A stretch of DNA of 64,000 nt, from positions 1 through 64,000 of the forward strand of contig NZ_JAAKEN010000010.1 in NCBI RefSeq assembly GCF_011039175.1. The letters run 5' to 3'. A program made the translations under genes and the position numbers. Shown here piece by piece: positions 1-64,000 of the stretch; positions within the stretch are counted from its first letter, which is position 1; each line of letters begins with the position of its first letter. Source of the DNA: Slackia sp. ZJ119. Lineage in GTDB: Bacteria > Actinomycetota > Coriobacteriia > Coriobacteriales > Eggerthellaceae. The notes under the pieces are model-generated. The model searched no databases. It was not told the origin of the DNA and saw nothing but the letters and a program-made list of their open reading frames with translations.

Positions 1-101
1 CAGCTTGGCGATGGCAGCGGATCCCCGGCGAGATGGGGAGAAGGCCTGGTTTGGTCGGAATTCCATAACAGCACTCCCTACCCCTTTGCGATGGACTGAG
101 T

Positions 102-166
102 CTTACACACTTTTTTGCCTATATGCCCCGAATGATTTCCTTTACACACTTTTCTGCCTATATGCC
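102..166. repeat. Two direct copies of a 26-nt AT-rich repeat
   Basis: Two near-identical 26-nt copies lie at 102-127 and 141-166, 39 nt apart. Both contain TACACACTTTT and end in TGCCTATATGCC, differing at two positions. The stretch is clearly more AT-rich than the surrounding DNA. No gene that I can support covers it. It may be the edge of a larger structure to the left of the window. Confidence 0.6.
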
Positions 167-189
167 TTTTTTGACCAGATACCCTAGTA

Positions 190-224
190 AAGAAAAAGGC
201 CGGAAGCTGTTACCCTTCCGGCCT
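190..224 (-). terminator. Intrinsic terminator after tRNA-Val
   Basis: Read on the minus strand, a 10-bp perfect stem (197-206 with 215-224) is followed by a run of five T. It lies just downstream of the tRNA-Val 3' end and should end the tRNA transcript. Confidence 0.85.
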
Positions 225-233
225 GGTGTTTCA

Positions 234-308
234 TGGTGCGCGATACTGGGATTGAACCAGTGACCCCCACCGTGTCAAGGTGATGCTCTCCCGCTGAGCT
301 AACCGCGC
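234..308 (-). tRNA. tRNA-Val (anticodon GAC)
   Basis: The minus strand folds as a tRNA. The acceptor stem GCGCGGT pairs with ATCGCGC (one G-T pair), and the T arm carries GGTTCAATCC. The seven-base anticodon loop TTGACAC gives anticodon GAC, which reads the valine codon GUC. The 3' CCA is encoded (234-236). It lies downstream of tRNA-Gly on the same strand, with a hairpin between them. Confidence 0.95.
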
Positions 309-320
309 ATAAGGTTCCGA

Positions 321-348
321 ACAAAGGCCTGGTCACCCAGGCCTTTTC
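321..348 (-). terminator. Hairpin between the two tRNA genes
   Basis: A perfect 10-bp stem (323-332 with 337-346) has a four-base loop and lies between tRNA-Gly and tRNA-Val. On the minus strand it is followed by TTTGTTC, a weak T-run. It could be a partial terminator or a processing signal separating the two tRNAs. Confidence 0.5.
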
Positions 349-356
349 GCATTCGA

Positions 357-432
357 TGGAGCGGACAACGGGGTTCGAACCCGCGACCCCCACCTTGGCA
401 AGGTGGTGCTCTACCAGCTGAGCCATGTCCGC
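357..432 (-). tRNA. tRNA-Gly (anticodon GCC)
   Basis: The minus strand gives a full cloverleaf. The acceptor stem is GCGGACA with TGTCCGC, the T loop is GTTCGAA, and the anticodon loop TTGCCAA holds anticodon GCC for glycine codon GGC. The 3' CCA is encoded at 357-359. It is the first gene after the promoter at 446-474. Confidence 0.95.
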
Positions 433-445
433 GTCACGAGCATTT

Positions 446-474
446 ATAATACGCTATCGTGAAGCACTGCGCAA
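446..474 (-). promoter_or_regulatory. Promoter of the tRNA-Gly/tRNA-Val transcript
   Basis: On the minus strand a sigma-70 type promoter reads TTGCGC (469-474), a 17-nt spacer, then TATTAT (446-451). The tRNA-Gly 5' end lies 13 nt further on. Spacing and hexamers fit a strong stable-RNA promoter. Confidence 0.75.
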
Positions 475-623
475 GAACTTTTTTGCAATTGTGAAGGAAC
501 AGTGGAGAGACCTTGGCGGCGCACCAGTCGACAGCGCCGGCGCCGCAGCCCTCGCCACAAGCCCCGCCTAAAGCGCAAGGACGCCGACCGGTCCCTACGC
601 CGACAGAAGCGGTCAGGGCTTTC

Positions 624-1793
624 CTAGTTGTGCACCTCGAGCATCTTGCGGCGCAGCTCTTCTTCCATGCGGCGCATCTCCACTTCCGCCTCGGCGCGGC
701 GCTTGCGTCCGTCGGCTTGGATCTGCATGACCTCGTCGAACGTCTTGATGAGCGAGTCGTTGGTCTTCTTGAGCGTTTCGATGTCGACGATCCCCCGCTC
801 GCTTTCGCGGGCGACCTCGACCGTGGAGGTGTGCAGCATCTCGGCGTTCTTGCGCAAAAGCTCGTTCGTCATGTTCGTCACGGCCGTCTGCGCACGCAGC
901 GCCTCGCTCGAATTCGCGATGCCGAGCGCCAGCACCATCTGCGACTTCCACAAGGGAATGGTGTTCACGATGGTGGTCTGGATCTTCTCGACCATCGTGA
1001 TGGCGTTGTTCTGCACAAGCCTGATCTGCGGCGCCGTCTGCATGGCGATCGTGCGCGTCAGGTCCAGGTCGGAAAGCTTCTTCTCGAAACGGTCGCACTG
1101 GGCCTCCAGGTCGCGGACGGCCTGGGCGTCCTCGGCGCGTCCGCTCGCCTGGGCCTTTGCGAGCAGGTCCTTGAGCTCGCCTTCGCGGACGGCGGCAAGC
1201 TTCTTCTTGCCGGCCAGGATGTACATCGTCAGCTCTTTGAAGTAGGTGAGGTTCAGCTCGTACATCTTGTCGAGGGTGGCCGAATCCTTCATGAGCGCCA
1301 TCTGGTGCCCCTGCAGCGCCCCGATGATGCGGTCGATGTTGCCCTCGGCGTTGTCGTAGCGCACGCGCATCATTTCAAGCTTGTTCGCGCTCTTTTTGAA
1401 GAAGCCGAACAGCCCCTTTTCTTCCTCGGCGTCGAAGTTCTTCAGCTCGGCGACCACCTGCGTGATGAGGTTGCCCACTTCCCCGAGGTCTTGGGTCTTC
1501 ACGTTGTCGAGCGACGCCTGCGCAAAGTCGGCCATCTTCTTCTGGGCGCCGGCGCCGTACTGCATGATGACGGCGGAGTTCTTGACGTCGATGGACTCGG
1601 AGAACGTGTTGACCATCGCACGCTCTTCGTCGGTGAGCATCGAGTCGTCGACGAGCGGAGAGCCCTGCCCCATGACCGCCTCGATGGGCCGAGGCTCGGA
1701 AGCCGCAGGCACGGCGGGCGCGGTTTCGGCGTCGGGCGTCAGCGTGAGGGTGGGCACGGGCATGGCAGCAAGATCGATGGTTTCTTCGGACAT
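624..1793 (-). CDS. TelA/KlaA-family protein (toxic anion resistance family)
   Basis: This 389-aa soluble protein belongs to the TelA/YaaN family. A short Pro/Ala-rich N-terminus (about residues 1-50) precedes a long, mostly helical body with the family-like segments around GLFGFFKKSANKLE and NSAVIMQYGAGAQ. The family is linked to tellurite and other stress resistance, but its molecular role is not established and I do not infer tellurite resistance here. The xpaC-like gene ends 20 nt upstream on the same strand. The same pair (xpaC with the TelA homologue yaaN) is found in Bacillus subtilis, so they are probably one operon. A GGAG ribosome site precedes the ATG. Confidence 0.88.
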   Translation of the reverse strand: MSEETIDLAAMPVPTLTLTPDAETAPAVPAASEPRPIEAVMGQGSPLVDDSMLTDEERAMVNTFSESIDVKNSAVIMQYGAGAQKKMADFAQASLDNVKTQDLGEVGNLITQVVAELKNFDAEEEKGLFGFFKKSANKLEMMRVRYDNAEGNIDRIIGALQGHQMALMKDSATLDKMYELNLTYFKELTMYILAGKKKLAAVREGELKDLLAKAQASGRAEDAQAVRDLEAQCDRFEKKLSDLDLTRTIAMQTAPQIRLVQNNAITMVEKIQTTIVNTIPLWKSQMVLALGIANSSEALRAQTAVTNMTNELLRKNAEMLHTSTVEVARESERGIVDIETLKKTNDSLIKTFDEVMQIQADGRKRRAEAEVEMRRMEEELRRKMLEVHN

Positions 1794-1813
1794 GGGTGGC
1801 TCCTATCGGGTCG

Positions 1814-3148
1814 TTAAGGATGCAAGGTCAGCGTCGGGGCGTCCGACGACTTTTCAAACGGGTTTTCGGTCAGGCCTTCTTGGGCAAGCACCGTGTGCAG
1901 CACGGAAATGTCGGTGGAAACGTCCCAGGCCGTGTCGCGGAAAACGGAGTCGAGCAGCTTTTCGAACGCGACGCTGAGCGTGTCGAGCGTGTCTTCGATC
2001 TGGCGCTTCGATTCGCGGATGTTGTCGGTTTGCACAGGCTGGGCGTCCAAGTCCTCGTAGGCGTCGAGCAGTTTGACCGTCGTGGGCAGGTAATAGTCCA
2101 TCAGGCGCGTCAGGTCGCCGATGACCTCGGGATGTTCTTGCGCCCGCTCGAAGATGGACTGCACCACCAGCTCGATCTGGTCGATCTTGGCCGTGATCTC
2201 GGCGCCGGGAATGGCCGCGTTCGATTCGCGGATGGCCGACAGGTACGCGTTGCCGCGGTCGAGCACCTCTTGCGCCTTCGCCGTCACGCCGGCTTCCGCC
2301 CGCCGCTTTTCCTCGGCGGCTCGAAGCGCGGCCTTCGTCTTCGCTTCGATGGCTTGGGTGCGGCGCTGCTCGGCCAGAAGCGCCCGGGCGTGCTGGTACT
2401 GCTGGTAGGCCTCGTCGGTCACCATGAGGCATTCCTCGCTCGCATCGAGCCGCCCTTCGCGAAACCAGCCGCGGCGCATCATCCGGTCGAGCGCGGCCCG
2501 GGCCTTCGGCACCGACAGGCGCGAGCGTTGCGCCAGTTCGGACACGTTCACGACGCTGCGCGGGCCGATGATGCCGCAAAAGCGTTTGAACGTGTTCGCC
2601 AGATTGATCCGCGCGATGCCAAGCCCGAGAAGGACGACCGACGGAACGACGAGAACGCCGCAGGCAACCGCGCCTGCCTGCAGCCCCGCAAGTGCAGAGA
2701 CCGCGCCGCCCAGGCCAAGTCCCAGCGCCGTGGCCCCAAAGCCCGCCGCCAAGACGCCGCCGCCGATCGCCATGGCGTATCCGGCGGCTTTCTGCCCCGT
2801 CACGCTCGCGTAGCGGGACCGCAGCTGGGCGTTGGCCTGTCTTGCCGCAAGGGTCTGCTGCCGGCGGGCAAGGCGCTCGGCCTGGGCCTGGAAAGGCGGA
2901 ACGTATGCCTGATTGCCGCCGGCGGCGTCCCGCGTTTGCGACGAGGCCTCCTTCGCCTTTTCGTGCGCCTGCGCAAGACCGCGCGAGATGTTCTCGGACG
3001 CCAGGTCGATGGCACGCCCGACCGTTTCTTTGAGCGCACTGTAATCCTGCTTGTTGATGGCGTCGTTCACGGCGTCGCTGATCTGGTCGCCGAGGTTTTT
3101 TGGTGCGTCCAACGTCGCTTCCTTCTCATGGCCCATGCCTCGCGGCAC
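1814..3148 (-). CDS. XpaC-like membrane-associated protein (5-bromo-4-chloroindolyl phosphate hydrolysis family)
   Basis: The protein is 444 aa. Its C-terminal third matches the XpaC signature as I remember it: LMDYYLPTTVKLLDAYEDL, then a region ending in SVLHTVLAQEGL. An N-terminal charged helical part is followed by hydrophobic segments around residues 140-200 (Gly/Ala-rich, then VLVVPSVVLLGLGIARI), probably two membrane spans. The biochemical role of the family is unclear. It is the first gene of the pair with the TelA homologue. The start is uncertain: the GTG used here has a poor ribosome site, and an ATG four codons later (MGHEKEA) is an alternative. Confidence 0.75.
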   Translation of the reverse strand: MPRGMGHEKEATLDAPKNLGDQISDAVNDAINKQDYSALKETVGRAIDLASENISRGLAQAHEKAKEASSQTRDAAGGNQAYVPPFQAQAERLARRQQTLAARQANAQLRSRYASVTGQKAAGYAMAIGGGVLAAGFGATALGLGLGGAVSALAGLQAGAVACGVLVVPSVVLLGLGIARINLANTFKRFCGIIGPRSVVNVSELAQRSRLSVPKARAALDRMMRRGWFREGRLDASEECLMVTDEAYQQYQHARALLAEQRRTQAIEAKTKAALRAAEEKRRAEAGVTAKAQEVLDRGNAYLSAIRESNAAIPGAEITAKIDQIELVVQSIFERAQEHPEVIGDLTRLMDYYLPTTVKLLDAYEDLDAQPVQTDNIRESKRQIEDTLDTLSVAFEKLLDSVFRDTAWDVSTDISVLHTVLAQEGLTENPFEKSSDAPTLTLHP

Positions 3149-3390
3149 TTCTGCTGACTTTTGCTTTCATCTTAGCGCATGCGACCGTGCTCGACGAGCA
3201 AAAGCATGTTCCGTCCAAACATGAACACGCCGAAAAACGGCACGGAAACGCTTCGGTTGCGGCGCAGGCAAAAGAAGATGCGAGCTCAGGCGGCGTCGGC
3301 GCCTCGCGGGGACCGCCGAGGCGCACGATCAACGGCGTGGCGGGCGGTCAAAGCCCGAAGTCCGTGAGGCGACCGACCGCCGCGCAGGCC

Positions 3391-5673
3391 TCAGCCCTTC
3401 TGCGCCCTTCTCACGAGATACGCTTTGTGAACCCGCTGGTTGCGGCTGAAGTCGTCCGGTATGGTCTCGGCCGTCACGTCTTGTATGTCCACGCCGTATT
3501 TTGCAAGCGTCTCAAGGTCGGGCTTGAACGTGCGCAGGTTGCACGAGAACAGCGCCACGCCGCCCGGCGCAAGCAAGCGGCTGACGCCGATGAGCAGCTC
3601 TGCGTGGTCGCGCTGCACGTCCCAGGTGCGCTTGCCCATGGCCTTGGAGTTGGAGAAGGTGGGCGGGTCGACGAAGACGAGGTCGAACCGGCGCGGGCTG
3701 TGGCGGCACTCGGTGATCCAGGCCATGGCGTCGGCGCGTTCGAAGGCGTGCTTCGGGCCGGAGAAGCCGTTGAGCTCCATGTTGCGCCGCGCCCAGTCCA
3801 GATAGGTCTGCGACAGGTCGACCGTCGTCGTTTCCGCAGCTCCCCCGGCCGCCGCATACACCGTCCCCGACCCGGTGTAGGCGAACAGGTTGAGGAAGCG
3901 TGCGCCTTGCGCGTTGTCCTGCAGCCACAGGCGCGTGACGCGGTGGTCCAAAAACAGGCCCGTGTCCAAGTACCCCGACAGATCGACTTCGAAAAGGTGC
4001 CCCGCCTCTTCGACGAGCGTGACGTAGTTGTAGCGCTTGTCGCTCGCATACTGGCTGCCGCCCTTGTCGCGCCGCCGCGTTTTGGCGAAGACGTGGTCGG
4101 GGCGCACCCCCATGGCGACGGGCGCGAGCGCGAGCACGTCGTCGAAGCGCCGCGCGGCCTTGTCGGCGTCGACCGAGGCGGGAGGCGCGTATTCGGCGAT
4201 GTGCAGATACGTGTTGCCGCTGGCGTGGTCGGCCCCGGCGTACACGTCGATGGCGACCGCGTATTCGGGCAGGTCGGCGTCGTAGACGCGGTAGCAGCTC
4301 ACGCCGACGCGCCTCGCCCACTTGCGGCGCTGCTTGAAGTTTTTGTGCAGCCGCGCAACGAACTGCGCCGCCGTCGCGTCGTAGACCGACACCTCGTGCT
4401 CGGCGCCGCCGGCCGGGTCGGGCACCACGACCGTCGTCCGCTCTCCTGCCGGCTCGTCGAAGACGCGAGCCGTTTGCTCGACGCGCCCACGCCCCAGCGC
4501 GGCCTTGCAGGCGGGCGGCTGCGGAAACGACCGTCCGACCTGGTCGTAGCCGACAACGGCCAGAGAAGACCCTTCCGGGGCCGCCGAGGCGCCGCGCACG
4601 AGCGCCGATGCGGCGGCCTGGGCGGTCGCCTGCGCATCCCCCGGCGCCGACAGCGCTTCCACGCTGGCGACCAGGCACGGCCCGCCAGCCGTTTTGCTCG
4701 CCCGCACAACTGCCTCGTCGACGCTTTCCGCGTCTCCCAGCTCGATGGACGCCACGTCGCGAAGCCCGGCGCGGCGGACGCGCCTTCGCGCCTCGGCGAT
4801 GGCGACCGACGACGCGCTCAGGCCGATGAAGCGCACCTGCTCGGCGCCGGTCGCGCCGCCGGTCTTCGGCACGCCCTCGCGCACCCGCTGAAGGCCCGCT
4901 TCGAACGCCGCATCGGCCTCGTCGATCAGGCTCTCCCACGCATCCAGGTCAAGCTGCGCCCAGCCGCCGAAGCCCCAGCGGTCCCGCGTCAGCCCCGGCG
5001 CCAGGCTGCACGCCACGCTTGCCGCTTCGACGACCAGGGCACCTTTGTCGCACGCCGGATCGACGAGCGCCCAGCCTTCCGTCGCCCGCCCGTTCCAGCC
5101 GGCAAGCGCCAGCAGCCCCGCCGCCTGCCCGCAGCGGTGCGCCTCGTCGGCGCCGTCTTCGGCCGCCACGTACGACCGGCGGTACAGCGTCGAGCCCGAC
5201 AGGTCGAGCGACACCGTGGCGCGGTCGTCCTTCAGCCGCACTTCAACGACGGCGTCGGCCTCGCGAGGGTCGATGTCGGGCCGCCAGCCTGCCCGCTCGC
5301 GCAGCGCGTCGCAGACGGCGTCCTTCACTTTGAGCGCGGTGAACTTCGTGTTGCGCAGCTCGTCGTTTGCGCCGCTCGCCCGCACCGACAGCGTCGCTTC
5401 CGTCGCAACGACCTCTTCCCACGGCAGGCCGAACACCGCCTGATAGAGCGCATCGGCGTTTGCCGCATTCACGTGGCCGACCACCAAAAGCACCCGCGCC
5501 GCCAGCCGCGACCACAGACACGCCTTCAAGGCCAGGCGCCGGTCGCAATAGCAGGCCACGCCGCCTTGCAAGGGCCGCGTGCGCCGGATGCCTATCGCCG
5601 CCAGCTCGTCGGCGAGCGCATGCTCCAGGCCGGCCAAACACGTTGCGAACAGCTCGCAGGAATAGTCGCTCAT
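3391..5673 (-). CDS. rlmL: 23S rRNA methyltransferase RlmKL-like, RlmL half apparently degenerate
   Basis: The 760-aa protein is collinear with E. coli RlmKL, which methylates 23S rRNA at G2445 (N2, RlmL half) and G2069 (N7, RlmK half). A THUMP domain lies at about residues 60-165, with SLDLSG conserved. The C-terminal RlmK half is intact: LNLFAYTGSGTVYAAAGGA for SAM binding and FVDPPTFSNSKAM as catalytic motif. The RlmL half is not. The expected SAM motif DPMCGSGT reads DPACDKGA (residues 205-212), and where NPPYGER is expected (about 335-345) there is SVEALSAP. I infer an active RlmK and a probably inactive RlmL fold kept for RNA binding. It lies alone between xpaC-telA and rpoD. Confidence 0.85.
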   Translation of the reverse strand: MSDYSCELFATCLAGLEHALADELAAIGIRRTRPLQGGVACYCDRRLALKACLWSRLAARVLLVVGHVNAANADALYQAVFGLPWEEVVATEATLSVRASGANDELRNTKFTALKVKDAVCDALRERAGWRPDIDPREADAVVEVRLKDDRATVSLDLSGSTLYRRSYVAAEDGADEAHRCGQAAGLLALAGWNGRATEGWALVDPACDKGALVVEAASVACSLAPGLTRDRWGFGGWAQLDLDAWESLIDEADAAFEAGLQRVREGVPKTGGATGAEQVRFIGLSASSVAIAEARRRVRRAGLRDVASIELGDAESVDEAVVRASKTAGGPCLVASVEALSAPGDAQATAQAAASALVRGASAAPEGSSLAVVGYDQVGRSFPQPPACKAALGRGRVEQTARVFDEPAGERTTVVVPDPAGGAEHEVSVYDATAAQFVARLHKNFKQRRKWARRVGVSCYRVYDADLPEYAVAIDVYAGADHASGNTYLHIAEYAPPASVDADKAARRFDDVLALAPVAMGVRPDHVFAKTRRRDKGGSQYASDKRYNYVTLVEEAGHLFEVDLSGYLDTGLFLDHRVTRLWLQDNAQGARFLNLFAYTGSGTVYAAAGGAAETTTVDLSQTYLDWARRNMELNGFSGPKHAFERADAMAWITECRHSPRRFDLVFVDPPTFSNSKAMGKRTWDVQRDHAELLIGVSRLLAPGGVALFSCNLRTFKPDLETLAKYGVDIQDVTAETIPDDFSRNQRVHKAYLVRRAQKG

Positions 5674-5716
5674 GAGGCGTCCAACCTTTCAGGATCGGGC
5701 AAAAAGGGCCGCAGCA

Positions 5717-5745
5717 GCAAAAAGACGGACCCGAAGCCCGTCTTT
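5717..5745 (-). terminator. Intrinsic terminator after rpoD
   Basis: The minus strand has AAAGACGG pairing with CCGTCTTT (5738-5745 with 5721-5728) across a ten-base loop, followed by further T residues. It lies about 125 nt past the rpoD stop, beyond the palindromic repeat at 5801-5873. Confidence 0.7.
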
Positions 5746-5766
5746 CGCGTTTTTGCGCGTCCTCGC

Positions 5767-5791
5767 CAGGGAAACATGGGTTCAGGCCGTC
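5767..5791. repeat. Left-end fragment of the CTAG palindromic element
   Basis: About 21 of 26 positions match the left end of the full element at 38530-38691, including AGGGAAAC and AGGCCGTC. It lies 10 nt outside the internally deleted copy at 5801-5873, so two left ends stand in tandem. Confidence 0.55.
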
Positions 5792-5800
5792 GGCGCTTCT

Positions 5801-5873
5801 CTAGGGAAACGCCGATTAAGGCCGTCTTGTTCCGCGCGGGCGGGGCTGGCGGAATTAATCAGCGTTTCCCTAG
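5801..5873. repeat. CTAG palindromic element, 73-nt internally deleted copy
   Basis: The element begins CTAGGGAAACGCCGATTAA and ends with the near-inverse ttaatcagcgtttccctag. Compared with the 162-nt copy at 38530-38691, both ends are kept (including GGCCGTCTTG and CTGGCGGAATT) and the centre is missing. The right terminal CTA (5870-5872) is the complement of the rpoD stop codon TAG. No transposase is nearby. Confidence 0.85.
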
Positions 5874-7126
5874 TCTTCGAGGTAGTCTTTCAGCTTGCTC
5901 GAACGCGACGGGTGCCGCAGCTTGGCGAGCGTCTTGCTTTCGATCTGGCGGATGCGCTCGCGGGTGACGCCAAACTCGCGCCCGACTTCTTCAAGCGTGC
6001 GCGGATGCCCGTCTTCCAGGCCGAAGCGCAGGCTGATGACCTTGCGCTCGCGCTCGGCCAGGCCGTCGAGCACCTTTTGCAGCTGTTCTTGCAGCATCGA
6101 AAAGCTTGCGGCGTCCGGCGGCACCACGGCCGCGTCGTCTTCGATGAAGTCGCCCAGCTGGGAATCCTCTTCTTCGCCGATGGGCGTTTCGAGGGACACC
6201 GGTTCTTGGCTGATCTTCTGGATCTCGCGGACACGCTCGGGCGGCAGGCCCATTTCCTCGCCGATTTCTTCCGGCGTTGGCTCGCGGCCTTTTTCCTGCA
6301 AAAGCTGGCGCTGGATGCGCACGAGCTTGTTGATGGTTTCGACCATGTGCACCGGAATGCGGATGGTGCGGGCTTGGTCGGCAATGGCGCGGGTGATGGC
6401 CTGGCGGATCCACCACGTGGCGTACGTGGAGAACTTGAAGCCCTTCGTGTAGTCGAACTTCTCGACCGCGCGGATAAGACCGAGGTTGCCTTCTTGGATC
6501 AGGTCCAAAAACAGCATCCCGCGACCGACGTAGCGCTTGGCGATGGAGACCACCAGACGCAGGTTCGCTTCGATGAGCTGCTGCTTCGCGTCCAAGCCCA
6601 CCTGCTCGATGCGGCCGAGACGGCGCTTTTCGCGGCGGTCGAGCGCAACGCCCTCTTCCTCGGCTCGCTCCAGCTCTTCGGTGGCGGCGACGCCGGCTTC
6701 GATCTTCATGGCGAGGTCGATCTCTTCGGCGGCCGTGAGCAGGGAGACCTTGCCGATCTCCTTCAAATACATGCGCACCGGGTCGCCGGTGAGCATGGTG
6801 ACGTTGGCATCGGGGTTGCGCTTGCGCACGGCGGTGCGCTTCGGCTTGCCGTTGACCTTCGGCAAGACCACGTCGACGGTCGCCTTCAGCTCTTCTTCAG
6901 GAATGCCTTCCAGAAGGTCTTCGTCTTCCCCGTCTTCGCTGATGGGAGATTCCAGCTTGTCGTCTTCGCCGGACCCTTCGACCACCACGTCGGGGGCGAC
7001 GTCCAATTCGTCATCGTCGTCGAACTCCTCTTCGGCATCGACGACGATCGCTTCTTCTGTGGACTCTACCGACTCTGCCGGCCCCTCGGACGGCAAGTCG
7101 TTCAGGCTTTGGGAGGTTTGGGCCAC
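5870..7126 (-). CDS. rpoD: Primary RNA polymerase sigma factor RpoD/SigA
   Basis: This 418-aa group 1 sigma-70 factor directs RNA polymerase to housekeeping promoters. An acidic N-terminus (to about residue 95) precedes region 1.2 ([16 protein letters not shown]). Region 2 follows with [16 protein letters not shown], the -10 binding helix [19 protein letters not shown] and [11 protein letters not shown]. Then come region 3 and region 4 with the -35 reading helix [19 protein letters not shown]. It is shorter than E. coli RpoD because the non-conserved insert is missing, as usual in Gram-positives. Its TAG stop lies inside the terminal repeat of a palindromic element. GGAAAGGA precedes the ATG. 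Confidence 0.97.
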
Positions 7127-7196
7127 GGAATCATCCTTTCCGGCATGGTACCAGCCAAGCTCGTAAACATATCTGACTCTAAAGACTCAGCAGAAT

Positions 7197-7226
7197 ATAT
7201 TACCACGATGCGAGCGTATCTGGCAA
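7197..7226 (-). promoter_or_regulatory. Candidate rpoD promoter
   Basis: On the minus strand TTGCCA (7221-7226), an 18-nt spacer and TAATAT (7197-7202) lie about 70 nt upstream of the rpoD ATG, in the short gap after priA. Confidence 0.55.
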
Positions 7227-7233
7227 GAGCGAA

Positions 7234-9615
7234 CTAGAGCACGTCGAACGGGTCGACGTCGACGGCGACCGAAACGCTCGGATGTGCGCGGCGCTGTCGC
7301 ATGAACGGCAGCAGGGCCCGCGAGAGGTCCTCGCCCGCCGGGGCCCGCACGACCACGTGCCACCGGTAGGTGTTGCGCAGCTTTGCGAGCACGCACGGCA
7401 CGGCGGGAAGCACGCTCCAGCCGTCGCCGCCGAAGTCGCGCACGGACGTCTGTACCGCTTTATGGACAGCTTCCGCCTCGACGGCCACCTCCGACTCGTT
7501 TTTGCCCCACACCAGCACGTTGGCCATGGCGGCGTAGGGCGGATAGCGCAAAAGCTTGCGGCGGGGCAGCTCGTCTTTCAAGAAGGCGGCGCGGTCGTAG
7601 GCTGCGGCGGCACGAATGGGAACCGAGTCGCCCTCGTAGGTCTGCACGAGCACGCGCCCCGGAAGCTCCGCCCGCCCGGCACGTCCCGCCACTTGCTCGA
7701 CCAGGGAAAACGTGCGCTCTGACGCGCGGTAGTCGGGGATGTGCAGCGTCGTGTCGGCGTTGATGACGCCGACGAGCGTCACGTCGTCGAAGTCGAGGCC
7801 CTTCGCGATCATCTGGGTGCCCAGAAGCACGGCGGCGTCGGCGGCGGCGAACGTTTCGAGCAGCTGCTGGTGTGCCCCCTTGCGGCTGGTGGTGTCGGCG
7901 TCCATGCGGATGATCGGCACGTTCGGCCCCACCCCTTCCATCTCGTCGAGCAGGCTTCGCAGCTCGGACTCCACGCGCTGGGTGCCGGCGCCGAACTTCT
8001 TCAGGTAGGGGCTGCCGCATTCCGGGCAGCGCCCCGGCGCCGGTTCGCGCCGCCCGCAGTGGTGGCACGCCAGCTCGGCGCCTCGCTCGTGGTAGGTGAG
8101 CGAGGTGGAGCACGACGGGCATTCGGGCACGAACCCGCATTCGCGGCACAGCAGAAACTTCGCGAAGCCGCGCTGGTTGAGCATGAGCACGGCTTTGCGG
8201 CCTGCGGAAAGCTCTTCTTCGAGCGCCCGTTTGAGCGCAAGGGAAAACATCGAGCGCGACCCGCTTCCGAACTCCTTGGCCATGTCGACGACCTGTACGT
8301 CGGGCATCGGGCGGCCGTTGGCGCGTCGGGGAAGCAGCGCCCGGTGGAAGCGGGGGTCTTTCGCGCAGGCGTGCAGCGTCTCGATGGACGGCGTCGCCGA
8401 TCCGAGCACCACGGCGGCCCCGTTGCGCGCGGCCATCCACAGCGCCACGTCGCGGGCGTGGTAGCGCGGAGCGCTGTCCTGTTTGTAGGACCCTTCGTGC
8501 TCTTCGTCGATCACGTACAGCCCGACGTTTTCAAGCGGCGTGAACAGGGCGCTGCGGGCGCCGACCACCACGCGGGCCAGGCCGCTTTTTATGAAGTCCC
8601 ACTGGTCGTAGCGCTCTCCCGGGCTCATGCGCGAATGGATGACCGCCACCTTGTCGCCGAAGCGGCGGCGGAAGCGGCCGACGGTTTGCGGCGTGAGCGA
8701 GATTTCCGGCACGAGCACGCAGGCGGTGCGGCCGTGCGCGAGCACGTCTTCGATGGCCCGCAGATACACTTCGGTCTTGCCCGAGCCGGTCACGCCGTCC
8801 ACGAGCACCGCCTCCCCTTTGCCGCGCCGGCTCGCCTGCACGACAAGCTCGACCGCGCGGGCCTGGTCGTCGGTGAGCTCGGGAGCGCCGGCGCTTGGGC
8901 GGGCGGGCGCGGGCGAGGCGGCCACGCCGCCGACCGAGCGCATGCGCCGGCGGTGCTCGACTGCCACCACGCCTTTCTTCTCGAGCGCGGCGATGGCGCC
9001 CGACACGGCTCCCACCTGGGCCGTCAGTTCGACGACCTTCGCTTCCCCACCGCTTTTGAGCGCCGAGACGACGGCGTCTTGCTTCGCGGCGTTCTTGCGC
9101 GGCTGGAAGTCGTCGAACGCGGGCCCGGGCACGATCCAGCGGTCGTCGGCCTCGTGGGTCTCAGGCGCGACGAGCTGCCACGCGCCGTAAGGAGAGCGCG
9201 TCATCTTCGGCACGGCCCCCGGCGGCGTGAACAGGCGCACGCAGGCCGAAAGCGGCGCTATGTAGCGGTCGGCGATCCACCGGGCGCAGGCAGCGCCCTC
9301 TTCGTTGAAGTACGGCTTGCTCGCCGCGGCGTCGATCGGACGCAGGCGGGCCAGGTCGACGCCGTCCGGCGCATCGCCTTCGTCCACGTCGCGCACGTCG
9401 AGCACGAACCCGACGACCTTGCGCGGCCCGAGCGGCACGACGACGGCGCACCCCACCTCCACGTCGAGCTCTTCGCCCGGCGCACCCGGCGCCGCATCCA
9501 CCTCGTCGAACAGCGTGACGGGGGCGTACGCAGCGCCGGGATCGGGCACGATGTAGGTGTACGGCGCGTCGAGGGCCTGCGTGGGTATGTCCAGCACGAC
9601 CGAGGCGAGCCTCAT
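7234..9615 (-). CDS. priA: Primosomal replication restart helicase PriA
   Basis: The 793-aa PriA reloads the replisome at stalled forks by DNA unwinding and primosome assembly. The N-terminal DNA-binding domain is followed by a superfamily 2 helicase core. Walker A is [10 protein letters not shown], the Walker B box is DEEH (in [12 protein letters not shown]), and LGSATPS is motif III. The zinc-binding region has eight cysteines beginning [13 protein letters not shown], and motif VI includes QVAGRAGR. The start codon overlaps the metK stop by ATGA, so the two are probably translationally coupled. Length is normal for the family. Confidence 0.96.
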
Positions 9616-10880
9616 CGCGCCCCTTCGCAGGCGGAGCGCAGCTCGTCCACCTTGTCGGTGCGCTCCCAGGTGAATTCGGGCAGCTCGCGACCGAAATGCC
9701 CGTAGGCCGCCGTCTTGCGGTAGATGGGCCGGCGCAGCTTGAGCGCATCGATGATGGCGCCGGGGCGCAGGTCGAAGACGTTTGCAACGGCACGCTCGAT
9801 GACGTCTTCGGGCACCGTGTTCGTGCCGAAGGTCTCGACCATGACCGACACCGGGTTCGCCATGCCGATGGCGTAGGCGAGCTGCACTTCGCAGCGCTTC
9901 GCAAGCCCTGCGGCCACGACGTTTTTGGCGACCCAGCGGGCGGCGTAGGCGGCCGAACGGTCGACTTTCGTGCAGTCTTTGCCGGAAAACGCGCCGCCGC
10001 CGTGGCGCCCCATGCCGCCGTAGGTGTCGACGATGATCTTGCGGCCGGTAAGCCCTGCGTCCCCCATGGGGCCGCCGATGACGAAGCGGCCGGTCGGGTT
10101 CACGTGGATCTGCGCTCCTTCGAGCAAATCAACGCCTTCCTGGGCAAGCACCGGACGCACGACGTTTTGCTCGATCTCGCTGGCGAGGCGGTCGGCGTCG
10201 ACGTCTTCGGAATGCTGCGTGGACACGACCACCGTCTCCACGCCGACGGGCTCGCCGTCGGCGTAGCGGACGGTGACCTGCGTCTTTCCGTCGGGGCGCA
10301 GATACGGCATCTCGCCCGACTTGCGCACCTGCGCCAAGCGCTCGGCCAGGCGCTGCGCCAGGTAGATCGGCATGGGCATGAGGGTCGACGTCTCGTCGCA
10401 GGCGTACCCGAACATCATGCCCTGGTCGCCCGCGCCGATGCGCTCGTAGGGGTCGTCGCCGGCAAGGCCGCGCTGGGCCTCCCACGACTCGTCCACGCCC
10501 TGGGCGATGTCGGGCGACTGTTCGTGGATGGAGTTGATGACGCCGCAGGTTTCGCAGTCGAAGCCATATTTTGCCCGGTCATAGCCGATGTCGCGCAGCA
10601 CGTCGCGCACGATGGCCTGCACGTCGACATAGGCCTGCGTGCGGATCTCGCCCGTGACCATGACCATGCCGGTGGTGGCGACGGTCTCGCACGCGCAGCG
10701 CACGCGCTCGGGATCGGCGGGTTGGCCGTTCGGCGCGATGTAGCCTTGGTTCGCCAGCTCGGTCTCTTTTTCGAGGATGGCGTCGAGGATGGCGTCGGAA
10801 ATCTGGTCGCAGACCTTGTCCGGATGGCCTTCGGTGACGGATTCTGAGGTGAAGACGTAAGAATGTGCAGCGTTCGACAC
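9612..10880 (-). CDS. metK: S-adenosylmethionine synthetase MetK
   Basis: MetK makes S-adenosylmethionine from methionine and ATP. The 422-aa protein shows the family signatures [14 protein letters not shown] near the N-terminus, [12 protein letters not shown] in the middle and GGGAFSGKD later. I chose the GTG at 10878-10880 because AAGGAGG lies seven bases upstream and the protein then begins [19 protein letters not shown], as in the family. The longer frame upstream (to 11051) is the untranslated leader. priA overlaps its 3' end. The leader folds into a pseudoknotted structure, so control by SAM is possible. Confidence 0.97.
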
Positions 10881-10888
10881 GGGAAACT

Positions 10889-10998
10889 CCTCCTTCATCG
10901 GTGTCGGCTGGACCACCTTGGCCGCGCGGGCGTCGGCCAGGTTGGTGCCGGGATCATAGAGCCAACTCTCTTCCCCGGCTCGTGATGTACGGTAACGG
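10889..10998 (-). promoter_or_regulatory. Structured metK 5' leader with pseudoknot, candidate SAM-responsive element
   Basis: The predicted transcript from about 10998 to the metK start can form: stem P1, GCCGGG (10974-10979) with CCCGGC (10947-10952); stem P2, 10935-10946 with 10912-10923, 11 pairs with a one-base bulge on each side; and a pseudoknot in which the P1 loop GTTGGCT (10960-10966) pairs over all seven bases with AGCCGAC (10903-10909). The last strand lies seven bases from the Shine-Dalgarno AAGGAGG (10889-10895). A fold that places a ligand-stabilised pseudoknot beside the ribosome site of a SAM synthetase gene suggests a translational riboswitch. It does not match the SAM-I core as I know it, so the class is unassigned. 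Confidence 0.5.
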
Positions 10999-11004
10999 CG
11001 TTTC

Positions 11005-11032
11005 AGTATAGCCGAACCCCCGCTTCGCGCAA
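11005..11032 (-). promoter_or_regulatory. metK promoter
   Basis: The minus strand reads TTGCGC (11027-11032), a 16-nt spacer and TATACT (11005-11010). The transcript would start near 10998 and carry a leader of about 118 nt. The remaining 11033-11231 holds no gene I can support; a GTGTACAC palindrome at 11180-11187 overlaps a possible -10 (TACACT) for the divergent gene. Confidence 0.7.
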
Positions 11033-11231
11033 GCGTCCCCGCCAAATGCATAAAGGGCCGCCCCGCCGCCCTCCCGAAGGCCAGAGCCGGGCGTGCGCGG
11101 CTTTGCCTTCGTGCGCCGCGTCGGCCTCCTGCACGCTCTGTTACATTTCCGTACGCTTCGCGCCCGGGCGCGGGCGCAGGTGTACACTGATACGACCTTT
11201 CTGCTGCACGAACCGATCGAAAAGGAGCCTT

Positions 11232-12608
11232 ATGGCCAGCAACACCGAGCTCACTTCCGAGTATTTCTCAATCATCGAGTCTTTGGACGGCGACGTGGCA
11301 GGACGGCGCGGGGCGTTTCGCTACATGCAGGACTCCACCGCCATCGTGCACCACCGCGTCGTGGCCTGCACGTTCGTGCCGCGCCTGTTCAACCAGAAGA
11401 CCTACGACGTCATGAAGCGCACGGCCGAAACCGCCCACGGCATCTTGTGCAAGGTCATCGAGCACTATCTGCAAGACCCCGAATACCGCCGCGCGTTCGA
11501 CTTCGACCCGCGCCTGGAAGAGCTCATCTTGCTGCCGCGCGGCTATGACGCCGTGCTGCCCTTCGCGCGGCTGGACACGTTTCTTGACGAAGACAGCTTC
11601 CGCGTAATGTTCTGCGAATTCAACGGCGACGGCTCGGCCGGCATGAACGAGAACCGCGAAATCGCGCATTCCATCGAGCAATCAAGCACCTTCAAGGAAT
11701 TTTCTAGCAGGCACAAGGTTTTCGGCTGCGACCTCTTCGATCCTTGGGTTCGCGAGTTTTTGGACATTTACGCCACCTACCAGGGCCGCGTCGACAATCC
11801 GCGCGTCGCCGTCTGCGACTACCTGGAAAACGGCGTCGTCGACGAGTTCTACATCTACGCCGAACGCTTCAAGGCGGCCGGCGTCGACTGCGTGATCGCC
11901 GACGTGCGCGACCTCGTCTTCGACGGAGAGGCGCTGCGCGACGGCGAAGGCCGCGAGATCAACGCCATCTGGCGGCGCTGCGTCACCAACGACGTCATAG
12001 AGCACTGGGACGAGTCGCAGCAGCTCATCGAAGCCCTGCGCGCCGAAAAAGTGGCCCTCATCGGCAGTTTCGCCGGCCACATCGTACACGACAAGCAGAT
12101 CTTCAAAGTGCTGTTCGACCGCCGCACCACCGCTTTTCTGGACAAGGACGAGATCTCGTTCATCGAGCAGACGGTGCCCATGACGGCGTTTCTGGACGAA
12201 GGCTGCGTCAACCTCGACCAGATTCGCGAGAACAAAGACGAATGGGTCGTCAAGCCGACCGACCATTACGGGGCCGACGACGTCTACGCCGGCCGCTCGG
12301 TCGACGAAGCGACGTGGCGCGGCCTTGTCGACAGGTTCGCGAACGGACGGGCCGGCGAGCCGTTCCTCGTTCAGCGCTACGTGACGCCGTACAAAACCCT
12401 CACGCTGCCGCCCGATGCGAACATAGACGAGCTCGCCGACGCCGACGTGCAGACCGACCCGGCGCCGTACAACAACATCAACGGGCTTTACGTCTACAAC
12501 GGGCGCTTCCAGGGCGTGTTCAGCCGGCTCGGGCCCCATCCGACCATCTCCAAGGACAAAGAGGGCATCACGGCGGCGACCATCTGGGTCGATTGCGACG
12601 AGGCGTAG
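11232..12608 (+). CDS. Circularly permuted ATP-grasp protein (glutathionylspermidine synthase-like), substrate unknown
   Basis: The 458-aa soluble protein shows features of permuted ATP-grasp ligases such as glutathionylspermidine synthase: [15 protein letters not shown] early on, then [14 protein letters not shown], the ATP-binding strand [30 protein letters not shown] and a closing [17 protein letters not shown]. Such enzymes join a carboxylate to an amine using ATP. The substrates here cannot be read from the sequence. AAAGGAGCC lies six bases before the ATG at 11232, which I prefer over the long upstream extension of the frame. A membrane protein follows after 9 nt and gltX after that, so it opens a plus-strand operon, divergent from metK. 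Confidence 0.55.
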
Positions 12609-12617
12609 GCGGCGGCC

Positions 12618-13391
12618 ATGAAAACGCTGCTCTCAGGCCTTGTGCGCATCGTTGCCGTCGCCGCCGTCGCGCTGTGGTGCGTGGCGGCCGGCTACATCGC
12701 CGTGTCCGTTTCCGACCTGCCCACCGAAGCGCTCTCACAGGCGTTCAGCCCCGCCGAGTCGTCGCCCTTCCCGAAAGACGACCTGGTCCGCGCGGCCGTC
12801 GTCGGCAAGCAGTACACGTTCAACGCCCATGACAAGCAGGCGCTGTACGACCAGATAGCGGCCATGAACGCCCGCGCCGCCGCTGAGGGGGACCAAGGCG
12901 CCGTCGCCGACGCCGGCTTTCCCGACGTGGAAGCGATGGAACGCGCCTTCGCCGAAGCCGACGAGCGCTACGTGCTCACGCCCGACGCGATGAGCCACCT
13001 CGACGACGTGTGGCCGATCGCCGTCGCCGGCTACGTCGCCTTCGGCGTCTCGTCCGTCCTGGCAATCGCCGGCCTCGTGTTCTGCGGCGCGACCGGCGGG
13101 CGGCGGCGGGTCGGCGGCGTGCTCATCGGCGCCGGCGCCGGCGTGCTCGTCGCGTTCGCTGCGCTCGGCATTTGGGCGGCCGTCGACTTCGACGGCCTGT
13201 TCGCCGCCTTCCATTCGCTGTTCTTCGCCGCCGGCACATGGACGTTTTCGCGGGATTCGCTGCTCATCACCATGTATCCGCCCGAGTTTTGGGTGGGGAT
13301 GGGCGCCATCTGGCTTGTCACGACGTGTCTTGCGGCTATACTTTCGATCGGTATTGGAGCGATCTTGCGGCGCAAGGCGCCTGCAAGCTGA
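12618..13391 (+). CDS. DUF1461/TIGR01906-family membrane protein, Lit-like
   Basis: This 257-aa integral membrane protein has an N-terminal membrane segment (about residues 8-30), an extracytoplasmic domain of about 100 residues and three further hydrophobic segments (133-158, 165-188, 226-250). It carries the family motifs HLDDVW (His127) and FHSLFFAAGTWTF (His199), then LLITMYPPEFW. The family includes Lit, the lipoprotein intramolecular acyltransferase of some Firmicutes, in which two conserved histidines are needed. Both equivalent histidines appear present. Lit activity is an inference from the family. It is followed by gltX after 14 nt. Confidence 0.65.
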   Translation: MKTLLSGLVRIVAVAAVALWCVAAGYIAVSVSDLPTEALSQAFSPAESSPFPKDDLVRAAVVGKQYTFNAHDKQALYDQIAAMNARAAAEGDQGAVADAGFPDVEAMERAFAEADERYVLTPDAMSHLDDVWPIAVAGYVAFGVSSVLAIAGLVFCGATGGRRRVGGVLIGAGAGVLVAFAALGIWAAVDFDGLFAAFHSLFFAAGTWTFSRDSLLITMYPPEFWVGMGAIWLVTTCLAAILSIGIGAILRRKAPAS

Positions 13392-13405
13392 GGAGTTTTG
13401 AACCC

Positions 13406-14944
13406 ATGACAGAACAGAAGAAGGTGCGCGTCCGCTTCGCCCCCTCGCCGACGGGGCGGCTGCATGTGGGCGGCGCCCGCACGGCCATCGACAACTGGGC
13501 GTTCGCCCGCGCCAACGGCGGCGATTTCATCCTGCGCATCGAAGACACCGACCCGGAGCGTTCGACCAAAGAGAACGTCCAGGTCATTCTGAATGCCATG
13601 AAGTGGCTCGGGCTCGACTGGGACGAAGGTCCCGAGGTCGGCGGCGAGGCAGGCCCGTACTTCCAGACCCAGCGCATGGACACCTACCAAGACGCGCTCA
13701 AGCGGCTGCAAGAGCGCGGGGCGGTGTATCCATGCTTCTGCAGCAAAGAAGCACTCGACGCCAAACGCGCGAAGGCCGAGGCCGAAGAGGGCGGCTATGC
13801 CGGCTATGACCGCACCTGCCGCGATCTCGACCCGGACGAGGCGGCCACGCGCATCGAGGCCGGCGAGCCGCACGTGTGGCGCCTGAAGGTGCCGCTCGAC
13901 CACGGTCCCATCGAGTTCGAAGACGCGGTCTACGGCCCCATGTCCTTCCCCGCCGACGTCATGGACGACATGATCGTCGTGCGCAGCGACGGAAGCCCCA
14001 CCTACAACTTCGCGGTCGTCTGCGACGACGCGAACATGGGCATCACGCACGTCATCCGCGGCGACGACCACCTGTCCAACACGCCGCGCCAGATCCTCAT
14101 CTACGAGGCGCTCGGCTACGACATCCCCACGTTCGCGCACCTGTCGATGATCCTGGGCCCCGACAACAAGAAGCTCTCGAAGCGCCACGGGGCCGCCAGC
14201 GTCGAAGAGTTCGCCGAGCGCGGCTACCTGCCCGACGCCATGGTGAACTTCCTGGCGCTTTTGGGCTGGTCGCTCGACGGCGAGACGACGCTCATCGGCC
14301 GCGACGTGCTCTGCCGCGAGTTCTCGCTCGAGCGCGTGACGAAAAAAGACGCCGTTTTCGACGAGACGAAGCTCGACTGGATGAACGGACAGTACATCAA
14401 AGAGATGGGCGCGAAGGCGTGGGTGGAGGCGGCTTGGCCATGGCTTGCACGGGCGTTTGCGGGAGTCGACGCCGCAACGCCGCTCGACGATGCGCAGGCA
14501 GCCGAGGCCGAACGCGACCTGGCGGCGCGGCCGGCGTTCTACGAGGCGCTGTATCCGCTCGTCTGCGAGCGTCTGACCAGGCTCGACGAAGCGACCGACA
14601 AGCTTTCCTACCTGTTTTGGGGACCCGAAGTGCGCACGCTTGACGAAAAGAGCGTGAACAAGGTGCTGCTGAAGGAAGGCGCCCGCGCCGACGAGGCCGT
14701 TGCAGCCTGCCGCAGCGTCTTGGCCGACGAGTCGCTCCCTTGGGAATGCGAGCCTTTGCAGGAAGCGTGCCGCGCCAAGGGCGAAGAGCTGGGGCTGAAG
14801 CCGAAGCTTTTGTTCCAGCCGCTGCGCGTGGCGGTGTGCGGCAACATGGTGTCTCCGCCGCTGTTCGAGTCCATCGAGCTTTTGCCGCGAGAAGACGTGC
14901 TCGCCCGCATCGACGCGGTCGTCGACGAGGTCTTCCATGCCTGA
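13406..14944 (+). CDS. gltX: Glutamyl-tRNA synthetase
   Basis: This 512-aa class I synthetase charges tRNA-Glu, and probably tRNA-Gln in bacteria that use the amidotransferase route. The HIGH-like signature is RFAPSPTGRLHVGGARTA at the N-terminus, and the KMSKS-like loop is KKLSKRHGA. Between them are FILRIEDTDPERS and the cysteine-containing PCFCS. The anticodon-binding region fills the C-terminal third. I chose the ATG at 13406, preceded by GAGG, because the protein then starts as in the family. Its stop overlaps the start of the next gene. Confidence 0.96.
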   Translation: MTEQKKVRVRFAPSPTGRLHVGGARTAIDNWAFARANGGDFILRIEDTDPERSTKENVQVILNAMKWLGLDWDEGPEVGGEAGPYFQTQRMDTYQDALKRLQERGAVYPCFCSKEALDAKRAKAEAEEGGYAGYDRTCRDLDPDEAATRIEAGEPHVWRLKVPLDHGPIEFEDAVYGPMSFPADVMDDMIVVRSDGSPTYNFAVVCDDANMGITHVIRGDDHLSNTPRQILIYEALGYDIPTFAHLSMILGPDNKKLSKRHGAASVEEFAERGYLPDAMVNFLALLGWSLDGETTLIGRDVLCREFSLERVTKKDAVFDETKLDWMNGQYIKEMGAKAWVEAAWPWLARAFAGVDAATPLDDAQAAEAERDLAARPAFYEALYPLVCERLTRLDEATDKLSYLFWGPEVRTLDEKSVNKVLLKEGARADEAVAACRSVLADESLPWECEPLQEACRAKGEELGLKPKLLFQPLRVAVCGNMVSPPLFESIELLPREDVLARIDAVVDEVFHA

Positions 14945-16088
14945 CGAGGACCGCTTGTCCGGTGCCGGCGCCGGTGCCGCCGAAGCGCATGGCGGCGAGG
15001 CAGCCGATCCTCGACGCCATGCGCTTCCCGACAACCCGTGGCGCTCCGACGACCCGCTTGACGCCATCGCCGTGCTGCAGGACTACTGCATCCGCATGAA
15101 GGGCGCCGCATGCGAGCGGTGCGCTTTGGCCTGCCCGCACGGCGCCATAGCCTACGGCGAGGACGAGCGCCCCCTCATCGACCGCGACCGGTGCACGCGC
15201 TGCGGCATCTGCCAGGGCGTTTGCGACGCATTCGCCTCTCCCCGCATCACGATGGCCGACCTGCATTCGCGCATGCGGCGCATCGCCATTCGGGGCGACG
15301 AGGTCGTGGTGGCAAGCGAAGCGTGCGTTGCCGACGCGGACGAGGCCGCTGACAACGTCATCGTGCTGCCCTCGCTCGCGATGCTGTCCCCGGAATTCTG
15401 GGCGCTGCTTTTGGCCGAAGGGACGCGCGTTTCGGTTGCGGGCGATCTGGAAACCGTTGCCGCCGACCCGAGAAGCGGCAGCACGGGAGACGAGCTGTTC
15501 AATTACGCCGTGCAGTGCGCCGAGACGTGGACGGAGCGGTCGGTGGGATACCTCGAAGACGTGCCGCTGCGCGAAAACCTGCTGCGCGACGCCGCAAGCC
15601 CTGCGGTGCGCGGCCGGCGCGAGCTCATCGACGATTTGCTGGCCGGCGCCGTCGACATCGCCTCGGGCCAGCGAACGCTGCGCCGATCAAGCGCCGTGCA
15701 GGACTTCCGCGAGCGCCGCGAGCGCCTGCGTGCCCGCAACCGCATCACTGCAGCCGAAGGCCCGAAGGTGAACCGCTACATGCCGAACGGCCGGTTGAAC
15801 CAGGTCATGTGGCCGAAACGGCGGCTGTTGCTCGAGGCGGTCGATTGCCTGCCCGCCATGGCGAAACGCGTGGAGGTGCTGCTTTCCCGCACCGACGCCG
15901 ACCGTTGCACGAACTGTCTCGCCTGCGTGGAGCCCTGCCCCACGAAAGCCCGGTTCGTCGACCCGGAAACGGGAGCGCTCCTGCTTGATCCGCGCTACTG
16001 CATCGGATGCGAGCTGTGCGCCCCGGCCTGCCCGACCGACGCCGTGTTCTTCGAATCGACCGACGCGACGGAGCTTCTCGCTTCCTGA
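14937..16088 (+). CDS. 4Fe-4S ferredoxin-type protein with two dicluster regions
   Basis: The 383-aa protein has two ferredoxin-like parts. Around residues 58-85 there are cysteines in CERCALACPHG and CTRCGICQGVC. Near the C-terminus CTNCLACVEPCPTKA and CIGCELCAPACPTDA give two classical 4Fe-4S motifs. The middle (about 100-310) has no recognisable fold. An electron-transfer role is likely, but the partner is unknown. The start overlaps the gltX stop by eight bases, so translation is probably coupled to a gene of unrelated function. The protein ends in a region convergent with mtaB. Confidence 0.7.
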   Translation: MPDEDRLSGAGAGAAEAHGGEAADPRRHALPDNPWRSDDPLDAIAVLQDYCIRMKGAACERCALACPHGAIAYGEDERPLIDRDRCTRCGICQGVCDAFASPRITMADLHSRMRRIAIRGDEVVVASEACVADADEAADNVIVLPSLAMLSPEFWALLLAEGTRVSVAGDLETVAADPRSGSTGDELFNYAVQCAETWTERSVGYLEDVPLRENLLRDAASPAVRGRRELIDDLLAGAVDIASGQRTLRRSSAVQDFRERRERLRARNRITAAEGPKVNRYMPNGRLNQVMWPKRRLLLEAVDCLPAMAKRVEVLLSRTDADRCTNCLACVEPCPTKARFVDPETGALLLDPRYCIGCELCAPACPTDAVFFESTDATELLAS

Positions 16089-16100
16089 CACGGCAAAACC

Positions 16101-16173
16101 CTCGGGAAACGCTGATCGATTTCATCAACTATGAATCCGCAGGACAAGGCGATGCCGGCCGTTGCTTCCCGAG
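16101..16173. repeat. Palindrome-ended 73-nt sequence, possible diverged CTAG element
   Basis: This sequence between the convergent 4Fe-4S gene and mtaB begins CTCGGGAAACGCTGAT and ends GTTGCTTCCCGAG, so CTCGGGAA and TTCCCGAG are perfect inverse ends. The first 16 bases differ from the CTAG element end at one or two positions, and its length equals the 73-nt copy at 5801-5873. The interior is not recognisably similar. It may also act as a terminator. Confidence 0.4.
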
Positions 16174-16209
16174 CGGCCCGTCGCGCCTCGCCTGCCCGAC
16201 CGGCGCCGC

Positions 16210-17487
16210 CTATTCCTGCTGATCGCCTTCCGCCAGCACGGCGTGCCCAAGGTTCACTGTCAACACGTCTCCTGCCTGGGCGTTTTGCGGCACACGCACG
16301 GCGTAGTGGCTTTCGGTCATGGCGACGCCGGCCTCTTCGACCACCGCCGTCTCCAAGCTGCCGCGCCGTGCAGCCCAGTCCTCTTCGCGCAGCCGTTTGC
16401 CAAGCTCGCGCAGCTGCCGCGCCCGGTTTGATTTCACGGCAGGATCGACCTGGTCTGCGCGTTCGGCGGCCGGCGTGCCGGCCCGGCGAGAATACGGAAA
16501 CACGTGGATCTTCGAAAAGCGGCAGGCGCGGGCTACGTCGCACGTGGCGGCGAAGTCCGCTTCGGTTTCTCCGGGGAAGCCCACGATGACGTCGGTGCCC
16601 AGCGACAGCGTCGGGACGGCCGTGCGCAGCCGTCGGACAAGGCCGACGTAGTCTTCGGCGGCATACGGGCGGTCCATCTCGCGCAGCACGCGGGTGCTGC
16701 CGGACTGCAGGGGCAGGTGCAGGTGGCGGCAAATGCGGCCTTCGCTGTTTGCGAGCAGCCCTATGAAGTCGTCGTCAACGTCCATCGGCTCGACCGACGA
16801 GATGCGCAGGCGGCAGGCAGACGCAGACGGGTCGAGCTCGTCGAAGGCCCCGAGGATCGCTTTGAGCAGGCCGGCGAGGCGAAGCCCCGAGTCGTCATAG
16901 GATCCCAGATTGATGCCGGTGAGCACGACCTCGGCCACGCCGGCGCGGGCAAGCGCGACGCATTCGTCCACGACCTCGCGCACCGGACGGCTCGTCGCCT
17001 TGCCACGGGCCACGTGCACGATGCAGTAGGTGCAGGCATGGTTGCAGCCGTCCTGGACCTTCACGCCCACGCGCGTCGGGTATCCCGGGCCGATCGGCAA
17101 AGCGGTTTCTCGCTGCAAGAGGCCGACGTCCGCTTCGGGTGACGCAAAACCGGCCGCCTCTGCCAAAAACGCTTCGACGCCCCGCTTCGCCACCACGCGC
17201 ACCCGCCGGTCGAGCGCTTCGTATTCCGCCGCTTTCAGGGCGGCCGCACATCCGGTCACGACCACGAGGGCGTCGCCGCTTTCGCGCAGCGCGTGGCGCA
17301 CGGCCTTGCGCGTCTTCTTTTCGGCCTCGCCGGTCACCGCGCACGTGTTCACGACGACGAGCGACGCGCCCGCCAGGCCTGCGGCCGTCCACCCGCGGCT
17401 TTCAAGCAGCGCCGCGAACGCGTCGGACTCCACGCGGTTGACCTTGCATCCCAGATTCACGATGGAAAAGCGCCTCGCCGCGTCCAC
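16210..17487 (-). CDS. mtaB: tRNA t6A37 methylthiotransferase MtaB
   Basis: This 425-aa radical-SAM methylthiotransferase is expected to convert t6A37 to ms2t6A37 in tRNAs reading ANN codons. The N-terminal UPF0004 domain starts FSIVNLGCKVNRVESDA and has cysteines in NTCAVTGEAEKKTR and VTGCAA. The radical-SAM motif is CNHACTYC. The central part includes LHLPLQSGS and VGFPGETEADF. A TRAM-like C-terminus follows. NLGCKVN and TRKAVRH point to MtaB rather than MiaB or RimO. rsmE ends two bases upstream, so it is the last gene of hrcA-dnaJ-rsmE-mtaB. Confidence 0.92.
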   Translation of the reverse strand: MDAARRFSIVNLGCKVNRVESDAFAALLESRGWTAAGLAGASLVVVNTCAVTGEAEKKTRKAVRHALRESGDALVVVTGCAAALKAAEYEALDRRVRVVAKRGVEAFLAEAAGFASPEADVGLLQRETALPIGPGYPTRVGVKVQDGCNHACTYCIVHVARGKATSRPVREVVDECVALARAGVAEVVLTGINLGSYDDSGLRLAGLLKAILGAFDELDPSASACRLRISSVEPMDVDDDFIGLLANSEGRICRHLHLPLQSGSTRVLREMDRPYAAEDYVGLVRRLRTAVPTLSLGTDVIVGFPGETEADFAATCDVARACRFSKIHVFPYSRRAGTPAAERADQVDPAVKSNRARQLRELGKRLREEDWAARRGSLETAVVEEAGVAMTESHYAVRVPQNAQAGDVLTVNLGHAVLAEGDQQE

Positions 17488-17488
17488 G

Positions 17489-18283
17489 TCAAGCTCCTTC
17501 GCGCGCCTGGCGGCGCAGTTCGTGGGCCACGAGCGCCGTCGCCACGATGCCGGCGGTCTCGGTGCGCAAGATGTAGGACCCTAACGTGACCAGACGCGCC
17601 TGCGGGCCGGACGTGAGCAGGCGATCGACCTCTTCCGGGTCGATTCCTCCTTCGGGCCCGACGACGACCAGCACCGACTTTGCAGGGTCGGCAAGGCCGT
17701 CCGGCGCAAGCGCATGGGCAAGGGCCTCTTCCAGCACGCAGGCCTCGGGCGCCTCTTCCCAGCACACGAGCACGCAGTCGGCCTTCTGCGCCGCCGCTGC
17801 CACCGTCGACACGGTGCCGACGGCCTCGACGGACGGCACCGATTCGCGGCCGCTTTGCATGGCGGCGCTTTTCGCAATGGCCTGCCAGCGCTCGCGCCGG
17901 GCCGCCGCCTTCTTCCCGTCAAGCTTGACGACGCTGCGGCGGCACGCAAACGGCAGGAAGGCGTCGGCGCCCGCCTCGGTGGCGTGGCGCACGACCGCAT
18001 CCATCTTCTCGCCCTTCGCAAGCCCCTGCGCAAGCACGATGCGCGGGCGGGGCGGCGCTCCGGCGCCGCGAGACGCGATGCGCACGGACAGCCCGCCCGC
18101 CGCATCGACGATCTCGCATTCGAAGTAGTCCTGGTCGGCGTCGACCACGGCAACATGCTCGCCCGGCTGCAGGCGCAACACGGCGGCGTGTTTCACGTCG
18201 TCCGGAGAAAGTGCCAGGTCAATAGGCTGCTGGTGTATATTACCGAGCACTTGCTCGGTTAAAAAGAAACGTGGCAAAGACAT
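17489..18283 (-). CDS. rsmE: 16S rRNA m3U1498 methyltransferase RsmE
   Basis: This 264-aa SPOUT-class methyltransferase modifies U1498 of 16S rRNA. The N-terminal PUA-like domain includes HAAVLRLQPGEHVAVVD. The knotted C-terminal SAM-binding domain shows VVGPEGGIDPEEVDRL and LGSYILRTETAGIVA, both diagnostic. The dnaJ-rsmE order is common in Gram-positive bacteria and fits the operon here. Confidence 0.94.
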   Translation of the reverse strand: MSLPRFFLTEQVLGNIHQQPIDLALSPDDVKHAAVLRLQPGEHVAVVDADQDYFECEIVDAAGGLSVRIASRGAGAPPRPRIVLAQGLAKGEKMDAVVRHATEAGADAFLPFACRRSVVKLDGKKAAARRERWQAIAKSAAMQSGRESVPSVEAVGTVSTVAAAAQKADCVLVCWEEAPEACVLEEALAHALAPDGLADPAKSVLVVVGPEGGIDPEEVDRLLTSGPQARLVTLGSYILRTETAGIVATALVAHELRRQAREGA

Positions 18284-18303
18284 TGCAATAAACCTAGCAA
18301 TTA

Positions 18304-19443
18304 CTAGTTAAAGACGTCTTTGATCTTCTGCCACGCGCTGCGGGCCTCGGGCACCTCTTCGCCCATCTCTTCTGCCAGCTCTTCGAGCAGCTCGCGCTGG
18401 CGCTTCGACAGCTTTTGCGGCACGACGACGTTCACGTGCACGTACATGTCGCCGCGCTGGTCGCTGCGCAGCCGCGGCATGCCAAAGCCCTTCACCTTGA
18501 CCACCTGCTCGTTTTGGCAGCCTTCAGGAATGCGCACCGACACCTTCTCGCCTTCCATGATGCCGTCGAGCTCCACCTCGGCGCCGAGCGACGCCTGCGT
18601 GATGGTGACGTTCGCCCGAGCGTGCAGCGCATCGCCGTCGCGTTCGAAGAACTCGTGGGGCTGGATGCGGCACGTGACGATGAGGTCGCCCGCCCGCGTC
18701 CCGCGCAGGCCCGCCTCGCCGAAGCCGGAAAGCCGCAGCTGCTGCCCGTCGCGAATGCCTGCCGGCACTTCCACGTTCACGCGCTGGCGGTCCGGCACGC
18801 GGCCTTGGCCGCCGCATTCCTCGCAGGGGTGGTCGATGACCCGGCCGCTGCCGCCGCAGGCCTTGCACGCCGTGGCCGTCTGCATGTCTCCCAAAAACGT
18901 GCGCTGCACGGTCACGGTGCGGCCCGTGCCGTTGCATTCCTGGCACGTGACCTCTTCGCCGCCTTCGCCCAGGCCGCTGCCGCCGCATTCGGAGCACGGC
19001 GCCAAGCGGTCGTAGACGATCTCCTTCGTGGCGCCTGCGGCCACCTCTTCAAGCGTAAGGCGCAGCCCCACGCCCATGTCGCGCCCTTCGTGGCGCTGCT
19101 GCGGACGTCCGCCTGCGGCGGCACCGCCGAAAAACGTGCTGAAAATGTCGCTCATGCCGCCGAAGCCGCCGCCGAACAAGTCCTCGAAATCCACGTAGCC
19201 GCCCCCGCCGTAACCGCCGCCCGCAGCGCCCGGAATGGTGCCGAAGCGGTCGTACTGGGCGCGTTTGTTGGCGTCGCTCAGCACGTCGTAGGCTTCGTTG
19301 AGCTCCTTGAACTGGTCTTCTGCGTTCGGATCTTTGTTCACGTCCGGGTGCAGTTCGCGGGCGCGGCGCCGAAACGCCTTCTTGATCTCGTCTTCGGTGG
19401 CGTCGCGGCTGACGCCGAGGACTTCATAGAGGTCTTGGGCCAT
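18304..19443 (-). CDS. dnaJ: Chaperone protein DnaJ
   Basis: The 379-aa protein is a full-length type I DnaJ that stimulates DnaK and binds unfolded chains. The J domain (1-70) contains the HPD motif in [12 protein letters not shown] Gly-rich linker (about 75-110) contains [18 protein letters not shown]. The zinc domain has four CxxCxGxG repeats: [24 protein letters not shown] and CEECGGQG. The C-terminal substrate domains are complete. hrcA lies 50 nt upstream. dnaK and grpE are not in this window. Confidence 0.97.
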
Positions 19444-19493
19444 GGATCATCGTCTTTCTCGAAGGGTTCGCTTGTTTCAAAAAATCGCTGCGG

Positions 19494-20510
19494 CTAGACG
19501 TCGTCAAGGGCGGCCTTTGCCATGGCCACGGCATGGATGACGTTGGAATAGTCCATGCGGGTGGGCCCGATGACGGCGATGATGCCGGCGGAATTGCCCC
19601 GCCCGTAGGTGTTGGCGACGACCGACACGCCGCTTAGGCCCTGCGCCTCGTTTTCGCTGCCGATGCGCACGCTGGTGGACCCCGCACCGCATGCGGCCGT
19701 GTCTTGCAGCACCCGCAGCAGCACCGAATCGTCTTCGAGCACCTGCATGATGGGCAAAAGCGTGTCGGCCTGGCTGAACTCGGGCTGGCGCAGAAGCGAC
19801 GTGACGCCCAGGCGGTGGGCGTGTGCGCCCTCGCTTTCCTCAAGGCACATGAGCACTTCGTTCAGCACGATGCGCATGAGCGGGTCGCGGTACGCCTCGA
19901 TCATGCGGGCGTCAAGCCCACGCTCGATGTCGGTGAGCGACTTGCCCGTGAACACCTCGGACAGCAGCAGCTGGATGTGCGCGAGCTCGTCCGGGTCGAC
20001 GTCGTCGGAGAAGTCCATCGAGCGGTTGAGCACCTGGCCGTCTTCGGTCACGAGCAGCACGAGCGCTCGGCGCGGGGTGAGCGACACGATGGACAGCGAC
20101 TTGATGGACAGCTTTTCGATGGACGGCGCCAGCACGATGGACAGGCAGTTGGTGAGCCGGGCCAGCGCACTCGACGTCTCTTCCAGCAGATCGTCCAGTT
20201 CGGTGGCGCTTCGCCGCAGGTCAGCGATGGTCTTTTTGTAGCGCGAGTCTTCCGGCAGCCCTTCGTCGGCGGCAAGCAGCCGGTCGACGAAGGCGCGATA
20301 GCCGAAATCGGTGGGAATGCGGCCGGCGGAGGTGTGCGGCTGCACGATGTAGCCGCCGTCTTCGAGCACCGAAAGCTCGTTGCGGACCGTGGCAGGGCTC
20401 ACGCCGAGCGAATACCGCTCCGTGAGCGTGCGCGACCCGACCGGCATCGCGCGGGCCACATATTCTTCGATGAGTGCCGCAAGCACCCGTTGCCGGCGGT
20501 CTGACAACAC
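19494..20510 (-). CDS. hrcA: Heat-inducible transcription repressor HrcA
   Basis: The 338-aa HrcA binds the CIRCE operator and represses class I heat-shock genes. The N-terminal winged helix contains LSVLEDGGYIVQPHTSAGRIPT, a strong family signature. I chose the GTG at 20508-20510 because GGAAGGAG lies upstream and the protein then begins LSDRRQRVLAALIEEYV, as in the family; the frame extends further but without support. A CIRCE element lies 48 nt upstream, so the gene is probably autoregulated together with dnaJ. Confidence 0.95.
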   Translation of the reverse strand: MLSDRRQRVLAALIEEYVARAMPVGSRTLTERYSLGVSPATVRNELSVLEDGGYIVQPHTSAGRIPTDFGYRAFVDRLLAADEGLPEDSRYKKTIADLRRSATELDDLLEETSSALARLTNCLSIVLAPSIEKLSIKSLSIVSLTPRRALVLLVTEDGQVLNRSMDFSDDVDPDELAHIQLLLSEVFTGKSLTDIERGLDARMIEAYRDPLMRIVLNEVLMCLEESEGAHAHRLGVTSLLRQPEFSQADTLLPIMQVLEDDSVLLRVLQDTAACGAGSTSVRIGSENEAQGLSGVSVVANTYGRGNSAGIIAVIGPTRMDYSNVIHAVAMAKAALDDV

Positions 20511-20554
20511 GTCGCATTCGCTCCTTCCCTGTTCGCACCAGGCATCTTTATGCG

Positions 20555-20584
20555 ATTTTAGCAACCGATGCGCGAGAGTGCTAA
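20555..20584 (-). promoter_or_regulatory. CIRCE operator overlapping the hrcA promoter
   Basis: TTAGCAACC (20558-20566), nine bases, then GAGTGCTAA (20576-20584) match the CIRCE inverted repeat TTAGCACTC-N9-GAGTGCTAA at 16 of 18 positions. On the minus strand TTAGCA and TAAAAT (20555-20560), 18 nt apart, could be the -35 and -10, so HrcA binding would block the promoter. Confidence 0.9.
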
Positions 20585-20651
20585 CGCGTCCGTCGTTTCA
20601 TACGGAAGCACCACACCTCCGCGGCGCCGTCGGCGAAAAGCCTGGCACAAC

Positions 20652-20681
20652 GCAAAAAGACCCCGCGCAAGCAGGGTCTTT
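20652..20681 (-). terminator. Intrinsic terminator after rpsT
   Basis: On the minus strand AAAGACCC and GGGTCTTT form an 8-bp stem followed by TTTTT. It lies 39 nt past the rpsT stop. Confidence 0.85.
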
Positions 20682-20719
20682 CGCACGTCGCACAAGATGC
20701 GCAAAATGCGCCTCCCTGC

Positions 20720-21256
20720 CTATTCGGCAGCCTCTTCGCCTTCGCCTTCCGCAGCGGCGGCAGCGGCAGCCTCGGCCTCGGCCTTGGCGGCGGCTTCGGC
20801 TTCCTTGGCCTTGCGGGCCATCGCCGCAGCAACCTTGGCGTTGTGCTCGTCGCGGCGCTTGGCCTTCTCGGCGCTGCGGGCGGCCATGGCTTCCTTGCGG
20901 GCGGCCTTCGCGGCCTTCTTCTTGTTGCCGGTGCCCTGCGGCTTCTTCGGGGCCTCGGCCTTGGCCTTCTGGTAGGCGGCCACGTCGGCGTCGGTCACCA
21001 GCGGGTTCACCAGATGCATGATGCCGCTCTTGCGGTTGGCGGCCTGACGCTTGTGGATGACGCCCTTGGTGGCAGCCTTGTCCATGAGACGGCACGCCTC
21101 GCACGCAGCGGCATAGGCCTTCGCGCCGTCGCCCTCGGCAACGGCGTCCTTGACGCGACGGGTGGCGGTTTTCAGCTGGGATTTCACCATGCGGTTGCGC
21201 AGGCGGCGCTTTTCGTTGGTGATGTTGCGCTTCTTCTGGCTTTTGATGTTTGCCAC
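20720..21256 (-). CDS. rpsT: Ribosomal protein S20 with long C-terminal extension
   Basis: Residues 1-86 are a normal S20 ([20 protein letters not shown] at the start, [15 protein letters not shown] at the end), which binds 16S rRNA in the small subunit. The protein then continues for about 92 residues, giving 178 in total where about 87 is usual. The extension is first Lys/Ala-rich ([19 protein letters not shown]), then an alternating Lys/Ala/Glu helix, and ends in an acidic Ala/Glu/Gly tail. The GTG at 21254-21256 with AGAAAGG upstream is the start. No stop or frameshift lies at the domain junction. The extension may add an RNA-binding helix; its purpose is unknown. Confidence 0.92.
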
Positions 21257-21512
21257 GAGAATGACCTTTCTGACTGGAATCGTTCGCTCGCAAAAGGCGG
21301 TTCTCGGGGCGCGGAGGGCGAATGGACGCGACACGTCGGCCGCAATGCGCGGCTCGCGTGTGCAGGCAGACGGGATTTTTCTGCCCAAGCGATCATTCGA
21401 TCTCCGGCGCAGGCATCCTTTGTGCAGCCTCGTCTGCGGATTCCCCTCGCAGGGGCACCTGAATCGCCGAATTGCATTGCGACAGAATAGCAAAACATCG
21501 CGCGTTGGGCAA
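21257..21512 (-). promoter_or_regulatory. rpsT promoter and long 5' leader
   Basis: The minus strand reads TTGCCC (21507-21512), 17 nt, TATTCT (21484-21489). The implied leader to the rpsT GTG is about 220 nt with no supported coding frame. Such length fits an autoregulatory ribosomal-protein leader, but I cannot assign a structure. A possible lepA -10 (TAGAAT, 21584-21589) lies on the other strand without a clear -35. Confidence 0.5.
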
Positions 21513-21638
21513 AGAAATGTCAGAAAAATTCGCATTTCGTCGACAAGGGCCCATGCAGCGCCGCGAAACCTTGCCAAATAGGCTAGAATGGCAACGTTTT
21601 GCATCTTTTACGCCGAGAACGAGGATACAACGACTGAC

Positions 21639-23441
<1,803 letters not shown>

Positions 23442-23442
23442 C

Positions 23443-23634
23443 ATGGTGCGCAAAAACGACGACTACGACTGGCTCGACGACCCGTTCGACGAGAAAAAGG
23501 CGGCTGCCGAACGCGAACAGGCGGGCAGCGGCAAGACCGGCATGGCGCTCGGCATCGGATGCGTCGTGTTCATCCTGATCGCCGCGGCGGCCCTCATCGG
23601 GGGCGGCATGATGCTGCTCGGCTCGATAGGCTGA
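23443..23634 (+). CDS. Small single-span membrane protein, unknown
   Basis: The 63-aa peptide has a charged N-terminal half rich in Asp, Glu and Lys (NDDYDWLDDPFDEKK), followed by one hydrophobic span at about 34-58 (MALGIGCVVFILIAAAALI). It starts one base after the lepA stop, behind an AAGGTGGA sequence within lepA, and the dus ribosome site lies just after it. I do not recognise a family. Tight packing and the sensible topology support a real gene. Confidence 0.6.
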   Translation: MVRKNDDYDWLDDPFDEKKAAAEREQAGSGKTGMALGIGCVVFILIAAAALIGGGMMLLGSIG

Positions 23635-23645
23635 CGGAGGCGCAC

Positions 23646-24632
23646 GTGAGCATACCGTTTCTGGACGGCCCATCGGCGCCGATCCTGCTGGCGCCGATGG
23701 CGGGCGTGAGCGACAGGGCGTTTCGGACGCTGTGCTTGGAGCAGGGCGCCGACCTCACCTACACCGAGATGGTGTCGGCGAAGGGGCTTTCGTTCGCGAA
23801 CGCCAAGACGCGCCACCTCGTCGACGTGGCGCCGGCCGAGTCGCACGTGGCGGTGCAGCTGTTCGGACACGAGCCCGACGTGATGGCGTCGCAGGCGGCG
23901 TGGGTTGAAGACGCGCTGGGAAGCCGGCTCGCCTACCTGGACGTCAACATGGGCTGCCCGGCCCGCAAGATCGTGACGAAAGGCGACGGGTCGGCCCTCA
24001 TGAACGACCCGGACACGGCGGCAGCGGTCGTCCGCGCGATAAAAGGAGCGGTGTCGTGCCCGGTCACGGCCAAGTTTCGACGCGGATACGCAGAAGGCGA
24101 CGAGACGGCCCCCGCTTTCGCCCGCCGACTCGAAGACGCAGGCGTCGACGCCGTGGCGGTGCACGGGCGCTTTGCCGAGCAGCTCTACCGCGGGCACGCC
24201 GACTGGGGCGTCGTGGCACGCGTGAAAGAAGCCGTATCGGTTCCCGTCATCGGCAACGGAGACGTGAGGCACGGCGCCGACGCAACGGCGCTTCTGGCGC
24301 AGACCGGCTGCGACGCCGTGATGATCGGGCGGGGCGCAGAGGGAAATCCCTGGGTGTTCGCCGAGGTCAAAAGCGCACTTGCCGGACGCGAGCCGCAAGA
24401 GCCCTCCCTGGAAGAGCGGCTTGCCATGGCGCGGCGCCACGCACGGCTGCTCGCCGCCGAAGAAGGCAGGAACATCGTGCGGATGCGCCGCCACGCCATG
24501 GCGTACCTCGCCGGCCTTCCCGGAGCGGCGCACGCCCGCGCCAAGCTGTGCGGCTGCGTCACCGTCGAGGACTTCGATGCGGTGTTCGACGCGCTTCTGG
24601 AAGAGGCCGCCCGCCACCTGTCCGCACGCTGA
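23646..24632 (+). CDS. dus: tRNA-dihydrouridine synthase
   Basis: This 328-aa FMN enzyme reduces uridines in tRNA D-loops. It is a TIM-barrel Dus: LAPMAGVSDRAFR at the start, then DVNMGCPARKIVTKGDGSAL with the catalytic cysteine, AVHGRFAEQLYRG, and VIGNGDV with IGRGAEGNPWVF for FMN phosphate binding. The GTG start at 23646 follows GGAGG. Length is normal for DusB-like proteins. It lies in the lepA-hemW group. Confidence 0.93.
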   Translation: MSIPFLDGPSAPILLAPMAGVSDRAFRTLCLEQGADLTYTEMVSAKGLSFANAKTRHLVDVAPAESHVAVQLFGHEPDVMASQAAWVEDALGSRLAYLDVNMGCPARKIVTKGDGSALMNDPDTAAAVVRAIKGAVSCPVTAKFRRGYAEGDETAPAFARRLEDAGVDAVAVHGRFAEQLYRGHADWGVVARVKEAVSVPVIGNGDVRHGADATALLAQTGCDAVMIGRGAEGNPWVFAEVKSALAGREPQEPSLEERLAMARRHARLLAAEEGRNIVRMRRHAMAYLAGLPGAAHARAKLCGCVTVEDFDAVFDALLEEAARHLSAR

Positions 24633-24661
24633 AGCCAACGGCGCCTTGATCGGAGGAATCC

Positions 24662-25840
24662 ATGGACCCGACTTTCGCCCCGCACGGCTCGCAAAGCGAC
24701 GACGCCCGCTTTGTGCTGCCGCACGACCCGTACCGTGCGCTGTACCTGCACGTTCCGTTCTGCACAAGCCGCTGCGCCTATTGCGATTTCGCCACGCAGG
24801 CGCTGCCCGCCTCGGACCCGGCCGTCGACACCTACGTCGAGGCGCTGGCGCTTTCGGTTCGCCGTGCCGGACGCGCCGGCGAGCTGGGCGCCGTCGAAAC
24901 GGTGTATGTCGGCGGCGGCACGCCGTCGCATGCGGGCCTGTCGCGGCTGTCGCTTCTGCTGTACACGCTCTCGACGTCGATGCACCTGACGCCTGAAGTC
25001 GAATGCACCATGGAGGCGAACCCTGAAAGCCTGACCGGGCGCATGGTCGCCGACGTGTGGGCCTTGGGCGTGAACCGGCTTTCCATCGGCGTGCAGAGCT
25101 TCGACGACGCGGTGCTGCGCACGCTCGGCCGCGCCCACGACGCCGATGCGGCGCTGCGGGCGATCGAAGCGGCCAAAGAGCGCTTCGACAACGTGTCGGT
25201 CGACCTCATGGCCGGCGTTCCCGGACAATCGCTCGCCTCGTTCACGTCGTCGGTCGCACGCGCCATAGCCGCCGGCGTGACGCACGTGAGCATCTATCCG
25301 CTCGTCATCGAAGAGAACACGCCGTTTGGACACGCGCTCGAGCGCGGCGAGCTGCAAGAGCCCGACGAGGACGAGCAGGCAGAGGCGATGGAAGAAGCCG
25401 CACGCCTGCTCGCCCACGCGGGGTTTTCCCGCTACGAGGTGGCAAGCTACGCCCAGCCGGGGTTCGCCTGCCGGCACAACCGCGCCTACTGGAGCGGCGT
25501 GCCCTATCTCGGCCTCGGGCGAAGCGCGACGACCATGGCGCAAACGGCCGAGGGCCGCGTGCGCATCACGGACGGCGTCGTCACGGATCGGCTCGACCGG
25601 CGCGGCATGCTCATTGAAGACCTCATGCTCGCCATGCGGCGCACCGAAGGCGCAAGCGACGGCGACGTTGCACAGGCGGCGCTTGAAGTCCCCGGCATGG
25701 AGGCGTGCCTTGCCGACCTTGCCCGCCTGGGCCTGGTCGAGCACGCTTGCGGCCGCTGGAGACCGAGCGAGCGGGGGTGGCTGTGCGGCAACGAGCTGTA
25801 CGGCCGCATCCTCGATCTGGACCTGGACGCGTCTTTCTGA
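24662..25840 (+). CDS. hemW: Radical-SAM heme chaperone HemW-like protein
   Basis: The 392-aa protein resembles coproporphyrinogen III dehydrogenase but is of the HemW type. The radical-SAM motif is CTSRCAYC in LYLHVPFCTSRCAYCDF. GGGTPS follows, then NRLSIGVQSFDD and VDLMAGVPGQ. HemW is thought to deliver heme to membrane enzymes, and older annotation as an oxygen-independent oxidase is probably wrong for it. GGAGG precedes the ATG. The gene ends three bases from the stop of convergent holA. Confidence 0.85.
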   Translation: MDPTFAPHGSQSDDARFVLPHDPYRALYLHVPFCTSRCAYCDFATQALPASDPAVDTYVEALALSVRRAGRAGELGAVETVYVGGGTPSHAGLSRLSLLLYTLSTSMHLTPEVECTMEANPESLTGRMVADVWALGVNRLSIGVQSFDDAVLRTLGRAHDADAALRAIEAAKERFDNVSVDLMAGVPGQSLASFTSSVARAIAAGVTHVSIYPLVIEENTPFGHALERGELQEPDEDEQAEAMEEAARLLAHAGFSRYEVASYAQPGFACRHNRAYWSGVPYLGLGRSATTMAQTAEGRVRITDGVVTDRLDRRGMLIEDLMLAMRRTEGASDGDVAQAALEVPGMEACLADLARLGLVEHACGRWRPSERGWLCGNELYGRILDLDLDASF

Positions 25841-25843
25841 CGA

Positions 25844-26842
25844 TCAGCGCCGCCGCGACGCGGCCATCGTATCGACGAGCCAGTCCACCAGCACGCCATG
25901 AGGGTCCGCCCCGCTTTTCATGGCGCGCTCGGCGTCGCGGGCGGACACGAGCGCACGGCGCAGCTCGTCGGGACGATAGGCGCCTCGCGCGGCATACACC
26001 TTCTTGACCTGCCATTCTTGCTTCTTCAGCGCAGCCGCCAGCGCCGACGCGCCCGTGTAGCCGCGGGCCTGCAGCGACGAGGCGCACAAAAGCTCGCGCA
26101 CGCGCGTCGCGCAAAAGCCCAAAAGAGCGAGCGGAGAGGTCGTCGACATGAGCGTCAGCAGGCCCAGGCAGCGCTGCGGCTGCCGTGCGCCGAACGCGTC
26201 GACCAGCTCCCAGGGCGACGCTTCTGCCGTCTGCGCAACCTCCGACGACACTTCCTGCGCCGTGATGGGATCGGTCCCCGCATGGCCGAGCGCAAGCTTT
26301 CTGACCTCGGCGTCGAGGTGCACCGTGTCCTCCCCCACCCGATCGACGAGCATCTTCGCCGCATCGGGGGTGATGGTCGCGCCATAGCCTACGGCCATCG
26401 AGCGCACCATGGCCGACAGCTTGTCCTTCTTCGGCGTGGCGCAGTTGATGACCGCGTTTTTGCCGGCCTTCGCCACCGCCTTGTACAGCCGCGTGTTGGC
26501 GGCGAGCTTTTCTGCCGACAGCAGAAGCACGGTGCTTTCGCACGGATGGGCCAGGTATTCGACAAGCGGCTCGCTGTCGGCCTTCTTGAGCTTTTCGACG
26601 CACGTCACGTCCACGAGGCGCAGCGGCGAGGCGAACGGCAGCGTGTTGCAGGCCGTGACGATCGCCTCGCCCGAAGCGCTGGCGCCGTCGAACTCTTCGC
26701 TGTTGAACGAGAGGTCTCCCAAAGCCTCGATGCGCCGCCGCAGCTTTTTGCGGACCGCGTCTCGTTTGAGGGCGTCGTCGCCCACCGCCAGGTAGGCGCA
26801 CAGGAATTCTCCGTTGTTCTGTTTCGCAGTCATGGACGTCAT
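25844..26842 (-). CDS. holA: DNA polymerase III subunit delta
   Basis: The 332-aa delta subunit opens the sliding clamp as part of the clamp loader. Recognition rests on the N-terminal FLCAYLAVGDDALKRDAV region, the central VLLLSAEKL and EVRKLALG segments, and the C-terminal LRRALVSARDAERAMKSG, typical of HolA/YqeN. It follows comEC after one base. comEA-comEC-holA is a frequent order in Gram-positive bacteria, which supports the call. An alternative start lies three codons later. Confidence 0.9.
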   Translation of the reverse strand: MTSMTAKQNNGEFLCAYLAVGDDALKRDAVRKKLRRRIEALGDLSFNSEEFDGASASGEAIVTACNTLPFASPLRLVDVTCVEKLKKADSEPLVEYLAHPCESTVLLLSAEKLAANTRLYKAVAKAGKNAVINCATPKKDKLSAMVRSMAVGYGATITPDAAKMLVDRVGEDTVHLDAEVRKLALGHAGTDPITAQEVSSEVAQTAEASPWELVDAFGARQPQRCLGLLTLMSTTSPLALLGFCATRVRELLCASSLQARGYTGASALAAALKKQEWQVKKVYAARGAYRPDELRRALVSARDAERAMKSGADPHGVLVDWLVDTMAASRRR

Positions 26843-26843
26843 T

Positions 26844-29222
26844 CTACCGCTGACAGGCCACCTCCAATCCGTCGCGGCGAAATACGCATGAAACGTCCCC
26901 CCGTTCGTCGGTCCGCGCGATGGAGGCGCCCACCTCTTCGAGCCGCTCGAGCGTTTCTGCCGCCGGATGGCCGTAGCGGTTGTTCGCCCCGGCGCTCACC
27001 AGGACAAGCGATGGCGAAAGGACCTGGGCCGCCTCGTCGTCGAGCGCCTTTTTCGACCCGTGGTGGCCCACCTTGTACACGTCGACGCGCCCCACCAGCC
27101 CGGCCTCGATCATCTCGGAGAGCTGCTCGGCCTCGGCGTCGCCCGTCATGAGCGTCGTCCAGTCGCCCGCGCCGTCGCCGTCCACGTCCGCCTTCGCCAG
27201 CACGCACAGGCTGTCCGCGTTGCCGCCTTCGTCGGAAAACGCCTGGGGCCACACCACATCCAGATTGAAGGCGCCGACCTGCACCGAATCGCCCTGCGAC
27301 AGGCCGACGATGCCGTCTTTGCCCGCCACCGCCGAAGCGTCGCGCAACAGCCGCTCGCACGAATCGCACCCGCAGCTGAGCGCGTCTTTCGCCACGAACA
27401 CGCGCTCGACGCCGACGATGCCGTCCAACGCCGTCAAGCTGCCCATATGGTCGTCGTCCCCGTGGGTCACCAGCACCCCGTCCAGATGCGCGATGCCGGC
27501 GCGAGCCAGCGCCGAAACGAGCTTCGCGTCCTGGTTGCCCGTGTCCACGAGCACGGCGCATCCCCGGCTGCGAATGACGAACGCGTCTCCCTGTCCCACG
27601 TCGAGCATGCGGATCTCGTCGGCGGCAAGCAGCGGACGCACGGCGACGACGACCGCCAGCGCAACGGCGAGCGACGCCGCGCAAACGACCGCGCCCGCAC
27701 CCGTCAGACGCGGCCACCAGAGCCACAAAAGAGCGCACAACGCAAACGCGACGGCGATCCCGACGCCTGGCGACAGGCTGGCCGGCACGCTGGCGTACGG
27801 CACCGACGCCAAAAGCGACACCACGCCGGAAAACAGCTCGGAAAACAGGCAGGCGGCGCCCAAGACGAGAGAGGCCGTCGCCGGTGCGGCGCAGGCGAGA
27901 AGCACAGAGACGAGGCAGGCGCCGCACAAGGGCGCGAACAGGGGCGCCACGACCGCATTGGCCAGCGGCGCGATGATCGACACCTGGGAGAACCAGGCGG
28001 CGGACAGAGGCAGCGTGGCAACGTTGGACGCCAGCGTGAGCGCAACGGCTTCGCGCAACGCTCGAGGAACCCAAGGCAGCGCCGTTTCGGCCCATGAGCC
28101 GACAAGGCCCGAGAAGAGCACGATGCCGAGCGTGGACGCGGCCGACAGCGCAAAGGACACCGACAGCGCCGTCCACGGGTCGGTCGCCAGAAAGACGATG
28201 ATGCACCACGACAGCGCCCCCAGCGCATAGGCCTTTCGCCCGACAAAGAACGACGCCAAGCCGGCCAAGGTCATCGCCGCAGCTCGCAGGCAAGAAACCG
28301 GCATGCCGGCAAGCACCACGTAAGCGGCGACGAACAGCGCTTGGATTGCAATCGAGACGCGTTTCGACACGCGAACGGCCTTGAGCAGACAGCCCAGCAG
28401 CGCACAGACGATGCTCAAATGGGCGCCCGACACGGCCACCACATGCGCCAGGCCGCACGCTTTGAAGTCTTGGTACAGCCCGTCGTCGAGGCTTTCGCGC
28501 CAGCCGCAGGCAAGGGCCGCCACCAGCGGGGCCCCGGCGTTCGGCACCGCTTCCAGCCGGTCGATGGCGGCGTTGCGCACGGCCAGGACGAGCCCTTTCA
28601 GGCCGGCCGGCTCAAGACGGTCGGCCTTGTCGACCTTCGCCGTCAAAAGGCAGCCGCTGCTCCAGGCATACGCCCTCGACGCCTCCTTCGGCCGTTCGAA
28701 CACGACCTTCGCGCACATGACGTCGCCATAGCGCACCTCGCCCACGTCTTCGGAAAACCGCACCGACACCTTGACCGCCCGCCCCTCGGCATCGGTCGCA
28801 CGGGCCGTGGCGCTTGTGCCGAACATGCCTGCAGAGCCGTCCTCAAGCGCCTCGATGACGACTTCTTTGCGCGACCCTTCCCACTCGCCCGCTTGCAACT
28901 GCTGGGCGCACAGCACGCACCCGACGAGCGCCGCACCAATGAAAACCCCGGTCAACGCTGCAAACAGGCTTCGACGCCTCGAGCGGACAAGGCCGACGGC
29001 GCATGCCAGGGCCGCCACGGCGCCGCACGCGCCGACAGCCAGCCAACGCTTCGCGTCGAAGCCCATGCCGACCGACAGCAAGCCGGCGCAGGCCAGCCAC
29101 AAGGCGAGCGCACAGACGAGCGAAAGCGGAAGCGACGGGCGCACCGTGCTTTTCGGGCCGGCCGTCCCGCTTGCCTCGAGCTGCGCGGACAGGCCTGCGC
29201 TTGCGGGCTGTTTGCCGTCCAC
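26844..29222 (-). CDS. comEC: DNA uptake channel protein ComEC
   Basis: This 792-aa polytopic membrane protein is expected to carry single-stranded DNA across the cytoplasmic membrane during transformation. N-terminal membrane segments are followed by an OB-like external region. The competence domain includes ACGLAHVVAVSGAHLSIV and many spans. The C-terminal metallo-beta-lactamase domain has LDVGQGDAFVI, HGDDDHMGS and KVGHHGSK. The start is a GTG at 29220-29222, four bases after the comEA stop, with a weak ribosome site; coupling to comEA is likely. A complete comEC plus comEA suggests the organism is or was transformable. Confidence 0.93.
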   Translation of the reverse strand: MDGKQPASAGLSAQLEASGTAGPKSTVRPSLPLSLVCALALWLACAGLLSVGMGFDAKRWLAVGACGAVAALACAVGLVRSRRRSLFAALTGVFIGAALVGCVLCAQQLQAGEWEGSRKEVVIEALEDGSAGMFGTSATARATDAEGRAVKVSVRFSEDVGEVRYGDVMCAKVVFERPKEASRAYAWSSGCLLTAKVDKADRLEPAGLKGLVLAVRNAAIDRLEAVPNAGAPLVAALACGWRESLDDGLYQDFKACGLAHVVAVSGAHLSIVCALLGCLLKAVRVSKRVSIAIQALFVAAYVVLAGMPVSCLRAAAMTLAGLASFFVGRKAYALGALSWCIIVFLATDPWTALSVSFALSAASTLGIVLFSGLVGSWAETALPWVPRALREAVALTLASNVATLPLSAAWFSQVSIIAPLANAVVAPLFAPLCGACLVSVLLACAAPATASLVLGAACLFSELFSGVVSLLASVPYASVPASLSPGVGIAVAFALCALLWLWWPRLTGAGAVVCAASLAVALAVVVAVRPLLAADEIRMLDVGQGDAFVIRSRGCAVLVDTGNQDAKLVSALARAGIAHLDGVLVTHGDDDHMGSLTALDGIVGVERVFVAKDALSCGCDSCERLLRDASAVAGKDGIVGLSQGDSVQVGAFNLDVVWPQAFSDEGGNADSLCVLAKADVDGDGAGDWTTLMTGDAEAEQLSEMIEAGLVGRVDVYKVGHHGSKKALDDEAAQVLSPSLVLVSAGANNRYGHPAAETLERLEEVGASIARTDERGDVSCVFRRDGLEVACQR

Positions 29223-29226
29223 GGCG

Positions 29227-30024
29227 CTACCCGACGCAGATGAAGTCGGCGATGGCGGCATACTTCTTCTCGCCGATGCCCGAGACGCGCTGCAAGTCCT
29301 CGCACGTTTCAAAAGGCCCGTTCGCGTCTCGGTCGGCGACGATCTTTTCCGCCGTGGAAGGCCCGACGCCCGAAAGCGTTTGCAGCTCTTCGGCCGTGGC
29401 CGTGTTGATGTTGACGAGCGCCGGGGCAGCCTCGGCGTCTCCTGCCGCCGCTCCGGACGCCCCCGCCGCCTCCTGCGCCGCCGCATCCCAGCCCGTGCCG
29501 GCGGCGGCGTATTCTTCCTGGGTCGGCACGATGATGCGTTCGCCGTCGACCACCGGCCGCGCCAGGTTCACGGCGTCAGCAGCGCCGTCGGCAGAAAACC
29601 CGCCGGCGAGCTCGATGGCGTCGGCCACTCGCGACGAAGCGGGCATCTCGTACACCCCGGGGGACGCGACCGCGCCGCCCACGTGGACGAACACCGTTGC
29701 CGGGACGGCTGCGGCCGGCTCGGCGCCCGGTGCGCCGGCAGCCGCCGTTTCGCTTTCCTGGCCAGGGCCTTTTTCGCCTGTCGGCTCCTGCGCCTTCGAC
29801 GCTTCCTCGGACGGCTCTTGCGGCTGTTGGCCAGCTCCCGCCTCCTGTTCGGACAACGCCTGCTCGATCACGAGCGACTCGCCCGACACCGCGCCGAACA
29901 ACGACGTGCCGGCGAACACGACGACGGCCACCGCTGCCACGGCGAGCCCTATCGCAACCGGCAGCTTCGCGCCTCCCAGATGCGCCTTCGACCGCAGCGA
30001 CTCGGCCTGCTCCACAAACGCCAT
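29227..30024 (-). CDS. comEA: DNA receptor ComEA
   Basis: The 265-aa membrane-anchored protein binds double-stranded DNA at the cell surface and passes it to ComEC. There is an N-terminal span (about residues 22-45), then a long Gln/Glu/Pro/Ala-rich spacer (50-105). An SLBB domain includes VFVHVGGAVASPGVYEM, and the C-terminal helix-hairpin-helix pair is NINTATAEELQTLSGVG with FETCEDLQRVSGIGEKK. AGAAGGGGG precedes the ATG. Upstream is a -10-like TAGACT joined to a 59-nt block shared with recA, which suggests co-regulation. Confidence 0.95.
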   Translation of the reverse strand: MAFVEQAESLRSKAHLGGAKLPVAIGLAVAAVAVVVFAGTSLFGAVSGESLVIEQALSEQEAGAGQQPQEPSEEASKAQEPTGEKGPGQESETAAAGAPGAEPAAAVPATVFVHVGGAVASPGVYEMPASSRVADAIELAGGFSADGAADAVNLARPVVDGERIIVPTQEEYAAAGTGWDAAAQEAAGASGAAAGDAEAAPALVNINTATAEELQTLSGVGPSTAEKIVADRDANGPFETCEDLQRVSGIGEKKYAAIADFICVG

Positions 30025-30053
30025 GCAAGACCCCCTTCTCTCGTTTAGAGCGG

Positions 30054-30112
30054 AGTCTAGCAGGGAAACCTTTCACGCCTTTGACGTAGATCTGACATTT
30101 CGCGCCGTCGGA
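30054..30112 (-). promoter_or_regulatory. comEA promoter block shared with recA
   Basis: Counting from the -10-like TAGACT (minus strand; 30054-30059), 59 nt align without gaps to 47352-47410 upstream of recA, 45 identical by eye. Conserved words on the plus strand are GAAACCTT, GCCTTTGAC, AGATC and GACATTTC. At the sigma-70 -35 position there is no good hexamer, so an activator or alternative sigma factor is more likely. Confidence 0.6.
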
Positions 30113-30240
30113 CCTCATCGCCATCTTGCACCGATGCACGCGAAACCTTGCAGCGTTCCCATCGTTTCTTGCGCGGATCCCACCGCGTTTTCATCGAAAC
30201 GCTCAAAAACCTGGACTCTTGGAAGACGCTGGTCGCTTCC

Positions 30241-30429
30241 TTAGAAATACCCTTCCGCCATGGAATTCGCCACATCGTCGTTTTCGTCGTAGTTTGGGCA
30301 GCTCATAGGGGTGACGCCGCCAGACACGTTGTTGGTCATCTCTTCGAGCTGGCTGCCTTCCGGCTCCTGCGTGGGATCGGTTGCAACGTCTTCGGCGCAG
30401 GGGTTCTCAAACGCGTTCATCTTGTTCAT
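30241..30429 (-). CDS. Small precursor-like peptide with double-glycine leader
   Basis: The 62-aa peptide starts MNKMNAFENPCAEDVATDP. GSQLEEMTNNVSGG ends at residues 37-38 and resembles leaders cut by C39-peptidase ABC exporters, and especially the NP...PEG..LEEM...GG layout of lichenicidin-type precursors. The presumed product (residues 39-62) has one Cys, two Ser, one Thr and an acidic NYDENDD stretch, so it is a poor lanthionine peptide. A ribosome site (AGGAG) precedes the ATG, and a -10-like TAGACT lies at 30473-30478. It sits just upstream of comEA on the same strand. No modification enzyme or exporter is in the window. A secreted signal or orphan bacteriocin is possible. Confidence 0.6.
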   Translation of the reverse strand: MNKMNAFENPCAEDVATDPTQEPEGSQLEEMTNNVSGGVTPMSCPNYDENDDVANSMAEGYF

Positions 30430-30776
30430 CGAAGCGCTCCTATCTTTGAAGTGCGGCTCATGTCGTTGAACCAGTCTATCCGCTTCGCCTGGTCGCGCCT
30501 GCCGGGCAAAGCGGACGTTAAGCGATTGAGGGCCTCCGGAAACGCTTCGATCACCTGCCGAACCAAAAAGCCGCTTCGAAGCGAGAAACGCCTTCGGCCG
30601 CCTGCCGCATGCGCAAGAAACGCCTCGCAGCCGTCTTCCCTGGCGCAAGGCGTTTCTTCTTCTTGTTGCGAGGCGAAGCGCTCCGGCCCGCAGGGCTCGC
30701 CCGTTTTCGGCGCTGCAAGCCGGAGCGTTCTGCCAGCGTCTGGCAGCATGCGGCGAAGCGCAGGTTCAAGCCGGCT
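30430..30776. other. Non-coding interval with inverted repeats between cupin gene and peptide gene
   Basis: No supported coding frame lies here. The interval holds the cupin terminator (30564-30583), a perfect long-armed inverted repeat (AAGAAACGCCT near 30616-30625 with AGGCGTTTCTT at 30648-30658), and a second partial copy of GAGAAACGCCT near 30582. A -10-like TAGACT (minus, 30473-30478) could serve the peptide gene. Confidence 0.5.
30564..30583 (-). terminator. Intrinsic terminator after the thiI-cupin group
   Basis: On the minus strand the palindrome CGCTTCGAAGCG is followed by GC and five T. It lies about 195 nt past the last cupin stop. Confidence 0.6.
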
Positions 30777-31130
30777 TCACTTCTGCGCAGGAGCGGGGTC
30801 TTTCACGACCACGAGCAGCATCTTGAAGGCGGTGAGCGCCTTGACGGCATGCGGCACGCCGGCCGGCATCACGATGGCGTCTCCTGCGGCAAGCTCGTGC
30901 GGCTCGTTGTCGATGGTGATCTGGGCGGTTCCTTCCAGTATCGTCGCCATCGCATCGCCCGGGGCTGCATGAGTGCTCATGCCCTCGCCCGCGTCAAGGG
31001 CCAAAAGCGTCACGCCGACGCCCGGCTTCTGAGCAAAGGTGAGGCTTACCACCTTTCCGGCGTCATAGCCCACTTGGTTCGCCAGCACGAAGGCTTCGCT
31101 GTGCGGTACATTCTTGATCAATTCAGTCAT
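30777..31130 (-). CDS. Cupin-fold protein
   Basis: This 117-aa single-domain cupin has a first motif around THAAPGDAMATILEG and a second at PAGVPHAVKA, with few of the usual metal-binding histidines (one in each motif). Such small cupins bind metals or small molecules or act as regulators; the ligand is not evident. It is the second of two cupin genes downstream of thiI, 48 nt apart. The two proteins share layout but have low identity. Confidence 0.8.
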   Translation of the reverse strand: MTELIKNVPHSEAFVLANQVGYDAGKVVSLTFAQKPGVGVTLLALDAGEGMSTHAAPGDAMATILEGTAQITIDNEPHELAAGDAIVMPAGVPHAVKALTAFKMLLVVVKDPAPAQK

Positions 31131-31178
31131 AGTTTTCTCCTTGCCTCTGTGAAACGAAGCGGCCCTTCCCCCGAATTC

Positions 31179-31511
31179 TTACTCGACGATGGTCAGCTGC
31201 AGCAGCTTGCAGGATCCTTGGGCGGCGATTGCGTGGGGAGTGTTGGCGCCGACCGCGAGCACGTCGCCCGCGTCCAGACGGCATGTCCCGGAAGGCTGCG
31301 AGATTTCGAGCGCTCCTTCTATCACATAATACAGCGTGTCGCCGAAGTAGCATTCCTCGCTGACGCTTTCGGACTCGTCGAACGTCATGACCATCAGCTG
31401 GCAGGCGTCCGAGCTGCTCAGGGCCATGCTCACGACGCGGCCCGGCTGCACGTCGATCAGCGAGGCCAAGGCCTCGGGCGAGGTCGTGGGCACGTTGCGG
31501 ATAGTCGCCAT
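31179..31511 (-). CDS. Cupin-fold protein
   Basis: The 110-aa cupin has a beta-barrel pattern with SEECYFGDTLYYVIEGALEI and DAGDVLAVGANTPHAIAA. The first motif lacks the HxH pair, so metal binding may be lost or altered. It lies between thiI (48 nt upstream) and a second cupin gene and is probably cotranscribed with both. No function can be given. Confidence 0.75.
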   Translation of the reverse strand: MATIRNVPTTSPEALASLIDVQPGRVVSMALSSSDACQLMVMTFDESESVSEECYFGDTLYYVIEGALEISQPSGTCRLDAGDVLAVGANTPHAIAAQGSCKLLQLTIVE

Positions 31512-31559
31512 GAGGCTTCCTCTCTCGTTCGCCGGCCTTCGCGCACAGCCTGCGCTTCC

Positions 31560-32780
31560 TCAGCGCGGCGCCTTCTTGCGGCTGTAGGACGGGCAGCGAT
31601 AGTCGTGGATTTCGGCGGATTCGACCAGCTCGTCGACCCATTGCGCGATCGGCAGGGGCGCTTCGGCGGCGCGGACGTCGGCCAGCTGGGCGTGCGTTTC
31701 GGGCGATCGCGGCATGAACAGCGTGCAGCAGTCCGGCGCGTCCTGCGAGGAGATGTCGAACGTGCCGAGGCGCTGGGCGTCGTCGATGATGTCGAGCTTG
31801 TCCGACCCGATGAGCGGGCGGAAGATGGGCATCGTCACCGCGTCGTCGGTGCAGACCATGTTGTCGAGCGTCTGCGACGCCACCTGTCCCAGGCTCTCGC
31901 CGGTGACCAGCGCCTTGGCGCCTTCGCGCTCGGCCAGCCGCTCGGCCACCTTGAACATGAGCCGGCGGTACATGATCACGCGCAGCGCCGGCGGCACGGC
32001 AAGGGCGATCTCGCGCTGGCAGTCGCCGAGCGGCACGACGTAGACCCGCGCGATGCAGCCGGTTTCCTCGAGCACGTGCGCAATGTCGTCGACCAGATAC
32101 TCGCTCGCGTCGGAGGTTTGCGGGCGGCCGGAAAAATGCACGCCGACGCAGGTCGCGCCGCGCCGCGCGACCTTCCACAGCGCCACCGGCGAGTCGATGC
32201 CGCTCGAAAGCAGGCAGACGAGCCGGCCCGAGCTGCCGACCGGAAGCCCCCCGATGCCGCGATGGGAAAACGCGTAGACGTAGGCGGCGTTCTGCACGAC
32301 TTCGACGCCGACGGTCAGGTCGGGATGTTTCATGCGCACCGTCTTGTCGGGGAACAGCTCGTGCAACGCCCCGCCGATGAGCTGGTTCATCTCCATCGAC
32401 GTCGTGGGAAAATCGGTGTGGTTGCGCCGCGCCGCCACGCGCCACGTTTCGAATTCGCCGGCCTCTCCCATGGCGATGTGCGCCGCCTCGGTCATAAGGC
32501 CCAGGTCGCGCGGGCATTTGTATCCGCAGCTCACGCGTGCCACGCCCGGGACCTTCCCGATGACCTCCGCGCACGCCCGCGCGGTGTCCCAATCGGTGCC
32601 TTCCTTCAGAAACACGCACAAACGCCCCGCGATGCGATGGATGGTCACGACCGGAAACTTGTCGTCGCGCAGCAGCGCTTCAAGGTTTTTCAGCAGCCGG
32701 CGCTCGAACGACGCGCGGTTGTGGCCCTTCAGCCCGATCTCGTGGTAATGGGCCAGGCAGATGCGCTGGAATTCAGCCAT
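31560..32780 (-). CDS. thiI: tRNA 4-thiouridine synthase ThiI (short form)
   Basis: The 406-aa protein makes s4U8 in tRNA and may help thiazole synthesis. A ferredoxin-like and THUMP N-terminus leads into a PP-loop domain with LLSSGIDSPVALWKVARRG, then VTGESLGQVASQTLDNM. The C-terminal rhodanese domain of the E. coli enzyme is absent, as in Bacillus ThiI, so sulfur must come from a separate cysteine desulfurase partner. Two cupin genes follow on the same strand. Confidence 0.94.
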   Translation of the reverse strand: MAEFQRICLAHYHEIGLKGHNRASFERRLLKNLEALLRDDKFPVVTIHRIAGRLCVFLKEGTDWDTARACAEVIGKVPGVARVSCGYKCPRDLGLMTEAAHIAMGEAGEFETWRVAARRNHTDFPTTSMEMNQLIGGALHELFPDKTVRMKHPDLTVGVEVVQNAAYVYAFSHRGIGGLPVGSSGRLVCLLSSGIDSPVALWKVARRGATCVGVHFSGRPQTSDASEYLVDDIAHVLEETGCIARVYVVPLGDCQREIALAVPPALRVIMYRRLMFKVAERLAEREGAKALVTGESLGQVASQTLDNMVCTDDAVTMPIFRPLIGSDKLDIIDDAQRLGTFDISSQDAPDCCTLFMPRSPETHAQLADVRAAEAPLPIAQWVDELVESAEIHDYRCPSYSRKKAPR

Positions 32781-32845
32781 GCCGATCCTTTCTCGTGCAC
32801 CTGCACAATTCCTGCTGTCGCACGATCTTGCGCAGGCATGCGCAC

Positions 32846-32873
32846 AAAGGGCCGCACGCGCTGCGACCCTTTT
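32846..32873 (-). terminator. Intrinsic terminator after rpoZ
   Basis: AAAGGG-CCGCA pairs with TGCG-A-CCCTTT in a hairpin between rpoZ and thiI, with T residues on the plus side and weaker ones on the minus. It probably ends mihF-gmk-rpoZ. Confidence 0.55.
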
Positions 32874-32908
32874 GGAATGCGTTTTGCTGGAGGCCTTCTC
32901 GGCCCGTT

Positions 32909-33169
32909 TTAGTGGTTCTTGACGTCGATGCTCTGCGAATCGTAGGACACTTCCCCGCGAGCGATCTCGTTGAACGCGAGCGACAGGGGCTTTTTGTCAG
33001 CCGCGCGGGCGATCTCAACCGCCGTTTGCAGCTGGATGGCGCGATCGCGCTGCCCGCGCATCATGTCGTTGATGTCGTGGGCGCGTTTCGATGCGAGCGC
33101 ACACAGCAGGAAGCGGTCCGTATCGGTTTCGTTCAACAGCACGTCAATCTTCGGTTCGATGATACTCAA
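32909..33169 (-). CDS. rpoZ: RNA polymerase omega subunit
   Basis: The 86-aa omega subunit helps assemble and stabilise RNA polymerase. The core is FLLCALASKRAHDINDMMRG, and PLSLAFNEIARGEVSY follows, as in other RpoZ. It lies 12 nt after gmk in the order mihF-gmk-rpoZ, which is typical of Actinobacteria. Confidence 0.93.
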   Translation of the reverse strand: MSIIEPKIDVLLNETDTDRFLLCALASKRAHDINDMMRGQRDRAIQLQTAVEIARAADKKPLSLAFNEIARGEVSYDSQSIDVKNH

Positions 33170-33181
33170 TGTACAACCTCG

Positions 33182-33745
33182 CTATTTGTCTGCCTGCTCG
33201 TTCACGTATGCGACGAGCGTTGCCAGCGCTTCGTCCAGATCGTCGTTCATGACGATCTTCTCGTACTCGTCTTTCGCGGCCATCTCCATCACGGCTGCCG
33301 CCATGCGCTTGTCGATGGTCTCCTTGTCCTCGGTGCCGCGCGCTTCCAAGCGGCGGCGCAGCTCTTCGAGCGAAGGCGGCTCGATGAACACCAGATGGGC
33401 GTCAGGCCGCTTCTCTTTGACCTGACGGGCGCCTTGCACGTCGATCTCAAGGACGACCTGCTTGCCCTCGGAAAGCTTTTTCTCCACGTCCGCCCGCGGC
33501 GTCCCATAGGCGTGGTCGCTGTAACGCGCCCATTCGAGAAAGCCGTCTTGCGCGGCGGTGGCATCGAAGGCCTCGTTGGTCACGAAATGATAGGAAACAT
33601 CAGGTATTTCGCAGTCGCGCGGCTGGCGAGTCGTGCAAGAAACAGAAAGCCATGCATCCGGGACCGAATACATGAGCTTTCCAATAAGAGTTCCTTTGCC
33701 GGCTCCGGACGGCCCCGAGACCACGAAGAGGTGCCCGCGGCGCAT
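33182..33745 (-). CDS. gmk: Guanylate kinase
   Basis: The 187-aa enzyme phosphorylates GMP to GDP. The P-loop is VVSGPSGAGKGTLIGKLM, the GMP-binding part includes SCTTRQPRDCEIPDVSYHFV, and the later VVLEIDVQGARQVKE is typical. It stands between mihF and rpoZ with short gaps (5 and 12 nt). Confidence 0.96.
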   Translation of the reverse strand: MRRGHLFVVSGPSGAGKGTLIGKLMYSVPDAWLSVSCTTRQPRDCEIPDVSYHFVTNEAFDATAAQDGFLEWARYSDHAYGTPRADVEKKLSEGKQVVLEIDVQGARQVKEKRPDAHLVFIEPPSLEELRRRLEARGTEDKETIDKRMAAAVMEMAAKDEYEKIVMNDDLDEALATLVAYVNEQADK

Positions 33746-33750
33746 CGCCC

Positions 33751-34059
33751 TTAGCCCAAGCGCTCGAGCAGTGCGGTCTGCTGGCGCTCGCCCAAGCCGC
33801 GGAGACGACGGCTTTCGGCGATCTGCAGTTCGCGCATGATCTTCTCGGCCTTGGCCTTGCCGTAGCCCGGAAGGGTTTCGATGAGCGTCGACACCTTCAT
33901 GCGACCAACGATGGGATCTTCCTTCATCCCGATGACGTCTTCGATGGTGAGCTTGCCAGCCTTCAGCTCATCGCGAATCTCTGCACGCCTGATGCGGGCA
34001 GCCTTAGCCTTTTCCAGGGCAGCCTGACGCTCTTCTGGGCTAAGTTGAGGAATTGCCAT
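33751..34059 (-). CDS. Actinobacterial integration host factor (mIHF)
   Basis: This 102-aa nucleoid-associated DNA-binding protein is of the type found in Mycobacterium and Streptomyces and is unrelated to the HU/IHF fold. The helix-two-turn-helix region KVSTLIETLPGYGKAKAEKI is diagnostic, and PQLSPEERQAALEKA opens the protein. I start it at the ATG at 34057-34059 (AGAAGGAG upstream). The position beside gmk and rpoZ is the usual one and supports an actinobacterial host. Confidence 0.95.
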   Translation of the reverse strand: MAIPQLSPEERQAALEKAKAARIRRAEIRDELKAGKLTIEDVIGMKEDPIVGRMKVSTLIETLPGYGKAKAEKIMRELQIAESRRLRGLGERQQTALLERLG

Positions 34060-34135
34060 AGTCTGTTTCTCCTTCTTTCGATCAGGCGCTTCGATGCTGA
34101 CCGTGCGCCGTGTACGATGCAGTGATACTAGCATG

Positions 34136-34165
34136 TATGTACCAAAAGGCCTAGTGGAAAGTCAA
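34136..34165 (-). promoter_or_regulatory. Candidate mihF-gmk-rpoZ promoter
   Basis: Minus strand TTGACT (34160-34165), 18 nt, TACATA (34136-34141), about 75 nt upstream of the mIHF start and just past the pyrF terminator. Confidence 0.45.
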
Positions 34166-34174
34166 ATTTCTACA

Positions 34175-34215
34175 AATATAGGCGTGCGGGCGGCACCGGG
34201 CGCTGCCCGCACGCC
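34175..34215 (-). terminator. Intrinsic terminator after pyrF
   Basis: GGCGTGCGGGC (34181-34191) and GCCCGCACGCC (34205-34215) form a perfect 11-bp stem, followed on the minus strand by TATATTTGT. It closes pyrK-pyrD-pyrF. Confidence 0.75.
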
Positions 34216-34222
34216 ATTGCCG

Positions 34223-34954
34223 CTAGTCCGCCAGTTCCGCCGCGATGGACAAGAACGCCTTCTTAGGATCGGGCGCCTGCGTGATGGGGCGGCCGATGAC
34301 GATGTGCGAAGCGCCGTTGTCGAAGGCCTGGGCCGGAGTCGCCACGCGGCTCTGGTCGCCCCGGTCGGCGCCGCTTGGGCGCACGCCCGGCGTGACGATG
34401 AGCGTTTCGGGGCCGAGCGTGCCGCGCAGACGGCTCGCCTCCTGCGGCGAGGCCACCACGCCGGAAATGCCGGAGCGCTGCGCCTGTTCGGCAAGGACCA
34501 CCACCTGGTCGGCCATGGCGCGGGACACGCCCGTCTCGGCCAGGGCGGCGTCGTTCATCGACGTGAGGACCGTGATGCCGAGGGTCGCCGGCACGGACAG
34601 GCCGAACTCGGCGGCGGCCTCCTCGACGCCTTTCTGCGCCGCTCGCATCATGTCCACGCCGCCGACCGTGTGCATCGTGAGCATGTCGGCGCCGCTCACC
34701 GTGGCGGAATACGCCGCGCCCTGCACCTGATGCGGGATGTCGTGGAACTTCAGGTCCAAAAACACGTTGTAGCCCATTTCCTTCAACGCGCGGACGATGG
34801 CCGGCCCCTCGGCGTAGTACAGCGTCATGCCGACCTTCATCCACTTGGCCTGGCCTTCCAGCGCGTCGGCGAGGGAAAACGCCTCTTCGGCGCTGCAGTC
34901 AAGCGCAACGATGACGCGGTCTTTGCGGGGAATGTCTTGGAACGGCTCTACCAT
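34223..34954 (-). CDS. pyrF: Orotidine 5'-phosphate decarboxylase
   Basis: The 243-aa TIM-barrel enzyme makes UMP from [15 protein letters not shown] lies near the start, the catalytic [10 protein letters not shown] has the Lys-Asp pair, and the C-terminus includes VTPGVRP and [11 protein letters not shown]. The ATG at 34952-34954 lies inside the 3' end of pyrD (7-nt overlap, GGAG upstream), so translation is coupled. It is the last gene of pyrK-pyrD-pyrF. Confidence 0.95.
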
Positions 34955-35856
34955 GTCAATGCTCCAATCAGTTCGGTGACGTTGTCGACGCGCTGCTCGT
35001 CGCAGTACGCCTCGATGCCGCGGACGACCTCGATGGCGGCACGGGGGTTCATGAAGTTCGCGGTGCCCACCGCCACGGCCGTCGCGCCGGCGAGCATGAA
35101 CTCGACGGCGTCTTCGCCCGTGCAGATGCCGCCCATGCCCAGCAGCGGCACGGACACGGCGTTGTGGCACTCCCACACCATGCGCAGCGCGACCGGCTTC
35201 ACGGCAGGGCCCGAAAGCCCGCCCACCCCGCGCGCGAGGACCGGGCGGCGCCGGCGGGCGTCGATGGCCATGCCGAGCAGCGTGTTGATGAGCGAGATCG
35301 CGTCGGCGCCGGCGGATTCGGCCGCCCGGGCGATCTCGGTTATATCGGTGACGTTGGGGGTCAGCTTCACGATGAGGGGCCGGGCGGTGGCCTCGCGACA
35401 GCGCCGCACGACCTCTTCCACCGAAGAGGCCTTGCATCCGATGGTCATGCCGCCGGCGTCGACGTTCGGGCACGAGATGTTCACCTCGTAGGCGTCGACC
35501 GGCGCTTCTTCGAGCGCTTCGATGACCTGCACGTATTCGTCGAAGCTGTGGCCCGACACGTTCACGATGGTCGTCGCGCCCACGTCTGCCAGCCACGGCA
35601 GGTCGCATTCCTTCAGATGCTCGACGCCGGGGTTTTGCAGCCCGATGGAGTTGAGCATGCCCGAAGGAGTCTCCGCGATGCGCGGCGAGGCGTTGCCCTC
35701 CCAACCGTGCAAAGACACGCCCTTGGTCGTGACGGCGCCAAGCTGGGAAACGTCGAAGAAGTCGTGGTACTCGCGCCCTGCCGCAAACGTGCCCGACGCG
35801 ACCGTCACGGGGTTTTTCATGGCCAGGCCGCCAAGGTTGACTGCAAGGTTTCCCAT
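34948..35856 (-). CDS. pyrD: Dihydroorotate dehydrogenase catalytic subunit (class 1B)
   Basis: The 302-aa FMN subunit oxidises dihydroorotate. It shows [16 protein letters not shown], the catalytic-loop [22 protein letters not shown] and [16 protein letters not shown] near the FMN phosphate site. With PyrK directly upstream (stop and start adjoining at 35856/35857), this is the NAD-linked 1B heterotetramer and not the quinone-linked form. Confidence 0.95.
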
Positions 35857-36684
35857 CTACCACACCACCTTTTCAGCTTCGAAGACAGGGCCGTCCACGC
35901 ATGAGCGCTTCTTGCCGTCGACCGTGTCGACGACGCAGGACAGACACGCCCCGATGCCGCAGGCCATCCGGCGCTCGAGCGAGACCTCGCAGAAAACGCC
36001 GTGGTCGGCCGCCATCGCCGACGCTATCTTCATGAGGGGCTCGGGGCCGCACACGGCCACGTACTCGTAGGGGCGCCCCGCCGCTTCGGCTTCGGCGAGC
36101 GCTTCTTCGACCAGGCCCGTGCAAAAGCCCGCGCGGCCGAAGGAGCCGTCGTCGGTGGCGTAGCGCGGCGCGGCGTCGGCGCACGCCTGCGCCTGGGCGA
36201 CGAGCGCGTCGTAACGGTCGCGGCACACGTGCGCCGCCTGCGTCTGGGCGCCCAGGACCACTTCGAAGGGAATGTTTGCGTCGGCCAGCGACTCGGCCAG
36301 CATGAACAGCGGGGCCGCCCCCACCCCGCCGCCGACGAGCAGCGCCCGGGCGCAGCCTTGCGGCACCCGCCAGCCGCGTCCGACCGGCCCGATCAGCTCG
36401 GACTCGTAGCCGGCCCCCGTCTCGGGCAGCAGGGTCGCCAGGTGCGCGGTGCCCGCCCCCACCGTCTGGTAGAGCACCTCGACGGTTCCGGCCTCGACGT
36501 CGCGCGCGTACACAGAAAACGGCCGGCGCAGGATGTGCGCCTCGAAGGCGGGGATCGTCATGTGCACGAACTGCCCCGGCTCGATGGTCGCGGCGATGCG
36601 CGGCGACGACAGCGTCATGATAAAGAGGTTCGGCCCGACCTGGCGGTTCGCCAGCAGCCTCGCCCGTTCGTTCACCAGTGTCAC
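35857..36684 (-). CDS. pyrK: Dihydroorotate dehydrogenase electron transfer subunit PyrK
   Basis: The 275-aa FAD and 2Fe-2S subunit passes electrons from PyrD to NAD. It has a ferredoxin-reductase fold: FAD-binding RRPFSVYARD, the pyridine-nucleotide loop LLVGGGVGAAPLFMLAE, and a C-terminal iron-sulfur loop with cysteines in CGIGACLSC and KKRSCVDG. I prefer the GTG at 36682-36684 because GGAAGGA lies upstream and family proteins begin near there. A short strong hairpin (36698-36712) overlaps the upstream side of this ribosome site. Confidence 0.93.
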   Translation of the reverse strand: MTLVNERARLLANRQVGPNLFIMTLSSPRIAATIEPGQFVHMTIPAFEAHILRRPFSVYARDVEAGTVEVLYQTVGAGTAHLATLLPETGAGYESELIGPVGRGWRVPQGCARALLVGGGVGAAPLFMLAESLADANIPFEVVLGAQTQAAHVCRDRYDALVAQAQACADAAPRYATDDGSFGRAGFCTGLVEEALAEAEAAGRPYEYVAVCGPEPLMKIASAMAADHGVFCEVSLERRMACGIGACLSCVVDTVDGKKRSCVDGPVFEAEKVVW

Positions 36685-36697
36685 AGCAGTCCTTCCC

Positions 36698-36712
36698 CTG
36701 GCGCGTCGCCAG
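36698..36712 (-). promoter_or_regulatory. Hairpin next to the pyrK ribosome site
   Basis: CTGGCG and CGCCAG form a 6-bp stem with a 3-base loop directly before GGGGAAGGA on the minus strand. A -10-like TACAAT lies at 36743-36748. The hairpin could tune pyrK translation. Confidence 0.4.
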
Positions 36713-36895
36713 ACCGACTCGTTGGACCCATTCTGAGGCTGCATTGTACCATCGAAACCCTTGCACGCGCGGCCATCCTCGATCTATCAGGAGAAACGCA
36801 CAGGTCGAAGGCTTTTCCGGCAAGCCGGCGCACCCGTCGGCGAAACGTTGTGGTAGAGTTCTGGAAACGCAGCCGAACAGAGCAGGAGGCGCGAC

Positions 36896-37657
36896 ATGAA
36901 CCCTCATCCCTTGTCCCCGCAAGACGAGCAGTCGATCAAAACGCTGCGCCGCTGGATCGGCGCGTGCAAGCCGGGCCGCATGACGTTTTTCGGCGGCGCC
37001 GGCGTCTCGACCGAAAGCGGCATCCCCGATTTTCGCAGCTCGAACGGCCTTTTCAAGCAGCAGTTCGCCTATCCGCCGGAAGTGGTCGTCAGCCGCACCT
37101 TCTTTCTTGAGCACCCGCACAAATTCTACGAGTTCTACTGCGAGCGCATGATCTTTCCCGACGCCCGCCCGAACCAGGCCCACCGCAAGCTTGCCGAGCT
37201 GGAGCGGCAAGGCGTGTGCCAGGCGGTCGTCACGCAGAACATCGACGGGCTGCACCAAAGCGCCGGAAGTCGCAACGTCGTCGAGCTGCACGGCAGCGTG
37301 CATCGGAACCATTGCGTCGAATGCGGGCGCTTCTTCGGCGTCGACGACGTGCTGCGCGGCCATGCCGACGCGGCCGACGGCGTGCCCCGCTGCCCCTGCG
37401 GCGGCATCGTGAAGCCCGACGTGGTGCTCTACGAAGAGCCCCTTGACGAGAAGGCCATCGAGGCGGCGATCTGCGCCATCGAGACCTCCGACGTGCTCGT
37501 CGTCGGCGGAACGTCGCTCAACGTCTACCCGGCGGCAGGGCTTTTGAGCGCCTTCCGAGGCGAGCATCTCGCCATCGTGAATCTGGCGCCCACGCCGCTT
37601 GACCGGCGGGCCGACATATGCATCGCCGCGCCCCTCGGAGAAGCGTTCGATTTCTGA
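36896..37657 (+). CDS. Sir2-family NAD-dependent protein deacylase
   Basis: This 253-aa sirtuin removes acyl groups from lysines using NAD. Motifs are GGAGVSTESGIPDFR for NAD binding, TQNIDGLH with the catalytic histidine in VELHGSV, a zinc site with CVECGRFF and CPCG, and GGTSLNVYPAAGL. It lacks the usual class III Tyr-Arg pair as far as I can see, so it is probably mainly a deacetylase. It stands alone between pyrK (divergent) and a PAP2 phosphatase. Confidence 0.93.
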   Translation: MNPHPLSPQDEQSIKTLRRWIGACKPGRMTFFGGAGVSTESGIPDFRSSNGLFKQQFAYPPEVVVSRTFFLEHPHKFYEFYCERMIFPDARPNQAHRKLAELERQGVCQAVVTQNIDGLHQSAGSRNVVELHGSVHRNHCVECGRFFGVDDVLRGHADAADGVPRCPCGGIVKPDVVLYEEPLDEKAIEAAICAIETSDVLVVGGTSLNVYPAAGLLSAFRGEHLAIVNLAPTPLDRRADICIAAPLGEAFDF

Positions 37658-37840
37658 GGCGAAAACCCGGCTCTGGGGGGATTCGGCGGCTGCTAAGACC
37701 GGCCGTTTTCGCTTTCCTTGTGCGCGGCGAAGGCCGCCGCGCGGCTGCTGCTATGCTTGGGAGGCACTGGTGATTCGGGGCAAGGCGGCTTTGGCCAGCG
37801 CTTCCCTTGGCCCGACGAACTTCGAAAGGAAGACGCGACC

Positions 37841-38533
37841 ATGACGCACGCCTCTGCAGCCAGCACCCGCCCGCGCCCGACCGGCAAAAAGAAGCCGCGC
37901 CTGCCGCTTTTGACCATCCTTGCCTTCAGCGGCTGCTTCTGCCTGGTCGGCCTCGGCGTCAGCTACGACATGGCGGGCGTTGCGCCGTTCAATGCGGCCG
38001 TCGGCAGCGCGGTCGCAAGCCTGCGCGGCGACCTCGACGGGGTCATGGCGTTTTTCACCGCGATCGGCGACCCGCCAGGGATGCTCTTGATCGCACTCGC
38101 CTTCGCCGCCGTTCTGCTGGCGCAGGGCCACGGCCGCGACGCGGCCTTCTTCTGCGTCGCAGTCGTTTCCGGCGTGGTTTTTGCGCACCTGCTCAAGCTG
38201 TTTTTCGCCGTGGAGCGCCCGGCGGCAAGCTACCTCGTCGCGCCGCCCGAGCCCTTCTCGTTTCCTTCGGGGCACGCCGTCGCTTCGGCCATCGTCTTTG
38301 GGCTTGTCGGGTATTTCGTCTGCCGCCTCGTTGCGGATGCGGGGAAGCCTCGCGCATGGGGCGTTGCCGCATGCGCCGTATGCGCCGCATGCGCCCTGCT
38401 CATCGCTTTGTCGCGCGTCTACATGGGCGTGCACTGGCCCACCGACGTGCTGGGCGGGTGGCTGTTCGCCGGCGCCTGGCTGGCGCTGTCCATCGGCGTG
38501 CATCGGCGGCTCTTCGCTCGACGGACGGCCTAG
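37841..38533 (+). CDS. PAP2-family membrane phosphatase
   Basis: The 230-aa membrane protein has about six spans and the three PAP2 motifs: KLFFAVERPAAS, PSGHAVASA and SRVYMGVHWPTDVLGG. Such enzymes dephosphorylate lipid phosphates, often undecaprenyl pyrophosphate or phosphatidic or phosphatidylglycerol phosphate; the substrate cannot be read here. The start at 37841 has AAAGGAAG upstream; the frame begins earlier without support. The TAG stop is the left end of a palindromic element. Confidence 0.88.
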   Translation: MTHASAASTRPRPTGKKKPRLPLLTILAFSGCFCLVGLGVSYDMAGVAPFNAAVGSAVASLRGDLDGVMAFFTAIGDPPGMLLIALAFAAVLLAQGHGRDAAFFCVAVVSGVVFAHLLKLFFAVERPAASYLVAPPEPFSFPSGHAVASAIVFGLVGYFVCRLVADAGKPRAWGVAACAVCAACALLIALSRVYMGVHWPTDVLGGWLFAGAWLALSIGVHRRLFARRTA

Positions 38534-38691
38534 GGAAACGCTGGTTAAGGCCGTCTTGCCCTGCGTTTGCAGGGTGGATGGCTGGGGGCCGAAAACCGAA
38601 CGAGCGCACTGGCGTGCGCAAATGAGGTTTGAGGCCTCCAGGCGCCGCCCTGCAAACGCAGGGCTGGCGGAATTGACCAGCGTTTCCCTAG
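38530..38691. repeat. CTAG palindromic element, full 162-nt copy
   Basis: The ends are CTAGGGAAACGCTGGTTAA and the inverse ttgaccagcgtttccctag. Each arm carries CCCTGCGTTTGCAGGG (38559-38574) or its inverse (38648-38663). The core has GGGGGCC pairing with GGCCTCC around an inner hairpin GCGCAC-TGGC-GTGCGC. The left TAG (38531-38533) is the stop of the PAP2 gene, and the right TAG complement (38688-38690) is the stop of the convergent MGMT gene. It carries no gene of its own. Confidence 0.9.
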
Positions 38692-39119
38692 ACCTCTTCG
38701 GCCAGCTCGGCTTCCCAGTCGAAGTCTTCGGGCGGCCCGAGGGGGACCTCGCCCAGGTGCGCCGCGTCGCCGGCGGGCGTCTCTGCCGCGCGTCCGTCCC
38801 ACAGGCACACGTCCAAATCGACGTGCGTCTCGTCTGTGAAGGACACCCCTTCCGCTTCGAGCAGCGAACGCTGCGCCTCAGGGCCGCCGAACGCGTATCC
38901 TTCGCAGATGGCGCCGTCTTTGAACACGACCCGATGACAGGGAACGGCAGCCTCTCCGTTTCCCGGCTTTGGGTTCGCGCGCATCGCGTAGCCGACGAAG
39001 CGGGCTTTGCGCGGTGCGCCGACAAGCCGCGCCACCTGGCCATACGTTGCCACCTTGCCGCGCGGGATGCGCCGGACCACATCAAAGACCTTGTCGTTGA
39101 ACGCACCCATGCCGACCAC
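38688..39119 (-). CDS. MGMT-family DNA alkyltransferase-like protein
   Basis: This 143-aa protein consists only of the DNA-binding, active-site domain of O6-alkylguanine-DNA alkyltransferases: RIPRGKVATYGQVARLVG with the DNA-contact helix, then NPVPCHRV-like VPCHRVVF with Cys61. The reactive cysteine is present, so it is not a Trp-type alkyltransferase-like protein. The usual N-terminal domain is missing, and the C-terminal 50 residues are acidic and unlike standard Ogt. It either repairs alkylated guanine or flags it. Its TAG stop is the end of a palindromic element. Confidence 0.8.
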   Translation of the reverse strand: MVGMGAFNDKVFDVVRRIPRGKVATYGQVARLVGAPRKARFVGYAMRANPKPGNGEAAVPCHRVVFKDGAICEGYAFGGPEAQRSLLEAEGVSFTDETHVDLDVCLWDGRAAETPAGDAAHLGEVPLGPPEDFDWEAELAEEV

Positions 39120-39227
39120 CCGATTCCCTCGCCTCGATTCCCGACGGACGCGATTCTACCACGCGCGAAGCCGACGCAGGGCGAAGCCCTCCTGTCGTCT
39201 GACGCTCCGCGTCGTCGCGGGGCGCAC

Positions 39228-39258
39228 GCAAAAGGGACGCCTCCGAAGAAGCGTCCCT
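39228..39258 (-). terminator. Intrinsic terminator after pyrR-pyrB-pyrC
   Basis: AGGGACGC and GCGTCCCT form an 8-bp stem followed on the minus strand by TTTTGCG, 30 nt past the pyrC stop. The MGMT gene beyond it is therefore a separate unit. Confidence 0.8.
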
Positions 39259-39287
39259 CGTCGTGCTGTTGTTGACCAAAAAGGTCA

Positions 39288-40580
39288 TTATTCGACGATC
39301 GAGCCGTCCTCGAGCGTGGCGTAGCCGCCCACGTACACGTCGGTGGCACGGCCAACGAGCTCGGCGCCGATGAAGCCCGAGTTGGCGGACTTCGACGCAA
39401 AGCCGTCGGTCGTGACGGTCCAGGCCAGGTCGGGATCGATGACGGTGAGGTCGGCGACGCTGCCCTCGGCGATGGTGACCGGATCGAGACGCAGGATCTC
39501 GCGCGGCGCCACGGCCATCATCTGCACGAGGCGGTTCCAATCGATCTTGCCGGTAGAAACCAGGTGCGTGTTGATCAGGGCAAGCGACGTCTCAAGCCCG
39601 ATCATGCCGAACGGCGCCAGCTCGAACTCGCAGTTCTTCTCGAACTCGGTGTGCGGCGCGTGGTCGGTCACGATGGCGTCGATCGACCCGTCGGCGACGC
39701 CTTCAATGAGCGCTTTCGCGTCTTCGGCCGTGCGCAGCGGCGGGTTCACCTTGAGGAAGGTGTTGTACTCGTCGGTGATGTCGTCTTCGCACAGGAACAG
39801 GTGGTGCGGCGTGACCTCGCAGGTGACCGGCAGGCCCTCGGCCTTGGCGGCGCGCACCATGTCGAGGCCGCGTTTGGTGGTGATGTGCTGGATGTGCAGC
39901 GGGCATCCGGTCAGGCGGCACAGCGCGATGTCGCGCTGGATTTCAAGCTCTTCGCCTTCCGCAGGCCAGCCGAGCATGCCGAGGCGCGTGGAGACGACGC
40001 CTTCGTTCACCTGGCCGGCGCCGACAAGGTCGTCGTCTTGGCAATGCACCATGACCGCCTTGCCGAACTGGCTCGCGTAGTCCATGACGCGGCGCATCAT
40101 GCCGGCACCCTGCACGCCGCGGCCGTCGTCGGTGAACGCGACGCAGCCGTGGGCCGCCATGTCGCCCATCTCCGACAGGATCTCTCCTTTGAGGCCCTGC
40201 GTGCAGGCGCCCGACGGATACACGCGGCACTTGCCCACTGCGGCGGCGCGGGACTTCACGTATTCGATTCCGACGGCGTTGTCGCACACCGGAGAGGTGT
40301 TGGGCATGGAGCACACGCCGGTGAAGCCGCCCTTGGCCGCTGCACGCGTGCCGCTGGCGATGTCCTCTTTCTGCTCATAGCCCGGCTCGCGCAGATGCAC
40401 GTGCATGTCCACCAGGCCCGGCACGACGATCTTGCCGCCAAGATCGCGCTCGACGCCCTTGGGCATTTCCAAGTCATGGCCGACTTCGACGATCTTCCCG
40501 TCGCGGATGAGGATCTCGCACGTTTCGTCAAGACCGACCTGCGGGTCGATCACGTGGGCGTTTTTAAGCAACAATGCCAT
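39288..40580 (-). CDS. pyrC: Dihydroorotase
   Basis: The 430-aa zinc amidohydrolase closes carbamoyl aspartate to dihydroorotate. VDMHVHLREPG carries the metal-binding HxH, then GFTGVCSMPNT and VTDHAPH, all typical of type I dihydroorotase. It overlaps the end of pyrB by 17 nt and is the last gene of pyrR-pyrB-pyrC. Confidence 0.96.
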   Translation of the reverse strand: MALLLKNAHVIDPQVGLDETCEILIRDGKIVEVGHDLEMPKGVERDLGGKIVVPGLVDMHVHLREPGYEQKEDIASGTRAAAKGGFTGVCSMPNTSPVCDNAVGIEYVKSRAAAVGKCRVYPSGACTQGLKGEILSEMGDMAAHGCVAFTDDGRGVQGAGMMRRVMDYASQFGKAVMVHCQDDDLVGAGQVNEGVVSTRLGMLGWPAEGEELEIQRDIALCRLTGCPLHIQHITTKRGLDMVRAAKAEGLPVTCEVTPHHLFLCEDDITDEYNTFLKVNPPLRTAEDAKALIEGVADGSIDAIVTDHAPHTEFEKNCEFELAPFGMIGLETSLALINTHLVSTGKIDWNRLVQMMAVAPREILRLDPVTIAEGSVADLTVIDPDLAWTVTTDGFASKSANSGFIGAELVGRATDVYVGGYATLEDGSIVE

Positions 40581-41508
40581 CTTCGCTCCCTCCGAGCAGC
40601 AGGTACAGGGCGGCCATGCGGGTCAGGATGCCGGCATAGACCTGGTCAAGAATGACCGAACGGTTGGGATGGTCGGCCATGTAGGAATCGAGTTCGACGC
40701 CGCGGTTGATGGGGCCGGGGTGGCAGATGATGGCGTCGTCTTTCATGAGGTGCTCACGCTCCTGCGTGAGGCCGTAGAGCAGGTTGTACTCGCGCAGCGA
40801 CGGGAACGGGGCGCCTTCGAGGCGTTCGCGCTGGATGCGCAGCATGTAGACCACGTCCAGGTCGGGCAAGGCCTCGTCGAGATTGCTCGTCACGTGGTCG
40901 GCGCCGAGCACGTCGGGGCGGGCCGGCATGAGCGTGGGAGGCGCGATGACGGTCACTTCGCAGCCCATGATCTTGAGCGCGGGAATAAGGCTGCCGCACA
41001 CGCGCGAGTGTCCGATGTCGCCGACGACGCCGACCTTCAGGCCGTTGAAGTCCCCTTTCGTCTCCCAGATGGAGTAGAGGTCGAGCAGCGCCTGAGTGGG
41101 ATGCTGGTGCTTGCCGTCGCCGGCGTCGATGACATGCACGCCCGACACGTCGGCGATCTTGCGGGGCACGCCGGCATGCTTGTCGCGCACGATGATCATG
41201 TCGATCTTGTAGGAGCACAGCGTTTCCACCGTGTCGGTGAGGCTTTCGCCCTTCACCGCCGAGGTGGAGCTGCCGCCGAAGTTCAGGCTGTTTGCCGAAA
41301 GGCGTTTCTCGGCGATTTCGAACGACGAGCGCGTGCGGGTGGACGGCTCGTTGAACATGTTGACGATGGTCATGCCTTTGAGCGTGGGCACTTGCTTGAT
41401 GCGGCGCTCGTTGACTTCCTTGAACCGCCTGGCGGTTTCGAGGATGAGCATGATGTCGTCTGCAGAATATTCAGTAATGTCAATGAGATGCTTGTGGTTG
41501 AAGCCCAT
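40564..41508 (-). CDS. pyrB: Aspartate carbamoyltransferase catalytic subunit
   Basis: The 314-aa enzyme makes carbamoyl aspartate. The carbamoyl-phosphate loop is FNEPSTRTRSSFEIAEKRL, with GKHQHPTQALLDLYSI and the aspartate-binding HPGPINRGVE further on. No regulatory pyrI is nearby. It starts three bases after the pyrR stop and overlaps pyrC. Confidence 0.96.
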   Translation of the reverse strand: MGFNHKHLIDITEYSADDIMLILETARRFKEVNERRIKQVPTLKGMTIVNMFNEPSTRTRSSFEIAEKRLSANSLNFGGSSTSAVKGESLTDTVETLCSYKIDMIIVRDKHAGVPRKIADVSGVHVIDAGDGKHQHPTQALLDLYSIWETKGDFNGLKVGVVGDIGHSRVCGSLIPALKIMGCEVTVIAPPTLMPARPDVLGADHVTSNLDEALPDLDVVYMLRIQRERLEGAPFPSLREYNLLYGLTQEREHLMKDDAIICHPGPINRGVELDSYMADHPNRSVILDQVYAGILTRMAALYLLLGGSEDGIVA

Positions 41509-41511
41509 CGA

Positions 41512-42099
41512 CTATTCACCTCCCAGCGGCGCCGAGCCTGCGCGGGTGCCCGGAGCCATTTCCAGAATCTCAACTTCGGACACGCCGTCGACTTCTTCCA
41601 AGAACAGGCGCACGTTCTCGTCAGAGGAGGAGGGCACGTTCTTGCCAACGTAGTCGGCGCGAATGGGAAGCTCGCGATGGCCACGGTCGACGAGCACGGC
41701 AAGCTGCACCGCAGCCGGACGGCCGATGTCCATGAGCGCGTCGAGCGCGGCGCGGATGGTGCGACCGGTGTAGAGCACGTCGTCGACGAGCACGACGTCT
41801 TTGCCGTCCAGGTCGAAGAGGATGTCGGTCGAATGGACCTCAGGAGCCAAATGCGTGGCGAAGTCGTCACGGTAGAAAGAGATGTCGAGACGGCCGAGCG
41901 GCACGTCGACGCCTTCGATTTCGGCGATCTTCTCGACAAGGCGCTTGGCAAGCAAGTCGCCCCTGGTCACGATACCGACAAGTGCGATGTTGTCGGCGCC
42001 GTGGTTGTATTCGAGGATCTGGTGCGCAATGCGCGTCAGTGATCGCTCGATTTCGTCCGCATCCATGCAGACGGTTTTGACCGCGCCTGTTCCGGTCAT
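41512..42099 (-). CDS. pyrR: Bifunctional pyr regulator / uracil phosphoribosyltransferase PyrR
   Basis: The 195-aa PyrR binds pyr mRNA when UMP is high and has weak phosphoribosyltransferase activity. The PRPP-binding loop is [20 protein letters not shown], and [19 protein letters not shown] is diagnostic. I start it at the ATG at 42097-42099 behind GGGGTGG. The upstream leader holds a PyrR-like binding sequence and a terminator, so it probably controls its own operon. Confidence 0.95.
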
Positions 42100-42200
42100 G
42101 CATCCACCCCTTTCGGATCGGGATGGCACAGAGCCGCCGGTGCGCCGCTGCCGAGCTTCAAGACGGCGCACGCCACTCGCGAAAGGCTGTTCAGGGCATG

Positions 42201-42230
42201 AAAAAAAGCCTCCGCGACTGACAAAGGCTT
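42201..42230 (-). terminator. Attenuator terminator hairpin in the pyrR leader
   Basis: AAGCCT pairs with AGGCTT across an internal GTCAGTCGCGG-type loop, followed on the minus strand by TTTTTTT. It lies about 100 nt before the pyrR ATG. Confidence 0.75.
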
Positions 42231-42312
42231 CGACGTTCGCATCTTTTTCCCATGATGCCGTGTGGCCTTGTCGGTCTCTCTGTACCGCTTTTAAAGGACT
42301 GGGCGCACTATA
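42201..42312 (-). promoter_or_regulatory. PyrR-dependent attenuator leader of pyrR-pyrB-pyrC
   Basis: On the minus strand a -10-like TATAGT (42307-42312) is followed by GGTACAGAGAGACCGACAAG (start of 42264-42286). This resembles the PyrR anti-antiterminator consensus of Bacillus, which also has CAGAGAGG and AAGG at the same places. A terminator hairpin then follows (42201-42230, AAGCC...GGCTT plus seven T), before the pyrR ribosome site. High UMP would favour termination. Confidence 0.75.
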
Positions 42313-42548
42313 CACCGAACGCCGAAGATATGCATGAAACGAGCAGTTTTATGCATTTCGTTCGCATAATGCACACAATTGGGCAACCCCGGAAAGCGTC
42401 ATGCGCGGCACGGCGAGCCATCCCCTGCGCCGTCGAACAGGCAAGCGCCCAAGCCGCCCTTCCAGGGAAGCGCCGGGAAAAGCCGAGCGCACGCCCCCGG
42501 CTCCTTCTTCCCCGGAAGGGTTTTTCTGCTTCTGCTGGAAAATCGGTG

Positions 42549-42597
42549 TTGACAGAGCGCGGTTCGTTCGTATACTTATGAACAGTTGATCATATGT
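42549..42597 (+). promoter_or_regulatory. Promoter and operator of the zinc efflux operon
   Basis: TTGACA (42549-42554), a 16-nt spacer and TATACT (42571-42576) form a near-consensus promoter. Just after the -10 lies the inverted repeat TATGA-N7-TCATA (42577-42593), the type of site bound by ArsR/SmtB repressors. The stretch 42316-42548 has no supported gene; TTATGC...GCATAA (42349-42369) is another short palindrome. Confidence 0.75.
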
Positions 42598-42610
42598 TGA
42601 AAGGTTTGCC

Positions 42611-42940
42611 ATGAGCGACGAGACCATCCCTCGCGACGACGACGTCGCAAACGTCATGCCTGACGACGAGCTGCTCTACGACCTTGCCGACCTGTTCAAG
42701 GTGTTCGGCGACACGACGCGCATCAAGATCCTCTTCGCCTTGATGAACGAAGATCTGCGCGTTGCCGACATCGCCGAAAAGATCGACGCATCGCAAAGCG
42801 CCGTGTCGCACCAGCTGCGTGCTTTGAAGCAGGCTCGTCTGGTGAAATTCCAGCGAGACGGCAAAAGCGTCATCTATTCGCTGGCCGACGACCACGTGCA
42901 CACGATGCTCGGCCAAGGCATGACCCACATCTGCGAGTAA
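42611..42940 (+). CDS. ArsR/SmtB-family metal-sensing repressor, probably zinc type
   Basis: The 109-aa winged-helix dimer has LFKVFGDTTRIKILFAL and the recognition helix ASQSAVSHQLRALKQARLV. The last helix has Asp93-x-His95 and His106-x-x-Glu109, the alpha-5 site that binds Zn(II) in SmtB/CzrA; the alpha-3 cysteines of CadC/ArsR types are absent. It probably represses its own operon (a separate HMA protein and a P1B-type ATPase follow) until zinc releases it. Confidence 0.88.
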   Translation: MSDETIPRDDDVANVMPDDELLYDLADLFKVFGDTTRIKILFALMNEDLRVADIAEKIDASQSAVSHQLRALKQARLVKFQRDGKSVIYSLADDHVHTMLGQGMTHICE

Positions 42941-42981
42941 CGTCCCCCACTGCAAACCGCGCACGAAAGAAAGGACCCGAC

Positions 42982-43200
42982 ATGCGCAAGTCGTTCAAAC
43001 TGCAAGACCTCGAATGCGCCAACTGCGCCGCCAAAATGGAAGCGGCCATTGCCAAGATTCCTGGCGTGAACAGCGCAAACATCTCGTTCATGACATCGAA
43101 GCTCGTCATCGACGCCGACGACGCCCGTTTTTCAGACGTTCTCGACGAGGCGCAGCACGCCATCACGGCCATCGAAAAGGACTGCGTCATCCTGCGCTAG
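42982..43200 (+). CDS. Heavy-metal-associated (HMA) domain protein
   Basis: The 72-aa protein is a free-standing ferredoxin-like HMA domain with the metal-binding CANC (Cys12, Cys15) preceded by LQDLE and followed by AAKMEAAI. Copper chaperones usually have MxCxxC; here Glu precedes the first Cys, as in Zn/Cd-type HMA domains. The downstream ATPase lacks this N-terminal domain, so this protein probably supplies it in trans. Its stop TAG is the left end of a palindromic element. Confidence 0.88.
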   Translation: MRKSFKLQDLECANCAAKMEAAIAKIPGVNSANISFMTSKLVIDADDARFSDVLDEAQHAITAIEKDCVILR

Positions 43201-43288
43201 GGAAACACTGGCGAGGGCCGAAGACCGAACGTGCGCCGACGTGCGAAAACGGTGCTTGAGGCCCTCAAGAGACAGTCCGCCTGCGCCT
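43197..43288. repeat. CTAG palindromic element, right end missing
   Basis: This copy begins CTAGGGAAACACTGG and keeps the element core (GGCCGAAGACCGAAC, then GTGCGC-type hairpin) found in the full copy at 38530-38691, but no right end. Its core stem is GAGGGCC (43213-43219) with GGCCCTC (43260-43266). The full copy has GGGGGCC with GGCCTCC, so pairing is kept while bases differ. The first TAG is the HMA gene stop. Confidence 0.8.
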
Positions 43289-43399
43289 AAAAGCTGACAA
43301 AAAAGATCATCATTCTTCGAGAGACGAACCCTTCGCCCTGCAGATCGGCGCTCCTTGGGCAGGGTGCGCATCGCAACCGGATTTTGCAAGGATCTTCCC

Positions 43400-45322
43400 A
43401 TGAACAAAAAGCAAAAACGATGGAGAAACCGCATTCTCCTCGCCATCGCGCTGTTCGTCGCAGCCTATGCCATTGAGACGTTCGTGCCGCTTGAAGCGCT
43501 GCTCGGCAGCCGCGACGCGGCGCTGTGGGCGGAGTTCGGCCTGTTCGCCGTGCCCTACGTCATCGCCGGATACGACGTGGTCGCCAAAGCCGTGCGCAAC
43601 ATCGGCCACGGGCAGGTGTTCGACGAGAACTTCCTCATGACCGTCGCCACGCTTGGCGCCTTTGCGCTCGTGCTGTTTCCCGACAGCGAGCCGCATATGG
43701 CCGAAGGCGCTGCCGTCATGCTGTTTTACCAGGTAGGCGAGCTCTTTCAAAGCTATGCCGTCGGAAAGAGCCGCGAGTCGATCGCCGAGCTCATGGACAT
43801 CGCCCCTGACTACGCCAACGTCATGCGCGACGGGGCGCTTTTGCAGGTCGACCCGTACGAAGTCGCAGTCGGAGACGTCATCGTCGTGAAGGCCGGCGAG
43901 CGCGTGCCGCTTGACGGGGTCGTGCTCGACGGTTCGAGCCAGCTGGACACGGCCGCCCTGACCGGCGAATCCGTCCCGCGCGAGATCGCCCCGGGCGACG
44001 AGGTGGTGTCCGGCTGCGTGAACCTGTCGGGCAAGCTTGAAGTGCGCGTCGAGAAACCCTTTGGGGAATCGACGGTGTCGCGCATCCTCGAGCTGGTCGA
44101 AAACGCCGCCGACAAGAAGGCCAAGACGGAGAACTTCATCACGCGCTTCGCCCGCTACTACACGCCTGCCGTCGTCGGCATCGCCGCGCTGCTTGCCGTG
44201 GCGCCGCCGCTGCTCTTTGGCCAGCCTTGGTCCGACTGGGTCATGCGCGGGCTTGTCTTTCTCGTGGTGTCGTGCCCCTGCGCCCTGGTCATTTCGGTTC
44301 CGTTGTCGTTTTTCGGCGGCATCGGCGGCGCGTCGCGCACCGGCGTGCTCGTGAAAGGCAGCAACTACCTGGAGGTGCTGGCGAAGACGCAGGCCGTGGC
44401 GTTCGACAAGACGGGGACGCTCACCGACGGCTCCTTCGACGTGGTCGCCGTGCACCCCGCATCGGGCATCGAGCCGGAGCGACTGCTTGAAATGGCCGCC
44501 TATGCCGAGTCGTTCTCCGACCACCCCATCGCCGTGTCGGTCAAACGGGCCTTTAGCGGCGCCATCGACGAACAACGCATCGAGTCGGTCATCGAGCAGA
44601 GCGGCCATGGCGTCAAGGCGGTCGTCGACAAGCACGTCATGCTCGTGGGCAACGACAAGCTCATGGGATCGGAAGGCATCGACTTCAACGACTGCCACCT
44701 GACCGGGACCATCCTGCACGTTTCGCTCGACGGTTCCTACGCCGGCCACATCGTCATCGCCGACATCGTGAAGCCAAACGCTGCCGAAGCCATCTCCGCG
44801 CTGCACAACGAAGGCGTCAAACGGACCATCATGCTCACCGGAGATCGGCAAGACGTCGCAGCAAGCGTCGTCGAGCAGCTGGGCATCGATGAGTTCTATG
44901 CACAGCTTTTGCCCCAGGACAAGGTGGAGCGAGTCGAGCGCCTGCTCGCCCAGGTCCATGGCGCAGACGGCCGTGACGCCAAGCTCGCCTTCGTGGGGGA
45001 CGGCATCAACGACGCGCCCGTGCTCACCCGCGCCGACATCGGCATCGCCATGGGCGCCATGGGGTCCGACGCCGCCATCGAAGCCGCCGACGTGGTGCTC
45101 ATGGACGACGACCCAGCCTCCATCGCGAAAGCCATCCGCATTGCGAAAAAGACCATGGGCATCGTCTGGCAGAACATCGTCTTCGCCTTGGGCGTGAAGC
45201 TGCTTGTGCTCGTGCTCGCCGCGTTCGGCATCGCGAACATGTGGATGGCCGTCTTCGCAGACGTGGGCGTCGCCGTGATCGCCATTCTGAACGCCATGCG
45301 GGCCATGAGGGTCGGCAGGTAA
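43400..45322 (+). CDS. zntA: P1B-2 type Zn/Cd/Pb-exporting ATPase (ZntA/CadA family)
   Basis: The 640-aa pump exports divalent soft metals with ATP. The actuator has TGES, the ion site SCPCAL, the phosphorylation site FDKTGTLTDG, and the nucleotide domain SDHPIAVS and GDGINDAPVLTRADIGIAMG. In the last spans VKLLVLVLAAFGIANMW and FADVG give the Lys and Asp typical of P1B-2 zinc pumps. There is no N-terminal HMA domain; that domain is a separate gene upstream. The ATG at 43400 has AAGGAT upstream. Confidence 0.93.
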   Translation: MNKKQKRWRNRILLAIALFVAAYAIETFVPLEALLGSRDAALWAEFGLFAVPYVIAGYDVVAKAVRNIGHGQVFDENFLMTVATLGAFALVLFPDSEPHMAEGAAVMLFYQVGELFQSYAVGKSRESIAELMDIAPDYANVMRDGALLQVDPYEVAVGDVIVVKAGERVPLDGVVLDGSSQLDTAALTGESVPREIAPGDEVVSGCVNLSGKLEVRVEKPFGESTVSRILELVENAADKKAKTENFITRFARYYTPAVVGIAALLAVAPPLLFGQPWSDWVMRGLVFLVVSCPCALVISVPLSFFGGIGGASRTGVLVKGSNYLEVLAKTQAVAFDKTGTLTDGSFDVVAVHPASGIEPERLLEMAAYAESFSDHPIAVSVKRAFSGAIDEQRIESVIEQSGHGVKAVVDKHVMLVGNDKLMGSEGIDFNDCHLTGTILHVSLDGSYAGHIVIADIVKPNAAEAISALHNEGVKRTIMLTGDRQDVAASVVEQLGIDEFYAQLLPQDKVERVERLLAQVHGADGRDAKLAFVGDGINDAPVLTRADIGIAMGAMGSDAAIEAADVVLMDDDPASIAKAIRIAKKTMGIVWQNIVFALGVKLLVLVLAAFGIANMWMAVFADVGVAVIAILNAMRAMRVGR

Positions 45323-45354
45323 ACCTGTCGGCAACGACGCAGCCCGCCCCCAAT

Positions 45355-45394
45355 CTGCCGTTTGCCTCTCAAAGCGCAAGCGGCAGACTTTTTA
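45355..45394 (+). terminator. Intrinsic terminator after the zinc efflux operon
   Basis: An 11-bp stem CTGCCGTTTGC with GCAAGCGGCAG (one G-T pair) is followed by ACTTTTT, 33 nt past the ATPase stop. Confidence 0.88.
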
Positions 45395-45444
45395 TGCGCT
45401 TGCACAACGACGACCGATCTGCGACGCGTCGCTGTGCAAGCCCG

Positions 45445-46200
45445 CTACGACCGGCAGGCCTCTTCACGCGCTTCATCCATCCATCGGTTGACGGCTTCGA
45501 TGGCCGTGGCGTTGTCGTAGCCCTTTTGGCGCAGGCGCCGATAGGCCGCGTCGCGTTGGTTTTTCGCCTTGGGTGGACGCTTGCGCAGCAGCTCAACGGC
45601 CTGGTCGGCCTCTCGCTGCGGCGCCACCTCGTCGCGATATTCCACGAAGGCGCTCACCGTTTCTGGGTCTATGTGGTTGTCAAGGAGCTCGCGAGCGATG
45701 CCTTGGCATCCTTTGCCTTGAGAGATGCGACTGCTGACCAGGATGTTCGCATAGCGGGCGTCATCGACCAGCCCCAGTTCGACGGCGCGTCGTATGGCCG
45801 CATCGGCAACCGTCTCGTCAAACGACGCCTGCAAGAGCCGCTTCTTCAGCGATCTCGTCGAATGCTCCCGGTGGTTGACCAGGCGCACGATCTTGCTCAT
45901 GGCCGCGTCATGCCCTTTTTCTTGCCCGCCGCCGCGCCCGGCGCAAGCCGCATGCCCGCCCCGCCCGCCTGCGCCTTTGCCGCTGCGCGTTCTGCCCAAC
46001 GCGGCGTCTGCTGCGCCTGTGCCTCCAAGGCCGACCGGCTCCAAGTCCCACGCCGCTTCCGACGCGTCCGCGCCGATGCCTGCCGCTTGCTTCTTTCGGA
46101 CGGCTTGTTTTGCCTGCACGCCCACCGGCGCACGCTCGCCCCGTTCGATGGCCCGCATCGAAGCACGAAGCTGTTCGAGCACGGCCTGCTTGTCGTCCAT
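45445..46200 (-). CDS. recX: RecA regulator RecX with long N-terminal extension
   Basis: The 251-aa protein has a RecX domain from about residue 100 (SKIVRLVNHREHSTRSLKKRL, then RYANILVSSRISQGKGCQGI and DAAYRRLRQKGYD). RecX inhibits or modulates RecA filaments. The first 100 residues are basic, then Gly/Ala-rich (GGRGGHAACAGRGGGQ), and have no recognised domain. RecX proteins are more often 150-200 aa. It starts two bases after the recA stop, so translation is coupled. Confidence 0.88.
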   Translation of the reverse strand: MDDKQAVLEQLRASMRAIERGERAPVGVQAKQAVRKKQAAGIGADASEAAWDLEPVGLGGTGAADAALGRTRSGKGAGGRGGHAACAGRGGGQEKGHDAAMSKIVRLVNHREHSTRSLKKRLLQASFDETVADAAIRRAVELGLVDDARYANILVSSRISQGKGCQGIARELLDNHIDPETVSAFVEYRDEVAPQREADQAVELLRKRPPKAKNQRDAAYRRLRQKGYDNATAIEAVNRWMDEAREEACRS

Positions 46201-46202
46201 GG

Positions 46203-47258
46203 CTATTTCTTCTTAGGCTTGGAAACGGTCTTCACTTCCGCCATTTCCTCGTCGGTGCGGGTGATGATGGGCATGTCGTACGCCTCGCGCACCTTCGTCT
46301 CAAGCTCGTCTCGCAGATCGGGGTTTTCCTTCAACGTTTTTTTCGCCGCTTCGCGCCCTTGGCCCAGTCGCTCTTCACCGTAGGTGTACCACGCGCCGCT
46401 CTTCTTCGCGACGCCGCATTCGACGGCCATGTCCACGATGCAGCCCTCTTTCGAGATGCCTTCGCCGTACATGAGGTCGAATTCCGCCTGGCGGAACGGC
46501 GGCGCGACCTTGTTCTTCACGACTTTGGCGCGCACGCGGTTGCCGACCATCTCGCCGTCTTTCTTCAACGTTTCAATGCGTCGTATGTCGATGCGCACCG
46601 ACGAGAAGAACTTGAGGGCGCGGCCGCCGGTCGTGGTTTCCGGATTGCCGAACATGACGCCGATCTTCTCGCGCAGCTGGTTGATGAATATGCAGGTGGT
46701 GTTCGACTTCGACAGCGAGCCCGCCAGCTTGCGCAGCGCCTGGGACATGAGCCGCGCCTGCAGGCCGACGGTGGTGTCGCCGATCTCCCCCTCTATTTCG
46801 GCTCGGGGAACAAGCGCCGCGACCGAGTCGACGACGACGCAGTCGATGGCACCGCTGCGCACCAGCATGTCGCAGATTTCAAGCGCTTGCTCGCCGGTGT
46901 CGGGCTGCGAGATGAGCACTTCGTCGATGTCGACGCCAAGCCGCGCCGCATACACCGGGTCAAGGGCATGCTCTGCGTCGATGAACGCCACGATGCCGCC
47001 GAGCGCCTGGGCTTCTGCGAGGATCTGCAAGGCGAGCGTCGTCTTGCCGCTCGACTCGGGCCCGTAGATCTCCACGATGCGGCCGCGCGGCACGCCGCCG
47101 ATGCCAAGCGCGGCGTCGAGCGGCAGCGCACCTGTCGGGATGGCGTCGACGGCAAGCTCCTTGCCGCTTTCGCCGAACTTCATGATGGCGCCCTTCCCGA
47201 ACTTGTCCGTGATGGAGTCGGTGGTGAGCTTGAGCATCTTCTCTTTTTCTTCGTTCAT
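46203..47258 (-). CDS. recA: Recombinase RecA
   Basis: The 351-aa RecA drives strand exchange and the SOS co-protease activity. Walker A is [10 protein letters not shown], Walker B is [11 protein letters not shown], and loops include [29 protein letters not shown]. It starts [23 protein letters not shown]. Promoter P1 lies at 47302-47329 with two 14-nt repeats around it, and a second promoter-like block shared with comEA lies further upstream. recX follows. Confidence 0.98.
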
Positions 47259-47282
47259 GGCTGCCCTCTCCGGCGATCAAGC

Positions 47283-47329
47283 GTACATAAGTTTGCATCC
47301 TATTATAAGTACAAACGTTTGCCTGTCAA
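47283..47329 (-). promoter_or_regulatory. recA promoter P1 with two candidate operator repeats
   Basis: The minus strand reads TTGACA (47324-47329), 16 nt, TATAAT (47302-47307), a perfect-hexamer promoter. On the plus strand GTACAAACGTTTGC (47309-47322) fills the spacer and GTACATAAGTTTGC (47283-47296) lies just downstream of the -10; they match at 12 of 14 positions. Such placement suits a repressor, possibly LexA, but they are not the classical GAAC-N4-GTTC box. Confidence 0.75.
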
Positions 47330-47351
47330 TGCCTTTTTCGGATGCAGGCCG

Positions 47352-47410
47352 AGTATACAAAAGAAACCTTGCCGGCCTTTGACCCAGATCAGACATTTCT
47401 CGCCATCGAA
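47352..47410 (-). promoter_or_regulatory. Upstream recA promoter block shared with comEA
   Basis: A -10-like TATACT (minus; 47352-47357) is joined to a 52-nt block matching the comEA promoter region (30054-30112) without gaps. It stands about 95 nt upstream of the recA ATG and 22 nt upstream of P1, so it would give recA a second start. The rest of 47411-47552 has no supported gene. Confidence 0.6.
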
Positions 47411-47552
47411 GCTTTCGCGCCTGGACACGGTTTCTTACGCAAATTCGATCGCATTCTCACCAGAATGCGGCGCACGTCCCATTGCTTCTCGCGCGGCGCT
47501 TGCGAACGCTGCCCGCACGGCCCTGACCAGGGATTGCCGCAACGACCCTAAG

Positions 47553-48797
47553 CTAGCGCTTCAGCTCGTCGAGCAGCTCGCACAAGGCGGCGCGGACGGT
47601 CAGCAGGCGCACTTCGTCGCGGTTGCCGGGGAAGGCGAACCGGCGCGTTCGCTCTTCGGTCTTCGATGCGAGCGCCATCCACACCGTGCCGACGGGCTTT
47701 CCCGGCTCGGCGCCGGTCGGGCCGGCGATCCCCGTCACGGCGACGGCAAGCCCCGCATCGAGCACCTCGACCGCCCCACGGGCCATGGAAAGCGCGGTCT
47801 GCTCGCTCACGACACCGTCGCCTTCGATGGTCGCCTCGGCGACGCCGAGCACCTGCTCTTTCACCTCGGCCATGTAGCTCACGACCCCGCCGCGCACCAC
47901 GGCCGAGCTTCCCGGCACCGCCGTCAGCGCCGCCGAGATCATGCCGCCGGTCAGGCTTTCAGCCGTCGCGACGCTCACGCCTTTGGCCGCCGCCGCTTCC
48001 ACGACCGCGCCCGCCAGCGCCGCAAGCTCCATCGGCTCGATGGACGCCCGCTCGGCAGGCGAAAGCTCGGCCCTTTGCGCCTCAGACGCATCCGCCGCCC
48101 CTGCGGCCGCTTCTTCTTGCTGGGTCGCTTTCTTCTCGCAGCGGCGCCGTTCGCGGTCCGCGTTGCGCGGCCCCAGCCCGATGAGGCTTCGGGCCTTCAC
48201 GATGTAGTCCAGCATCGACACGATGGTCAACACGAGCGCAACGATCATCACCGCCCAACTGACCAGCCACAACGTGTCGCCGAACGGCGCGGTGACCGCC
48301 CCCACCATGTAGGAGTCCTTCACGGTGAACAGCACGATGGCGATCATCTGAAAGACCGTCTTGAACTTGCCGTACCAGCTGGCCGCGATGACGACGCCTT
48401 TGCTTGCGGCCATCATGCGCACGCCCGAAACGATGAACTCGCGCGAAAGAATGACGAGCACGATCCACGACGGCAGCGTCCCCAGCTCGATCAGCGCAAG
48501 CAGCGCAGCCGTGACAAGGATCTTGTCAGCCAGAGGATCCATGAACTTCCCGAAGTTCGTGACCTCGCCGCGCGAGCGGGCAAGATACCCGTCGAGCCAA
48601 TCCGTGCAGGAAATGACCACGAAAATGACGGCGGCGACGAGGCTTTTCTCGTTGTTGGCCACCTGTGGCAGTCCGAGCCACTCCGGCCACGGCGAGAGGA
48701 TGGCGACGACGAACAGCGGTACCAGGCAAATGCGGACCAAGGTGACGACGTTTGCCGGGGTCATGAGTTTTTCGCTCACAGCGTCTGCGGACGACAT
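47553..48797 (-). CDS. pgsA: Fusion of phosphatidylglycerophosphate synthase (PgsA) and nicotinamide-nucleotide amidase (PncC/CinA C-terminal)
   Basis: The 414-aa protein joins two enzymes. Residues 1-210 are a polytopic CDP-alcohol phosphatidyltransferase with the full motif D-x2-DG-x2-AR-x8-G-x3-D-x3-D (Asp66 to Asp91), which makes phosphatidylglycerophosphate. A charged linker (about 212-255) leads into a CinA C-terminal domain: TAESLTGG (279-285), PGSSAVVRGGVVSY and TGIAGPTGAEPGKPVG, the deamidase active site for NMN recycling. In many genomes pgsA, cinA and recA are neighbours as separate genes; here the first two are one frame without stop or shift. rimO is 6 nt upstream. Confidence 0.9.
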   Translation of the reverse strand: MSSADAVSEKLMTPANVVTLVRICLVPLFVVAILSPWPEWLGLPQVANNEKSLVAAVIFVVISCTDWLDGYLARSRGEVTNFGKFMDPLADKILVTAALLALIELGTLPSWIVLVILSREFIVSGVRMMAASKGVVIAASWYGKFKTVFQMIAIVLFTVKDSYMVGAVTAPFGDTLWLVSWAVMIVALVLTIVSMLDYIVKARSLIGLGPRNADRERRRCEKKATQQEEAAAGAADASEAQRAELSPAERASIEPMELAALAGAVVEAAAAKGVSVATAESLTGGMISAALTAVPGSSAVVRGGVVSYMAEVKEQVLGVAEATIEGDGVVSEQTALSMARGAVEVLDAGLAVAVTGIAGPTGAEPGKPVGTVWMALASKTEERTRRFAFPGNRDEVRLLTVRAALCELLDELKR

Positions 48798-48803
48798 GGC
48801 GCG

Positions 48804-50120
48804 TTACTCCCCTTCCATTTCATAGAACAGCGTGTCGACGATGGTCACGGAGAGGAAGTCTCCGACCGTCCCTGCGCCGACATAGGTTGCGCCATCGACT
48901 TCAGGCGCCTGGGCTTGGGTGCGTCCGAACAGCTGGCCGTCGTCTTCTGCGCCCTCGACGAGCACGACGGCCTGCTGCCCGATCCGCTCGGCGATCCGCG
49001 CCGTGCAGACCGCGTCGGCCACGTCGCGCAACCGGCTCGCGCGGTCGATCTTCTCGTCTTCGTCGATCTGGCCCGGCAGGCGTGCGGCGCGAGTGCCCTC
49101 TTCTCGCGAGTAGGGAAACACGCCGACGTAGTCGAAATGACCCTCTGACACGAAGTCGAGAAGGTCCTCGAAGGCCTCTTCGGTCTCGCCGGGAAAGCCG
49201 GCGATGAGCGTCGTGCGCAGCGTCACGTCGGGCACTCGGTCGCGAACGTGCGCGACCAGGGCTTCGAACTCAGTGCGCGAGCCGTTGCGGTTCATGGCCT
49301 GCAGAATGCCCGCATCGACGTGCTGCAACGGTACGTCGAGGTAGGAGCACACGTTTTCGTGCGCCGCCATGACGTCGAGCAGCTCGTCGGTCACGCCGGC
49401 AGGCTCGGTGTACATGACGCGAAACCACGTGTCGGGAAACGTTTCGGCCAGACGCGACAGGAGCGCGGCCAGCGTCGAAGGCTCGGCGAAGTCCTGGCCC
49501 CAACGCCCCGTGTCCTGCGCGATGAGCACGATCTCGCGCACGCCCGCGGCGACGTGCCGCGCCACGGAGGCCTCGACGTCCGCCGCCGAAAAGCTGTGGT
49601 AACGGCCGCGAATGAACGGAATGGTGCAAAACGAGCAGAACCGGTCGCATCCGTCGGAGATCTTCACGTAGGCGCTCGCGCAGCCGGCGACCTCCCCCGC
49701 GTCGAGCGGCGGCATGCCCGGCACGTCGGCCGGCGAGCACGCCAAGCCGAGCGCATGCAGCACGACCGCCACGACGTCGTCCTCTTTGCTGCACGGCAGA
49801 AACGCCGCCGCTTCGAGCAGCTCGCCTTCCAGCTCGGCGCCGTAGCGGGCTGGCAAACACCCGCTGACGATGAGCGGTGCGCCGCCTTCGACGTTTTTCA
49901 AGCCCGCCACGTCAAGGATGGCCTCGATGCTTTCTTCGGCGGCGCTTTGGATGAACGAGCAGGTGTTGACGATGACCGCGCTCGCGTCTTCGGGGTCTTT
50001 CACCACGTCGAAGCCGGCTTGCAGCAGGCTTGCCGCCATGTTGGCCGAATCGACCTCGTTCTTCGCGCAGCCAAGCGTAACGAAAGCGACGCTCGGGCGT
50101 CCGTTGTTGGTGTGTGCCAT
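48804..50120 (-). CDS. rimO: Ribosomal protein S12 methylthiotransferase RimO
   Basis: This 438-aa radical-SAM enzyme adds a methylthio group to S12 Asp88. The N-terminal domain has FVTLGCAKNEVDSANM, NTCSFIQSAAEESI and SGCLPARYG. The radical-SAM motif is CDRFCSFC, then IPFIRGRYHS, and VYLDVPLQH-like SYLDVPLQHVDAGIL. A C-terminal TRAM domain is present. LGCAKN and IRGRYRS-like text are RimO rather than MiaB. It lies between yajQ and pgsA/pncC in one operon. Confidence 0.93.
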   Translation of the reverse strand: MAHTNNGRPSVAFVTLGCAKNEVDSANMAASLLQAGFDVVKDPEDASAVIVNTCSFIQSAAEESIEAILDVAGLKNVEGGAPLIVSGCLPARYGAELEGELLEAAAFLPCSKEDDVVAVVLHALGLACSPADVPGMPPLDAGEVAGCASAYVKISDGCDRFCSFCTIPFIRGRYHSFSAADVEASVARHVAAGVREIVLIAQDTGRWGQDFAEPSTLAALLSRLAETFPDTWFRVMYTEPAGVTDELLDVMAAHENVCSYLDVPLQHVDAGILQAMNRNGSRTEFEALVAHVRDRVPDVTLRTTLIAGFPGETEEAFEDLLDFVSEGHFDYVGVFPYSREEGTRAARLPGQIDEDEKIDRASRLRDVADAVCTARIAERIGQQAVVLVEGAEDDGQLFGRTQAQAPEVDGATYVGAGTVGDFLSVTIVDTLFYEMEGE

Positions 50121-50133
50121 GGCGATGCGGCGC

Positions 50134-50631
50134 CTATCGGTAGTTCACGTATTGCAAAGGCTGGCCGTAGTCTTTGCTCTTCACGAACGCGATGACCTCC
50201 TGCAGCGTGTCGCGCGAAGCCGAACTGACGCGCAGCTTGTCGCCTTCGATCTGCACCTTCGCCTTGAATTTCTCGGCCTTGATGTCCTTGTTGATCTTGC
50301 CGGCGGTGTCTTTGTCGATGCCTTCGATGATCGTTCCCGTCTGGCGCACGGACTGGCCCGTGGCCGCCTGGGGGTCGCCCCACTTCACAGCGCCCAAGTC
50401 GATGCCGCGCTTCACGAGCTTCGAGGACAGCACGTCGATGACCTGCCGCGCCACGAATTCGGCGGGAGCGGCGACAAGAATGGTCTTCTTCGCTTTGTCG
50501 AGCGTGATCTCGGCGCCCGAGTCCTTCAAGTCGTAGCGCTGGGCGATTTCTTTTTTCGCCTGCTGAAACGCATTGTCGACCTCTTGCATGTCGATGGAGG
50601 ACACGATGTCGAAGCTGGATTCTTTGGCCAT
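50134..50631 (-). CDS. YajQ-family nucleotide-binding protein
   Basis: The 165-aa protein matches the YajQ family: ESSFDIVSSIDMQEVDNAFQ, IAQRYDLKDS, and the end KSKDYGQPLQYVNYR, all very conserved. Members bind c-di-GMP in Xanthomonas or nucleotides or RNA elsewhere; the ligand is not known here. The ATG at 50629-50631 follows AAGAAAGG. rimO follows after 13 nt. Confidence 0.93.
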   Translation of the reverse strand: MAKESSFDIVSSIDMQEVDNAFQQAKKEIAQRYDLKDSGAEITLDKAKKTILVAAPAEFVARQVIDVLSSKLVKRGIDLGAVKWGDPQAATGQSVRQTGTIIEGIDKDTAGKINKDIKAEKFKAKVQIEGDKLRVSSASRDTLQEVIAFVKSKDYGQPLQYVNYR

Positions 50632-50686
50632 GGGACACCTTTCTTGAATACGGGCGTAAGGGTAGCATAGTGTACCTACTCTATAC

Positions 50687-50712
50687 AAAAGGACCGCCTT
50701 GAGAAGCGGTCC
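50687..50712 (-). terminator. Intrinsic terminator after ftsK-rodZ
   Basis: GGACCGC and GCGGTCC form a 7-bp stem followed on the minus strand by TTTTGTAT, 122 nt past the rodZ-like stop and 56 nt before the yajQ start. Confidence 0.75.
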
Positions 50713-50834
50713 CGGGATAATTGCAGAAAGATTTTAGGGAAGCGGCAAGCCTGCGCCTGGTCGGCGGCACAGGCTTGCCGCCCTCCGCTGCGCCTGCGCT
50801 CGTCGCCTGGCGCACAAGGCGACGCACCGTTCGC

Positions 50835-52097
50835 TTATGCAGCGACCTCGCCGCCCGCCGCGCCTGCGGCTGCGCCGGATCCGTCGGTTGCGGCCGCAGC
50901 GCCCGTCCCGGCCGCGCTCGCGTTCGCGGCACCTGCCGCCGCGTCGGTTCCGGCCGCATCGGCTCCGGCGGCGCCGGTCGAAGGCGCGTTGCCGGTATCG
51001 GACGCACTCGCGCCCCTCCCGTCGGCAGCCGCGGCGTTGCCGCTTTGGCCGTCTGCGGCAGCGGCGTCGTCCTTGTCGTCGGCGGACTTCGATTCGCGCT
51101 TCACGTCCGGATGGTCCTCGTACCACCCGTCAAGCCAACTCTCGAAATCGACGACGCACAACGGCATGCCGCTTTCGTCGGTAGTGTTGAAGGCGGCCGG
51201 CTCGCCGTCGACGGTGATCGTCACGGCGTCGCTGGCCCAAGCCCCGAACGACCACACGCCGGACACCTCGACCTCTTGCTCTTCGCCGCCGCTGAACAGG
51301 GGCGCTTCGGTCACGCCGTCGTTCGTGATGACGGCGTAGACCTCGGTGTCGTCGGCGATCTTGTAGGCAACGGTCACGCTCTCGGGCGCCGTCAGCGTGG
51401 GCTTCACCGGCTCAGCGGCGCTTCCGTCGTCGGTGCCGGTCGTGTCGTCAATGCCGGTGATGGGCACCTTCTGGGCGTCGGCGTCCTCGTTTTTGTTGCC
51501 GCCCCCGCCAAGCGCAAGCGACAAAACGATGATGAGCAGCACGAGGATGACGACGCCGGCGGCAATGAACGGGAGGCGGCTCATGATGCCGCCGTCGGCC
51601 CGCGGTCCGGCGTAGAAGTTCGTGTACTGGGAATTCAAGGCGTTGTGCCTGCTTTGGCGCGGCTTTTCGCCGGCGTAGATGCGCTCGGATCGGCCGCCTT
51701 CGAAGTCGCGGGTGTGGCTGTATTCCTTGCGGTCGTCGTACATGATGCGCCCAAACGAGTTCTCCCGCCCGCCAGAACGGGCGGACGAGCCCTCGAACGA
51801 CCGGCTGGCGCCGCGTCCGCCCCGCACCGACGAGCTGCGGGCGTTGCCGGCGCGAAACGCATAGTCGGCGTCCAGATACATCTGCGTGATGTCGGTAGGA
51901 TTGAGCCCTACGAGCCGCGCGTAGGCGTTCACCATGTTTTTCGTGTAGCCGCGCGGAGGAAGGCGCGAAAGGTCGTCTTCCTCGATGGCGCGCAGGATGT
52001 CGGGGCGCAGGCGCAGGCGCGTTGCAGCCGTGTTCAGGTCAAGGCCCCTTCGCTCTCGCGCCTCATGCAGAGCGGTCCCGAATGTCACTTGAGCCAT
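50835..52097 (-). CDS. RodZ-like protein: helix-turn-helix, one membrane span, C-terminal domain
   Basis: The 420-aa protein has a RodZ-type HTH (residues 1-66; TFGTALHEARERRGLDLNTA, RPDILRAIEEDDLSRLPPRG, YARLVGLN). A linker precedes one membrane span at about 174-196 (PFIAAGVVILVLLIIVLSLA). An external beta domain (about 225-330, DUF4115-like) follows, then an extremely Ala/Gly/Asp-rich tail of about 90 residues. RodZ links MreB to the wall machinery; whether MreB exists here is not seen. GGAAGGAT precedes the ATG. ftsK ends four bases upstream. Confidence 0.8.
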   Translation of the reverse strand: MAQVTFGTALHEARERRGLDLNTAATRLRLRPDILRAIEEDDLSRLPPRGYTKNMVNAYARLVGLNPTDITQMYLDADYAFRAGNARSSSVRGGRGASRSFEGSSARSGGRENSFGRIMYDDRKEYSHTRDFEGGRSERIYAGEKPRQSRHNALNSQYTNFYAGPRADGGIMSRLPFIAAGVVILVLLIIVLSLALGGGGNKNEDADAQKVPITGIDDTTGTDDGSAAEPVKPTLTAPESVTVAYKIADDTEVYAVITNDGVTEAPLFSGGEEQEVEVSGVWSFGAWASDAVTITVDGEPAAFNTTDESGMPLCVVDFESWLDGWYEDHPDVKRESKSADDKDDAAAADGQSGNAAAADGRGASASDTGNAPSTGAAGADAAGTDAAAGAANASAAGTGAAAATDGSGAAAGAAGGEVAA

Positions 52098-52101
52098 AAT
52101 T

Positions 52102-54609
52102 CTATCCTTCCGAGGCGGCGTCGCTTGCTTCAAACGCCTTGAGCGCTTCCAGCTCGAGCACGTCGACGAGCACGTCGCGAGGCTTGCTGCCGTTCGCAGG
52201 TCCAACGACGCCCTTTTCCTCCAGCATGTCCATTATACGCCCAGCGCGGGAATACCCCACCTTGAGCCGCCTTTGTATGTTCGACGTGGAGCCCAAACCG
52301 CTCGACACCACGATGTCCGCCGCCTCCCACACAAGCGGATCGTCCGAGGTAGACGAGCCGCCCGACCCGTCCGGCGCAGACGCCCCCAAAGTAATGAGAT
52401 TCGTTTGGAGAATTTCAGAATGATATTCCGGCTCGCCCTGCTCGCGCAAATGGGTTACCACAGCGTTGATTTCGTCTTCGGACACGAAGCACCCCTGGAT
52501 TCGCTGAGGCTTCGCCAGTTCGGGCTTGGAGAGCAGCAAGTCTCCCAGGCCGATGAGGTTTTCCGCGCCCGGCGTGTCGAGGATGACGCGCGAATCGATG
52601 CCGCTGGCCACGTTGAAGGCGATGCGGTTGGTGATGTTGGCCTTGATGAGGCCGGTGACGACGTTGGTGGACGGACGCTGGGTGGCGACGATGAGGTGGA
52701 TGCCCGCCGCTCGCGCAAGCTGGGCGATGCGGCTGATGGAATACTCCACTTCTTTGCCGACGTTCATCATGAGGTCGGCAAGCTCGTCGATGATGATGAC
52801 GATGTAGGGCAGCTCCTCGGTCAGGTTGGGGTCCGCCTCCGGGGCTTCCTCGCCGCGTGCGGCCGCCGCTTGCGCCTCTTCCTGGATCCGCTGCACCTTC
52901 GCGTTGTACTGCCCGATGTTTCTGGAGCCCACCTTGGAAAACACCTTCAAGCGCCGCTCCATTTCGGCCACGCCCCACGACAGGGCGCTCGCCGCCTCCT
53001 TCGGCTCGGTCACCACCGGCACGTACAGGTGCGGAATGCCGTTGTACGGCGTGAACTCAACGCGTTTGGGGTCGATCATGATGAAGCGGACCTCGGCCGG
53101 CGTCGCCCGCATGAGGATGGACATGATCATGCCGTTGATGGACACCGACTTGCCCGAGCCGGTGGTGCCGCCGATGAGCAGATGCGGCATTTTCGCCAGG
53201 TCGGACACGATGCAGTGGCCTTCGACGTCCTTGCCGATGGCCACTTCGAGCGGGCCTGCGCCAGCCTGCTGGATGACGTCGCCCAGATAGACCGTCTGGC
53301 GCGTGGCGTTGGGCACCTCGATGCCGACGTAGTTCGTGCCGGGGATGGGCGCGAAGATGCGCACGCCCGGAGCGGCCAGCGCGAGCGCGATGTCGGCCTC
53401 AAGCGCCGTGATGCGGCTCACGCGCACGCCGGCGGGCAGATCGACCTTGAAAAGCGTCACCGTGGGCCCGGCCACCCAGCCGACGACCGTGGCCATGATA
53501 TGGAAGTCTTCGAGGGTCTTCTGCAGCTCGGCGGCCGTGTCTTGCAGCTCCTGCTCGCTGACGGCGTCGGTCGGGCGCTCGGCAGAAGTCGCCAAAAGCT
53601 CGACGGAGGGCAGCTCGAAGCCGTCGGCGGGACGCGGCGCGGCAAGCGGCGTCTTTTGCTTCGCCGGACGTCGGGGCGCCTCGTCGGCGGCGGAGCCGAG
53701 CTTGCGGGTGAGCGAGCCTTGGCCCGACGAAGCCCGCTTCGAGCGCGAAACGCGCGGCTCGGGGGCGGGCGCGTCCTCGTCGAAGCCGCGCGACAGGCGG
53801 CGCGTCTTCGCACGGGGCAGATCCTCGTCCTCGCCGAAGCGGCGCATCGGAGCGCTGTCTTGAGCCTCGTCTGCAGGCGGCACTTTTCTGACGAGCGGGT
53901 CGCGCTCGGCGAGCCGCCGCACGAACGCAGGCGGCTGCAGCGGCTCGCGCTCTGCGGCCGCGGCGGCCCGCTCTTCGCGCAGCTGGCGCAAACGGGCAAT
54001 GAAGCCGCTGATGGAAAAGCCCAGCACGACGAATCCGACGACGAGCACGCCAACGAGCACGATACAGCTGATGATGCGGCCGACGAGCAAAAGCCCCACG
54101 TAGGCGACGCCCGCGCCGACATAGCCGCCGCGCATCGCCATTTCGGACGGGTCGAAGAGCACGGCGAGGTTCGTCGGCGACGAGCCGGGCGTGAACAGCG
54201 CGAGCAGCGACAGGAAGGCTGCCGCGACGATGGCGATGCCGACCCACGTCCGAGCCGGCAGCGGCGCCTCGCGCAGGCCGAGCAGGCAGCAGCCGATCCC
54301 GACGATCACGAGCGGAATGAGGTAGGCGCCCAGGCCGAACCCCAAATGCAGCCCGCTCGCCACCGCCTGGGCAAGCACGGCGTTGGTCTGCAGCGTGGCC
54401 GCCGCGAACAGCCCGATGCCGCACACGATGAGGACGACGGCCATGATGTCGCGCTTGGCCTGCGCGTCAAGCCACGACTGGGCAGGGGCCGCAGACGCGT
54501 CCTGGTCGAGGCGCACGCGATGCCCTTTGGCCCCAGGCGCCGGTTGCGCCTGGGGCGCCTTCTTCTCTTGTTTCGCCGTTCGCTTCGACGCAGTGGAATG
54601 TCTCGCCAC
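52102..54609 (-). CDS. ftsK: DNA translocase FtsK/SpoIIIE
   Basis: The 835-aa septal DNA pump moves chromosomes at division. The N-terminus has four spans (about residues 40-195), a charged linker with Arg and Glu/Ala stretches (200-360), the alpha-beta motor with Walker A GGTTGSGKSVSINGM and Walker B IIIDELADLMM, and the winged-helix gamma domain (AADIVVSSGLGSTSNIQRRL, GYSRAGRIMDMLEEKGVV) that reads KOPS-like sites. I chose the GTG at 54607-54609 because AAAGGAG lies upstream. Translation may be coupled to the rodZ-like gene 4 nt on. Confidence 0.94.
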   Translation of the reverse strand: MARHSTASKRTAKQEKKAPQAQPAPGAKGHRVRLDQDASAAPAQSWLDAQAKRDIMAVVLIVCGIGLFAAATLQTNAVLAQAVASGLHLGFGLGAYLIPLVIVGIGCCLLGLREAPLPARTWVGIAIVAAAFLSLLALFTPGSSPTNLAVLFDPSEMAMRGGYVGAGVAYVGLLLVGRIISCIVLVGVLVVGFVVLGFSISGFIARLRQLREERAAAAAEREPLQPPAFVRRLAERDPLVRKVPPADEAQDSAPMRRFGEDEDLPRAKTRRLSRGFDEDAPAPEPRVSRSKRASSGQGSLTRKLGSAADEAPRRPAKQKTPLAAPRPADGFELPSVELLATSAERPTDAVSEQELQDTAAELQKTLEDFHIMATVVGWVAGPTVTLFKVDLPAGVRVSRITALEADIALALAAPGVRIFAPIPGTNYVGIEVPNATRQTVYLGDVIQQAGAGPLEVAIGKDVEGHCIVSDLAKMPHLLIGGTTGSGKSVSINGMIMSILMRATPAEVRFIMIDPKRVEFTPYNGIPHLYVPVVTEPKEAASALSWGVAEMERRLKVFSKVGSRNIGQYNAKVQRIQEEAQAAAARGEEAPEADPNLTEELPYIVIIIDELADLMMNVGKEVEYSISRIAQLARAAGIHLIVATQRPSTNVVTGLIKANITNRIAFNVASGIDSRVILDTPGAENLIGLGDLLLSKPELAKPQRIQGCFVSEDEINAVVTHLREQGEPEYHSEILQTNLITLGASAPDGSGGSSTSDDPLVWEAADIVVSSGLGSTSNIQRRLKVGYSRAGRIMDMLEEKGVVGPANGSKPRDVLVDVLELEALKAFEASDAASEG

Positions 54610-54659
54610 GAACCTGCTCCTTTTGTGTTTCAGCTGCATGCAAGCGGGTTTTCTCCAAC

Positions 54660-54696
54660 GAAAAAGATGCATGGGACGAACAGCCCATGCATCTTT
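54660..54696 (-). terminator. Intrinsic terminator between rnj and ftsK
   Basis: A perfect 13-bp stem AAAGATGCATGGG with CCCATGCATCTTT (54663-54675, 54684-54696) is followed on the minus strand by further T. It ends the rnj transcript before the ftsK start. Confidence 0.85.
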
Positions 54697-54759
54697 CAGT
54701 ATAGCCTATGCCAGACGTCTTGGTGCGCCCGCCGCGCCACTCTCCGCGAAACGGGCGAA

Positions 54760-54788
54760 CAGGAAAACGCCGATTCAGCGTTTTCCGA
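54760..54788. repeat. Minimal palindrome resembling joined ends of the CTAG element
   Basis: GGAAAACGC (54762-54770), seven bases, GCGTTTTCC (54778-54786). The left part plus spacer (GGAAAACGCCGATT) differs from the 5801 element end at one position, and the right part TCAGCGTTTTCC resembles its right end. It lies between the rnj stop and the terminator. It may be an element with its whole interior lost. Confidence 0.45.
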
Positions 54789-54796
54789 GGATGCTT

Positions 54797-56692
54797 CTAC
54801 GCCTCGAGCAGGCTCACGACCACCATCGGGCGCGTCTTCGTGCGCTCCCACAAAAGCGAGTGCACCGAGTCGCGTGCGGCCTTTTTGAGCTCTTTCGTGC
54901 CGCAGCCCTTGCCGAGCGTGCGCAACAGCGCGTTGCGCACCCGCGTCGTCGCGTCGTCGAGCAGATACCCGTCGTCGCCGCCCGACACGCCGTGCATCTC
55001 GATGGCCGGATCGCCCAGAAGCGTGCGCTTCTTCAAGTTCAGGGCCGCCGCGATCGACACGACGCCTTGCGAGGACAAGGCGCTGCGCTCTTCGAGCACC
55101 GCCATCGACGTGTCGCCGACCGACAGGCCGTCCACGAACACGATGCCGCTTTGGACGGTCTCGCCGCGCTCGATGCCGACGGCCGACAGCTCCAGGCTCT
55201 CGCCGTTCTCGCACACGAAGATGTTCTCGGCCGGCACGCCGGTGGCCTCGGCCAGCCTCGCGTGCGCCCGCAGGTGCGACGCTTCGCCGTGCACCGGCAT
55301 GAAGGCCTTAGGCTGCACGATGGACAGCACGAGTTTCAGCTCCTCGGCGCCGGCATGGCCCGACACGTGCACGCGTCCGCGGCTTTTGTCCCACACGTCG
55401 GCGCCGATCTTGGCCAGCTGGTTCACGACGCGCGTGACGGCCTTCTCGTTGCCGGGAACGGGCGTGGCCGAGATGATGACCGTGTCGCCCTCTTCGATGT
55501 CGATGGTCTTGTGCTCGCCGTTGGCGATGCGGGCAAGCGCCGAAAGCGGCTCGCCCTGGCTGCCCGTGCACATGATGACGACCTGGTCGGACGGGATGTC
55601 TTTGAGTTCGTAGGCGTCGATGAGGTCGTCGTCGGAAATGTTGAGGTACCCGAGCCGCCGCGCGATGTCGGTGTTCTGGATCATCGAGCGGCCCGTGACG
55701 ACCACCTTGCGCCCGCTTGCCACCGCCGCGTCGCAGATCTGCTGCATGCGGTGGATGTGGCTCGCAAACGACGCGATGATGACGCGGCCCCGCGCTTGGG
55801 CGATGATCTTGGCCAGCTCCTTGCCCACCTCGGCCTCGCTCAGCGTGAAATTGGGGTTCATGGCGTTGGTGGAGTCGCTCATCATGAGGTCGACGCCTTC
55901 CGTCGAGAAACGCGCCAGGGCCCCGAAGTCGGTCGTGACGCCGTCGATGGGCGTCTGGTCGAGCTTGAAATCGCCCGTGTGCAGGACGTTTCCCGCCGGG
56001 CAACGGAAAAACACGCCGACCGAGCCGGGGATGGAATGGTTCACGGCGAAGAACTCCGCCGTGAAGCAGCCCAGCTTGACGGTGTCGCCCGGCTTGATCT
56101 CGACAAGCCGGGCGTTTTTGATCTTGTGCTCGGCGAACTTGCCTTCTATGAGTCCCAGGGTCATCTTTGTGCCGTAGATGGGCACCGGCACGTCAAGGTC
56201 TTTGTACAGGTACGGCAAAGACCCGGTATGGTCTTCGTGGCCGTGCGTGATGACGATGCCCTTGAGCTTGCGGGCGTGCTCGAGCACATAGGTGTAGTCC
56301 GGCAAGATAAGGTCGACCCCGGGGTGGTTGTCGTCGGGGAACATGAGGCCGGCGTCGTCAAGGATCATGTCGCCTTTGCACTCGAACGCCGTCATGTTCA
56401 TGCCGATGGCGTCAAGGCCGCCGAGCGGGATGATCTTGAGCGTGGCGCCCTTGTCCTTCTTCGACGAGTCGAACGTCCGCCTGCGGCCGCGCTGCGAGCT
56501 TGCCTGGCGCTGCCCGGCGTTGCCCTCCTTGGTCAGGCTCGGGCGCTTGTGCTCGATGGAGACGTGCTTGTACGAGCGGGTCTTCTCGCCCTGGGGAGAG
56601 GTGCGCTGGCGCTCCTTGGCGTGCTCGCGCTGGCCCTGAGGGCCGCCCTGTTTCCTATCAGCGCTTTTGTGGCGCTGACCGAGTTGTTCCAT
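54797..56692 (-). CDS. rnj: Ribonuclease J
   Basis: The 631-aa metallo-beta-lactamase ribonuclease has 5'-exo and endonuclease activity in RNA decay and maturation. A basic, Gln/Lys/Arg-rich tail of about 80 residues (1-80) precedes the fold, as in other Actinobacteria. Metal motifs are THGHEDHTGSLPYL, VNHSIPGSVGV, HTGDFKLD and SGHAG. The beta-CASP part has SDSTNAMNPNFTLSEAEVG and CTGSQGEPLSAL. It lies downstream of dapA and is followed by a palindrome and a terminator. Confidence 0.96.
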   Translation of the reverse strand: MEQLGQRHKSADRKQGGPQGQREHAKERQRTSPQGEKTRSYKHVSIEHKRPSLTKEGNAGQRQASSQRGRRRTFDSSKKDKGATLKIIPLGGLDAIGMNMTAFECKGDMILDDAGLMFPDDNHPGVDLILPDYTYVLEHARKLKGIVITHGHEDHTGSLPYLYKDLDVPVPIYGTKMTLGLIEGKFAEHKIKNARLVEIKPGDTVKLGCFTAEFFAVNHSIPGSVGVFFRCPAGNVLHTGDFKLDQTPIDGVTTDFGALARFSTEGVDLMMSDSTNAMNPNFTLSEAEVGKELAKIIAQARGRVIIASFASHIHRMQQICDAAVASGRKVVVTGRSMIQNTDIARRLGYLNISDDDLIDAYELKDIPSDQVVIMCTGSQGEPLSALARIANGEHKTIDIEEGDTVIISATPVPGNEKAVTRVVNQLAKIGADVWDKSRGRVHVSGHAGAEELKLVLSIVQPKAFMPVHGEASHLRAHARLAEATGVPAENIFVCENGESLELSAVGIERGETVQSGIVFVDGLSVGDTSMAVLEERSALSSQGVVSIAAALNLKKRTLLGDPAIEMHGVSGGDDGYLLDDATTRVRNALLRTLGKGCGTKELKKAARDSVHSLLWERTKTRPMVVVSLLEA

Positions 56693-56713
56693 AATGCTCC
56701 TTGTGTTCTATGC

Positions 56714-56744
56714 TCAAAGGAGGGCACCGCGTGCGCCCTCCTTT
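56714..56744 (-). terminator. Hairpin between dapA and rnj
   Basis: CAAAGGAGGGC and GCCCTCCTTTG form an 11-bp stem with a short GC-rich loop. T residues after it are few, so it may be a weak terminator or a processing site. Confidence 0.6.
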
Positions 56745-56781
56745 GTGCGTGCGAATGAATACTGTGAGCGCGGGCGCGTCG

Positions 56782-57672
56782 TTACAGGACGCCGACCTCG
56801 CGCATGATGTTCGCCAGTCGCTCGGACTGGGCAGGCGTTGCCGGCACGAGCGGCAGCCGCACGCCGCCGACCGGAAAGCCGACAAGCGAGAGCGCCTCTT
56901 TCACGAGGATGGGGTTGGCCGTTTCGAAGAGCCCCGTCATAAGCGGCATGAGCGCTTCGTTCTTCGCCTCGGCCGCGGCCCAGTCGCCCGCGGCGGCAAG
57001 CTCGACGATCTCCTTCATGCGGCCCGGCGCGACGTTGCCGATGGTCGAAATGACCCCGGCGCCGCCCAAGCGCATGATGGGAAGGGTGGCCGAGTCGTCG
57101 CCGGAATAGACGGCGAAATCATCCGGCGCCCCGTCGAGGATGGCCTTGATCTGGTCGAAGTTGCCCGACGCCTCCTTGACGGCGACGATGTTCTCAAAGT
57201 CGTGCGCAAGGCGCAGCGTCGTTTCGGCCTCCATGTTGATCGAGCAGCGGCCCGGAATGTTGTACAGCACGATGGGCAGCTCGGTCGATTCGGCAATGGC
57301 GGCGAAATGGCGGTACAGGCCCTCTTGCGGGGGCTTGTTGTAGTACGGCACGACGCACATGAACGCGTCGACGCCGAGTTTTGCCACGTCAGAGGCGAAC
57401 TGCACCGTGTCGGCCGTGCAATTGTCGCCCACGTTGGCGATGATCGGAACGCGCCCGCCGACCGCCGAGACGACCGCGCGGAACAGCTCTATCTTCTGCG
57501 GATAGAACACCGTCGGGCTTTCGCCCGTGGTGCCGTTGACGATGAGGGCGTCGTTGCCGCCTTCGACCAGGCGCACTGCAAGTTCCTGCGCACGATCGAG
57601 GTCCAGCTCGAGCGCGTCGTTGAACGGCGTAACCATGGCGGTGATCATGCGACCGAAGCGAAGTTGCGACAT
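56782..57672 (-). CDS. dapA: 4-hydroxy-tetrahydrodipicolinate synthase
   Basis: The 296-aa aldolase condenses pyruvate with aspartate semialdehyde in lysine and diaminopimelate synthesis. It has VNGTTGESPTVF, LYNIPGRCSINM and the Schiff-base lysine in IVAVKEASGN. Length and layout are normal. dapB lies upstream but a strong terminator stands between them, so dapA is probably transcribed separately or by read-through. Confidence 0.96.
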   Translation of the reverse strand: MSQLRFGRMITAMVTPFNDALELDLDRAQELAVRLVEGGNDALIVNGTTGESPTVFYPQKIELFRAVVSAVGGRVPIIANVGDNCTADTVQFASDVAKLGVDAFMCVVPYYNKPPQEGLYRHFAAIAESTELPIVLYNIPGRCSINMEAETTLRLAHDFENIVAVKEASGNFDQIKAILDGAPDDFAVYSGDDSATLPIMRLGGAGVISTIGNVAPGRMKEIVELAAAGDWAAAEAKNEALMPLMTGLFETANPILVKEALSLVGFPVGGVRLPLVPATPAQSERLANIMREVGVL

Positions 57673-57691
57673 ACTCAGTTCCTTTCAAGCC

Positions 57692-57734
57692 AAAAAACAT
57701 CGACCCATGACACTTCATTATGCCATGGGTCGAT
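57692..57734 (-). terminator. Intrinsic terminator after pnp-dapB
   Basis: ATCGACCCATG and CATGGGTCGAT (57699-57709, 57724-57734) form a perfect 11-bp stem followed on the minus strand by GTTTTTTGG. It lies between dapB and dapA. Confidence 0.88.
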
Positions 57735-57736
57735 TG

Positions 57737-58513
57737 CTAGGCCATGAAGTTCTCCAAACCTACAACGAGGCCGTCACGCTCTCCGACGCTGCGGATGCCG
57801 AGCAGCACGCCGGGCATGTAAGACGTTCGGTCCCACGAATCGTGGCGGACGGTCAGCGTCTGGCCAAGCGAGCCGAAGACCACTTCCTGGCTGGCGACGA
57901 AGCCCATCGAGCGCACCGAGTGGACCGGCACGCCGGACACGAGCGCCCCGCGGGCCCCTTCGGCGCCGGCGATCTCGGTCTCTTTGCCGGGGGCGGCGCT
58001 GTCGCGGCCGCGGGCCTCGGAGATGAGGGCCGCCGTGCGCACCGCCGTGCCCGACGGCGCGTCGAGCTTGTTGCAGTGGTGCATCTCGATGACCTCAGCC
58101 TCCGGGAAATACGGCGCGGCCGCTTTCGCGAACTCCATCATGAGCACGGCGCCGGTCGTGAAGTTCGGCGCATAGAACAGGCACGTGCCCGCAGGTGCCA
58201 AAGCGGCAAGCTCGGCAAGCGTCTCGTCGGAAAGCCCGGTCGTGCCCACCACGCAGTCCACTTCGGCCGGCAGCGCGACGCGCAGGTTGCCTTCCACCAC
58301 GTCAGGGCGCGTGAAGTCCACCAACACGTCGAAATCGGCGGCGTCGATGGCGTCCTGCACGCTGGGATGCACCGGATACGCCCCGTCGCCTGCCGGACGC
58401 GGGCAAGACGGGTCGATGCCGCAGACAAGCTCCATGTCGTCGGCCGCCTTCACGGCGTCAACGACGGCGCTTCCCATCCGGCCGGCGCATCCGGCAACGG
58501 CTACGGTGATCAT
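57737..58513 (-). CDS. dapB: 4-hydroxy-tetrahydrodipicolinate reductase
   Basis: The 258-aa NAD(P)H enzyme follows DapA in the pathway. The N-terminal Rossmann motif is VAVAGCAGRMGSAV; the catalytic region is EMHHCNKLDAPSGTA; VVFGSLGQTL is typical. I start it at the ATG at 58511-58513 with AAGGAG upstream, overlapping the end of pnp by a few bases of ribosome site. pnp and dapB appear cotranscribed. Confidence 0.95.
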   Translation of the reverse strand: MITVAVAGCAGRMGSAVVDAVKAADDMELVCGIDPSCPRPAGDGAYPVHPSVQDAIDAADFDVLVDFTRPDVVEGNLRVALPAEVDCVVGTTGLSDETLAELAALAPAGTCLFYAPNFTTGAVLMMEFAKAAAPYFPEAEVIEMHHCNKLDAPSGTAVRTAALISEARGRDSAAPGKETEIAGAEGARGALVSGVPVHSVRSMGFVASQEVVFGSLGQTLTVRHDSWDRTSYMPGVLLGIRSVGERDGLVVGLENFMA

Positions 58514-58517
58514 GTTC

Positions 58518-60749
58518 CTACTCCTTCGGCTCGTGGCGGCGGCGCGGCGTGCGTCCGGCGGGACGGCCTTCGCGCGAAGAGCGGCCCGGACGGTTGTCCT
58601 TGTGGTCGCCCCGGTCGCTGCGCTCGCGGCGCGGCCTTGCCTCGCCGGCAGGCGCGGCCGGAGCTTCAGGCTTGTCGAGGCGGTCGAGCGAGATCTTGCC
58701 CGTGTTCGGATCGACATCGATGACCTTCACCTTCACCACGTCGCCGATCGACAGCACGTCTTCCACCTTGCCGATGCGCCCGTTGGCGACGCGCGAGATG
58801 TGCAGCAGCCCGTCTTTGCTCGGCGTGAGCTTCACGAACGCGCCGAAGTCCTTGATGCCGACGACTTCGCCTTCGTATTCTTCGCCGACCTCGGGCTCTT
58901 TCACGATGCCGAGGATCATGGCCTTGGCCGCCTCGCCCGCTTCCCCGTCGATGGCGGCGATGTGGATGGTGCCGTCCTCGTGGATGTCGATGGAGGCGCC
59001 CGTTTCGTCCTGGATGCCGCGGACCACCTTGCCGCCCGTGCCGATGACCTCGCGGATCTTGTCGACCGGGATGTGGATGGTCTCGATGCGCGGCGCATAG
59101 GCCGAAAGCTCGGGGCGCGGGGCGTCGATGGTCTGCAGCATGGCGTCGAGGATGAACGCACGGCCTTCCTTGGCCTGCTTCAGCGCACGGGCCAGAATGT
59201 CGACGGACAGGCCCTTGGCCTTGTTGTCCATCTGCAGCGCCGTGATGCCTTCCGCCGTGCCGCACACCTTGAAGTCCATGTCGCCGAGGAAGTCCTCGAT
59301 GCCTTGGATGTCGGAGAGGATGACGACGTCGTCGCCCTCTTTGATGAGCCCCATGGCGATGCCGGAGACCGGCGCCTTGATGGGCACGCCGGCGTCCATG
59401 AGCGCAAGGGTGGATCCGCAGGTGGAAGCCATGGACGACGAGCCGTTGGACTCGAGGATCTCCGAGACGACGCGGATGGCGTAGGGGAACTCGTCTTCGG
59501 TCGGCAGCACCGGCAAAAGCGCACGTTCCGCCAGTGCGCCGTGGCCGATCTCACGGCGCTTCGGGGCGCCCATGCGGCCCGTTTCGCCCGTGGAGTACGG
59601 CGGGAAGTTGTACTGGTGCATGTAGCGCTTGCCCTCGGCCGGATCGATGGTGTCGAGGCGCTGCCACTCGTTGAGCATGCCGAGCGTGCAGACCGAAAGC
59701 GCCTGGGTCTGGCCGCGCTGGAACAGGCCCGATCCGTGCACGCGAGGCAAAAAGCCCGGCACGATGTAGAGCGGGCGGATCTCATCGGGCGCACGGCCGT
59801 CGGCACGCTCTCCAGTGGCCAGCACCATGGCGCGCATGGCCTTCTTCTCGAGCGCCTTCGTGGCGGCGGCGATGTCGCTTTTCCAAGCGGCCTGCTCCTC
59901 TTCGGTGAACTGGCTGGCCTTGATCTCGTCCTTCAGCGCTTCGACCTTGGCCATGCGGGTCGCCTTGTCGGCGTCGTGCAGGGCGGCGGACATCTGCTCG
60001 AGGTACGGGGACACGCGCTCTTCGATCGCCGGGTCGGGCACATGGATGGGCCATTCCTTCGGCTCGATGTCGCAGCGGTCCAAGAAGCGCTGCTGGACGG
60101 CGCAGAATTCCGCGATGGCCTCCTGGCCGAACGTCATGGCGGCGAGCATGTCCTCTTCGGAGACGCCCTTGGCGCCGGCTTCGACCATCGAGATGTAGTC
60201 GGCGGTGCCGGCGATGGTCAGCTCCAGGTCGCTCGCTTCCATTTCGGCGTAGGTGGGGTTCACGATGAACTCGCCGGTTTCCGGGTCGCGGGCGATGCGC
60301 ACGCAGGCGGCCGGACCGTCGAAGGGCGCGGCGCCGATCATGAGGGCCGCGCTCGCGCCGCCCACGCAGATGGTGTCGGGCGGATTCTCGCCGTCGACGA
60401 CGAGCGTGGTGGCCACGATGTGGACCTCGCGCTTGAAGCCGTCCACGAACCCGGGACGGATGGGGCGGTCGATCATGCGGGCGATCAGGGTGCCTTTATC
60501 AGACGGCTTCGCCTCGCGCTTCAGATAGCCGCCGGGAATGCGTCCCACCGCGTACATCTTCTCCATGAAGTCGACGGTCAGCGGGAAGAAGTCGTAGTCT
60601 CGCTCCTCTTTGGAGATGACGGCAGTGACGAGCACCGTGGTGTCGCCGCAGGTCACAACGACGGATCCGGAGGCCTGCTTCGCAAGTTCCCCCGTCGTCA
60701 TCGTGTAGTGCTTGCCGAAAAGCTCGAACGACTCGACGATCTTTTCCAT
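58518..60749 (-). CDS. pnp: Polyribonucleotide nucleotidyltransferase (PNPase)
   Basis: The 743-aa 3'-5' phosphorolytic exonuclease degrades mRNA. Two RNase PH domains are present (VVVTCGDTTVLVTAV, then GVPIKAPVSGIAMGLI), a helical linker, a KH domain (KIREVIGTGGKVVRGIQDE) and an S1 domain (YEGEVVGIKDFGAFVKL). The C-terminal 50 residues are Arg/Glu-rich. A hairpin GCAAAGGAG-CA-CTCCTTGC (60838-60856) lies in the leader, where PNPase genes are often processed. rpsO is upstream. Confidence 0.97.
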   Translation of the reverse strand: MEKIVESFELFGKHYTMTTGELAKQASGSVVVTCGDTTVLVTAVISKEERDYDFFPLTVDFMEKMYAVGRIPGGYLKREAKPSDKGTLIARMIDRPIRPGFVDGFKREVHIVATTLVVDGENPPDTICVGGASAALMIGAAPFDGPAACVRIARDPETGEFIVNPTYAEMEASDLELTIAGTADYISMVEAGAKGVSEEDMLAAMTFGQEAIAEFCAVQQRFLDRCDIEPKEWPIHVPDPAIEERVSPYLEQMSAALHDADKATRMAKVEALKDEIKASQFTEEEQAAWKSDIAAATKALEKKAMRAMVLATGERADGRAPDEIRPLYIVPGFLPRVHGSGLFQRGQTQALSVCTLGMLNEWQRLDTIDPAEGKRYMHQYNFPPYSTGETGRMGAPKRREIGHGALAERALLPVLPTEDEFPYAIRVVSEILESNGSSSMASTCGSTLALMDAGVPIKAPVSGIAMGLIKEGDDVVILSDIQGIEDFLGDMDFKVCGTAEGITALQMDNKAKGLSVDILARALKQAKEGRAFILDAMLQTIDAPRPELSAYAPRIETIHIPVDKIREVIGTGGKVVRGIQDETGASIDIHEDGTIHIAAIDGEAGEAAKAMILGIVKEPEVGEEYEGEVVGIKDFGAFVKLTPSKDGLLHISRVANGRIGKVEDVLSIGDVVKVKVIDVDPNTGKISLDRLDKPEAPAAPAGEARPRRERSDRGDHKDNRPGRSSREGRPAGRTPRRRHEPKE

Positions 60750-60895
60750 AGTGTCAAATTCTTTCTCTTCTCCTGGCGTGCCCTAGTGCAGCCAGCTTCT
60801 TCGGCGGGCGTTACGTTCCATTCGCGCCCCGCCCCGAGCAAAGGAGCACTCCTTGCGCCTTCGACCGGCGAAAGCGCCCTTGCGGACGCTTTCCA

Positions 60896-60922
60896 ATGAA
60901 AAGCCCGCGCTTGGCGGGCTTA
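60896..60922 (-). terminator. Intrinsic terminator after rpsO
   Basis: AAGCCCGC and GCGGGCTT form an 8-bp stem followed on the minus strand by TTTTC. It lies between rpsO and pnp, a classic arrangement. Confidence 0.8.
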
Positions 60923-60931
60923 ACGGGCGAA

Positions 60932-61219
60932 CTAGATGTTGTCGCGGATGCCGAGCCTCTTGATCAGGACGCGGTACTCTTCGATGTCGCGCTCCTTGAT
61001 GTACTTCAGCATGCCGCGGCGCTTGCCGATGAGCATCATGAGGCCGCGTCGGGTGTGGTTGTCCTTCTTGTGGACCTTCAGGTGCTCGGTGAGGTTGCGG
61101 ATGCGGTCCGTCAGGATGGCGACCTGGACCTCGGGAGAGCCGGAATCGTGCTCGCCCTTGCCGTATTCCTTGATGAGCTCGGCGGTGCGCTCCTTGGTGA
61201 TGCTGAGCTTGTCTGCCAT
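60932..61219 (-). CDS. rpsO: Ribosomal protein S15
   Basis: The 95-aa S15 binds the central domain of 16S rRNA. Family text includes [30 protein letters not shown] and [16 protein letters not shown]. It lies upstream of pnp as in many bacteria. Confidence 0.97.
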
Positions 61220-61365
61220 GTCAGTGCCTTTCTTGCGGCGGTCGCGCCGCGCTTGGGGCCTTGCGAAGAAGGCCTTCCGTCATTCTCGCTCGAAGCTGAG
61301 CCCCATGGGAAGCCGTAGAAGCCAAGCATCAAGTGACCGCCCGTTTGGGCAGCCTGTCCAGTATA
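61220..61365 (-). promoter_or_regulatory. rpsO promoter and leader
   Basis: A -10-like TATACT (minus, 61360-61365) with a distant TTGCGT (spacer 19) gives a leader of about 140 nt. It contains palindromes such as AAGGCCTTCTTCGCAAGGCC. S15 autoregulates through structured leaders in several phyla, so this may be one. 61366-61495 has nothing I can support. Confidence 0.45.
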
Positions 61366-61495
61366 GGGGAAGGCGGCCGCTTGTACGCAACGTTTCCGAC
61401 ACGTTCACCGAATGCACAAGCGCGAACGCCTCCCAGGCCGCTCGCCGGGCTGCGCGGGGCAAGCGGGCGCCCTGCGGCCCTGCGAGCGCCTACGC

Positions 61496-61741
61496 CTACC
61501 CGGCTTCGGCCTCGCGCAGGGCTCGCACCAGCTGGTCGGCGCACGACGTTGACCGCGGGCCGCACGTGTTGCCCTCCAAAAGCGCGGCCACGTCGTCGAC
61601 CTTCATGCCGCGCACGAGCTTCGACACGGCCTTGAGGTTGCCGTCGCAGCCGCCCTCGAAGGCGACTTCGTTCACAACGCCGTCTTTCACGTCGACGGCG
61701 ATGCTGCGGGAGCACACGCCCCGCGTCTTGTACACATGCAT
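61496..61741 (-). CDS. TSCPD-domain protein (TIGR03905-like)
   Basis: The 81-aa protein starts MHVYKTRGVCSRSIAVDV, has EGGCDGNLKAVSKLVRG, and ends near CGPRSTSCADQLVRAL. It resembles the small TSCPD family whose domain also ends some ribonucleotide reductases. Four conserved cysteines could bind a metal. I start it at the ATG at 61739-61741 (GAGAGGAG upstream) rather than an earlier one six codons upstream. The function is unknown. Confidence 0.75.
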   Translation of the reverse strand: MHVYKTRGVCSRSIAVDVKDGVVNEVAFEGGCDGNLKAVSKLVRGMKVDDVAALLEGNTCGPRSTSCADQLVRALREAEAG

Positions 61742-61813
61742 ACGTCTCCTCTCTCGCACGCGACGGAAGTATAGCGCACCGCCTGCGCGGCGCAGGAGGA
61801 AAACGCCGGCTTT

Positions 61814-62608
61814 TCAGACGAGCGCTTCGCCCGAGACGGCCTGAAGCCCGCTGGCGAACAGGAATTCCAGGGATTTGAGGCGGCAGTCGGCATGGACCTT
61901 GATCCAGGCCTGGTCGAAGCGCAGCGCACCTGCGGCCGCATCCGCCCCGATGCCGACGCCTGCCACCTCGTCCAGGCGGGCGGACAGCAGGTAGCGGACC
62001 CAACGCAGCGTCTCGGTCGCTTGGACGGTCGTCTCGACGCGCCCCCGGCACGACGGGCAGACGACGCCCCCTTCCAAAAACGAGAACGGCACGCACGACG
62101 GCGCGGCGTCGAGGTCGACCGGGGCGCCGCAGCGCGAACAGGCCGAAAAGCTCGGCTGGAACCCGACCATCGCCATGGCCTTGACAAGGTGCGCCGCGAC
62201 GAGCGCCAGCACGGCAGGACCTTCCGCGCGTGCCATCTGTTCGAAGGCGGCACACGTGAGGTCGAAGAGGCGGGGATGCTCCAAGTCGGGCTGGGCGACG
62301 CGCGTCAGAAGCTCGGCCGCAGGCGCCGCCGCCACCGAGCGCTCGAACGAGGACCGCAGCGCCGCGTTGCCTTCGACGAGCCGCGCCTCCTTCACGATGG
62401 CAAGCCCGCGCCCCTGCGCTAGCAGCACGTCGGCGCAGCTGTACAGCTCAAGGCGCGACGCGAACGAGCTGGTCGGCTTGCGGGCGCCCTTCGCGACGGC
62501 CTCGACGAGCGAGCCGTCCTGCCCCAGGCAGCGCAGGATCAGGTCGCTTTCCCCCAGCTTCGTCTTGCGCAGGACGATGACGCGGCGGCTCTCGATCGGA
62601 TGCGCCAT
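61814..62608 (-). CDS. recO: DNA repair protein RecO
   Basis: The 264-aa recombination mediator loads RecA on gaps with RecF and RecR. The N-terminal OB fold reads RRVIVLRKTKLGESDLIL, then VAKGARKPTSSFASRLELYS. The helical part carries a four-cysteine zinc finger, CSRCGAP and CPSC. It starts 11 nt after the PASTA gene, so both are probably cotranscribed. Confidence 0.93.
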   Translation of the reverse strand: MAHPIESRRVIVLRKTKLGESDLILRCLGQDGSLVEAVAKGARKPTSSFASRLELYSCADVLLAQGRGLAIVKEARLVEGNAALRSSFERSVAAAPAAELLTRVAQPDLEHPRLFDLTCAAFEQMARAEGPAVLALVAAHLVKAMAMVGFQPSFSACSRCGAPVDLDAAPSCVPFSFLEGGVVCPSCRGRVETTVQATETLRWVRYLLSARLDEVAGVGIGADAAAGALRFDQAWIKVHADCRLKSLEFLFASGLQAVSGEALV

Positions 62609-62619
62609 GCCGGCCCCGA

Positions 62620-64000
62620 TCAGGACTCCACGTCAATGCTGACGACGTAGTTGGTCGGATCCCAGGTGATGGTGCCTTTGACGTGGGAAACGGCGTTGGT
62701 GTCGGTAGCGGCGGGATCGCTCGCCGTGACCTCGAAGGCCGTCGTCTCGTCATGGTCGAACGTCACCGAATCGATCGACTCGATCAGGTAGGACATGCCG
62801 TTGTTCGTGGCATGCAGCGGCTCTTTCGAGTCTTTCAGGTCCTGCAGGAATTCCTCGGTGATGTCCACGAGCGTGGCGCTGCGCGACATCGACACGACGA
62901 TCTCGACGCTCGAGCCGGGATCGAGCAGCTCGCCCTCGTCCGGCTTCGACGACAGCACGACGTCGTTCTCTTCGGCGTCTTTCGTGTCGTAGGTTATCGC
63001 GGCGACGTACCCGGCCTCTTCGATCGCGCGCACGGCCTCTTCGCTCTTCATGCCTGCCACGTCGGGCACCGTGTAGGGCTCGGCCAGCGTCAGCGTCACC
63101 TCTTCGGTGCCGCTGACCTGCGTTCCCGGCTTGGGATCGACCGCCAGCACGGTGCCGGGGTGCTCGCTTGAGCGCTCCGCTTCGAAGACGACGGCCGTGA
63201 TGCCGCTTTCCTGCAGGCGCGTCACGGCCACGTCGCGCTGGTCTTGCACGACGTCGGGCACGATGCGCGGAACGGACACGTTGATGACGACGCTCATGTC
63301 GGCGCTCACCCGGCCGCCGCCCGAGGGCACCATCGACAGCACGATGCCTTGCGTCTCGTCGGACGGAACCTCGTTGACCTGGACGGAGAACGACTTCTCG
63401 CCGAGCAGGTACTCGGCGTCGGTCTGGGTCTTCCCCACCACGTCGGGCACGATCTTGCCGCCCCACATTTCCAGGGAATACGTGGCGAAGGCGCCGATGC
63501 CGAGCGCAAGGACAAGGCAGCCGAAGACGATGGCGGCGATGCTTATGCGGCGCTTCTGGGGCTTGTCGTTGTCGGCGCGGAATTCGCGGGGACGCGACGT
63601 TTGAGCGCCTTCGAGCGGCGGCAGCTCCATCGTGTCGCCCGTGCGCCAGGCGCTTTTCGGCGGCTGGTAGCTGGAATCGACCAAGCACTCGTCGATGCCG
63701 GACAGGTCGATCTTCGGGCCGCTCGCCGCCGCCTCGCGCGATTTGAGGGGAACGAACGACGTCAGGTCGTCGGGCAGCTGCGACGTTTTCGCCGCGTCGC
63801 CGCCTGGCGCGGCCGCCTCGTCGGCATCGGCGGCGTCTTCTTCCGCCGCCGGGGCTTCCGCAGACGCCCCACGCTCTTCCACAGCCGCGCGGTCGGGCGG
63901 AGCGTCGATGCCCCTGTCGCCTGCCGCCGCCAACGCGCCGTCGCTCGGGCACGCGTCCGCTTCGCCAGAGACCGCGCGTCCCGCCGCATCCTCGCCGGGC
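62620..64000 (-). CDS. PASTA-domain membrane protein, N-terminus beyond the window
   Basis: The C-terminal 460 residues are visible; the frame runs open past the right edge. A cytoplasmic Ala/Glu/Asp-rich part (to about 150 residues before the span) is followed by one membrane span (RISIAAIVFGCLVLALGIGAF) and three PASTA domains beginning IVPDVVGKTQTDA, IVPDVVQDQRDVA and TVPDVAGMKSEEA, then a further domain of unknown fold. PASTA domains bind peptidoglycan or lipid II. It could be the tail of a PknB/Stk-type Ser/Thr kinase, but no kinase residue is visible, so this is unsettled. Confidence 0.75.
   Translation of the reverse strand, partial: PGEDAAGRAVSGEADACPSDGALAAAGDRGIDAPPDRAAVEERGASAEAPAAEEDAADADEAAAPGGDAAKTSQLPDDLTSFVPLKSREAAASGPKIDLSGIDECLVDSSYQPPKSAWRTGDTMELPPLEGAQTSRPREFRADNDKPQKRRISIAAIVFGCLVLALGIGAFATYSLEMWGGKIVPDVVGKTQTDAEYLLGEKSFSVQVNEVPSDETQGIVLSMVPSGGGRVSADMSVVINVSVPRIVPDVVQDQRDVAVTRLQESGITAVVFEAERSSEHPGTVLAVDPKPGTQVSGTEEVTLTLAEPYTVPDVAGMKSEEAVRAIEEAGYVAAITYDTKDAEENDVVLSSKPDEGELLDPGSSVEIVVSMSRSATLVDITEEFLQDLKDSKEPLHATNNGMSYLIESIDSVTFDHDETTAFEVTASDPAATDTNAVSHVKGTITWDPTNYVVSIDVES

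Follow-up and report, generated by a model that had tools for sequence, protein, structure and literature searches.

The 59-nt block shared by the upstream regions of comEA and recA in the window (the whole 64,000-nt stretch that was analysed) is probably, judging from its sequence, the box of a SARP-type activator together with its -10 hexamer, marking a late-competence regulon of this Eggerthellaceae genome that would be read by one large SARP protein. The box and the competence regulon are well supported by the sequence, the SARP protein is the best-supported inference for the reader and activator of the box, and we infer regulator binding at the box, joint induction of the genes and DNA uptake by the cells. 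The initial annotation had regarded comEA-comEC and recA as a candidate competence regulon. This reading is supported and enlarged here, since the Tad pilus operon, ssb, comM-dprA, a second ssb and recN also carry the motif.

The shared block upstream of comEA and recA

When recomputed, the blocks at comEA (30054-30112) and recA (47352-47410) were, as previously annotated, identical at 45 of 59 positions without a gap and in the same orientation relative to the gene; both lie on the minus strand and read into their genes. The best other score of the comEA block against the rest of the window, both strands included, was 30/59, the forward-strand background having a mean of 15.0/59 (sd 3.4). A 36-letter core allowing up to 3 mismatches matched twice in the window and not at all in 100 dinucleotide shuffles.

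By sequence alignment both blocks are competence-type promoter boxes, and each can be divided into three heptamers (the division is our own), an 8-nt spacer and a -10 hexamer. At comEA the heptamers are GTCAGAT (30090-30096), GTCAAAG (30079-30085) and GAAAGGT (30068-30074), followed by the spacer (30060-30067) and the -10 TAGACT (30054-30059). The recA box consists of GTCTGAT (47388-47394), GTCAAAG (47377-47383) and GCAAGGT (47366-47372), the spacer (47358-47365) and the -10 TATACT (47352-47357). The similarity continues upstream, where TCCGA corresponds to TTCGA. The comEA extension AGGTCCGACGGCGCGAAAT (30097-30115, minus strand) is partly kept in eight sites from the window genome and one relative, and the recA extension AGCTTCGATGGCGAGAAAT (47395-47413, minus strand) follows from the alignment. 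No TTGACA was seen by eye at the usual distance from either -10, in agreement with the earlier observation that a normal -35 is missing.

A shorter match, annotated at 21514-21524 as lying upstream of lepA, appears fortuitous. Allowing up to 2 mismatches, matches to the 12-mer number 8 in the window where 9.5 are expected, and the genome model reports no site at lepA, so this match was rejected as a real site.

Careful inspection by eye revealed a second, ordinary-looking promoter nearer to recA that had been overlooked in the initial annotation (47302-47329, minus strand). It has the sigma-A-like form TTGACA-N16-TATAAT with the palindrome CAAACGTTTG between the hexamers, which is possibly the SOS operator of the lineage.

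All genes behind the two boxes are on the minus strand and were identified by Pfam. The comEA gene (29227-30024) encodes a DNA receptor with SLBB and helix-hairpin-helix domains, the NCBIfam model of the helix-hairpin-helix repeat being above its cut-off and the full comE model below. The comEC gene (26844-29486) encodes the DNA channel with a metallo-beta-lactamase domain and exceeds the cut-off of the ComEC_Rec2 equivalog; the next gene in the same direction is holA, encoding DNA polymerase III delta (25844-26842). The recA gene (46203-47258), also identified by NCBIfam, is followed downstream by recX (45445-46200). Just upstream of recA, a single 414-aa frame (47553-48797, minus strand) combines pgsA with a CinA C-terminal (nicotinamide-nucleotide amidase) domain.

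The regulon in the window genome and its sister

A 23-letter core with 19 specified positions, searched with up to 3 mismatches, matched four sites in the 2.84 Mb of the window genome (G000), and the reversed pattern none. The two sites beyond comEA and recA precede rpsF-ssb (rpsF confirmed by domain scan) and cpaB, which opens a Tad pilus operon encoding CpaB, a MinD/ParA-like ATPase, T2SSE, two T2SSF proteins and TadE. Judged by this site, cpaB-tadA-tadB-tadC would belong to the regulon. A sister genome of the same genus (G002) has four matches as well, at the same four genes. The eight sites align without gaps, the -10 included, and keep one distance to it.

A sequence-only model built from these eight sites found at least 11 sites with E up to 0.01 in the window genome, four of them training sites, and at least 16 up to E 10; in the sister genome at least 10 and at least 12 were found at the same thresholds. 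The model searches scored 150 of 256, 212, 155, 172, 1277, 1583 and 1302 first-look candidates, and weak sites may be missing because only part of the candidates was scored. Wide occurrence at other places would have spoken against the original proposal. The motif is not widespread: the sites listed at E up to 0.01 number 11 in 2.84 Mb, each ahead of a frame on the same strand.

The seven new sites of the window genome precede yraN-comM-dprA, a second ssb, recN, a giant adhesin gene and three Rpn-type nuclease-like genes. Among the genes that the initial annotation had named as ones to look for, dprA and ssb thus carry the motif, the former within yraN-comM-dprA and the latter both as rpsF-ssb and as the second ssb. 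For comF the result is partial, with a comF-like gene in one relative only (G006), behind that genome's own box and with a weak site (E 0.003). The recN site is the weakest (17.8 bits), the gene being assigned by its SMC_N/AAA domains. The adhesin has 2,713 aa with SpaA and T-Q ester-bond domains, and is followed by a sortase-like gene whose domain match is just below cut-off. As for the nuclease-like genes, the Rpn family matches of C36:108429 and C35:165921 are below the curated cut-off, and C35:70867, with no Pfam match, is nuclease-like by resemblance. A further site at C18:5292 (E 0.08) precedes a gene whose Rpn match is above cut-off.

Of the six new sites of the sister genome, four stand before Rpn-like frames (by resemblance) and one each before yraN and the adhesin (scan-confirmed), and another site (E 0.24) lies before a Gp49-type gene. 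Among the matches listed, no model site was found there at recN or at a second ssb, though a second ssb is present, and two other genomes of the genus had no site up to E 10 among the matches listed. A common promoter element thus stands before genes for DNA uptake, single-strand DNA protection and, weakly in the case of recN, recombination, as in a late-competence regulon.

Different boxes at the same genes in other Eggerthellaceae

The exact pattern gave no match in 84,980 named-species genomes, a set from which near relatives of the window may have been left out, and a longer pattern was found in 2 of 60 genomes, namely the window genome and one relative. This sparse occurrence was considered as a refutation of the regulon, and was dropped after the upstream regions of comEA, recA, ssb and cpaB had been compared inside each genome. 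Many genomes have a common block of their own, exemplified by G020, where 34-38 of 40 nt are common to all four genes. Promoter pairs sharing at least 28/40 nt made up 40 of 110 within genomes, a count in which the misplaced cpaB upstream regions of G000 and G002 (the open frame continues upstream) were entered as misses, against 6 of 771 between genomes, the latter being a random sample of about 35% that may include G000-G002 pairs, which share their box.

When a -10-like hexamer was required as well, the block of 13 of 19 genomes exceeded all 100 of their own dinucleotide shuffles, G004 barely and with G006 and G010 favoured by cpaB regions taken from places found by one of our models (R3). 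The block of G017 was reached by 2 of 100 shuffles, and five of the 19 (G001, G003, G009, G011 and G012) had no clear block beyond shuffles; G001 and G003 belong to the same genus as the window. The strongly G+C-rich block of G007 may belong to a different class. Relatives thus mostly lack the window sequence and carry their own shared block before these genes, suggesting that the regulon persists while the box drifts.

The independent box of G020 precedes comEA, recA, rpsF-ssb, cpaB, yraN-comM-dprA and an adhesin gene. A model of this box found at least four further sites, each with E 1e-12 or better, before yraN-comM-dprA (yraN confirmed by domain scan), the SpaA/T-Q adhesin, a signal-peptidase-like gene and a weakly nuclease-like protein (E 0.0045, below cut-off). 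The boxes of G006 and G010 resemble each other and represent a third type, found at comEA, recA, ssb, yraN-comM and an adhesin-like gene. The sites before yraN-comM and the adhesin-like gene are new in both genomes (genes identified by tblastn), and those at cpaB are weaker (E 5e-4 in G006, 0.05 in G010). Giant SpaA/T-Q adhesins with a box were recorded at L208:6436-14577, L209:2459-10768 and L202:1064-4249, all on the minus strand, and at L280 and L289, their identification resting on Pfam in G000, G002 and G020 and on tblastn similarity in G006 and G010.

In G006 at least 12 new sites had E up to 0.01. Four are yraN-comM, the adhesin-like gene, cpaB and the comF-like gene, the zinc-ribbon and phosphoribosyltransferase matches of the last being below cut-off. 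The remaining ones precede genes for BrnT, two Gp49-type (HigB/RelE-like) proteins, a RelB antitoxin, an AbiEi antitoxin, a DUF559 protein and a protein without Pfam match, and one place has no called gene. G010 has at least seven new sites; besides yraN-comM and the adhesin-like gene they precede BrnT, a Gp49-type protein just below cut-off and three related small genes. The toxin-antitoxin genes behind competence-type boxes (BrnT, Gp49-type, RelB, AbiEi) are at L279, L287, L283, L291, L295 and L290. Two of the small genes (L284, L286, L288) encode 36-aa hydrophobic peptides, which we take to resemble type I toxins, and one is cut by a contig end. G006 also encodes a 196-aa protein behind a strong box (L285:1597-2187, plus strand) that looks JAB/RadC-like by eye and has no Pfam or NCBIfam match.

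Box architecture

Self-similarity was computed at lags 3-30 over 32 pooled upstream stretches from nine genomes, with base-shuffled stretches as reference and the cpaB rows of G000, G002, G006 and G010 left out. Clear enrichment was found only at lags 11 (z 6.8) and 22 (z 5.3). In single genomes one of these lags came out on top in six of the nine, the others being G000, G020 and G015. In the SARP promoters described in parts of PMC10936776, the repeats are spaced by 11 or 22 bp and the one on the 3' side lies 8 bp from the -10, and the PimR targets treated in a section of PMC5930380 are heptamers with 4-nt spacers. The pooled lags show the same 11- or 22-bp direct repeats, and the boxes can be read as tandem heptamers with 4-nt spacers, exemplified by the sister recA (GTCAGAT-GTCAAAG-GCAAGGT, 8 nt, TATACT). 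With repeats assigned by eye, and in a search that itself required a -10-like hexamer, the 3' repeat ends 8 nt before the -10 and the -35 is poor in the boxes of G000, G002, G006, G010, G013, G015 and G019; in G020 and G008 the last repeat is, by eye, 1-2 nt off this spacing. The tandem-repeat array of G006 appeared very long by eye.

The initial annotation had called for a dedicated activator or sigma factor. An activator is likely, and in our reading it is of SARP type rather than a sigma factor because of the repeat geometry and the usual presence of a single SARP protein; the sigma factor is disfavoured.

The candidate regulator

A SARP (BTAD) domain was found in 32 of 36 genomes and in 91 of 95 genomes of the family, with one copy in 85 and two in six. 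The protein of the window genome, encoded on contig C8, has 863 aa. Its N-terminal part contains, by eye, a P-loop-like motif; a winged helix and, at the C terminus, the BTAD domain come after it (E 3.5e-16; AfsR by sequence E 3e-5), the SARP part taking up about residues 608-863. It thus has the SARP family order of an OmpR-type winged helix and then BTAD, the Pfam winged helix not being above cut-off. Its predicted structure (mean pLDDT 83.7, pTM 0.63) is nearest in predicted fold to EmbR and to the AfsR SARP domain, the latter with a TM of 0.77 by target length, and its N-terminal part matches MalT weakly (TM 0.29, rmsd 20.6). The protein was rejected as an AfsR orthologue, the AfsR equivalog scoring 36.8 against a cut-off of 1430 and the SARP domain being C-terminal, not N-terminal. 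No box was found in the upstream region of the regulator gene in the nine genomes examined.

One genome, G005, has no CpaB, ComEC or SARP match and no recA-ssb block (23/40 against 24 for the reversed control), and comEA was taken as absent there because its two HHH_3 matches are weak and lie in long frames like those found beside comEA elsewhere. Three genomes (G082, G096 and G115) have ComEC and no SARP (BTAD) match, and in G016 and G114 ComEC alone is missing. Since SARP and ComEC are both nearly universal, joint absence comes down to one genome, and co-absence was set aside as strong evidence. A search with two peptides of the family returned 75 loci, of which the genus-titled ones, as recognised, are Coriobacteriia (among them Gordonibacter, Paraeggerthella, Adlercreutzia and Slackia); it is uninformative on absence elsewhere because such peptides find close relatives.

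Similarity of the boxes in nine genomes, with the cpaB rows of G006 and G010 left out, correlated with that of the DNA-binding domain of the regulator (rho 0.56, p 0.013). G000 and G002 have the same box and 98% of this domain in common, and G006 and G010 come second in the similarity of both box (0.55) and domain (80%). The N-terminal part (rho 0.67), the BTAD part (0.49) and RecA (0.45) correlate too, so phylogeny may account for the relationship. With the N-terminal part held constant, the correlation of the DNA-binding domain drops to 0.13, and a covariation specific to this domain was not established.

This bears on the reading that the boxes are real competence boxes read by another OmpR/PhoB-type winged-helix regulator, e.g. 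a response regulator, which we consider unlikely. Pho boxes are 11-bp direct repeats adjoining the -10, and the GTCA-N7-GTCA of the box presumably resembles one. OmpR-type domains have the same repeat geometry, the counts per genome cover only the SARP among winged-helix regulators, the DNA-binding domain of the SARP does not stand out in the covariation, and three genomes from other families of the order (G036, G045 and the 78% complete G043) have comEA and no SARP match. Against this, the usual SARP copy number of one and the joint absence in G005 fit a SARP, as does the 3' repeat 8 nt from the -10 in most boxes, and no pst or pho gene is among those identified behind the sites.

That the sites mark a DNA-damage or general recombination regulon instead of competence is quite improbable. 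Such a regulon would account for recA, recN, ssb and dprA, and recA does have the nearer promoter with a palindrome. The box differs from that palindrome, however, and comEA-comEC, the Tad pilus operon, comM-dprA, the comF-like gene and the giant adhesin would be atypical repair genes. Direct reading of the block by a dedicated alternative sigma factor, suggested by the missing -35 and the long conserved block, is more improbable still, as the hexamer is an ordinary -10 (TATACT, TATGAT and others) whose distance is constant, and upstream of it stands an array of tandem repeats, very long in G006, unlike a sigma -35. A dispersed repeat copied to a few places would explain the high local identity and is hardly credible, given that all 11 sites have a same-strand frame downstream, that the eight model sites keep one -10 distance and that other genera have different sequences at the same genes.

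A model for competence control and comparison with known systems

In the SARP-type reading, a signal would be sensed by the large C8 regulator (863 aa) through its nucleotide-binding-like N-terminal part, with the AfsR-like SARP domain at the C terminus. SARP domains would bind side by side on the tandem 7-nt repeats at 11 bp spacing, the array ending about 8 nt before the -10, and by analogy with AfsR the bound SARP would dock sigma region 4 where the -35 is missing. The regulon would then supply DNA uptake (comEA-comEC), the Tad pilus (cpaB-tadABC and further genes), handling of single-stranded DNA (rpsF-ssb, the second ssb, comM-dprA) and recombination (recA, recN). Regulator and box may drift together, giving lineages with their own box on the same core genes.

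A wider reading, plausible if tentative, is that one large SARP controls competence across the Eggerthellaceae, with a fast-drifting box and fixed core targets, and that selfish or defensive modules (Rpn-type nucleases, toxin-antitoxin genes and small hydrophobic peptides) have in each lineage come under the local box and are turned on once the cell admits foreign DNA. The many boxes before nuclease-like or toxin-antitoxin genes are points against the SARP reading, as are the five genomes with no clear block, the genomes that have comEA or ComEC and no SARP match, and the absence of a box upstream of the regulator gene.

Given the candidate regulator, the box and the gene list, competence control can be tested directly in gut bacteria that are in culture; relatives of the SARP regulator are encoded in Gordonibacter, Adlercreutzia, Eggerthella and others. 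If true, SARPs would be extended from antibiotic control to DNA uptake, such bacteria would be predicted to be naturally transformable through Tad pili, and the family would offer a natural series of drifting regulator-box pairs.

We found no description of a box-SARP competence system of Coriobacteriia in the open-licence literature, and the open-licence papers searched agree with the earlier statement that no competence regulator has been described for this class. The ComK, ComX/sigma-X and Sxy-CRP regulons comprise similar late genes, namely comEA/EC, recA, ssb, dprA, comF and a pilus. The present system differs from them in its Tad pilus and proposed SARP activator, and by eye we take the box to be unlike ComK, ComX or CRP-S sites.

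A close parallel is Micrococcus luteus, likewise of the Actinomycetota, where transformation uses Tad/Flp pili and ComEA/EC according to passages of PMC4322843 and PMC12849477. The latter, a paper of January 2026, states in part of its text that the control of competence is poorly known in Actinomycetota and that the signals or cascade in M. luteus “remain to be identified”. A section of PMC8467076 describes mutations examined in connection with com expression, among them some in a region encoding an HTH_17 protein and, next to it, a CpaB homologue. The word SARP is absent from the main text of PMC12849477 and PMC8467076.

The toxin-antitoxin genes behind the competence-type boxes of G006 and G010 recall toxTA of Haemophilus influenzae, a toxin-antitoxin operon behind a competence promoter (PMC6957337, in part). 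Unlike toxTA, several unrelated modules are involved here (BrnT, Gp49-type, RelB and AbiEi), and in the window genome Rpn-type nuclease-like genes.

In architecture, the boxes resemble the Streptomyces SARP promoters of AfsR/afsS and PimR/pimM as partly covered by PMC10936776 and PMC5930380, with 11-bp tandem repeats of about 7 conserved nt, the 3' repeat about 8 bp before the -10 and a poor -35. AfsR docks sigma region 4 where the -35 is missing (PMC10936776, in part), and the activator of these promoters is a large SARP with a nucleotide-binding part (parts of PMC10936776 and PMC5930380), matching the candidate proposed here. In contrast to Streptomyces, where antibiotic genes are controlled and AfsR has its SARP domain at the N terminus, the targets here are DNA-uptake genes, the SARP domain of the candidate regulator is C-terminal and the box differs between genera.
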